From a bacterium (lineage in GTDB: Bacteria > UBP14 > UBA6098 > B30-G16), in contig JAGHAI010000213.1 in assembly GCA_021161555.1 (NCBI GenBank), positions 1 through 36,406 on the forward strand: a stretch of DNA of 36,406 nt. Direction: 5' to 3'. Each line of letters begins with the position of its first letter. Within the stretch, counting starts at the first letter, position 1. Under the pieces are notes generated by a model, which had not been told where the DNA came from, did not search any database, and saw only the letters and a program-made list of their open reading frames with translations. Position numbers and translations under genes: made by a program. Below are positions 1 to 36,406 of this stretch, piece after piece.

Positions 1-46
1 ATATAAACAGGAAATTTAGTCGTGATTTCTATAAGGAGGGATTTTT

Positions 47-3025
47 ATGTATAAGTATTCGGTGATTTTAATTTCGTTATTGTCAATGGTGCTTTTTGTA
101 TGGGCGCTGAATGTTGAAGATGAGTATGGTGCAAGAGCGCTTGGAATGGGAAGGACATTTGTTGCTGTAGCCGATGACGGATATTCCGCGCTGTGGAATC
201 CCGCTGGTATGGATTTCTTCAGGGAAAGAACGCTTACCGCTATGTTCTCCCGTCTATACTGGGGTGTAGATAACGACGCCATCGGGCAGGGATTTTTGTC
301 GTACATTCACCACTGGGATGGAATCGGTTCTGCAGGGATTACTGTGACTCAGTTGTTCAGCAATATATGGTGGGAAACGAGAGCGGTGTTCTCCTACGGG
401 AAACGCATTGGCGGAAAATTTTCCGTTGGTATGAATATGAAACTCCTGCGAAATGAGGTGGTAAAGTCAAATATAACTTATACCGAGCAGCCTGGCGATG
501 TGGAGCACGGCATAAGCAATCCCGCAGAGGACCCCTTCTTCGCCGCTAACGGATGGAACAAAATAGGTTTTACCGGCGATGTCGGCGCTATGTATAAGCC
601 AAATCGAAAACTGACGATTGGTTTGATGGCTGCCAATTTAACGCAGCCCGATATGTCATTCGCCGGCATCGGTGCCGAAGGAAAGGAACCGCTTTCAATT
701 CGTGTCGGTGCTTCATATTGGATAAAGGATAACATACTTCCTGTATTCGACATTCGATATCTAAACGATGAGGTGAACGGAAAGAATATTATTCGTCCTC
801 ATATTGGCGTGGAATATTGGTTTGCGGGGAAGAATATAGCGGTGAGAAGCGGTTTCAATCCCGAAGAATATGCCTTTGGTTTTACATATCGTTCCCGCAA
901 ATCTCTCGATTTACAGGTTGACTATGCTTTCATTTATCCGCTGTCCGATGTGAGGCAGACCGGAGCGACGAGTCATAAATTGTCTGCTACATTGAGATTT
1001 CTGCCTCCGCCCAAGCCCTTGTTTGACCTTGCGCTGCGCACGACGAATATGTCGGCATATCCCCAGAATGCCATTATAGGCGAGCCGATTAACATAAAAG
1101 CGGTCGTTGAAAATCTCGGCGAAAGGGATGTGGACGAGTATAAGGTGTCGTTATATTACGAGGACCCCGAACAGGGTTGGGTTCTTGCCGCTCCTGTAAA
1201 AACCGTGAAGGAAAAATTAGAACCTGGTGCGAAAAAGGAAATTGAATGGAGCTGGACAGCGGGGCAAAAGGGACATTATCAGTTCTTTGCCGCAGTCGAT
1301 GACGATGGAATTGCAATCCCCAATTTGCACGGTTCAATAAGTGAAATAGACGAAGATAACAACAAGGGATTTGTGGAATTTACCGTATTTCCGCTGCCTG
1401 AAGGCACAGTTTCCCCTGTGGAGAACAGCCTGGAAATTTCGCAGGTTACTTTAATCAGAGAAGAAGAGCCAATTGTTCCCGTTATATTTTTCGACCCTAT
1501 GGAACACAGGGTCGATGATAGATTTCAGCATATGCTATCCGTGATTTCCGAAAGATTGCGAAAAAATCCCGATATTCACATAAATCTCTATGGCTATTAC
1601 AATCCTGAATCCGATGGGGATATATACGAATTTGGAGAAAAGCTTGCCTTGAACAGAGCGAAGGCAGTTCGTTCAGTTCTGTTCCACAGCTTCCCCGATA
1701 TAAGAGACCAGATACACATAGTTGCACCTCCCGCTTATGACCCTGCTCACTACCGTTCGGGCAAGTCAGAAGACCATCTACCCGAAGACAGGGCTCGTGC
1801 AGAAGCTGAAAACCGTCGTGTGGAGATGAGAACTTATGTGGAAGGTTTTCAGGATTGGGAACCGACGATGTTCTTCAATAAAAATTCCGCAGAGATAGAT
1901 GTGAACGCTCTGCAGACATTGAAGAGCGAAGCTCAGAGAATTCGTCAGGTTATGGAGAGGAACCCCGAGGTGATATTCTTGATTGAAGGGTTGGTATCCG
2001 CTGATGAAAAAAATCCTGTCAAGCTTGCTTTTGATAGAGCCTACAACATCAAAAAGGCGCTGGGCGACATTCTGGGTGAGGATTTTGTCAAACAGTTTTC
2101 AAGGCGAATATTCATAAGGGGCAACACAAACAGATATGTTGATAGAGGCAAGGCGCGGATTGGCATTTCGGGCGAAAGCTTGATATTCAGACCGATGGAA
2201 GGGAAGTGGGCAGCGAAGGACTTTGAACTTCAGCAGGACCAGACGAATTTCGTGAAGATAACATCTCATGTGGAAGCAGGCGTTGACAGCTACACCGTGA
2301 AAATTGTCGATGAGAATGGGAATACTTTTAGAGTTCTCGCGCAGGGTTCTGGAAATATCCCGTCAGGTGTGCCGTGGGATTGGCGCGATGAAAACGGAAA
2401 TCTTATCAATCCTCGAGATAAATATTATGTTCAGATGGACATTAAAGACCGCCTCGGGCAGAGGTTTACAACCCGTTCTGAGCCGATAAGTGTGAATGTG
2501 ACCAAGCGCCAGCAGGAAATCGAAACTTTAATCATCGTTCAGTTCGTGTTCGACGAACCGACATCCGAATCGAAATTTCTTGAATCCCGCGTGGAATATA
2601 TTGCGAGAAAATTCATTGAAAAGGCACTCGAACCCAAGAAGAAACTCATCGCCGAGGTTGGTGGACATACCGATGTGATTGGAATGGACTTCCGCAACAG
2701 GGAATTGTCGATTTCCCGCGCTAAAAAGGAATATGAGAATTTGCGTCAATATCTAATATATTTACTCGGTCTCGGAAGTGAGGCAGAACTGGATAAGTGG
2801 CTCACTCAGCATAAGACAACGCTTACTTACAAAGGATTTGCCGATTCAAAACCGTACATCATAACGAAATGGCAGGAAGGCGAACTTGTCCGAAAGAAAA
2901 TAGGTGAGAATACTCTGCCTGAGGGTCGAACCATAAACAGAAGAGTTGTTATAGAGTTCTATATGGAAAAAGAAGGACAGAAAAAGGCAACCAGGGAAGA
3001 GGTACCACCACAATCAAGAAGATAA
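47..3025 (+). CDS. Outer-membrane protein: N-terminal PorV/UPF0164-like beta-barrel, CARDB-like domain, FlgD-like Ig segment and about three OmpA-like domains
   Basis: 992-aa ORF with SD AAGGAGGG and a signal peptide. 'GARALGMGRTFVAVADDGYSALWNPAGM' is typical of PorV/FadL-like barrels. The C-terminus 'IAEVGGHTDVIGMDFRNRELSISRAKK...NRRVVIEF' is OmpA-like, with two more divergent OmpA-like segments upstream. Confidence 0.85.
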   Translation: MYKYSVILISLLSMVLFVWALNVEDEYGARALGMGRTFVAVADDGYSALWNPAGMDFFRERTLTAMFSRLYWGVDNDAIGQGFLSYIHHWDGIGSAGITVTQLFSNIWWETRAVFSYGKRIGGKFSVGMNMKLLRNEVVKSNITYTEQPGDVEHGISNPAEDPFFAANGWNKIGFTGDVGAMYKPNRKLTIGLMAANLTQPDMSFAGIGAEGKEPLSIRVGASYWIKDNILPVFDIRYLNDEVNGKNIIRPHIGVEYWFAGKNIAVRSGFNPEEYAFGFTYRSRKSLDLQVDYAFIYPLSDVRQTGATSHKLSATLRFLPPPKPLFDLALRTTNMSAYPQNAIIGEPINIKAVVENLGERDVDEYKVSLYYEDPEQGWVLAAPVKTVKEKLEPGAKKEIEWSWTAGQKGHYQFFAAVDDDGIAIPNLHGSISEIDEDNNKGFVEFTVFPLPEGTVSPVENSLEISQVTLIREEEPIVPVIFFDPMEHRVDDRFQHMLSVISERLRKNPDIHINLYGYYNPESDGDIYEFGEKLALNRAKAVRSVLFHSFPDIRDQIHIVAPPAYDPAHYRSGKSEDHLPEDRARAEAENRRVEMRTYVEGFQDWEPTMFFNKNSAEIDVNALQTLKSEAQRIRQVMERNPEVIFLIEGLVSADEKNPVKLAFDRAYNIKKALGDILGEDFVKQFSRRIFIRGNTNRYVDRGKARIGISGESLIFRPMEGKWAAKDFELQQDQTNFVKITSHVEAGVDSYTVKIVDENGNTFRVLAQGSGNIPSGVPWDWRDENGNLINPRDKYYVQMDIKDRLGQRFTTRSEPISVNVTKRQQEIETLIIVQFVFDEPTSESKFLESRVEYIARKFIEKALEPKKKLIAEVGGHTDVIGMDFRNRELSISRAKKEYENLRQYLIYLLGLGSEAELDKWLTQHKTTLTYKGFADSKPYIITKWQEGELVRKKIGENTLPEGRTINRRVVIEFYMEKEGQKKATREEVPPQSRR

Positions 3026-3061
3026 ACAAACACTGCTTTTATATTATTCTGGAGGGGAAAT

Positions 3062-5176
3062 TTGATAGCCAAAAAAGTTTTTTTCCTCGCGATATTTTTT
3101 CTTGCTGTGTCTCTACTATTTGGGCAGTGGCCCGTTAGAAGATGTCAGAGTGATTGGCATTCTGGTGCAGGGCTTTCCGATACCACAGATGAATGGGGTG
3201 AACGATATTTTTCTGGCGGTGGCATAAACGATGCTGTTGTCCCTCTGATGCTTCTTGCTGACCCAGCAAGTTATGACTACACGAATTGGACTTCTCATAC
3301 GATAGATAATTCTACCGAAATAGGCACATTCAACTGGTGTGTGCGACCTGCTCTTATAAATGACGATGATATACCAGATATTGTAGCAAATTTATCCGAC
3401 AATGCCGATGCTGCAACTGCAAGAGTTGTTTGGTATGAAGGACCCGCGACTGGATGGGCTTACACTCGTCACGATATCTATACTTACACTGCGGTCGACA
3501 GAGTTGCCGGAGCATTCCCGGCAGATATTGACAACGACGGAGATATTGACATTGTTGCTGGAGACAACATGAGCCTCAACTGGTTTGAAAACGACGGCAC
3601 AGGCGGAGGATGGACCCGCCACACAATTTATACCACCTCAGCGATGCAGTATTCTGCGTGGTATTACGATGTTGCCGACGCCGACGGAGACGGATGGAAA
3701 GATATCCTGGTCACCGAGGTTGAACCAGGGTTTTTAAGCACCAGCACCTATTGCACTATCTACTGGAACACCGGCACTGGACCGGACTATTTTGATGCAT
3801 CCTCATCCATAGTTCTTTCATCCTTCACTGCAAGTGATGGACAGTTTTGGCGAGCGGTATTTTTTGACCCCGACCCAACAGACGGATTTTTGGATGTCGC
3901 TTATGAAAAAGTCTCTTACACTTGGTTCGGCACTTTCGGCGATGATTCCCTTATAATAGTTCTTCAGGGACCGGCAAGAAGTTTCTCGTATGCATACTCT
4001 CATTATATTGACGCCGCCAGCACCGGTATGGAACAGGATGGCCTTTGGGCAAACGATTTTGATGACGATGGTGACCAAGACCTGGTGGTTGGAGTGTTGG
4101 ATGAGGACTTTGATTCTCCCGGATATTTTTTCCTCATCCAGAGTGACCCCGGCGATGTGTTCTCGTATCACTTTTTAGTAAACGACCCCAACAGCACATA
4201 CGGCGATGGCGCAATTATGTTTGATATGGACAACGACGGTATGGCAGACATCGTCGGCACCTGCGATAGCGTGGGATATTTCCGCCGCACCGGCACCGGA
4301 TATACTGATTTTACCTTATATTCCATAGACAATGTCCCCGGCACCAGCGACACAACCCACTTCGCTTCTCACTGGGTTTATCCTTATAATATGGATAGAG
4401 GAGAATGTTCCGGCGATGCAGATATAGATTTATTGATTACTTTCGACAACCGTGCAGGTGACCAGGAATTGCGTATATATGAGAATGAAATGTTCAGGTT
4501 TGTACCAGCTGGTTCACTTTATTCTGCAATTCTCGGCATTCCACTGCCTTCTGATACCTGTGTTGTGTGTTCTCTATACTGGGAAGGGTGTCAAATTCCC
4601 GAATATACGATTTCCATTGCCGGTCGCGTTGGCGAATCGGTTTCAGACTGTCAGAGTGCTGCGTGGGGAACTGTGTCGAACAATCCATATCACGAAACTG
4701 GATATGACCACGGATGGTATGCAGGCGCCATTCATACCCCTGTGGATACCATCTGGGTTCAATATTATATAAATTTTAATCGCTCCGGTGGAACTGTGGA
4801 TTTGTCCCCGCTCATCGATTCTGTCTGGGTTAAGGTCTTTCCTATCCCCTGTGAATGTGAAGATATTCAGGCTATGTGGACCTGTCCAACGCCGTGTTTC
4901 TCTTTCTCTTCCTGCTCAACACAGGTTATGCAGATGCTTATGTGGACCGATTCGACCACAATCGACACGAGCCAGACCTTCTTCACCGTGGACGATGGTT
5001 TCACAACATATCCTCTCTATGAACCAAGCTCCAACTTAAGTTTCGTATGTCTCACTCCAAACTGCGATTCCGTATTTGTGGAAATATCGAACATTCCCTG
5101 GACAGATGGCGCAACAGTCACAATTTCTCTCGATTCCGCATATACCGACGATGGTTGTCTCACTACCTGGCCCTGA
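3062..5176 (+). CDS. Secreted FG-GAP/VCBS-repeat protein with a Cys-rich C-terminal region
   Basis: 704-aa ORF with TTG start after GGAGGGG. Signal peptide; repeated Ca-binding-like motifs DIDNDGDIDIVAGD, DADGDGWKDILV, DFDDDGDQDLVVG and DMDNDGMADIVG. Confidence 0.75.
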   Translation: MIAKKVFFLAIFFLAVSLLFGQWPVRRCQSDWHSGAGLSDTTDEWGERYFSGGGINDAVVPLMLLADPASYDYTNWTSHTIDNSTEIGTFNWCVRPALINDDDIPDIVANLSDNADAATARVVWYEGPATGWAYTRHDIYTYTAVDRVAGAFPADIDNDGDIDIVAGDNMSLNWFENDGTGGGWTRHTIYTTSAMQYSAWYYDVADADGDGWKDILVTEVEPGFLSTSTYCTIYWNTGTGPDYFDASSSIVLSSFTASDGQFWRAVFFDPDPTDGFLDVAYEKVSYTWFGTFGDDSLIIVLQGPARSFSYAYSHYIDAASTGMEQDGLWANDFDDDGDQDLVVGVLDEDFDSPGYFFLIQSDPGDVFSYHFLVNDPNSTYGDGAIMFDMDNDGMADIVGTCDSVGYFRRTGTGYTDFTLYSIDNVPGTSDTTHFASHWVYPYNMDRGECSGDADIDLLITFDNRAGDQELRIYENEMFRFVPAGSLYSAILGIPLPSDTCVVCSLYWEGCQIPEYTISIAGRVGESVSDCQSAAWGTVSNNPYHETGYDHGWYAGAIHTPVDTIWVQYYINFNRSGGTVDLSPLIDSVWVKVFPIPCECEDIQAMWTCPTPCFSFSSCSTQVMQMLMWTDSTTIDTSQTFFTVDDGFTTYPLYEPSSNLSFVCLTPNCDSVFVEISNIPWTDGATVTISLDSAYTDDGCLTTWP

Positions 5177-5279
5177 TTTTATCTAACACCGCATCTTTTT
5201 CTTATTGGCTATAATATACCAGAATTTTATCCCAAAATGGTGAGAATTCTGTGAATATCTTTTTTTGATGAAAAAAAAC

Positions 5280-5307
5280 TTGACATTTTTGGCATTAGTA
5301 TTATTCT
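5280..5307 (+). promoter_or_regulatory. Candidate sigma70-type promoter TTGACA-N16-TATTCT
   Basis: Perfect -35 TTGACA at 5280-5285 and -10-like TATTCT at 5302-5307, upstream of the LytR_C/rsfS/argS/rho gene run. Confidence 0.4.
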
Positions 5308-5377
5308 CTGCGTGAGGTATAGGACTTACATCTGGAAAACTGCATCAAGCAAACCCGAAACCCGTCCCAGAAAGTTT

Positions 5378-5878
5378 ATGGTGAAACAAAGAAGACCTCG
5401 AAAGAAGCTTGTGAGAGAGCCAATCATTGACAATAGAAAATGGGTTGTTTTTGATTGGGCAGTGGTGATTATATTTTCCATAGTTTTTCTTGTAGGTGTG
5501 ATTAGTGCGCTTGTCCAGCCAGGGCGAAGGGATGAAGTTCAACAAAAATTTCCGATTCCTGGCAGTTCTATTGTGGTTCAGGTTTTCAACGGCTCGGGAA
5601 ATATCAATGCCGCAGTGGAAATAACGGATTCCTTGCGAAAATATGGGATAGATGTGCGCGGTGTGGTCAAAAATGCGAAAAACATCTATCCTTATACCTT
5701 ATTGTTAAATAGAAAGGGCGACGAAAGCAAATGCGATTCTCTGGCAAAAATTCTCGGCTTACCTGACGACAGAATAATAATTCAGCGGAACAACGATATT
5801 TTCGATGTGACACTTGTGCTGGGAAAAGATTTTAAAAATGCTCTTGCAAAATTGATGAAAAACCCGACGGGCAGATGA
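5378..5878 (+). CDS. Membrane-anchored LytR C-terminal-domain protein
   Basis: Basic N-terminus, one TM helix, then 'IVVQVFNGSGNINAAVEITDSLRKYGIDVRGVV', typical of LytR_C. The ORF opens at GTG 5312, but the candidate promoter favours ATG 5378. Confidence 0.75.
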   Translation: MVKQRRPRKKLVREPIIDNRKWVVFDWAVVIIFSIVFLVGVISALVQPGRRDEVQQKFPIPGSSIVVQVFNGSGNINAAVEITDSLRKYGIDVRGVVKNAKNIYPYTLLLNRKGDESKCDSLAKILGLPDDRIIIQRNNDIFDVTLVLGKDFKNALAKLMKNPTGR

Positions 5879-5914
5879 AGAAGTGAATTAAAAAAAATTC
5901 TCACAGGAGGTTTG

Positions 5915-6265
5915 ATGACTTCAGAAGAGCTTGCTCACTGTTGTGCGAAGGCACTTCTTGAAAAACAAGCAGAAGATATACGAGTGCTCGACCTGAGGAA
6001 ATTGACTGACATAGCGGATTTTTTCGTCGTTGCGTCTGCAAATAGCCCGATACACCTGAAATCTCTTGCCGAAGTTGTGGAGGAACTGCTTGATAATCAT
6101 AAGGTTAAACCGTATCATATTGAAGGAATGAGTGGGCTTCGTTGGGTTCTGGTGGATGCGTATGAGGTTATTGTTCATCTTTTTCTCCCCGAGGTGAGAG
6201 AATATTATGATATAGAAGGATATTGGGGCGATGCTCCCACAACTTTTATCGATGAAAAGAATTGA
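5915..6265 (+). CDS. rsfS: Ribosomal silencing factor RsfS
   Basis: 'VLDLRKLTDIADFFVVASANSPIHLKSLAEVVEE...GLRWVLVDAYEVIVHLFLPEVREYYDIEGYWGDA' is a clear RsfS signature. SD AGGAGG upstream. Confidence 0.95.
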   Translation: MTSEELAHCCAKALLEKQAEDIRVLDLRKLTDIADFFVVASANSPIHLKSLAEVVEELLDNHKVKPYHIEGMSGLRWVLVDAYEVIVHLFLPEVREYYDIEGYWGDAPTTFIDEKN

Positions 6266-6268
6266 TTT

Positions 6269-7942
6269 TTGTCCTCTCCGATGAGAAAACCAATTGAAAT
6301 TAAAAAGTATTCTATGATGAACATTTTTAAGACTAATAGAACAATTGTCGATTGGCTTGCTGGCAGAGCGGCTGAACTATATGATGTGGATGTTGTTCCT
6401 GATGTATTTGAGCCCGAAAGCCTTGATTTTGGCGATTGGACGACGAATTTGCCCTTTCAACTTGCCAGGGTTGCAAGAAAATCGCCAGCAGATATTGCGA
6501 CGGAAATTGTCGATGCTGAACTGCCGAAAAATATCTCGTCAGCTGAAGTTGCCGGTGCGGGATACATAAATTTTCGCATATCGAAAGACGCACTTGCCGG
6601 GATGGTTCTTTCAATTATCAGTGAACCGGACAGATGGGGTTTTTCTTCGCCGGAGAAAAATGTGAAAATTCAGGTTGAGTTTGTGAGCGCAAATCCAACG
6701 GGACCGATGAATATTGTCAGTGCGCGCGCTGCCGCTGTGGGGTCAACAATTGCAAATGCCCTTCGCACCGCAGGATACGATGTGTCAACTGAATTCTATC
6801 TAAACGATGCCGGAAATCAGATAAGACTTCTGGGTGAAAGTTTTCTCGCCCGTATTGAGCAGTTGAGGGGAAAGTCCGCCGAAATTCCCGAGGGTGGATA
6901 TTTCGGCGAATATCTTCTGGATTATGCGAGAGAATATTTATCGAGTGGGGCTTCTGAAAACCCGCAGGAATGGATTTTGAAAAAAATCACATCCGAGCAG
7001 AAAAGCGTGTTGAAGAAATTTAACACGGAATTTGATGTCTGGTTTTCGGAGCGGGAATTTCGGAGCAGTGGTAAGGTAGAAGAGGTTTTGTCGCGGTTGC
7101 GGGATGGTGAACATACATACATAAAGGATGGTGCGGAATGGTTCGCCGCATCAAAAATTGCGGATGATGTCGAAGATTTCGTTCTCGTCAAATCCGATGG
7201 TGAGTGGGCTTATGGTCTCGTTGACATCGCATATCATATAAACAAGTTCGAAGAACGCGGTTTTGACATCGTATATACGATTCTCGGTCCTGACCATCAC
7301 GGACACAGGGCGAGGCTTGAAACGGCAATGAAAGCGCTTGGACATCCCGATAAGTTGAAAGTTCTGATTTTGCAGCAGGTGAACTTGATTGAGAACGGCG
7401 AAAAGATAAAGATGTCGAAACGCGCGGGCAAAATTATCACGATGACCGAACTTATTGACGATGTCGGCGTGGACGCAGCGAGATATTTTTTCCTCGCGCG
7501 CAAAATGGAAGCGCACCTCGATTTCGACCTTGACCTGGCGAGAAACACATCGGATGAAAATCCCGTCTATTACATTCAATATGCGTATGCGAGAATTAGA
7601 AGTATCATCGAGTTCGCACAAAATAAGGGATTTGATGTAGATGAAATTGTGCAGGCTGATTTGTCCCTGCTTCAACATCCAGAGGAGCATTTTCTCATAA
7701 GAAAGATTTACAAATATCCCTATACGATTGAAAAGACGGCACGGAACTTACAGCCGCACATAATCCCGTTCTATCTGTATGACCTGGCAAAACTTTTCCA
7801 CGATTTTTATACAAAACATAGGGTCGTGGATGAGAATGAGAAAGGTCTGTCTGTGGCGCGGCTCGCACTTATCGATGCCGTTGCGATTACCATTAAAAAT
7901 GGGCTGAAAATATGCGGTATATCCGCACCAGATAAAATGTGA
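6269..7942 (+). CDS. argS: Arginyl-tRNA synthetase (start codon uncertain; ATG 6314 also possible)
   Basis: '[24 protein letters not shown]...[17 protein letters not shown]', '[29 protein letters not shown]' and an anticodon-binding C-terminus. Confidence 0.92.
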
Positions 7943-7970
7943 AAAAAATCTACAAGATGAGGTGATTGAA

Positions 7971-9725
7971 ATGCCAAGAAAGAAAAAAACAGAAGCAGAA
8001 AGCGAAGTTCTCGAACTAACTGCGGAAGTCGAGGAAAAACCCAAAAAACGGCGCGGCAGACCTCCCAAGAAAAAAACGGAGGAAAAAGCCAAGGAGAAAA
8101 AAGAAGCAAAGTCCGCGGAGGCAGAAGAAAAAAAGGAGGAGAAGAAACCAAAGCGTCGGGGAAGACCACGAAAAACTGAAAAAAAGGAAGAAAAAGAAGA
8201 AAAAGAAGAAGTAAAAAAAGAAGAGAAGAAAAAGGAAGAAAAGAAGAAAACTGCTGAGTCCAGAGAGGCTGAACCTCCTGAGGAAACCGCCCAAAAGGAA
8301 AAAAAGATTTCTGAGGAAAAAGCGCCGTCGGATACTTCCGCTTCCAAGCCCGAAGGCACCACTGTCATTTCTGAATATGGTCTTACCCAGTATGAGCGCC
8401 ATATGCGTCAGCCGTCGCAGTTTGTGGAAAAGCGGAAGAGACTGTATTTACAGGAATTCAAGAGCAAACCTATTGAAGAACTTCTTCAGATGGCGGATAG
8501 ATATCGCATCGAAAATCCACATTCCCTTCGACGGCAGGATATAATATTTAAACTTCTCGCCGCAGAAATTACTATGCACAACGCAGAAGTTTACGGCGAA
8601 GGTGTTCTTGAGGTTCTGCCCGATGGATACGGTTTTCTTCGTCATCCCGATTACAACTATCTGCCGGGTCCTGACGATATTTACATATCGCCATCGCAGA
8701 TAAAAAGGTTTGATTTACATACAGGAGATGTGGTCGGCGGGATAATTCGTCCACCGAAGGAAGGCGAGAGATTTTTTGCCCTTCTTCGTGTCGACGAAGT
8801 AAATGGCGCAGACCCCGATGCCGCAAAACACAAAATCCTCTTCGACAATCTGACACCGCTCTATCCAATGGAAAAATTTATGCTGGAACACGACCCCGAG
8901 GGGATTACGACGCGAATTATGGATTTGTTCACCCCCATCGGCAAGGGACAGCGTGGATTGATAACATCCCCGCCGAAAGCGGGGAAGACAATCATTCTCC
9001 AGAACATAGCGAAATCGATGATACACAACCATCCCGAAGTTCTTTTGATAATATTGCTCATAGATGAACGCCCCGAAGAAGTCACCGATATGAAGCGTTT
9101 CGTCGAAGCGGAGTGCGAAAAGGTCGAAAAAGCACCAGAAATCGAAATTATTTCTTCCACCTTCGATGAAGTTGCCGAGAGACACGCTCAGGTTGCGGAA
9201 GTCGTAATCGAGCGCGCCAAAAGGCAGGTTGAGCACAAGCGCGATGTGGTCATTCTGCTCGATTCCATCACCAGGCTTGCGCGAGCATATAACAACATAG
9301 CGCCGCACAGCGGAAGAATTCTCACCGGCGGCGTCGATTCGTCTGCGCTGTCCAAGCCGAAGAGATTTTTCGGCGCGGCGCGAAATATCGAGGAAGGTGG
9401 CTCGCTGACAATTATTGCAACTGCACTTATCGAAACTGGCTCAAAAATGGACGAGGTCATATTCGAAGAATTCAAAGGAACGGGAAATATGGAAATTGTC
9501 CTCGATAGAAGGCTTTCCGACAGAAGAATTTTCCCCGCAATGGACATAAACCGCTCCGGAACGAGAAAGGAAGAACTTCTGCTCGATAAAAGTGTTCTGA
9601 TGAGAATATGGCTGTTGAGGAAAATTCTTTCGGAGCTTAATGCAGTCGATGCGATGGAATTTCTGCTGAAAAAAATTATTTCCACGAAGACAAATGAGGA
9701 TTTTCTGATGACGATGTCAGAATAG
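7971..9725 (+). CDS. rho: Transcription termination factor Rho with a long charged N-terminal extension
   Basis: Walker A 'SPPKAGKT', '[11 protein letters not shown]', '[13 protein letters not shown]' and '[45 protein letters not shown]'. The ORF opens at GTG 7962; ATG 7971 is likely. Confidence 0.97.
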
Positions 9726-9769
9726 GAAGAAGACATCGGGTATTGCGCAGGAATGCCGAAAATCTGGAT

Positions 9770-11086
9770 TTATCCTTCCAGTCCGTATTTTTTCAATCTC
9801 GTATAAATCATTCTTCTCGTTATGCCGAGCATTTTTGCCGCTTTCGATTTATTTCCCCCTGCTTTTTCCAGCGCCGCGATTAGCATTTTCTTCTCCAGTT
9901 CGTCGAGAGTAGTCTCGCCAGGCTGAAGAGATGCCGATTCTGCAATTGCAATTTCAAGGTCGGGGAGATGTTCGGGCAAAATGTTTCCGCCGCCTGATAA
10001 TATTAAAGCCCGCTCGAGGATGTTTTCCAGTTCGCGCACATTGCCGGGAAAATTATAGTCCATAAGCAGTTCCATCGCTTCGGGCGAGATTTGTGCGTTT
10101 GTGGAGCGTTTCGCAAGAAAATGCCTCGCCAGAAGAGGAATATCTTCCCGGCGCGCTCGCAACGGCGGAAGATTTATGGGAAATACTGCAATTCTGAAAT
10201 ACAGGTCTTCGCGGAACCTGTGTTCGTTCACAAGTTTCTTTATATCTTTGTTCGTCGCGGCGATGATTCTCACATCGACAGGTATTGGCGTTGTGCCGCC
10301 GAGATGATAGACTGTTTTCTCCTGCAGAACGCGAAGCAATTTCGCCTGCAGAGACTGCGGCATTTCCGCAATTTCGTCGAGGAACAGCGTTCCATTGTTT
10401 GCCAGCTCGAACATTCCGGGTTTTCGCCTGTCCGCTCCTGTGAAGGCGCCCTTCTCATATCCAAAGAGTTCGCTTTCGAGAAGTGTTTCCGTTATTGCAG
10501 CGCAGTTTATGGCGACAAAAGGCTTCTTTGCCCTCTGCGAACGCTCGTGTACAGCCCGAGCGACGAGTTCTTTTCCCGTTCCTGTTTCGCCAAGTATCAG
10601 AACTGTTGCATCTGCTGGCGCGACCTTTTCGATTAGTGTGAAGACATTTCTCATCTCGTCGGATTTCCCAATGATGTCGCCGAACCTTTCGCGCTCGCGC
10701 TTTCTGCGATATTCAACTTCCTGGTGCAGCTGCAACTCATCGGCAATTCTGCGAGCGAGAAGCAGAAGTTCGTCAGTTGGAAAGGGTTTTAGAAGAAAAT
10801 CGTATGCGCCTGCTTTCATTGCTTTGACGGCGGTTTCCACAGTGCCGTGCGCAGTCATAACGACGACGACAGTATCGGGATAAAGTTCCTTAATTCTATT
10901 CAGAAGTTCGACGCCGTCCATACCTGGCATCTTCAAGTCGGTGATTACGAGGTCGAAGCCCTGATTGAGCATTTCCAGTGCTTTTTCTGCTGTTTCGACG
11001 GACTTTGCCGAAAATCCTGCGTCGCGCAAAGCCCGACTGAACAATACCCCCAATCTTTTCTCGTCGTCAACTATGAGAATGTTCAC
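9770..11086 (-). CDS. NtrC-family sigma54-dependent response regulator (REC-AAA+-Fis HTH)
   Basis: REC domain 'LVITDLKMPGMDG', AAA+ 'GETGTGKE', sigma54-contact 'GAFTGA' and a C-terminal Fis-type HTH. GTG start overlaps the upstream stop (GTGA); SD AGGAGG. Confidence 0.96.
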   Translation of the reverse strand: MNILIVDDEKRLGVLFSRALRDAGFSAKSVETAEKALEMLNQGFDLVITDLKMPGMDGVELLNRIKELYPDTVVVVMTAHGTVETAVKAMKAGAYDFLLKPFPTDELLLLARRIADELQLHQEVEYRRKRERERFGDIIGKSDEMRNVFTLIEKVAPADATVLILGETGTGKELVARAVHERSQRAKKPFVAINCAAITETLLESELFGYEKGAFTGADRRKPGMFELANNGTLFLDEIAEMPQSLQAKLLRVLQEKTVYHLGGTTPIPVDVRIIAATNKDIKKLVNEHRFREDLYFRIAVFPINLPPLRARREDIPLLARHFLAKRSTNAQISPEAMELLMDYNFPGNVRELENILERALILSGGGNILPEHLPDLEIAIAESASLQPGETTLDELEKKMLIAALEKAGGNKSKAAKMLGITRRMIYTRLKKYGLEG

Positions 11087-12108
11087 CTACCGCGCCTCCT
11101 CAATGTTTGTGCAACAGCGAGCAAAATTATAACTATGAAAAATGCAAGAAGAATGTAGATAAATGTGTTCGATTTTCTCCTGGAAACTTCCATAGCACCA
11201 ATGTATTCGGTGGTCAGATTTTTCAAAAAGGATGCCCTTTCTGGCGATAGCTTTGCTGCGGTTGATGTGTCAAGCCAGGTGTATATGTGTGTCAGCTCCG
11301 ACAGTATGGTATCCCGTTCGCTTTCGGAATAGTTCTGATTGCGAACTTTTCCTTCGCCAATCGCGATAATTCTGTTTTCGACCATTCTCAACAATGCCCG
11401 GGACATCATCGTCGTCGGAGCGGAAATTTCCTTTTTATTTTCCGCATTTTTGCCCGTGAGAGTTATCGATTGCGATGCCATTGCCACCATCGAATCTATT
11501 TGTGCCTGCAGAAATTTCAGGTTTTGCGAATTTTTCGCCACCATAGAGCGAAGTGAATCCAGAACGGGAAGCAGATAACTATATCGCTTTGCTATTCTGC
11601 GGAGAGAATCCACCGCGGACGATAGGCGTGCGTTTTCCCCGATGATTATATCGATATACCTGTCAATAAGCAAATTTGCGGTATCCTGCTTCGATAAAAT
11701 CATTCGCTTCAGGGATAGTTTCATATCAGTGCAGGTTATTTCGTCCAGTTTTTTCAGCAATTCCTTTATTTTTGTGGGAACATTCTGCAGTTCGGGAAGA
11801 GGAAGCGGTTCGCCATTTTCGTCGTATAGTTCGGGAAGGGATGATGAAATTTCAAAGGATATTTTTCTCATCCTCTCAATCGTGTCCTGCCAGGCGATGT
11901 ATGTCGCCTGAACCTGTTTTCTGGCATCCGCAGGAAAATCATTGAGGCGGGAAATCACCTTCTCCATATTCGACATAGCAGCAGAACAGTCGCCAGAAGA
12001 CCACAATTTATGCGCTTTGTATAGCAGTTCCTGTGAATTTTCGCCGCTGGCGGAAGAATAGAGAACTGCTATAACGAGAGACAGGGTTATTATAAAAAAA
12101 TTTTTCAT
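11083..12108 (-). CDS. Signal peptide, helical/coiled-coil periplasmic domain and C-terminal TM helix; unknown function
   Basis: Starts at MKNFFIITLSLVIAVLYSSASG with a nearby SD; C-terminus 'TFIYILLAFFIVIILLAVAQTLRRRGR'. Overlaps both neighbours by 4 nt. Confidence 0.8.
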   Translation of the reverse strand: MKNFFIITLSLVIAVLYSSASGENSQELLYKAHKLWSSGDCSAAMSNMEKVISRLNDFPADARKQVQATYIAWQDTIERMRKISFEISSSLPELYDENGEPLPLPELQNVPTKIKELLKKLDEITCTDMKLSLKRMILSKQDTANLLIDRYIDIIIGENARLSSAVDSLRRIAKRYSYLLPVLDSLRSMVAKNSQNLKFLQAQIDSMVAMASQSITLTGKNAENKKEISAPTTMMSRALLRMVENRIIAIGEGKVRNQNYSESERDTILSELTHIYTWLDTSTAAKLSPERASFLKNLTTEYIGAMEVSRRKSNTFIYILLAFFIVIILLAVAQTLRRRGR

Positions 12109-12533
12109 TTTTCCTCCACAATTTTGCCTTCGCCGTTTATGGTAATCCGATGCTCGTTTTCGTCCTTTGTGTGCCATTTAATAACGAGGTTTTCCCTGCT
12201 CCAGTCGAATGTCGGATTGAGCATATTGCCGCTCTTTACTTCTCGAGGGTGAAATTCGATTGCGTTGTCTTCAACCTCGCCAATCCAGATGTGCGAAAAG
12301 TTCTCGCCGATGAGAAAAATTCGTCCCGCAAAGAAAATTGTCTTTGCGGAATTTCCGCTTTCAACGGCGAGAATGGAATCCGCCGAAAAGGATACATCGA
12401 ACATACATTTCCCCTGCGGGCATTTGCTGAAATTTGTTCCACAATTTACGGGAATCGATATAACTCGTCCGCATCCCGCGAAAATCACAATCCCGATGAG
12501 TACGATTATGACAGACAAACTTATTTTTCTCAT
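12105..12533 (-). CDS. Lipoprotein of unknown function
   Basis: Signal peptide with lipobox 'IFAGC'; stop overlaps the next start as ATGA. Confidence 0.75.
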   Translation of the reverse strand: MRKISLSVIIVLIGIVIFAGCGRVISIPVNCGTNFSKCPQGKCMFDVSFSADSILAVESGNSAKTIFFAGRIFLIGENFSHIWIGEVEDNAIEFHPREVKSGNMLNPTFDWSRENLVIKWHTKDENEHRITINGEGKIVEEK

Positions 12534-12660
12534 AATTCTCTCCGTGTGAAAACATTTTTTTCAATATAAAATTGTTTGCCTTGTATGGCAATTTTATTTA
12601 TTCACTTGTGAAAATTTTTAAATTTTCTAATTTTTAACAAACTTGAATGAGGGATGAGTT

Positions 12661-13839
12661 ATGAGAAGAACGATTTTTTTAATCGAGGCATTATTTATTG
12701 CACTTGCGATTTCGCCTGTCTTTGCGTGGTTTGCAGTTCCTATGGCATACTGGGACAGGGAACACGATTGGACGGCGTATTTTGCCGTCGGATTTGGTGA
12801 TACGACGAAATACGGCGCTCTTGAAATGAGATATGCCTACAAGGACACCACGATAATCGGCGATTTAAACCTTGACCTGCCGCTATTTGGAATTGGGACG
12901 AAACTCTTTGCGCATTACATTAAGTCGAAGACATTTGACCCCCGAAAAAGCGAAATTTTCGTCACCTGTGGGGATAGTTCTGTTGAAATAACTGATACGA
13001 GGGAGAGGATTGAAGAACTCAATGTGAGGTTGTTTCAAAAATATAAGGCAGATATTGGCTCTTTCTGGGGGATTTTTGGCGAATATAATCGCGGCAGATA
13101 TTTTTCAGATTACAGCATCGGAGATGTCAGCGGTTTTGTGGAACACGCAGAAACGACGGAAGCACAATATGTCGGTGGTGGACTGGCTTTTGGATATGAT
13201 ACGAGAGAAGGCGATATGGACCCCGAGGCAGGATATTATTTTTCCATCGAAGGCGGGGCGAGATATCTGCTCGAAGATACATCCGACGCCGACTATGTGA
13301 ACGCTACGACGAAATCGCCAAAGGTGGAGGGATTTATATATATCGACCAGTATATTTACACGCCAACATCTGCGCTTCCGGTTGAAATTCCACTTTTGAC
13401 GGTTCAGGCGCCAACGGTGATTGCCATAAGAACGAGTGGGGCATATAACACAAGCGAAGTTCCTCAACTAATTTCCGTCAAGGGGCGGGATGATATTTCA
13501 CTATTCCGCGGGCTTCCGCCGAGAAAACTTTCGGGATACGCATATTTCGTTCTCGCCGCAGACATCCGAATTTCACCAATTGTGAGAATGTATACGCCGA
13601 TAACCCCTCTTCACCTGCTTATGCCTCGCACAATACCCGATATCCGCGCAGATGTGGAAATAATTCCGTCAATAGATATAGGGAAAATTTACGGTGCAAA
13701 TCCCGAAGAACAGTTCTACACCTGGGGGCTCGCCCTGGGGATGAAGTTCACAAAAAGGCTTACGGCAAGATATGAAATCCTGTGGACGCCGAAGTTCGAC
13801 TATACAACACAATATTTTTCCATAAGGCAACCATTTTGA
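12661..13839 (+). CDS. Omp85/BamA-like surface antigen barrel without obvious POTRA domains
   Basis: Signal peptide; 'GGGLAFGYDTREGDMDPEAGYYFSIEGGARY' resembles Omp85-type barrels; ends in Phe. Confidence 0.65.
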   Translation: MRRTIFLIEALFIALAISPVFAWFAVPMAYWDREHDWTAYFAVGFGDTTKYGALEMRYAYKDTTIIGDLNLDLPLFGIGTKLFAHYIKSKTFDPRKSEIFVTCGDSSVEITDTRERIEELNVRLFQKYKADIGSFWGIFGEYNRGRYFSDYSIGDVSGFVEHAETTEAQYVGGGLAFGYDTREGDMDPEAGYYFSIEGGARYLLEDTSDADYVNATTKSPKVEGFIYIDQYIYTPTSALPVEIPLLTVQAPTVIAIRTSGAYNTSEVPQLISVKGRDDISLFRGLPPRKLSGYAYFVLAADIRISPIVRMYTPITPLHLLMPRTIPDIRADVEIIPSIDIGKIYGANPEEQFYTWGLALGMKFTKRLTARYEILWTPKFDYTTQYFSIRQPF

Positions 13840-13933
13840 ATATTGGGGTTTCTGCGTATAGTAAACGGATTTTATACAGGCAAAATTTTTTTAGTTTCAG
13901 TGATAGAATGATTATCTTTTTCTTAACTCAAAA

Positions 13934-14884
13934 ATGACAAAGATAATATACATAGGTGCCGATGACTTTTCCGCAAAGATATTGAAAGAATTGCTTGCGC
14001 GAAGAAATCTTGATATTGTTGCGGTTGCCACTTATCCCGATAAGCCGAGCAGCAGAGGACATAAGCTTTTCCCAACTCCTGTGAAGATGGTTGCTGTGGA
14101 ATCGAATTTGCCCATTGTGGAAGTTTATGATGTTCACGACAGAAAAGTCCACAGTGAACTTGCATCTTTTTCTGCGCCGCTTGGCGTTCTGGTTTCATTC
14201 AAAATTGTTCCGGTGGAATTTCTCGCTGTGTTTCCTGAAGGGGTGATAAATTTGCATCCGTCTCTTCTTCCTGATTTGCGCGGTGCTGCTCCTGTGCAGT
14301 GGGCTATTATGCTCGGATATAAAAAAAGCGGCTTAACGACATTCGTCATATCCGAAAAGGTGGACTGCGGGAAGATACTTATGCAGGACAGTTTCGTAAT
14401 CGGCGATGACGAAACCGCGGGTGAAGTTTTTGAAAAAATCGTTTCACCAGGAGCAGAACTCATAGAGAAAAGCGTTGCTGGATATTTATCGGGAAAGATT
14501 GTCCCTCGCAAACAGATGCCCGATGGTGAACATCGTGCGCCGAAAATTCTGCGGAAACATAGAATTATTAACTGGGAATGGAATGCGCAGAAAATTCACA
14601 ACCGCATTCGGGGACTTTCGCCCAAACCAGGCGCTGTCTCTGCGTTCGGCAAAAAGATGATAAAAATTCTGCGCTCAAAAATACCTGCGCAGAATTTTAC
14701 CGCAGATTTTAAAAATCCAGGTGAAATTGTGAATGTGGGAAAGGATGAGATAATCGTTTCCACTGGAGATGGCGCGATTGCTCTGATTGAACTCCAGCCC
14801 GAAGGAAGACAAAAGATGACGGCTTCCGAGTTCGCACGGGGCTATGTGAAAGGCGATGGGAAAAAATTTCGCACCCTGCAATGA
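13934..14884 (+). CDS. fmt: Methionyl-tRNA formyltransferase
   Basis: 'GVINLHPSLLPDLRGAAPVQWAIM' and 'INWEWNAQKIHNRIRGLSPKPGA' are Fmt signatures. Confidence 0.93.
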   Translation: MTKIIYIGADDFSAKILKELLARRNLDIVAVATYPDKPSSRGHKLFPTPVKMVAVESNLPIVEVYDVHDRKVHSELASFSAPLGVLVSFKIVPVEFLAVFPEGVINLHPSLLPDLRGAAPVQWAIMLGYKKSGLTTFVISEKVDCGKILMQDSFVIGDDETAGEVFEKIVSPGAELIEKSVAGYLSGKIVPRKQMPDGEHRAPKILRKHRIINWEWNAQKIHNRIRGLSPKPGAVSAFGKKMIKILRSKIPAQNFTADFKNPGEIVNVGKDEIIVSTGDGAIALIELQPEGRQKMTASEFARGYVKGDGKKFRTLQ

Positions 14885-14891
14885 TTTAAAA

Positions 14892-14934
14892 CAGGCGGGT
14901 TTCCATAAAGTTTTTTTATATGTCAACCCGCCTG
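14892..14934. repeat. 10-bp perfect inverted repeat (CAGGCGGGTT ... AACCCGCCTG) between convergent genes
   Basis: Arms 14892-14901 and 14925-14934 with a 23-nt AT-rich loop. Confidence 0.7.
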
Positions 14935-14985
14935 AAAATATTGCCGATGAACCTTCATTACACAGCATAAATCACGGGCAGATTC

Positions 14986-16245
14986 TTAGAAACGATAGGA
15001 AAGTCCAATCATAATGTCCGTTATTTTGTACTCTTCAGAAATTTTTCCGCAGGAACTGTCGCTGCTTTTCTGCCAGTTGTCCATAACTACACTTCCCTCA
15101 AACAACCACTTTTTATCGATGAGAAATGCAATTCCGCCTGTGTAGAACTGTCTTTCCTTCAAAACTGTCTGATTTTTATATGGCAGCGGGTCATATCTAT
15201 ATCCACCTCTGATTTTTATGGGAAGGAAGTCAAAGGGCAGTGTGAATTCCATTCCAGTGCTTAAAGTCAGCACGGCGCGATAATTTTCGGGTATCCACAC
15301 ATTGTCTTCGATTAAATAGGATGAATGGTATCTCATCTGTCTCCAGTCCGTGTACGAGACATCTGCGGCGATATTTATCGCTGGCGACTTGAAGGCAAGA
15401 CCGCCGCCAAATTGAAACGGCGTCGTCAGGGAAATGTCATATTCTTCCACATAGGGCGATTCACTCGAATATGTGCTGTCAGTATAATCGACGATTGTTT
15501 CCTGAATGTATTCTCTGTCTGTGGATATGTAAGACGGGAATTTTATTGTAGTTCCGATTGCAAAGTATTTTGAAGGAGTTATCAGCAGACCTATTTTCGC
15601 CGTATATCCTGAATGAGCGTTTGTAATTTTGTCCGATATAATGGAATCTGTTATCATTGAGTCCTCAAGATTGTATTTTGTCATATCCCAGTTGTAGTTT
15701 TCTGCACCCGATAGGAAGTCCAGCGATGCGCCTACGGATACCTTTTTCGATGTCTGAACCGCAGCGGCAATGTGCAGAGCGCCCATTCCACCGTCGCTCG
15801 CTTCTATGGCATCAAATTCGGTTCCATCGGAACATTTTCCCGAAAAATTGGCGCTGTGGTCGAATGTCTGGAATCGTGAGAATCCCACGGCAAAGGCAGC
15901 ACCTCCTCGCTTTGCGAGAAGTGGAAGAACATATCCGATGTGGCTTAATTTGACCGCTGAAAAAGATTTGGAAGAAGGAGAACTGCCGCCCACACTTGTT
16001 TCGCTCTGTCCGCTGAAAACAGAAATTCCGCCAGTCACTTCGTGTTTATATATGTATGCCAGACCGGCGGGATTGTAATATGATGCTGAAAAATCCTGTG
16101 CCAGAGCGATTTGCGCTCCACCCATAGCAGAACCGCGAAGACCGACGGGAATGTATCCGCCCGACAGGGGATTGTCTTCAATCTCGTCTGCCGTCAATGA
16201 AGACAGCGCAATTAAAATGGATGTTATTGTTATCAGGTATCGCAT
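14986..16245 (-). CDS. OMPP1/FadL/PorV-like outer-membrane beta-barrel protein
   Basis: Signal peptide; 'GYIPVGLRGSAMGGAQIALAQDFSASYYNPAGLAYI'; ends in aromatic 'GLSYRF'. Confidence 0.82.
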   Translation of the reverse strand: MRYLITITSILIALSSLTADEIEDNPLSGGYIPVGLRGSAMGGAQIALAQDFSASYYNPAGLAYIYKHEVTGGISVFSGQSETSVGGSSPSSKSFSAVKLSHIGYVLPLLAKRGGAAFAVGFSRFQTFDHSANFSGKCSDGTEFDAIEASDGGMGALHIAAAVQTSKKVSVGASLDFLSGAENYNWDMTKYNLEDSMITDSIISDKITNAHSGYTAKIGLLITPSKYFAIGTTIKFPSYISTDREYIQETIVDYTDSTYSSESPYVEEYDISLTTPFQFGGGLAFKSPAINIAADVSYTDWRQMRYHSSYLIEDNVWIPENYRAVLTLSTGMEFTLPFDFLPIKIRGGYRYDPLPYKNQTVLKERQFYTGGIAFLIDKKWLFEGSVVMDNWQKSSDSSCGKISEEYKITDIMIGLSYRF

Positions 16246-16282
16246 TTTGTCCTCCCTGTTTTATTGCAGAAAATTCGTTCGA

Positions 16283-16717
16283 TTAAATTCCTCTTCTTCT
16301 TTTCGGGCGCTCGTCCGAAGGCGGAATGGTATCGTTTTCGCTGTCGTAGTTGCTGCCCAGCAAAAAATCAAAAAGACAGGATGATATGCAGTCGTCGGTA
16401 GAACTGCTGATGCAATTATCGATGCAGGTGTAGTGAGAATTGGTGGAATGGTATGTTTCTTCCGATGATTCCAAATCTTTTTTCCGAGATGAAGATTTTG
16501 GATACAGCGGTTTTCCAAAGGCATCTTTCAGCGATGGCGACCAGTAATAACTGTTCCAGACCTTGCCCCATCTGGTCTTGCTGAAATATTGATATCGATG
16601 TTTTTTCCGCCAGTCCCTGCGCTTCAATTTCCTTGTCGCTATGACCGTATAGCACCCCGAATGCACGAGCAGAAAAGACGACAGAAAAAGAGCAATGATG
16701 TATAGACGCTTTCTCAT
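16283..16717 (-). CDS. Small Cys/Ser-rich lipoprotein of unknown function
   Basis: Start MRKRLYIIALFLSSFLLVHSGC (lipobox VHSGC) with SD GGAGG upstream. Confidence 0.6.
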   Translation of the reverse strand: MRKRLYIIALFLSSFLLVHSGCYTVIATRKLKRRDWRKKHRYQYFSKTRWGKVWNSYYWSPSLKDAFGKPLYPKSSSRKKDLESSEETYHSTNSHYTCIDNCISSSTDDCISSCLFDFLLGSNYDSENDTIPPSDERPKRRRGI

Positions 16718-16995
16718 CTCAAATACCTCCTTATTCTCATCGATAATAGAGCAAAATCCATACCAGCACAAAAGTGCTTTGTATATGCGGTGTAAAAAAT
16801 TTCCCGCGGAAATATTATATGCAACAACTGGAAAACATTGCACAAATATTGAGCATTAAGACGATAAAATATGTGTTTTCGCCTTCGAAAAGTGAAATAT
16901 TTTTTCATTTTTTTGCAGAAAAATCTTGCGCAATTTTAAATAACCTTAATTTATAGAACATTGTTTAAGAGTTTGCCAATATAATGGAGGAAACT

Positions 16996-17367
16996 ATGTC
17001 CGATGAAATTATCAAAAAAGTTCAGTCGGAATATTTAAAGAAGGATATTCCTCAATTCAAGGCTGGAGATACGGTTCGTGTTCATCTTCGGATAGTTGAA
17101 TCGGGGAAGACGCGGACACAGGTATTTCAGGGTATCGTCATCAGTCGGCGCGGCAGTGGAACTGATGAGACATTCACCGTCAGAAAAATCGCCGCGGGAC
17201 ATATCGGTGTGGAGAGAATTTTCCCGCTGCACGCAAAGACGATTGAAAAAATCGAAGTGGTTTCCCGCGGGAAAGTTCGCCGCGCAAAGTTGACATATCT
17301 TCGTGGGCGAGTTGGAAAAGCCGCAAAGGTAAAGGAACTGCGAACAGCGAAAAAGTCTTCAAAATAA
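16996..17367 (+). CDS. rplS: 50S ribosomal protein L19
   Basis: '[45 protein letters not shown]...[18 protein letters not shown]'. SD GGAGG precedes ATG 16996. Confidence 0.96.
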
Positions 17368-17394
17368 TCCTCATCTGAACGCCATAATTTATGG

Positions 17395-17427
17395 AAGCGC
17401 ATTTACAGAAAAATGCGCTTTTTTATT
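17395..17427 (+). terminator. Rho-independent terminator after rplS
   Basis: AAGCGCATTT-ACAGAA-AAATGCGCTT followed by TTTTATTT. Confidence 0.85.
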
Positions 17428-17481
17428 TGTTGAATTTATATTTAAAATCAATTATATTTTTGAATAATTAGAGTTAAGATT

Positions 17482-18378
17482 ATGCACAAAAAGATTGGAT
17501 ACATAGCATTTTTCTTTGCCGTGGCGATTTTCTTATATGGTTGTCATAATGATAAAAATGAACAACAGGATGTCGTCGCTCGTGTTGATGAATGCGTTAT
17601 GCGGACGCAGGATATTTTCGTTCGTGTCCCGCCAGAATTTTTAAAAAATCTCGATAGGGAGCAGTTTTTTCGCATTGTGGAGGATTGGGTTGACGAAAAA
17701 CTCCTCGCTGAATATGCTGTTGATAACGGCGCGGAAAATGACGAGGAAATAAAGCGCAGGCTGGAAGAAGCGCGAAATCAGATTTTCGTCGATTATGTCA
17801 GGAATAAAATTATTTCTCAAAGGATAAAGATTTCGGAGCGCGATGTGGAGAAATATTACCTGTCGCATCAGAGCGATTTCATTCGGGATAGAGCCGAAAT
17901 TCACGCGCTACACATTCACACTCCGAGTAAGGTTATCGCCGATAGCATAAAAAAAATGCTTGCGGCTGATTCATCTTTCTGCGCCGTTGCGAGAAAGTAT
18001 TCATCTGAATATTACGACAGGGATAGTTGTGATCTGGGGTGGTTTTCTAAATCCGATATTTTGCCGCGCCTTGTTCGGCCGGTATTTTCCGCAAAACCTG
18101 GTGAAGTTGTCGGTCCTGTGAAGATTGACGAGGATTATCACTTTTTCAAAATAATAGAGAGAGGCGACGAAGGGACGGTTCGTCCGCTTGAGCAGGTGAA
18201 GGATGAAATCTATGGAAGACTTTTTTCAGCCCGTTTCAACGAACTTCTGTCGAACCTTCTGGATTCTCTGCGCGCCGCAAAGACAGTGGTAATTGACACA
18301 TTTATGATAGATTCTTTATCACAAGGAGGAAAAAATGTTTTCAGGAAGCATTCCAGCGCTGGCGACTCCTTTCAATAA
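17482..18378 (+). CDS. PpiC/parvulin-type peptidyl-prolyl isomerase lipoprotein (PrsA/SurA-like)
   Basis: Lipobox 'FLYGC'; 'EIHALHIHT...FCAVARKYSSEYYDRDSCDLGWFSKSDILPRLVRPVFSAKPGEVVGPVKIDEDYHFFKIIERG' is parvulin-like. Confidence 0.88.
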   Translation: MHKKIGYIAFFFAVAIFLYGCHNDKNEQQDVVARVDECVMRTQDIFVRVPPEFLKNLDREQFFRIVEDWVDEKLLAEYAVDNGAENDEEIKRRLEEARNQIFVDYVRNKIISQRIKISERDVEKYYLSHQSDFIRDRAEIHALHIHTPSKVIADSIKKMLAADSSFCAVARKYSSEYYDRDSCDLGWFSKSDILPRLVRPVFSAKPGEVVGPVKIDEDYHFFKIIERGDEGTVRPLEQVKDEIYGRLFSARFNELLSNLLDSLRAAKTVVIDTFMIDSLSQGGKNVFRKHSSAGDSFQ

Positions 18379-19216
18379 ATCGGGAAAACCCTGCAAAAAG
18401 ACCTATCGTAAACTGGTGAACTGGCATATTCAACAGGGGAGTAATGGCATCCTCGTCGCGGGCTGCACTGGGGAAAGTTTTACCCTGAACGAAGACGAGC
18501 GAGATGCACTTCTTTCCGTCGCCGTGGATGCTGTGAAAAAGGCAAAGAAAAAAATCCCCGTGATAATGGGAACAGGTGCATCGGAGACAAAACTGGCTGT
18601 GGATAGAACGAAGCGAGCGAAAAAGTTGGGTGCCGATGCTGTGCTGGTAATCACTCCATTCGGAAACAAGCCGACTCAAACTGCGCTTGTGGAATATTTT
18701 GAAAAAATCGCCGATGTGGGATTGCCTGTGATTTTGTACAATGTGCCGTCCCGAACGGGAACCAATCTTTTGCCCGATACCGTAATTAAACTGTCCCGTC
18801 ATCCTGATATCGTTGCAATAAAGGAGGCTTCTGGAAATCTCGATTCGGTGAGCGCCATATTGAATGGTGCGGCAAAAGATTTTGTCGTCCTTTCTGGCGA
18901 TGATGCCCTGACTTTGCCGATGCTTGCTATTGGAGCGAAGGGAGTGATTTCGACCGTTGCTAACATTGCGCCCAAACAATTTTCGGAAATGGTCTCTCTG
19001 TTTTTCGACGGTGATATCGAAGGCGCAAGGAAAATTCATTTGAAGATGTTTCCCGTGATAAAGGCGCTCTTTGCGGAAGGCAATCCTGTTCCCCTAAAAG
19101 CGGCTATGTCGATGATGGGTTTGTGCGAAAATCGCTTGAGACAACCGCTTGTCCCGGCGTCGAAGAAAACTGTTGATTTGCTGAAATCCGCTATGAAAAC
19201 GGCGGGTTTGCTCTGA
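18335..19216 (+). CDS. dapA: 4-hydroxy-tetrahydrodipicolinate synthase (DapA)
   Basis: 'YNVPSRTG', 'AIKEASGN' and 'LSGDDALTLPMLAIGAKGVISTVAN'. Strong SD AAGGAGG; dapB follows. Confidence 0.9.
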   Translation: MFSGSIPALATPFNKSGKPCKKTYRKLVNWHIQQGSNGILVAGCTGESFTLNEDERDALLSVAVDAVKKAKKKIPVIMGTGASETKLAVDRTKRAKKLGADAVLVITPFGNKPTQTALVEYFEKIADVGLPVILYNVPSRTGTNLLPDTVIKLSRHPDIVAIKEASGNLDSVSAILNGAAKDFVVLSGDDALTLPMLAIGAKGVISTVANIAPKQFSEMVSLFFDGDIEGARKIHLKMFPVIKALFAEGNPVPLKAAMSMMGLCENRLRQPLVPASKKTVDLLKSAMKTAGLL

Positions 19217-19281
19217 TTTGCACTTTTTAATATATTATTGATTAAAAATTCTTAGGGAGTTTCATTTGTGGAGGAATTTTT

Positions 19282-20037
19282 ATGAAAATCCTGATAAGTG
19301 GAATTTTCGGCAGGATGGGGAACGCAGTTCTTTCGGTGGTGAAGGATTACGAAGATATTGATGTTGTTGCGGGTTTCGATGTCAGATGTGGAGAGGTGGA
19401 AAATGTGCCCGTATATGACGATGTGGAGAACCTGCCGCCTGTGGACTGCGCTGTGGATTTTTCTTCCCCCGATGGTTTTTTAAAAATCTTAAATTACTGC
19501 GCCCATAAGAACATTCCTCTCGTTTCGGGAACGACGGGACTTGACGATGAACATTTTTCTACGATGAAACAATTTTCGGAAAAAATACCCATTTTCTACG
19601 CTTCAAATATGTCGCTTGCCGTTGCGTTTGTGAGCGGAGTTGTTTCCGATGCCGCGAGAATTTTTCCCGACGGCGATGTGGAAATAGTTGAGCGCCACCA
19701 CAGGCACAAGGCAGATGCCCCAGGCGGAACTGCTATGACGCTGGCGAAAGAAGTTTTATCATCTCGAGGACTTGACGAAAGTTTTTTGATTTTCGGAAGA
19801 TACGGAAGAACCGGCGAGCGCCCTCGTAATCAAATTGCTATACATTCCCTCCGCGGCGGAGAAGTCTTTGGCGAACATAACATATACATATCTATGCCGT
19901 ATGAGGAAATCGTCATCACTCATCGTGCACTCGACAGAAAACTCTTTGCCGTTGGTGCTGTTAATGCAATAAAATATCTTGCAAAAATGAACGCAGGATT
20001 GTATTCTATAAAAAATTTGCTTAATGTGAGTCGATGA
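19282..20037 (+). CDS. dapB: 4-hydroxy-tetrahydrodipicolinate reductase (DapB)
   Basis: 'GIFGRMG', 'SGTTGLDDEH' and 'ERHHRHKADAPGGTA'. Confidence 0.95.
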   Translation: MKILISGIFGRMGNAVLSVVKDYEDIDVVAGFDVRCGEVENVPVYDDVENLPPVDCAVDFSSPDGFLKILNYCAHKNIPLVSGTTGLDDEHFSTMKQFSEKIPIFYASNMSLAVAFVSGVVSDAARIFPDGDVEIVERHHRHKADAPGGTAMTLAKEVLSSRGLDESFLIFGRYGRTGERPRNQIAIHSLRGGEVFGEHNIYISMPYEEIVITHRALDRKLFAVGAVNAIKYLAKMNAGLYSIKNLLNVSR

Positions 20038-20055
20038 ACAATCGGAGGTGAAAAT

Positions 20056-21882
20056 ATGAATAAGTTTCTATTCGGCGCGATTATCGTTCTCTCATTGTAT
20101 TCCATCATTTTTGGGCAAAATCCGCCACGGGAGCTGGTGGCGCAGGGATTTTCCACCCCACGCGTGGAACTGAACTGGATGACGCCTGTCATTCCACTCG
20201 AACTCGACGAAATTGCCTACGAAGACGGCAGTGGCGGAAGCGCGGACGAAGCGGAACAGGGAGATATGATTTCGGTCAGATTCACCCCCACCGAAAGATG
20301 TTCGCTCATATCCGCAAAATTCTACGGGTATGCGATGTATCCTGGCATAAATATTCAGGTGGTCGTCTATCCTGATAATGGATATGGCAAGCCTGATATA
20401 TTTTCGCCGCTGGCGTCGCCTGTAACCTGCGAGATAACAACAGGCTGGCAGGAAGTCGATTTATCCACAGCTGGGCTGGTTTTCGACCCGTATGAGGATT
20501 TCCACATCGGGATAAAGAAAATCGCAAATGTGGATACTTTCCCCCACTACATTTTCATAGACACGGACGACAGCACCGAAAGAAGCTGGTGGTATGATTA
20601 CAGTATGTTCGGATTTCACGGAATCGGTGGTGACCTTGAAATCCGCGCTCTCGTGTATAATACATCGGGGCTTATGAGGTGGCTTCCGGATGAAAAACAG
20701 GTTTTCGCTGCGGATGGTGAGGGTGGAGTTTTCAATCGCCACACCGTGCGTTTTCTCACGGAAGATATAGACCACTATGTAATTTATCGAAATACCGTTC
20801 CCGACCTTTCGTCTATGTCGTATCTCGCGATGACTTCGGATACTTTTTACACCGACAACGATGTTTCCGAAGATGCGACATATTACTACGCTGTCAAGGC
20901 GGTATATTCTGACGGCGGCGGAATTTCCGATTTCTCTAACATTGCTTCTGCCACGACGCACAGTGGAGCGGCGACGACATATCTCGATACCATTATCCTC
21001 GACGATGGAACATTCGACGCTTCCGCCACCTGGACGGTCGAACACGGTTTTGGAACCGTTCTAAATCCATCGAGCGTTGGGCTTTTGCGAACCTTGATGT
21101 TTTACCTGACTAATACCGGAGAATTTCGTCCCGAAGTGTGGTCTGTTGACAGCTCTGGATTCCCCACATCGTTGATTTCAGGTTCACCTTCGTTTTTATC
21201 TGCCACATCCGTCGGCTGGCGAAGTGTTGGCTGGTCATCCTGGACGACGACTGTTATCGACGAAGATTTTCTCGTAGCTTGCATCTGTGGATATTCACCT
21301 GTGTCTCTCGGGATGGATGTTCCCGGATATAGTTCATCTTTCGACTTCAATGGGAGCAGCTGGAATGCGATGTCCGATACGACATATATGATTAGAGCAA
21401 TTGTGGAATACAACACAGACTGCGCATATTACAATATACATACAGGCTGGAATCTCGTCAGCCTTCCCGTGATGCTTGAGGACAGCTCCATTTCGAGTGT
21501 TTTCCCGATGGCTGCTGGAGGATTGGCTTATTATTATATCACAGGCGTTGGATATGATACGACGAGTGTAATTGTTCCTGGGAAAGCATACTGGATACTT
21601 TCATACATTGATACATCGTTTTCTATCTGCGGCGGCACACCGTTATACACCCTCGATGTGGAAGTGGAACCCGGATGGAATATGGTCGGCGGAACCGCCG
21701 TGCCGGAAGGATATTCCAAATATGATATTTTCGACTATCCCGATGGAACTCTCACATCGTATCCGTATTTATTCGGCTTTGATGTAGACAGCAGAAATTA
21801 TATCGCCGTTGACAGGCTTTATCCTGGCAAGGGATACTTTTTGCTTGCCTTTAATTCCGGAATTATAAGATTTGAGCCATAA
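20056..21882 (+). CDS. Secreted protein with Fn3-like segment and two C-terminal GWN-type repeats
   Basis: SD GGAGGTG and signal peptide; 'HTGWNLVSLPV...PGKAYWIL' and 'VEPGWNMVGGTAV...PGKGYFLL'. Confidence 0.7.
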   Translation: MNKFLFGAIIVLSLYSIIFGQNPPRELVAQGFSTPRVELNWMTPVIPLELDEIAYEDGSGGSADEAEQGDMISVRFTPTERCSLISAKFYGYAMYPGINIQVVVYPDNGYGKPDIFSPLASPVTCEITTGWQEVDLSTAGLVFDPYEDFHIGIKKIANVDTFPHYIFIDTDDSTERSWWYDYSMFGFHGIGGDLEIRALVYNTSGLMRWLPDEKQVFAADGEGGVFNRHTVRFLTEDIDHYVIYRNTVPDLSSMSYLAMTSDTFYTDNDVSEDATYYYAVKAVYSDGGGISDFSNIASATTHSGAATTYLDTIILDDGTFDASATWTVEHGFGTVLNPSSVGLLRTLMFYLTNTGEFRPEVWSVDSSGFPTSLISGSPSFLSATSVGWRSVGWSSWTTTVIDEDFLVACICGYSPVSLGMDVPGYSSSFDFNGSSWNAMSDTTYMIRAIVEYNTDCAYYNIHTGWNLVSLPVMLEDSSISSVFPMAAGGLAYYYITGVGYDTTSVIVPGKAYWILSYIDTSFSICGGTPLYTLDVEVEPGWNMVGGTAVPEGYSKYDIFDYPDGTLTSYPYLFGFDVDSRNYIAVDRLYPGKGYFLLAFNSGIIRFEP

Positions 21883-21895
21883 AAAAGGAGATTTT

Positions 21896-22858
21896 ATGCG
21901 AAGGTTTGTTTTTACCGTTCTGCTGTTCGCACTTGTTTCTGCGTCGTCTGCGGGAACAATTAGCGGAACTTTTATCTTCGAGTGTGCCGAGCCTGACTCT
22001 TATACGATAGCATACGCATCAGTTTTCACTGTTTCCTCTATCAGCTCGGGGGACTTTATGTCATCGCCATACGATATCGTTGTGCCGCCCTGGGACTACG
22101 AAATTACTTATGACTTCGACGACGATTCCGAATATTATGCTGTGGGCAGCGTTATAATCGGCGATTTTCCTGATATAACCGATGGAAATCCTATGGGAAT
22201 GTTCCCTGGCAGTCCGTTTCACACCGTAGGCGGTGCAGCAGAAGATGTCGATATTGTTCTCGATGACACTGTGGACATCACAGTTGGGGTTGATGTTGTT
22301 GGTGGTGCGTTTGAAGATATCTATGTCAACATTTACGATGCCGTGCCATATTTTCTTGCCGGCGGCGACCCCACTCTCGAAATAACTCTGCCGATGGAAG
22401 ACACGATACAGACTATATCCGATGTTCCCGCAGGTCCTAAATACATTCAATTTTTCAAAGACCTGAATGATAATGGTGTCTGGGATGAAGAGGAACACAG
22501 CGTTTACATCGAAACTCCCGAGAGCAATCTCGTATTTGCAGTCGGCGGATTTTACGATACTCTTCGGGCAACGCTGGACTTGAGTAAAATTGTCGAAAAA
22601 TCTGTGCCAGAAAATATGTTGGCTCTCGATGTATCTCCATCGCCATTCAATAGTTCCGCGAGAATAGAAATTTCGGGTATATCTGATGATGCTCTGTTAG
22701 AGATAAGCGATGTTTCTGGCAGAATCGTATATCGCAATGATGTTGCCGGCAATCTTGTGTTCGAGTGGAAGCCGAAAAATCTTGCGGGCGGGCTTTATTT
22801 CGTCAATCTGTCCAGCGGTGAAGACAGGATTATAAAGAGAATTGTGTATATGCCATAG
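21896..22858 (+). CDS. Secreted protein with Por-type (T9SS type A-like) C-terminal sorting domain
   Basis: Signal peptide MRRFVFTVLLFALVSASSAG. C-terminus 'SPSPFNSSARIEI...ISDVSGRIVYRND...WKPKNLAGGLYFVNLSSGEDRIIKRIVYMP'. Confidence 0.82.
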   Translation: MRRFVFTVLLFALVSASSAGTISGTFIFECAEPDSYTIAYASVFTVSSISSGDFMSSPYDIVVPPWDYEITYDFDDDSEYYAVGSVIIGDFPDITDGNPMGMFPGSPFHTVGGAAEDVDIVLDDTVDITVGVDVVGGAFEDIYVNIYDAVPYFLAGGDPTLEITLPMEDTIQTISDVPAGPKYIQFFKDLNDNGVWDEEEHSVYIETPESNLVFAVGGFYDTLRATLDLSKIVEKSVPENMLALDVSPSPFNSSARIEISGISDDALLEISDVSGRIVYRNDVAGNLVFEWKPKNLAGGLYFVNLSSGEDRIIKRIVYMP

Positions 22859-22906
22859 TTATATGTCGGGCGGACATCAGCCCGCCTGTGCTTCATTTAC
22901 TATGCT

Positions 22907-23110
22907 ATGAAGATTTCATCTATTATACTGTTGCTGACTTCCATTGTCTTTTGCGCCGTTTACGATGTCGGGATTGTGCATACTTATTCTGCTATTGGCG
23001 ATGTCCCCTGGGAATCGCTATCTGCTGGCGATATCGCTTCGGGAATTTATCTTGTGAAATTTAATTTCGATGATATAACCTGTTCAAAAGTTATCTACTA
23101 TATACGATAA
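22907..23110 (+). pseudogene. Mini-ORF: signal peptide joined to the last part of a sorting domain; probable deletion remnant
   Basis: 67 aa: 'MKISSIILLLTSIVFCAVYD...WESLSAGDIASGIYLVKFNFDDITCSKVIYYIR'. No convincing SD; the C-terminus matches the ends of the flanking sorting-domain proteins. Confidence 0.55.
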
Positions 23111-23127
23111 TTTAATGGAGGGGCATT

Positions 23128-25092
23128 ATGAAACAGCATCTATTTATTGCGATTATTTTTTGCGTGGTGTTTTCCGCAGGTGCGATGGAACTTGTGGGAA
23201 GTTATTCGGGTTTCACCAATACGCAGAAATGCGTTCCAAATGGTGATTATCTATATCTGCTCGATAGGTTTACACTATATGTCTTCGATATAAGCATGCC
23301 TTCGTCTCCTGCAAAAGTAGATTCCATCGTATTTAGTGGTTATGTTCTCGACCTTACAATTAGCGGAGATTATGCCTTTCTCGGTGCCGGAAATTCTGTG
23401 GTTGCGCTCGATGTTTCCGACCCCGCTCATCCTGTTGAGCTCGGCTCGACATCGTTCGGAGCGTCCGATTATGTATATGGAATAGCGTATAAGGATGGAT
23501 ATGTTTATGCTTCGATAATGAATTCCTTCAGGATTTTATCATACACGCCACCTGCGACATTTTCGGAAGTATATTCGTCGTCGTATATGACGAAGACTGT
23601 CGATGTTGAAGGAGATTATGCGGCAATTGGTGTTTTTGGTGGAGGTGGGGGGGGAATTTTTATATTTGATATTTCCAATCCCGAACTGCCTGTCGGTGTG
23701 GGCGGAATGGCAACGCCTGGCTTCGCCGTGGATGTGGACATAGACGGGGACAGAATTTACATCGCCGATGGTGCAGAAGTCGGCGTTGGAACGGGGCATA
23801 TTCTTCTAATGTTGACATCTGATTTGCACTCTGAAGCGGGGCGGTTCTCATCTGACGATGGCGACTGCCAGCACGGATGCGCCTACGGAACTCAATATAT
23901 CGTCGCAAACGGAAGCGATGGCTTTCTGCTGCTTGACTGGAGCGAACCTGTGCCAACTTCGCCGACAATTGCCGATGAATATTCTCTTCCCGAAACAGAT
24001 TACGCTCAGGAAGTAAATGTTCAGTATCCATATATTTATGGAATTACGAGAAACGAACTTCTTATTCTATACAGCGATGAACTTGTCGATACGGGAACTG
24101 CTGTTGACACTGTCGATACGATTCCGCCGACTGTGGAATTGGTTGAACCGTTCGATGGTGCTGTTTCATCCTGTATTGACCAGTGCGTTTCCTTTGTCAT
24201 AACCGATGATGTGAGTGGCGTAGATTGGAGTTCTGTGCAAATTGGCATAGGCGCTGATGTATATTCAATCGGGGATTTATATCACAGCGGCGATACTGTG
24301 TCCTTTTACCCTATGATAGAATGGATGGACGGCGATACTGTTGAATTTTATTGTGTATATGCTGCCGATAATGACGGGAACATCGCCGTTGATTTGCCAT
24401 CGGGGACTTTTTTCACCGATTTTTCTCCGCCTATAATAGCGGATTTTGTTCCTGCTGAATGGGGAACTGTCTCCGTCGATACGCCCACAATATCGGCGAG
24501 GATATACGATGAAGTTTCTTCCGTGAACGATAATTCAATCAGTCTGATTGTGAATGGGGTTCACATAGAGCCTGACGATTTTGATTGGGATGGTTCACAT
24601 ATCACATATCGCCCGACTGAACCTATTGTCGATACTGTGGTTGCCGTTTGCATTTCCGCTTCCGATACTGTGGATTATTGCGCATCTAACTTTGCCGATA
24701 CCTGCTGGACATTTTTCATACGAACGGATGAAGTTAGCGAAAAAAATATCCCCCAAACATTGTCGCTTATAACCTATCCAAATCCGTTCAATTCATCTAT
24801 CGCCATTTCCGTAGAGACGCAAAATCTTGCGTCTCCACCCGAAATTGCGATATACGATGTGATGGGGAATGTTGTTTATAAATCATCCCCTCTATCCTCT
24901 AACTCCTTTCTCCCCGAGGAGAAAGAAGAATCTTTCCCTCTCCCTGGGGAGAGGGAAACACAAAGGGTGAGGGGACGATTCACCTGGGCGCCTGAAGAAT
25001 CTGTTCCGTCGGGAATTTATCTCATTCGCGCCACAATCCCGCAACAGAAGAAAACAGTCGTCTGCACGAAGAGAATTGTGTATTTGAAATAA
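23128..25092 (+). CDS. Secreted LVIVD-repeat-like protein with Por-type C-terminal sorting domain
   Basis: SD GGAGGGG and signal peptide; repeats such as 'LYVFDISMPSSPAKV', 'VVALDVSDPAHPVELG' and 'IFIFDISNPELPVGVG'; C-terminus 'YPNPFNSSIAISV...IYDVMGNVVYK...GIYLIRA...KRIVYLK'. Confidence 0.82.
   Translation: MKQHLFIAIIFCVVFSAGAMELVGSYSGFTNTQKCVPNGDYLYLLDRFTLYVFDISMPSSPAKVDSIVFSGYVLDLTISGDYAFLGAGNSVVALDVSDPAHPVELGSTSFGASDYVYGIAYKDGYVYASIMNSFRILSYTPPATFSEVYSSSYMTKTVDVEGDYAAIGVFGGGGGGIFIFDISNPELPVGVGGMATPGFAVDVDIDGDRIYIADGAEVGVGTGHILLMLTSDLHSEAGRFSSDDGDCQHGCAYGTQYIVANGSDGFLLLDWSEPVPTSPTIADEYSLPETDYAQEVNVQYPYIYGITRNELLILYSDELVDTGTAVDTVDTIPPTVELVEPFDGAVSSCIDQCVSFVITDDVSGVDWSSVQIGIGADVYSIGDLYHSGDTVSFYPMIEWMDGDTVEFYCVYAADNDGNIAVDLPSGTFFTDFSPPIIADFVPAEWGTVSVDTPTISARIYDEVSSVNDNSISLIVNGVHIEPDDFDWDGSHITYRPTEPIVDTVVAVCISASDTVDYCASNFADTCWTFFIRTDEVSEKNIPQTLSLITYPNPFNSSIAISVETQNLASPPEIAIYDVMGNVVYKSSPLSSNSFLPEEKEESFPLPGERETQRVRGRFTWAPEESVPSGIYLIRATIPQQKKTVVCTKRIVYLK
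24811..24838. repeat. Palindromic element GTAGAGACGCAA-AATC-TTGCGTCTCCAC inside a CDS
   Basis: 12-bp arms with one mismatch (perfect 9-bp core 24814-24822/24827-24835). Confidence 0.85.
24886..24975. repeat. 90-bp nested palindromic element inside a CDS
   Basis: Outer TCCCCTC (24886-24892)/GAGGGGA (24969-24975), inner CTTTCTCC-ccga-GGAGAAAG and TTTCCCTCTCC-ctgg-GGAGAGGGAAA. 90 nt = 30 codons. Confidence 0.85.
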
Positions 25093-25106
25093 TTTTTTGT
25101 GGATGA

Positions 25107-25167
25107 AACCCCCTCTGCCTCGCTGTGCTCGCTTTCTCCCCTCGATAAGGGTGAGATGCAAAGGGAG
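25107..25167. repeat. Related but degenerate C/T-rich then G/A-rich repeat, intergenic
   Basis: AACCCCCTCTGCC...CTTTCTCCCCTCGATAAGGGTGAGATGCAAAGGGAG shares TTTCTCCCC, AAGGGTGAG and CAAAGGG motifs with 24886-24975. Confidence 0.5.
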
Positions 25168-25316
25168 TATTAAAAATATTCAGCGAGCGATTTTAATCGC
25201 CCGCCGCCTATTCTTTATTAAAAATTTTCATTTTTTATAAAATATTTGCTGAATTGTTCGAGATACAATATTTTAATAATAGATATTTGATTTTACAAAA
25301 CGGCAGAGGATATGCT

Positions 25317-26585
25317 ATGCTCGACTTAAAATTCATACTGAACAACAGGGACTTTGTTAAAAAATCGTGCGCGGCGAAGCACGAACCTGACTATGTGGAT
25401 GATATAATTGACCTTGCTAAATTGCGGAAGATATATGTTTCGGAGCGGGATGAACTTCGCAAAAAACTAAATGAGGTTTCCGCCGAAATTGCAAAAATTG
25501 CCCGTCAAAAAGGCGATGTTGCTTTGCAGAGGCAAATGGCAAAGGAAATTTCCGAACAGGTGAAGTCCGTCGAAGAAGAACTGCGCATAACGGAAGCGAA
25601 ATTAAATGATTTGCTCTTGAGGACGGCAAATATTTTCCACGATAGTGTGCCTGTGGGCGAAAGCGAAGCGGATAATGTGATTGTGCGCGTCGAAGGCGAG
25701 CCCAAAAAGTTCGATTTTGAACCGAAGAATCATATCGAATTGAACAAAAAATTGAAAATCATCGATTTCGAGCGTGGCGCAAAAATCGCTGGTTCATTTT
25801 TCCCGATGTTTGTCGGAGAAGGGGCGCGGCTCGTCCATTCGCTCATACAATTTATGCTGAACCAACACACGAAAGACGGGAAGTATATCGAAGTGTTTCC
25901 GCCCTTCGTCGCGAATAGAAGGGCAATGACGGGAACTGCACAAATTCCAAAGCTCGAAGACGATATGTATCGCATCGAGGAAGATGACTTTTTTCTCATC
26001 CCCACTGGTGAAGTTCCACTGGTAAATTATGTCGCGGGGGAAACTCTTTCCGAAGATGACCTGCCTATATATCTTTGTGCATATACACCCTGTTTCAGGC
26101 GCGAAGCGGGTTCCTACGGCAGGGATACGAAAGGACTTATGCGCCTGCATCAGTTTAACAAAGTTGAACTTGTGAAAATTGTGCATCCTGAAACATCATA
26201 CGATGAGCTTGAAGATTTGCTCGCCGATGCGGAAAAAATCTTAAAAATTCTTGGGCTGCACTATCGAATAGTCGAGCTTTGCACGGCAGACCTCACATTT
26301 GCCTCTGCGAAGACCTATGACATCGAGCTCTGGGCGCCCGGAACGAAAAAATGGCTCGAAGTTTCTTCCGTATCAAACACCACAGATTTTCAGGCGAGGA
26401 GAATGAACACCCGTTTCAGGAGCAAAGCCGATGGGAAACTCCATTTCGTCCATACCTTGAACGGAAGCGGAACCGCAATTCCAAGATTGCTGATTGCTTT
26501 GCTCGAAACATACCAGAACGGAGACGGCACGGTTTCTGTTCCCGAAGCATTGCAGCCATTTTTCGGGCGCGACAAAATTGGTTAA
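25317..26585 (+). CDS. serS: Seryl-tRNA synthetase
   Basis: 'MLDLKFILNNRDFVKK', class II motif 2 'CFRREAGSYGRDTKGLMRLHQFNKVELVKI' and motif 3 'NGSGTAIPRLLIALLETYQN'. Confidence 0.96.
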   Translation: MLDLKFILNNRDFVKKSCAAKHEPDYVDDIIDLAKLRKIYVSERDELRKKLNEVSAEIAKIARQKGDVALQRQMAKEISEQVKSVEEELRITEAKLNDLLLRTANIFHDSVPVGESEADNVIVRVEGEPKKFDFEPKNHIELNKKLKIIDFERGAKIAGSFFPMFVGEGARLVHSLIQFMLNQHTKDGKYIEVFPPFVANRRAMTGTAQIPKLEDDMYRIEEDDFFLIPTGEVPLVNYVAGETLSEDDLPIYLCAYTPCFRREAGSYGRDTKGLMRLHQFNKVELVKIVHPETSYDELEDLLADAEKILKILGLHYRIVELCTADLTFASAKTYDIELWAPGTKKWLEVSSVSNTTDFQARRMNTRFRSKADGKLHFVHTLNGSGTAIPRLLIALLETYQNGDGTVSVPEALQPFFGRDKIG

Positions 26586-26752
26586 TCTGCGCCGATTACA
26601 TACCAATTCGTTCCATCGCTGACGATAGTTATATATGAACTCTTTTCATTTTTCTGTTCATTGCCAATTCCGGCGTGAGATTGAGAAGATGTATATTTTT
26701 TATGGTGGAAGTTTCAGAATGAAAATCTGCCAGGAGGTTTGTGTTTTTGATG

Positions 26753-29737
26753 TCAGAATAAAAGTCTCACCCTCATTTCGGCGGTGTGTCTGGTATCTGT
26801 GGATGCCTTTTTCTCGCCCCGATAGATTATTGAAAGTTCGGTTTTTGCGCCAGCGCGATACGATATACTGCTGTTCCAGACGAAATTTTCTCCCACATTC
26901 CATCCCGATGACAGTTCATACGGAAGGTATGACGATTGCGACGATAATAGAACTCTCTGTGCATCTGCGCGAACGGTTATTTTCTTCACTGACAGCGTCA
27001 TATTCGTTGAAAGAGAAAATCTTTTTGCATTTGTCTCAGGAGATGTTCCTTCATCGACTATGTCTGCATATTCCGTTTGAGCAGTCGTGCGCAGATATTT
27101 GAAAAATCGGCGGGTGAGCGCAAGCGAGATGGAAATTTCCCTCGCGTTCACCCAGTTTTCCAGCGTCGGTCTGAACGCCTGCGTTTTCTCATATTTCGAT
27201 TCTATGTCCGATGTTATGGAGAGCGGCAGAGGTCCCACAATTCCAATCGAATAGATTTGTCGAGCGGAAAATTCCGCACCCGAAGAGTAGTTTCTATATG
27301 CGCTCTTTCTGAAGGACGATGTGAACTGCACGCCCAGAGGTGATCTTTTTAAAAAATTTGTCCGCAGAATTGCATAAAAATTACCCGATGTGAGGGAATC
27401 ATCCGAAAACATATTCTGTGGGGAAATGTAGTATGAGCGAAAGTCATCCTTTTGATTTTCTGAATGGAAAGATGCATCTGCCGAAACGGATGCGCCCAGT
27501 GGAACGAAATCCATCGGCGCAGAAAAGGAAAATGAACCATCGCTTCGTATAACCGGCTGAAATTCGCCCGATGGCTGATATTCAAGGATGTAATCGCCGT
27601 TCTCGTCGGGGATGTATTCTTCCTGTTCCTCATCCCAGATGTAATTCCCCTCTCCTTCGCCGACATAGTTATAAACCTTTTTCAAAATTTCGCTCTGGCT
27701 TCGCGACACCTGATAGGTTGCGGAAACCGACGAGCCCCATAGCGAAAATGAACTCCGCATAGAAATCAGGTCGCTCTTCTGGTCTTCGCCCGCAGATGTG
27801 TCCGCCGCATCGAAATATCTTCGTGTGAAATTTATTGACATTGGCGTGCTGCCCACATAAGCGCCGATTTCAAATGTCTGCGAAAAGTCCATCCATTCAT
27901 CCATTCTGCGCAGGAGATATTTTGAAAATCCGCCGTTAAGCCCGAATTTCAAATCCCAGCGTGAGTATTCAATCTTCTGACCGATTTCTCCGTTCATCGT
28001 ATCGGCGTCCATTCCCAGAAAGCGCTCCGCTTCGATGTCGGTCTGCAGTAAACTCAATTTCTCCTTTTGCGTTCGTTTTGCGGAAATCGTTCCCACTGCC
28101 CGCTCGCCAGATGTCGATTTCGCATTGGAAAGGGACAACTGCGCAAACCAGTTGCTCGTGTTTATGTGAGCAGAAATGTTCGCTCGGTTTGACTTTTCCG
28201 AGCCGATTTTCCTCTGCCCGAGCCAGATTATTATGCCGCCATTATCCCAGCCTGTCGATGCGCCGCCATCCAGAATCAAATCGTCGGCGCCGCTGTCCGA
28301 TGTGGAAATGTTCCAGTCTCTGTCGAAGTCTGCGGGGTCAATTCTGCCCGGCGTTGCGAATGTTGACGAGAGAAATCTTCCCCCGGCAAAAATTTTGATT
28401 GGCTTTGCCACCGCAAGCGTCCCCGATGCCAGAAATCCATCGCCGAAATTATCTCCATCGTCTATGCTGGAAAACAGATTTTCGTCGCTGCTGGAAAATG
28501 AATACTCCGCTCCCAGCGAATATTTTTCCCCACTGAAGGACATTTTCACATTCGATGTCTGAACCGACTGCGGCGCGGCGATGGAATCGGGAACGGAATC
28601 GCCATAATTTTGTAAAATTTGCATCGTCGAATCGGAGATTGCGGTAATCGGATTGTTTTTATCATCCTGCTGCGACGCAATGGCAATTGAAAATTCCGTC
28701 TCTTTATTTGGTCTTATGGATGCCGTTCCGCCGAATAGCGCCCGCGGATAATTTTCGGAAATATATTGAAAGTCAACTACAATTCTGTCATCGCTGCCAA
28801 TTGGATGGTTGTATGTGAAGGTTATTTGAGCGAGGTTATAATCCATCACATAATCGTTGTCCTCTCCCCTTTTCAAAGGCTGTCCATTGAGCCACACTTT
28901 TTCCGTGCCGGCAACCACAACGATATCGCGTTCATTGTTCTCGCCCCACAGAGGATAAGGTCCCTGATTCCCCTCCTGCCCCGAAAACTCCACTGAATTG
29001 AACTGTCCCCGCATAAGTGAACCAAAAGCCTGCGCTTCGAACTTTTCATAATTCGCCGTCGCTTCGATGCCCTGAATTCTTCTGTCAAGCTGGAGGAACG
29101 AACCGCCATCGTATTTTAAATCTATGTCTCCAAAGGAAGCAGTGAAATGCGGGGATTTCGCCTGAATTAACACCTTATCGAGTTCGGAAATTTCCACAGA
29201 GCGGCCTTCGGGCTGGATTGGAGAGCCTTCGTCAGAGAGGAGCGCCGTGATGTGAATGTCCCCTGCCAGTTCGCCTTCCGCCTGAAAGTGCAGTGCGCCT
29301 GTGGAAGACACATCGCCGGTATTTGATATTCTAATTCCACGAAGTAAACTGCCGCTTGTTCTGAATGACGCAGTGGGCGGAGCATTCTGAACCTGCGATG
29401 AGGATGGACGAAGTGAACCTGTTCCCCATAGAAGTCTGTGTCGGCTGCGCGGCGGGAAAAATCGAGAGATGGAAGTGTATTCAATGCGCACGCTGTCACA
29501 GAAAATTTTCGTTTTTACATAAACAGTTCCGGTTCTCGAGACTGAAAAATAGCTATCTGGTATCGGAGAATTTTTGCAGAATATCCTTACGGAAGAAGGC
29601 AAAATATTTTTGCCAATGTAAATTTTTTCGCCCACAGGATAGACAGCAGATGTCGGTTGACACCATATTATTGTGGCGGTGAATATAAGGAAAATTTTTA
29701 AAAAATTTTTCACACAAATAAAATTTGTCCAAATCAT
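26753..29737 (-). CDS. Large (~990 aa) outer-membrane/surface protein of unknown function
   Basis: N-terminal signal; 'VVAGTEKVWLNGQPLKRGEDNDYVMDYNLAQITFTYNHPIGSDDRIVVDFQYISENYPRALF'; alternating beta-strand pattern ending in 'AEMRVRLLF'. Start uncertain (GTG 29713 possible). Confidence 0.65.
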   Translation of the reverse strand: MIWTNFICVKNFLKIFLIFTATIIWCQPTSAVYPVGEKIYIGKNILPSSVRIFCKNSPIPDSYFSVSRTGTVYVKTKIFCDSVRIEYTSISRFFPPRSRHRLLWGTGSLRPSSSQVQNAPPTASFRTSGSLLRGIRISNTGDVSSTGALHFQAEGELAGDIHITALLSDEGSPIQPEGRSVEISELDKVLIQAKSPHFTASFGDIDLKYDGGSFLQLDRRIQGIEATANYEKFEAQAFGSLMRGQFNSVEFSGQEGNQGPYPLWGENNERDIVVVAGTEKVWLNGQPLKRGEDNDYVMDYNLAQITFTYNHPIGSDDRIVVDFQYISENYPRALFGGTASIRPNKETEFSIAIASQQDDKNNPITAISDSTMQILQNYGDSVPDSIAAPQSVQTSNVKMSFSGEKYSLGAEYSFSSSDENLFSSIDDGDNFGDGFLASGTLAVAKPIKIFAGGRFLSSTFATPGRIDPADFDRDWNISTSDSGADDLILDGGASTGWDNGGIIIWLGQRKIGSEKSNRANISAHINTSNWFAQLSLSNAKSTSGERAVGTISAKRTQKEKLSLLQTDIEAERFLGMDADTMNGEIGQKIEYSRWDLKFGLNGGFSKYLLRRMDEWMDFSQTFEIGAYVGSTPMSINFTRRYFDAADTSAGEDQKSDLISMRSSFSLWGSSVSATYQVSRSQSEILKKVYNYVGEGEGNYIWDEEQEEYIPDENGDYILEYQPSGEFQPVIRSDGSFSFSAPMDFVPLGASVSADASFHSENQKDDFRSYYISPQNMFSDDSLTSGNFYAILRTNFLKRSPLGVQFTSSFRKSAYRNYSSGAEFSARQIYSIGIVGPLPLSITSDIESKYEKTQAFRPTLENWVNAREISISLALTRRFFKYLRTTAQTEYADIVDEGTSPETNAKRFSLSTNMTLSVKKITVRADAQRVLLSSQSSYLPYELSSGWNVGENFVWNSSISYRAGAKTELSIIYRGEKKASTDTRHTAEMRVRLLF

Positions 29738-29754
29738 CTCTGTGTCAACTCAGA

Positions 29755-29788
29755 AATAAAAAAACCCCCTAAAATGGGGGCTTTTTAA
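29755..29788 (-). terminator. Rho-independent terminator for the minus-strand gene 29808-30722
   Basis: On the minus strand: GCCCCCATTTTAGGGGG followed by TTTTTTTATTT. Confidence 0.8.
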
Positions 29789-29807
29789 TCACTCCAGTAA
29801 TATCCAA

Positions 29808-30722
29808 TTACTTTTCAATGGATATGCGAAAGATTCCAGAATTTTCCTTGCTGTTTTCAGGCAAAACTTGCACGACAAAATCCCATCCTGGTGCTTCTTT
29901 AACTTCCTTTTTATCGGGCAATTTGACGCTGACTGTCCAGTCTGCCGATTCACCTGGTTCAAGATGAACAGTATTTTTCTTGAAGAATAGAAATCCGTGA
30001 GAAGTTTTCAGCCAGGATAGTTTACCTTCCTCGTGTTCGCCGAGTAATTGTATTGCAAGCCGAACATCATACCATTCAAAGTGAGGAAACTCATAAGGTT
30101 TAATCACATAATCGTGCGGCACGGTGTCGTTGTTGTATATTTTGAATGTAAGGTCTTTTCCTTTTATCGCTTCATCAGTTTTCAAAAATGCAGCGGAAGG
30201 AACAACTGCTGTCAACTTGTCAACAGGTTGCGCTTTTGGGTCGGGAAGTGTGCTTATCAAATAACTTCCCATAACACTGGGGAAAATACCCATACTCACG
30301 CCACCGACCTTTGTTTGCACTCCCTGTTTAGCATCAATAACTACACCGAGTTCCCAGTATTGATTATAATATTCTGGCTTGTTTGGAATTGTAAATATCA
30401 GGTTAACTCTTCCTGTGTCGTGTGGTTCGACCCATATTGCAGTATCTGGCTCAAGCCTGCACCAGGATACATCTGGAAAGTTCGTATATCCAGGGAGCAG
30501 AGAATGAGGAGATTTTTTAGCGGAGAACGAAACCGAAAATTGTACCTTTGAATCGTTGCCGTTGGGAATGAGTATCGGCGTTCCCGATTTCGCTTCCATA
30601 TTGAAGGTATATCCAGGTGGAATGAAATCAAAACTGACTATAGCAGGCAGTATTTCTATAGATGCACTCCATACTAAACTTAAATAAAGTGTAAAAATAA
30701 TAATGACTATGAGCTTTTTCAT
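29808..30722 (-). CDS. Secreted/periplasmic Ig-like-fold protein of unknown function
   Basis: Signal peptide MKKLIVIIIFTLYLSLVWSA; beta-rich segments 'VEPHDTGRVNLIFTIPNKP' and 'LEPGESADWTVSVKLPDK'; SD GGAGG upstream. Confidence 0.6.
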   Translation of the reverse strand: MKKLIVIIIFTLYLSLVWSASIEILPAIVSFDFIPPGYTFNMEAKSGTPILIPNGNDSKVQFSVSFSAKKSPHSLLPGYTNFPDVSWCRLEPDTAIWVEPHDTGRVNLIFTIPNKPEYYNQYWELGVVIDAKQGVQTKVGGVSMGIFPSVMGSYLISTLPDPKAQPVDKLTAVVPSAAFLKTDEAIKGKDLTFKIYNNDTVPHDYVIKPYEFPHFEWYDVRLAIQLLGEHEEGKLSWLKTSHGFLFFKKNTVHLEPGESADWTVSVKLPDKKEVKEAPGWDFVVQVLPENSKENSGIFRISIEK

Positions 30723-30824
30723 AGTATCCTCCATATTTTATTTTTGTGGGTTTAATTTCAACTTTTTTAACATAACAATTTATTTCATTTTATGCAAGTA
30801 AATTTTTAAATTTAGTTTTTTGCT

Positions 30825-32000
30825 TTACTTACTTTCCTTCACAACGAGAAGAACACACAGAGCAACCAGCGCTATCACAGCGCCAACGATGAAAACTGCC
30901 TGCGGGGAAATCGCATCCCACAGAAATCCAGCCAGAAGCCCCGACGGCAAATCGACGATACCTATTCCCGTGTGATACATCCCCAGGGCGGTTCCACGAA
31001 TTTCCACAGGTGCAAGGTCGCTCACAAGAGCTCTCGCAATGCCGTCCGTAAATGCCATATGAAAGCCGTAAACCGCCATTAAAAACCAAGCCCACACAGG
31101 AGCATTCAGAAACGCAAAACCAATCGCTGTCAAAATATACGCCCCAAATCCAAACGCAAGTATTTTCTTCTTGCTGAATTTATCGGATGCGACACCAGCA
31201 GGATAGGAACCGAGAAAATAAACGACATTATATACAAGATACACAAGAGGGACAATCGCCGCAGGAATACCCATCGTGCGAATTCTCAATAAAAAGAATG
31301 TGAATGTGAAGTTGCCGAGTCCAAAAATCACAGCCGCGACGATGAATATGCGCAAATTGACAGGCATCATCTTCCACGATAGTTTAACCCGCTTCGATGG
31401 CGGAATATCCTTTCGTTCCTTCACGCCGAACACTATAAATCCCACGCCGATAACGGCAGGAATTGCCGCAAGCAGAAATACAAGACGGTATCTGTGTTCC
31501 ACAGGACCAGAGAGAACCACGCTGAGCAGCAGAAAAGTAAAAATAGTTCCGAGCAATGCGCCAAGCGTATCCATCGCTCTGTGAAAACCAAACGAGCGCC
31601 CTCTATGTTTTTCCTGAGACGATGCCGCGATAAGTGCATCTCGAGGTGCGGTTCTAATTCCCTTTCCAATTCTATCTCCCACGCGGACGCCGAGAACCGC
31701 AACCCAACTTCTTGTTATGGACAATATAGGCTTTACCACCGTCGAAAGCGAATATCCAAAAACTGCCAGAGCCTTCCTCTTGCCCAATCTGTCCGATATA
31801 TATCCTGAAAAAACCTTGAGGATTGACGCCGTGCTTTTGGCAACCCCATCGATTAAGCCAATAAGAGATTTTGGTATTCCAAGAACTTCCGCCATAAATG
31901 CAGGAAGTATCGGGAAAATCATCTCGCTTGAAAGGTCGTTGAAAAAACTCGTAAGCCCGAGAAAAAACACATTTTTTTCAATTTTTCCTGCGTTTTTCAT
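30825..32000 (-). CDS. MFS transporter
   Basis: Multiple TM helices; 'GVAKSTASILKVFSGYISDRLGKRKALAVFGY', 'RVGDRIGKGIRTAPRDALIA'. Confidence 0.9.
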   Translation of the reverse strand: MKNAGKIEKNVFFLGLTSFFNDLSSEMIFPILPAFMAEVLGIPKSLIGLIDGVAKSTASILKVFSGYISDRLGKRKALAVFGYSLSTVVKPILSITRSWVAVLGVRVGDRIGKGIRTAPRDALIAASSQEKHRGRSFGFHRAMDTLGALLGTIFTFLLLSVVLSGPVEHRYRLVFLLAAIPAVIGVGFIVFGVKERKDIPPSKRVKLSWKMMPVNLRIFIVAAVIFGLGNFTFTFFLLRIRTMGIPAAIVPLVYLVYNVVYFLGSYPAGVASDKFSKKKILAFGFGAYILTAIGFAFLNAPVWAWFLMAVYGFHMAFTDGIARALVSDLAPVEIRGTALGMYHTGIGIVDLPSGLLAGFLWDAISPQAVFIVGAVIALVALCVLLVVKESK

Positions 32001-32094
32001 AGCACAATTTGTAAATCTTGACTAATTTGTGCAGCAAAATATATTGAATAATCACAATTATTTAATGTCAATAAATTAAGTAAAAGGGGTGAAA

Positions 32095-33435
32095 ATGCCA
32101 GAAAAACATTTTAAGAATCTTCTGGAAAAGATGGAATATCGTTCTGCGCGCGTTTGCGTGATAGGACTTGGATATGTGGGACTTCCTCTTGCTATGGAAG
32201 CCTGTAAGGCAGGCTATTTTGTATCGGGATACGATGTAAATCCTGTAAAAGTGGAACTGCTTTCAAAGGGAAAATCTGATGTGGACGATGTTCCCTCGCA
32301 GGATGTGAGAAAATACATCGACAACGGGCGTTTTTTCCCGTCCGATGACCCCGATGTGATTTCCGATGCCGATATCGTGCTGATTTGCGTTCCGACACCA
32401 CTTTCGAGATTTAAGGAACCCGATATGTCGTATATCGAAGATGCGGTGGAAAAGGTATGCGACAACATACATCCTGGAATGCTCATAATTCTCGAAAGCA
32501 CGACATATCCAGGGACGACGCGCGAACTTCTCGTGCCGAAATTTGAGGGAAAAGGGTTTTCCGTCGGCGATGACATCTTCGTCGCCTTCTCTCCAGAACG
32601 AGTTGACCCCGGAAATCCCCAATGGCACACGGGAAACACGCCGAAAGTCGTTGGGGGGGCTACAGAACAATGCACAAACCTGGCATCCGCCTTTTATCTC
32701 ACATTTCTCGAAAAGGTTGTGCCTGTTTCATCAGCTGATGCCGCCGAAATGGTGAAATTGCTCGAAAACACATTTCGCTCCGTGAACATCGCTTTGGTCA
32801 ACGAGATGGCAATGATTTGCGAAAAACTTGGTCTCGATGTGTGGGAAATCATTTCCGCCGCGGCGTCAAAGCCATTTGGATTTATGCCGTTTTATCCCGG
32901 TCCCGGCGTTGGAGGACACTGCATACCAATCGACCCGCACTATCTCGCCTGGAAGTTGCGCTCTATGAACTTCAACGCACATTTCATTGAACTGGCAAGC
33001 GAAGTGAATTACAGAATGCCCAACTTTGCCATAGACGGAATTGTCGCTCATCTGAACAATCACGGAAAATGCCTGAAAAATTCAACGGTTCTCATTATGG
33101 GAATCGCATACAAAAAAAATATCTCCGATGTTCGCGAATCTCCTGCATTAGACCTTATACAACTCCTTATGGATTGGGGCGCAGATGTGATTTACACCGA
33201 CCCCTATGTGAAGAAGTTGCGATGGGGAAGCGACTACATCGAATCGGCGGAACTCACGGAAGAATTGCTCAAATCGGTTGACATCGCCGTTCTAACAACC
33301 GACCATTCTGACTTCGATTACGACTGGATTGCAGAACACGCACCTTTGATTTACGACACGAGAAACGCATTTTCGGGAGTCGCCGATGAAGAAGGAAAGA
33401 TAGCAACTCTGGGAGTTAATAAACTGAATTCGTAA
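32095..33435 (+). CDS. Nucleotide-sugar (UDP-N-acetyl-hexosamine-type) 6-dehydrogenase
   Basis: 'VCVIGLGYVGLPLAMEACKAGY', 'ESTTYPGTTRE', 'SPERVDPGN', catalytic-Cys 'GPGVGGHCIPIDPHYLAWK' and 'GIAYKKNISDVRESPALDL'. Confidence 0.93.
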   Translation: MPEKHFKNLLEKMEYRSARVCVIGLGYVGLPLAMEACKAGYFVSGYDVNPVKVELLSKGKSDVDDVPSQDVRKYIDNGRFFPSDDPDVISDADIVLICVPTPLSRFKEPDMSYIEDAVEKVCDNIHPGMLIILESTTYPGTTRELLVPKFEGKGFSVGDDIFVAFSPERVDPGNPQWHTGNTPKVVGGATEQCTNLASAFYLTFLEKVVPVSSADAAEMVKLLENTFRSVNIALVNEMAMICEKLGLDVWEIISAAASKPFGFMPFYPGPGVGGHCIPIDPHYLAWKLRSMNFNAHFIELASEVNYRMPNFAIDGIVAHLNNHGKCLKNSTVLIMGIAYKKNISDVRESPALDLIQLLMDWGADVIYTDPYVKKLRWGSDYIESAELTEELLKSVDIAVLTTDHSDFDYDWIAEHAPLIYDTRNAFSGVADEEGKIATLGVNKLNS

Positions 33436-33458
33436 AGTTCAGAAGAAAGGACTGCATT

Positions 33459-35102
33459 ATGAGGAAAAGAACATCTCTATTATACACATTATTTCTGCTT
33501 TTCAATACAGTCGTGTTTCTTCTCTTCTCGGGATGTAAGAAGGAAGATGAAGAAAATATTACAATCGATGTAGCGATAATGACCACGGCGGATTTGCAGA
33601 GCAGTATTGTTCCATTTTCATCAGGGAAAAAGGAGAGCGATATAACAGTTGGCGGATATGAACGCATTGCCGCAGAGGCACAGAAAATTCGAGGCGAAGC
33701 AGACATATCGCTGCTTCTCTCGTCCGGCGATGATATGATTCAACCGATGTCGGCAATTTTTCACGGCGAACCGGAAATGCTCGGGATGTCTATGGCGGGA
33801 TATGATGTGGTTGCGCCAGGAAACCACGAATTCGACACTGGGGCGGATGTATATAAATATGCGCTATCCTTCGCCGACTTTGATGTCGTGTGCGCGAACA
33901 TATCATTCACCGATGCAGAACTTGACAGCATAATTGTTCCTTATGTGATAAAAGATTTCGACGAACTCCGCATCGGCATTTTTGGACTTATCACGCCCGA
34001 TTTCGATAGGGTCTGCAATCCCCCTGGTGGAGGCATCTTCGTCGATGCAGATTATATATCCTGTGCGCAAAATGCCGTAGCACAGTTGCAATCCGAAGAC
34101 TGCGATATAATCATAGCGCTGACACACATCGGAAAGACACTTGACGAAAATCTCGCCGCAGAGGTCGGCGACATCGACATAATCGTCGGGGGACACAGTC
34201 ACGAATATGTTTACGAAACGATTGGAAATACCATAATTGTTCAGGATGGCGCAAAGGGAGAATATCTTGGTGTCTTGAGATTCTCATATAATAACGAACA
34301 GATAGAAAATCCGCAGTGGGAAACGATACTGCTCGATTCCACAGTGGGATACGATGCCGCAATACACGACACGATGTCAAAATACATCGATGTTTACAAC
34401 GACAGTCTCGGTCAGGTAATCGGCGAATCTTCCGTTGACCTCGATGCACGGGAATCGGTGGTTCGCCAGCAGGAATCAAATCTTGGGAACCTGGTGGCGG
34501 ATTCCTGGCTCGACTGGTTTGACGATGCCGACATCGCAGCAGTAAGCGGCGGTTCAATTCGTGGAGACAGAATTTATCCTGCTGGTCCGCTATCATATTT
34601 GACGATAAGCGAAATTCTTCCTTTCAGGAACGAAGTTGTCATTGCCAGGATGACCGGTTCACAGATAAAGCAAATGTTCGAAATTTCGGCATCGGCGCTG
34701 CGAATTGATGGCGATGGCTGCGCAGATTCCTGCCGATGCGCAACTGGCGGTTTCCTTCAGATAGGCGGCGCAAGAATAACGATAGATACGACACAGTCCC
34801 CGTTCTGCGCAGTTTATTCAGGAAATGAAGTCTCTGAAATCATAAACTACGGCTCGCGGATAGTGAATGTGGAAATATATCACGATGGCGGCTGGCAACC
34901 GCTCGACACAGCGGCGACATATTCCGTTCTACTTAACAGCTGGACTTCGAGCGGCGGCGACGGATATTACCTGTTCGCAATGGACGATATTCCCATCGAA
35001 AATACGACTATGATTACGACCGACATTCTTGCAAGCTACATCGAAACGCATTCGCCAGTATCTCCTTCTGTGGAAGGACGAATTTCATTCTGTTCGCGTT
35101 AG
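33459..35102 (+). CDS. 5'-nucleotidase/UshA-family metallophosphoesterase lipoprotein
   Basis: Lipobox 'LLFSGC'; 'VVAPGNHEFDTG', 'IIVGGHSHEYVY' and a C-terminal 5'-nucleotidase domain ending 'YSVLLNSWTSSGGDGYYLF'. Confidence 0.92.
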   Translation: MRKRTSLLYTLFLLFNTVVFLLFSGCKKEDEENITIDVAIMTTADLQSSIVPFSSGKKESDITVGGYERIAAEAQKIRGEADISLLLSSGDDMIQPMSAIFHGEPEMLGMSMAGYDVVAPGNHEFDTGADVYKYALSFADFDVVCANISFTDAELDSIIVPYVIKDFDELRIGIFGLITPDFDRVCNPPGGGIFVDADYISCAQNAVAQLQSEDCDIIIALTHIGKTLDENLAAEVGDIDIIVGGHSHEYVYETIGNTIIVQDGAKGEYLGVLRFSYNNEQIENPQWETILLDSTVGYDAAIHDTMSKYIDVYNDSLGQVIGESSVDLDARESVVRQQESNLGNLVADSWLDWFDDADIAAVSGGSIRGDRIYPAGPLSYLTISEILPFRNEVVIARMTGSQIKQMFEISASALRIDGDGCADSCRCATGGFLQIGGARITIDTTQSPFCAVYSGNEVSEIINYGSRIVNVEIYHDGGWQPLDTAATYSVLLNSWTSSGGDGYYLFAMDDIPIENTTMITTDILASYIETHSPVSPSVEGRISFCSR

Positions 35103-35146
35103 ACCTCTGAAAAAATTCAGAAAAAATCGGAACTATACACCTGACT

Positions 35147-35932
35147 ATGTCAGAGAAAAATGTGGAAGCCAATATGGATTTTACATTACAGATAGATAAT
35201 GTCAGCAAGCGATACGGCAAAGTCCTTGCTGTCGATGGTCTTGGGATTGAACTTGCCGCGGGAGAACTTTTTGGTTTCATAGGACCAAACGGAGCGGGAA
35301 AGACGACGACTATTAAAATGATAACTGGACTTCTCCGTCCGGATGAAGGTAAAATTACCATCTATGGGAAGGATATAGTCAAAGAGCCGCAACAGGCAAA
35401 AAAGTTCATCGGATACATCCCCGACAATCCATATATATATGATAGACTCACGGGGCGGGAATTTCTTGAGCTTGTTGGTTCGCTATACGGAATGGACAGG
35501 AAGATAATCGGTGAACGGATAGATTGGCTCTTCGAACTCTTTGGCGTGGATGATTGGGGCGACGATTTTGCCGCGGAATATTCTCACGGAATGCGGCAGA
35601 AGATTATTATGGCATCTGCGATTATGCACGACCCCAAACTTGTGGTCATTGATGAACCTATGGTGGGACTTGACCCGCAGAGCCAGCGGCTTGTGAAAGG
35701 CGTTTTGAGAAAACTCGTAGAACGCGGAACATCTGTCTTTATGTCAACGCACACTCTTTCCGTTGCGGAAGAAATTTGCACACGAATAGGGATTATCCAC
35801 AAAGGCGTGCTTATGAAGGTGGGTACGCTCGAAGAATTGCGCAGGGCAGCGCAGATGGAAGGGCGCTCCCTCGAAGAGCTGTTCGTAAAACTTACAGGTG
35901 GCGAACGGGAAATCAAACTGTGGGATGAGTAA
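35147..35932 (+). CDS. ABC transporter ATP-binding protein
   Basis: Walker A 'GPNGAGKTTTIKMITGLLRP', signature-like 'YSHGMRQKI' and Walker B 'LVVIDEPMVGLDP'. Confidence 0.95.
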   Translation: MSEKNVEANMDFTLQIDNVSKRYGKVLAVDGLGIELAAGELFGFIGPNGAGKTTTIKMITGLLRPDEGKITIYGKDIVKEPQQAKKFIGYIPDNPYIYDRLTGREFLELVGSLYGMDRKIIGERIDWLFELFGVDDWGDDFAAEYSHGMRQKIIMASAIMHDPKLVVIDEPMVGLDPQSQRLVKGVLRKLVERGTSVFMSTHTLSVAEEICTRIGIIHKGVLMKVGTLEELRRAAQMEGRSLEELFVKLTGGEREIKLWDE

Positions 35933-36112
35933 TTTAATATTTTGCAGCGCTTCTTCAATCATTTCCGCCAAAGCAAGCCAATTAGAACCAACATATAACA
36001 CTTCTTCTGTCCCATCGGAATGAAAGATATGCCTGTGATGACTATCAGGATGACCAGGATGCGGGTGAAAATTGCCATATCTGAATAATTTAATCGGTTT
36101 TCCACCACTTTT
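35930..36112 (-). pseudogene. Decayed TumE-like (DUF6516-like) ORF fragment
   Basis: Minus-strand translation KSGGKPIKLFRYGNFHPHPGHPDSHHRHIFHSDGTEEVLYVGSNWLALAEMIEEALQNI. In-frame TGA at 36115-36113 and no proper start. Confidence 0.4.
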
Positions 36113-36148
36113 TCAATATATCACAGAGCCGCCACCGATTTTCCTCCA

Positions 36149-36406
36149 TCATAGCATTTCCTTTTCTCCGCGGAGAACAGTCCAATATATTTCTCTGACA
36201 AACCCGTGTAAAATATATGAGAATATGATGGGAAACAGAAACCATCTCGGTTTTATGAGGACGGCAACAACAGGCAGAGATAGAGCCACAGCACGCCACC
36301 GCAGTTTTTTTATCGCTAAAAACTTTGGAGATGCTGGATATCTGACATTTGAAATCATCAGCCAGGATAGAAGAACCAGCGAAGGAGTGAAGAACTGTGT
36401 ATATTC
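36149..36406 (-). CDS. pssA: CDP-diacylglycerol-serine O-phosphatidyltransferase, C-terminal part (runs off window edge)
   Basis: Minus-strand translation from the edge: EYTQFFTPSLVLLSWLMISNVRYPASPKFLAIKKLRWRAVALSLPVVAVLIKPRWFLFPIIFSYILHG. 'LMxSNxRYP' resembles PssA C-termini. Confidence 0.65.
   Translation of the reverse strand, partial: EYTQFFTPSLVLLSWLMISNVRYPASPKFLAIKKLRWRAVALSLPVVAVLIKPRWFLFPIIFSYILHGFVREIYWTVLRGEKEML

Follow-up and report, generated by a model that had tools for sequence, protein, structure and literature searches.

Palindromic repeats inside protein-coding DNA were known before, namely in Rickettsia and Wolbachia and as REPs within genes (PMC2229807, PMC10969869, PMC3733652). 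Rickettsia palindromic elements (RPEs; Ogata 2000) are palindromic repeats lodged in frame in protein genes, with an encoded peptide that is apparently tolerated (reviewed in PMC2229807, PMC10969869), and GTAG REPs, RAYT transposases, and the presence of REPs inside genes have been described by Di Nocera (2013; PMC3733652). Perfect inverted repeats also occur inside functional coding sequence in the mitochondria of Nematomorpha (PMC6649704). As for palindromes in T9SS sorting domains (CTDs), no paper was found in the openly licensed literature that we searched. Here, we analyzed a stretch of 36,406 nucleotides of bacterial DNA (hereafter, the window), which is contig 55 of a 2.3-Mb assembly with a completeness of 93%, within which the stretches around matches were examined. 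Two palindromes in this window, each in a different turn of one T9SS sorting domain, suggest a pattern that is apparently both wider than the window and undescribed: probably, repeat palindromes have become lodged in two permissive turns of this domain, where they would enter and spread by the routes considered below.

According to the original prediction, the palindromes lay within a sorting domain at the end of an LVIVD-like gene, and both Pfam and NCBIfam bear this out by calling a T9SS sorting domain there (27.4 bits for PF18962, with a cut-off of 27, and 27.3 bits for TIGR04183, with a cut-off of 23); PF18962 is moreover matched by all 41 aligned CTDs at E ≤ 0.01. On these profile matches, the last domain of the gene is a T9SS CTD, predicted to direct secretion through the T9SS. 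It corresponds to the final 105 codons, with one palindrome in each of two turns (hereafter, loops 1 and 2). In an AlphaFold2 model based on the alignment of 41 CTDs, the beta fold of the window CTD is confident (pLDDT 87.6), the peptide of palindrome A covers a strand end together with the beta-hairpin turn that leads into the following strand, and the peptide of the 90-bp unit is mostly a low-confidence loop (lowest block mean 63) that ends at the next strand. In the model of a compact CTD from another locus (L239), the palindrome encodes with high confidence the beta-hairpin turn and the start of the following strand. A Foldseek search against the PDB was uninformative, as it returned nothing beyond weak matches to beta-sandwiches of immunoglobulin-like type (best E 0.0085).

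Table. Coordinates of the host gene, its sorting domain, the palindromic units, and the neighboring protein in the window
Feature	Position	Strand	Basis or product
Neighboring CTD protein, unoccupied short loops (10 and 8 residues)	21872..22858	+	CTD profile match, alignment
LVIVD-repeat protein (host gene) ending in a T9SS sorting domain (CTD)	23128..25092	+	ORF; PF08309 (LVIVD), PF18962, and TIGR04183 above cut-off
T9SS CTD, from NPFN to the stop codon	24781..25092	+	Profile matches; predicted confident beta fold
28-bp palindrome A, GTAGRGRY-N12-RYCYCTAC variant (last arm CCAC here)	24811..24838	.	Encodes VETQNLASP, CTD loop 1
90-bp composite palindrome, unit C1	24886..24975	.	30 codons, SPLSSNSFLPEEKEESFPLPGERETQRVRG, CTD loop 2
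90-bp unit, inner hairpin 1	24903..24928	.	Arms 24903-24913/24918-24928, 10/11 paired
90-bp unit, inner hairpin 2	24933..24958	.	Arms 24933-24944/24947-24958, 12/12 paired

Recomputing the arms placed both palindromes where they had been predicted. Palindrome A has 12-bp arms, complementary at 11 of 12 positions, around a 4-nt loop, and 100 shuffles of the window yielded no copy with three mismatches or fewer. Translation likewise agreed with the prediction that the 90-bp unit is exactly 30 codons, in frame, and codes for the peptide given in the table, these 30 residues sitting between GNVVYKS and RFTW. Its outer arms (24881-24892/24969-24980) are 11/12 paired, and the predicted RNA fold of 24880-24981 reaches −50.6 kcal/mol (z = −4.8; none of 200 shuffles equally stable). 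The equivalent join in the neighboring protein is short, as foreseen, although it counts 8 residues instead of about ten, and the protein itself begins at 21872. Set against unoccupied CTDs in the alignment, loop 1 is longer by a net ~5 residues and loop 2 by ~24, which is less than the 10 and 30 codons that simple additions would have contributed. Net length changes also vary from lineage to lineage, and we therefore abandoned the view that the 28-mer invariably represents a simple insertion of 30 nt. Directly past the stop codon, at 25090-25200, the DNA is again palindromic and repeat-like (CCCCCTCTGCCTCGC...AAGGGAG, followed by inverted repeats flanking GCGAGCGATTTTAATCGCCCGC); over its first ~110 bases, it shares 86% identity with the DNA that follows another CTD gene (L077).

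The original prediction interpreted the 90-bp unit as an isolated, RPE-like insertion of a mobile palindrome into the LVIVD gene. In support of an insertion, the nested in-frame palindrome is missing from readable orthologues: among those compared, which come from related genomes and share at most 54% identity (two of them, in G006 and G004, being uninformative because the printed frame ends before the CTD), no trace of the 90-bp peptide was found where the CTD is readable, and the loops there are short, thus providing the empty sites that had been sought in orthologous sorting domains. The peptide was not seen conserved without its palindrome in distant orthologues either, and both elements, for which a search of the genome had been advised, proved to be multi-copy. 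For the 90-bp unit, this amounts to four further near-full copies (97–98% identity), and all five copies are in frame at one identical join of paralogous CTDs that belong to different genes. While the repeats, their copy number, and their absence from readable orthologues agree with an in-frame insertion of a mobile palindrome, the sharing of the unit at the same join by four paralogous CTDs besides that of the window, and thus by a CTD clade, makes an isolated event in this gene very improbable. An artefact of repeat assembly is the least credible of all the readings considered: some sister copies do sit a few hundred bases or less from a contig end (C103, C119), yet the window copy is internal to a 36-kb contig, and the recurrence extends to many independent assemblies, including that of strain Stygiobacter electus 09-Me, with the frame kept in nearly all cases.

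Since full-length copies of the 90-bp unit were found only in these five paralogous CTDs of one clade, the window copy probably came along when a CTD was duplicated, and the five copies would most likely derive from CTD duplication followed by loop exchange rather than from five separate insertions. We counted this confinement against mobility of the 90-bp unit itself, whose mobile nature is therefore putative. Its third-position diversity is 0.000, against 0.15–0.19 in the flanks. Partial copies share the left 36–45 bases and lie mostly outside CTDs, some with conserved outer flanks; many of them continue into another hairpin and a GATGAGG(GG) end, and they form a family of related composite palindromes.

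Occupied and empty turns coexist in the window's genome. Palindrome A is present there in five exact copies and further variants; at one locus (L091), A has the opposite orientation inside a divergent CTD. Among 35 parsed CTDs, loop 1 holds palindrome A in six and another palindrome, B (GTAGGGGTTTGGC..GCCAAACCCCTAC), in two, units of five classes occupy loop 2 in 12 (one unit each), and paralogous CTDs with unoccupied loops are common. The combinations of loop 1 and loop 2 assort independently among close paralogues (A/C1, B/C1, A/C4, none/C4, and none/C2). Elsewhere, related loop-2 composites can be read in frame and in the same orientation in one genome (G002, L134) and in the opposite orientation in another (G006, L137); the second turn has been occupied by larger composite palindromes. 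In loop 2 of a further genome (G010), we take other stretches (VIARSASDEAISPF...RNDG, PSVPLPGGEGGD, and SPLFKEGW) to be repeat-like. A further loop-2 unit, encoding RHREMSPT, occurs in different genera (L093, L103, L195, and L215); in one of these loci (L103), its DNA forms two small hairpins with mutually complementary loops, TCCC and GGGA. In the window's genome, two more CTDs, on contigs 209 and 166 (L106 and L088), carry a composite loop-2 unit that reads into a stop codon, and the CTD end is lost, which makes them natural frame-breaking cases.

Both A and B fit the pattern GTAGRGRYKY-N8-RMRYCYCTAC, and when 17 genomes of the phylum were scanned with it, every center proved palindromic or near-palindromic despite the free N8. 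A tally of translations assigns 19 of the 33 distinct sites in the phylum to CTD loop 1; for two of these 19, the CTD is a degenerate remnant. The palindromes are read in two phases, either with GTA as a codon (VETQNLAS, VGAHGRAPLQ) or as GRGLAxQTPT, the third phase having a TAG stop. The 28-mer is one variant of a superfamily of perfect palindromes present in CTDs and elsewhere, and the first CTD turn has been filled on several occasions: the palindromes there differ, stand in either orientation, and use both of the phases that are free of stop codons. One palindrome stands in a similar non-CTD context in two genomes (L222:523 in G010 and L230:486 in G014), which would read VLLDPPPDDDA-VGAHGR(A/T)PLP-TNLTA.

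Beyond the phylum, a species-level scan of GTDB for the palindrome near PFN codons, in which counts are lower bounds, returned at least 121 palindrome sites among the matches listed, 51 of which scored as T9SS CTDs; a further site (L319) resembles a CTD that was truncated by the parsing. Among these listed matches, a single phase accounts for 49 of the 51 CTD sites, when the remaining 70 sites are split 17/35/18, and the same CTD turn is occupied in the window's phylum, Marinimicrobia, Ignavibacteria/Melioribacteraceae, Calditrichota, and bins labeled Bacteroidota. Zixiibacteriota was dropped as an additional phylum, as the record concerned (DSAF01, labeled Zixiibacteriota SpSt-1142) is G014, a relative of the window organism. 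In an ascertained sample of 17 genomes, each chosen for at least one palindrome match, 81 of 158 palindromes directly follow NPFN codons, with all gaps multiples of three and in one phase, and 64 of 141 still do once one palindrome per genome is removed. Genomes other than the window's hold 1–20 palindromes each; those following NPFN make up 15 of 18 in Ignavibacteriales SURF_24 (G077) and 12 of 15 in Melioribacteraceae S145_16 (G071).

How such copies spread can be approached in the first of these two genomes, where element-like hairpins of at least six classes occur in 39–40 of the 70 CTDs examined, a share inflated by the choice of these CTDs for their similarity to a profile of occupied ones. 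On a CTD tree that, like the other one built here, uses few columns and is poorly resolved, the VETSYMTSL class forms a single clade of 14 and the other classes are scattered. The palindrome of this class has a synonymous diversity of 0.02, versus 0.34 upstream and 0.19 downstream (p = 0.002, relatedness of the copies not being modeled). Third-position diversity is likewise reduced relative to the flanks in G071, G068, and G070, and is not reduced in G063 because each CTD there carries a different palindrome. In several groups, the palindromes vary less at synonymous sites than the flanking DNA does, for which recent entry, gene conversion, or hairpin selection may each be responsible. The clade-wise class, together with the scattered classes and the synonymous contrast, shows copying along with CTDs as well as repeated entry or exchange of palindromes. 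That palindromes of different families are found, in either orientation and in two phases, shows several acquisitions; some occupied CTDs were later duplicated onto further cargo genes and took the unit along.

If the palindromes were instead pure passengers, that is, if each lineage had received one chance insertion, later copied only through CTD duplication and fusion to new cargo genes, with the peptide kept by protein-level selection, the confinement of the 90-bp unit to one CTD clade and the single clade of 14 would be expected. We nonetheless find this scenario unlikely, as close paralogues carry different units at the same turn, several unrelated classes are scattered on the tree, the opposite orientation and the second phase exist, and synonymous codons are far more uniform in the palindrome than around it. 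Less likely still is a selected RNA or DNA hairpin acting in the CTD mRNA (through stability, or through a pause ahead of complete folding) or serving as a site on the DNA; the synonymous uniformity and the strong predicted RNA hairpins fit it, but most CTDs in the same genomes are devoid of any palindrome, and recent entry or gene conversion would yield equal uniformity.

Under the preferred reading of palindromes lodged in permissive turns, entry would proceed through REP-type single-strand mobility driven by a RAYT/Y1 transposase, or through hairpin-mediated exchange between repeats. The units would survive because a hairpin in the DNA, when translated as V-(E/G)-x...-(S/P)-L, may yield a peptide that fits the CTD beta-hairpin, and because surface loops may accept longer peptides, with a presumably neutral or small effect on secretion. 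Against this reading counts the fact that our search of the window's genome returned no RAYT flanked by GTAG palindromes. So do the pairing of GTAG in the 28-mer, the poor resolution of the CTD trees, the way in which the 17 genomes were chosen, the lower-bound nature of the GTDB counts, and the unreduced third-position diversity of G063. The genome's single Y1 transposase gene was rejected as the mobilizer, no GTAG palindrome lying beside it. In favor of this reading, an ORF of a relative (G011, L218:579-1427) matches the REP-transposase model NF047646 at 58 bits, below the cut-off of 80; two 28-mers are read in frame within this ORF, and a third lies immediately ahead of it.

Protein-coding palindromes have mainly been associated with Rickettsia and Wolbachia, as an oddity of these bacteria, and here one small domain collects several families of them, in frame, in different phyla. 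As the CTD exists in dozens to more than 100 copies per genome, occupied and empty copies stand side by side in each, which makes it testable how selfish palindromes enter coding DNA, how position and phase become fixed, and whether secretion changes. For annotators, VETxxxxSLQ, VGAHGRAPLQ, or SPLSS...RVRG inside sorting domains should be taken as repeat DNA. More speculatively, and with considerable doubt on our side, T9SS CTDs of several phyla could be places where palindromic mobile DNA docks preferentially; the palindrome would supply a ready-made beta-hairpin turn, and its copies would act as homology handles through which gene conversion helps to spread or homogenize secretion signals among cargo genes.

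Compared with known systems, the window CTD shares its NPFN start, beta fold, and C-terminal position with the ordinary T9SS type A sorting domain (PF18962/TIGR04183) and differs from it by loops that are replaced or enlarged by repeat-encoded peptide. In Nematomorpha, both arms encode native conserved protein, whereas the palindromes described here are repeats that also occur at other places. The likeness to RPEs that was originally proposed holds for the mode of occurrence, as both are in-frame palindromic repeats inside protein genes; however, RPEs measure ~105–150 bp and occupy many unrelated Rickettsia genes, when the units described here measure 28 and 90 bp and recur, across unrelated phyla, in the same two turns of a single secretion domain, and the 28-bp unit belongs, by its sequence, to a GTAG REP-like superfamily. 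With GTAG REPs (PMC3733652), the 28-mers share short (20–40 bp), multi-copy GTAG stem-loops, several families per genome, complementary stem variants, and an occasional location inside genes; mobilization by Y1/RAYT transposases, likely for GTAG REPs, is putative for the 28-mers. They depart from them in three respects: no flanking RAYT was seen in the window's genome, the GTAG that is unpaired at one stem end in GTAG REPs pairs in the 28-mer with a terminal CTAC, the whole unit being a perfect palindrome, and GTAG REPs are mostly intergenic, whereas about half of the 28-mers in the sampled genomes reside in one protein domain.
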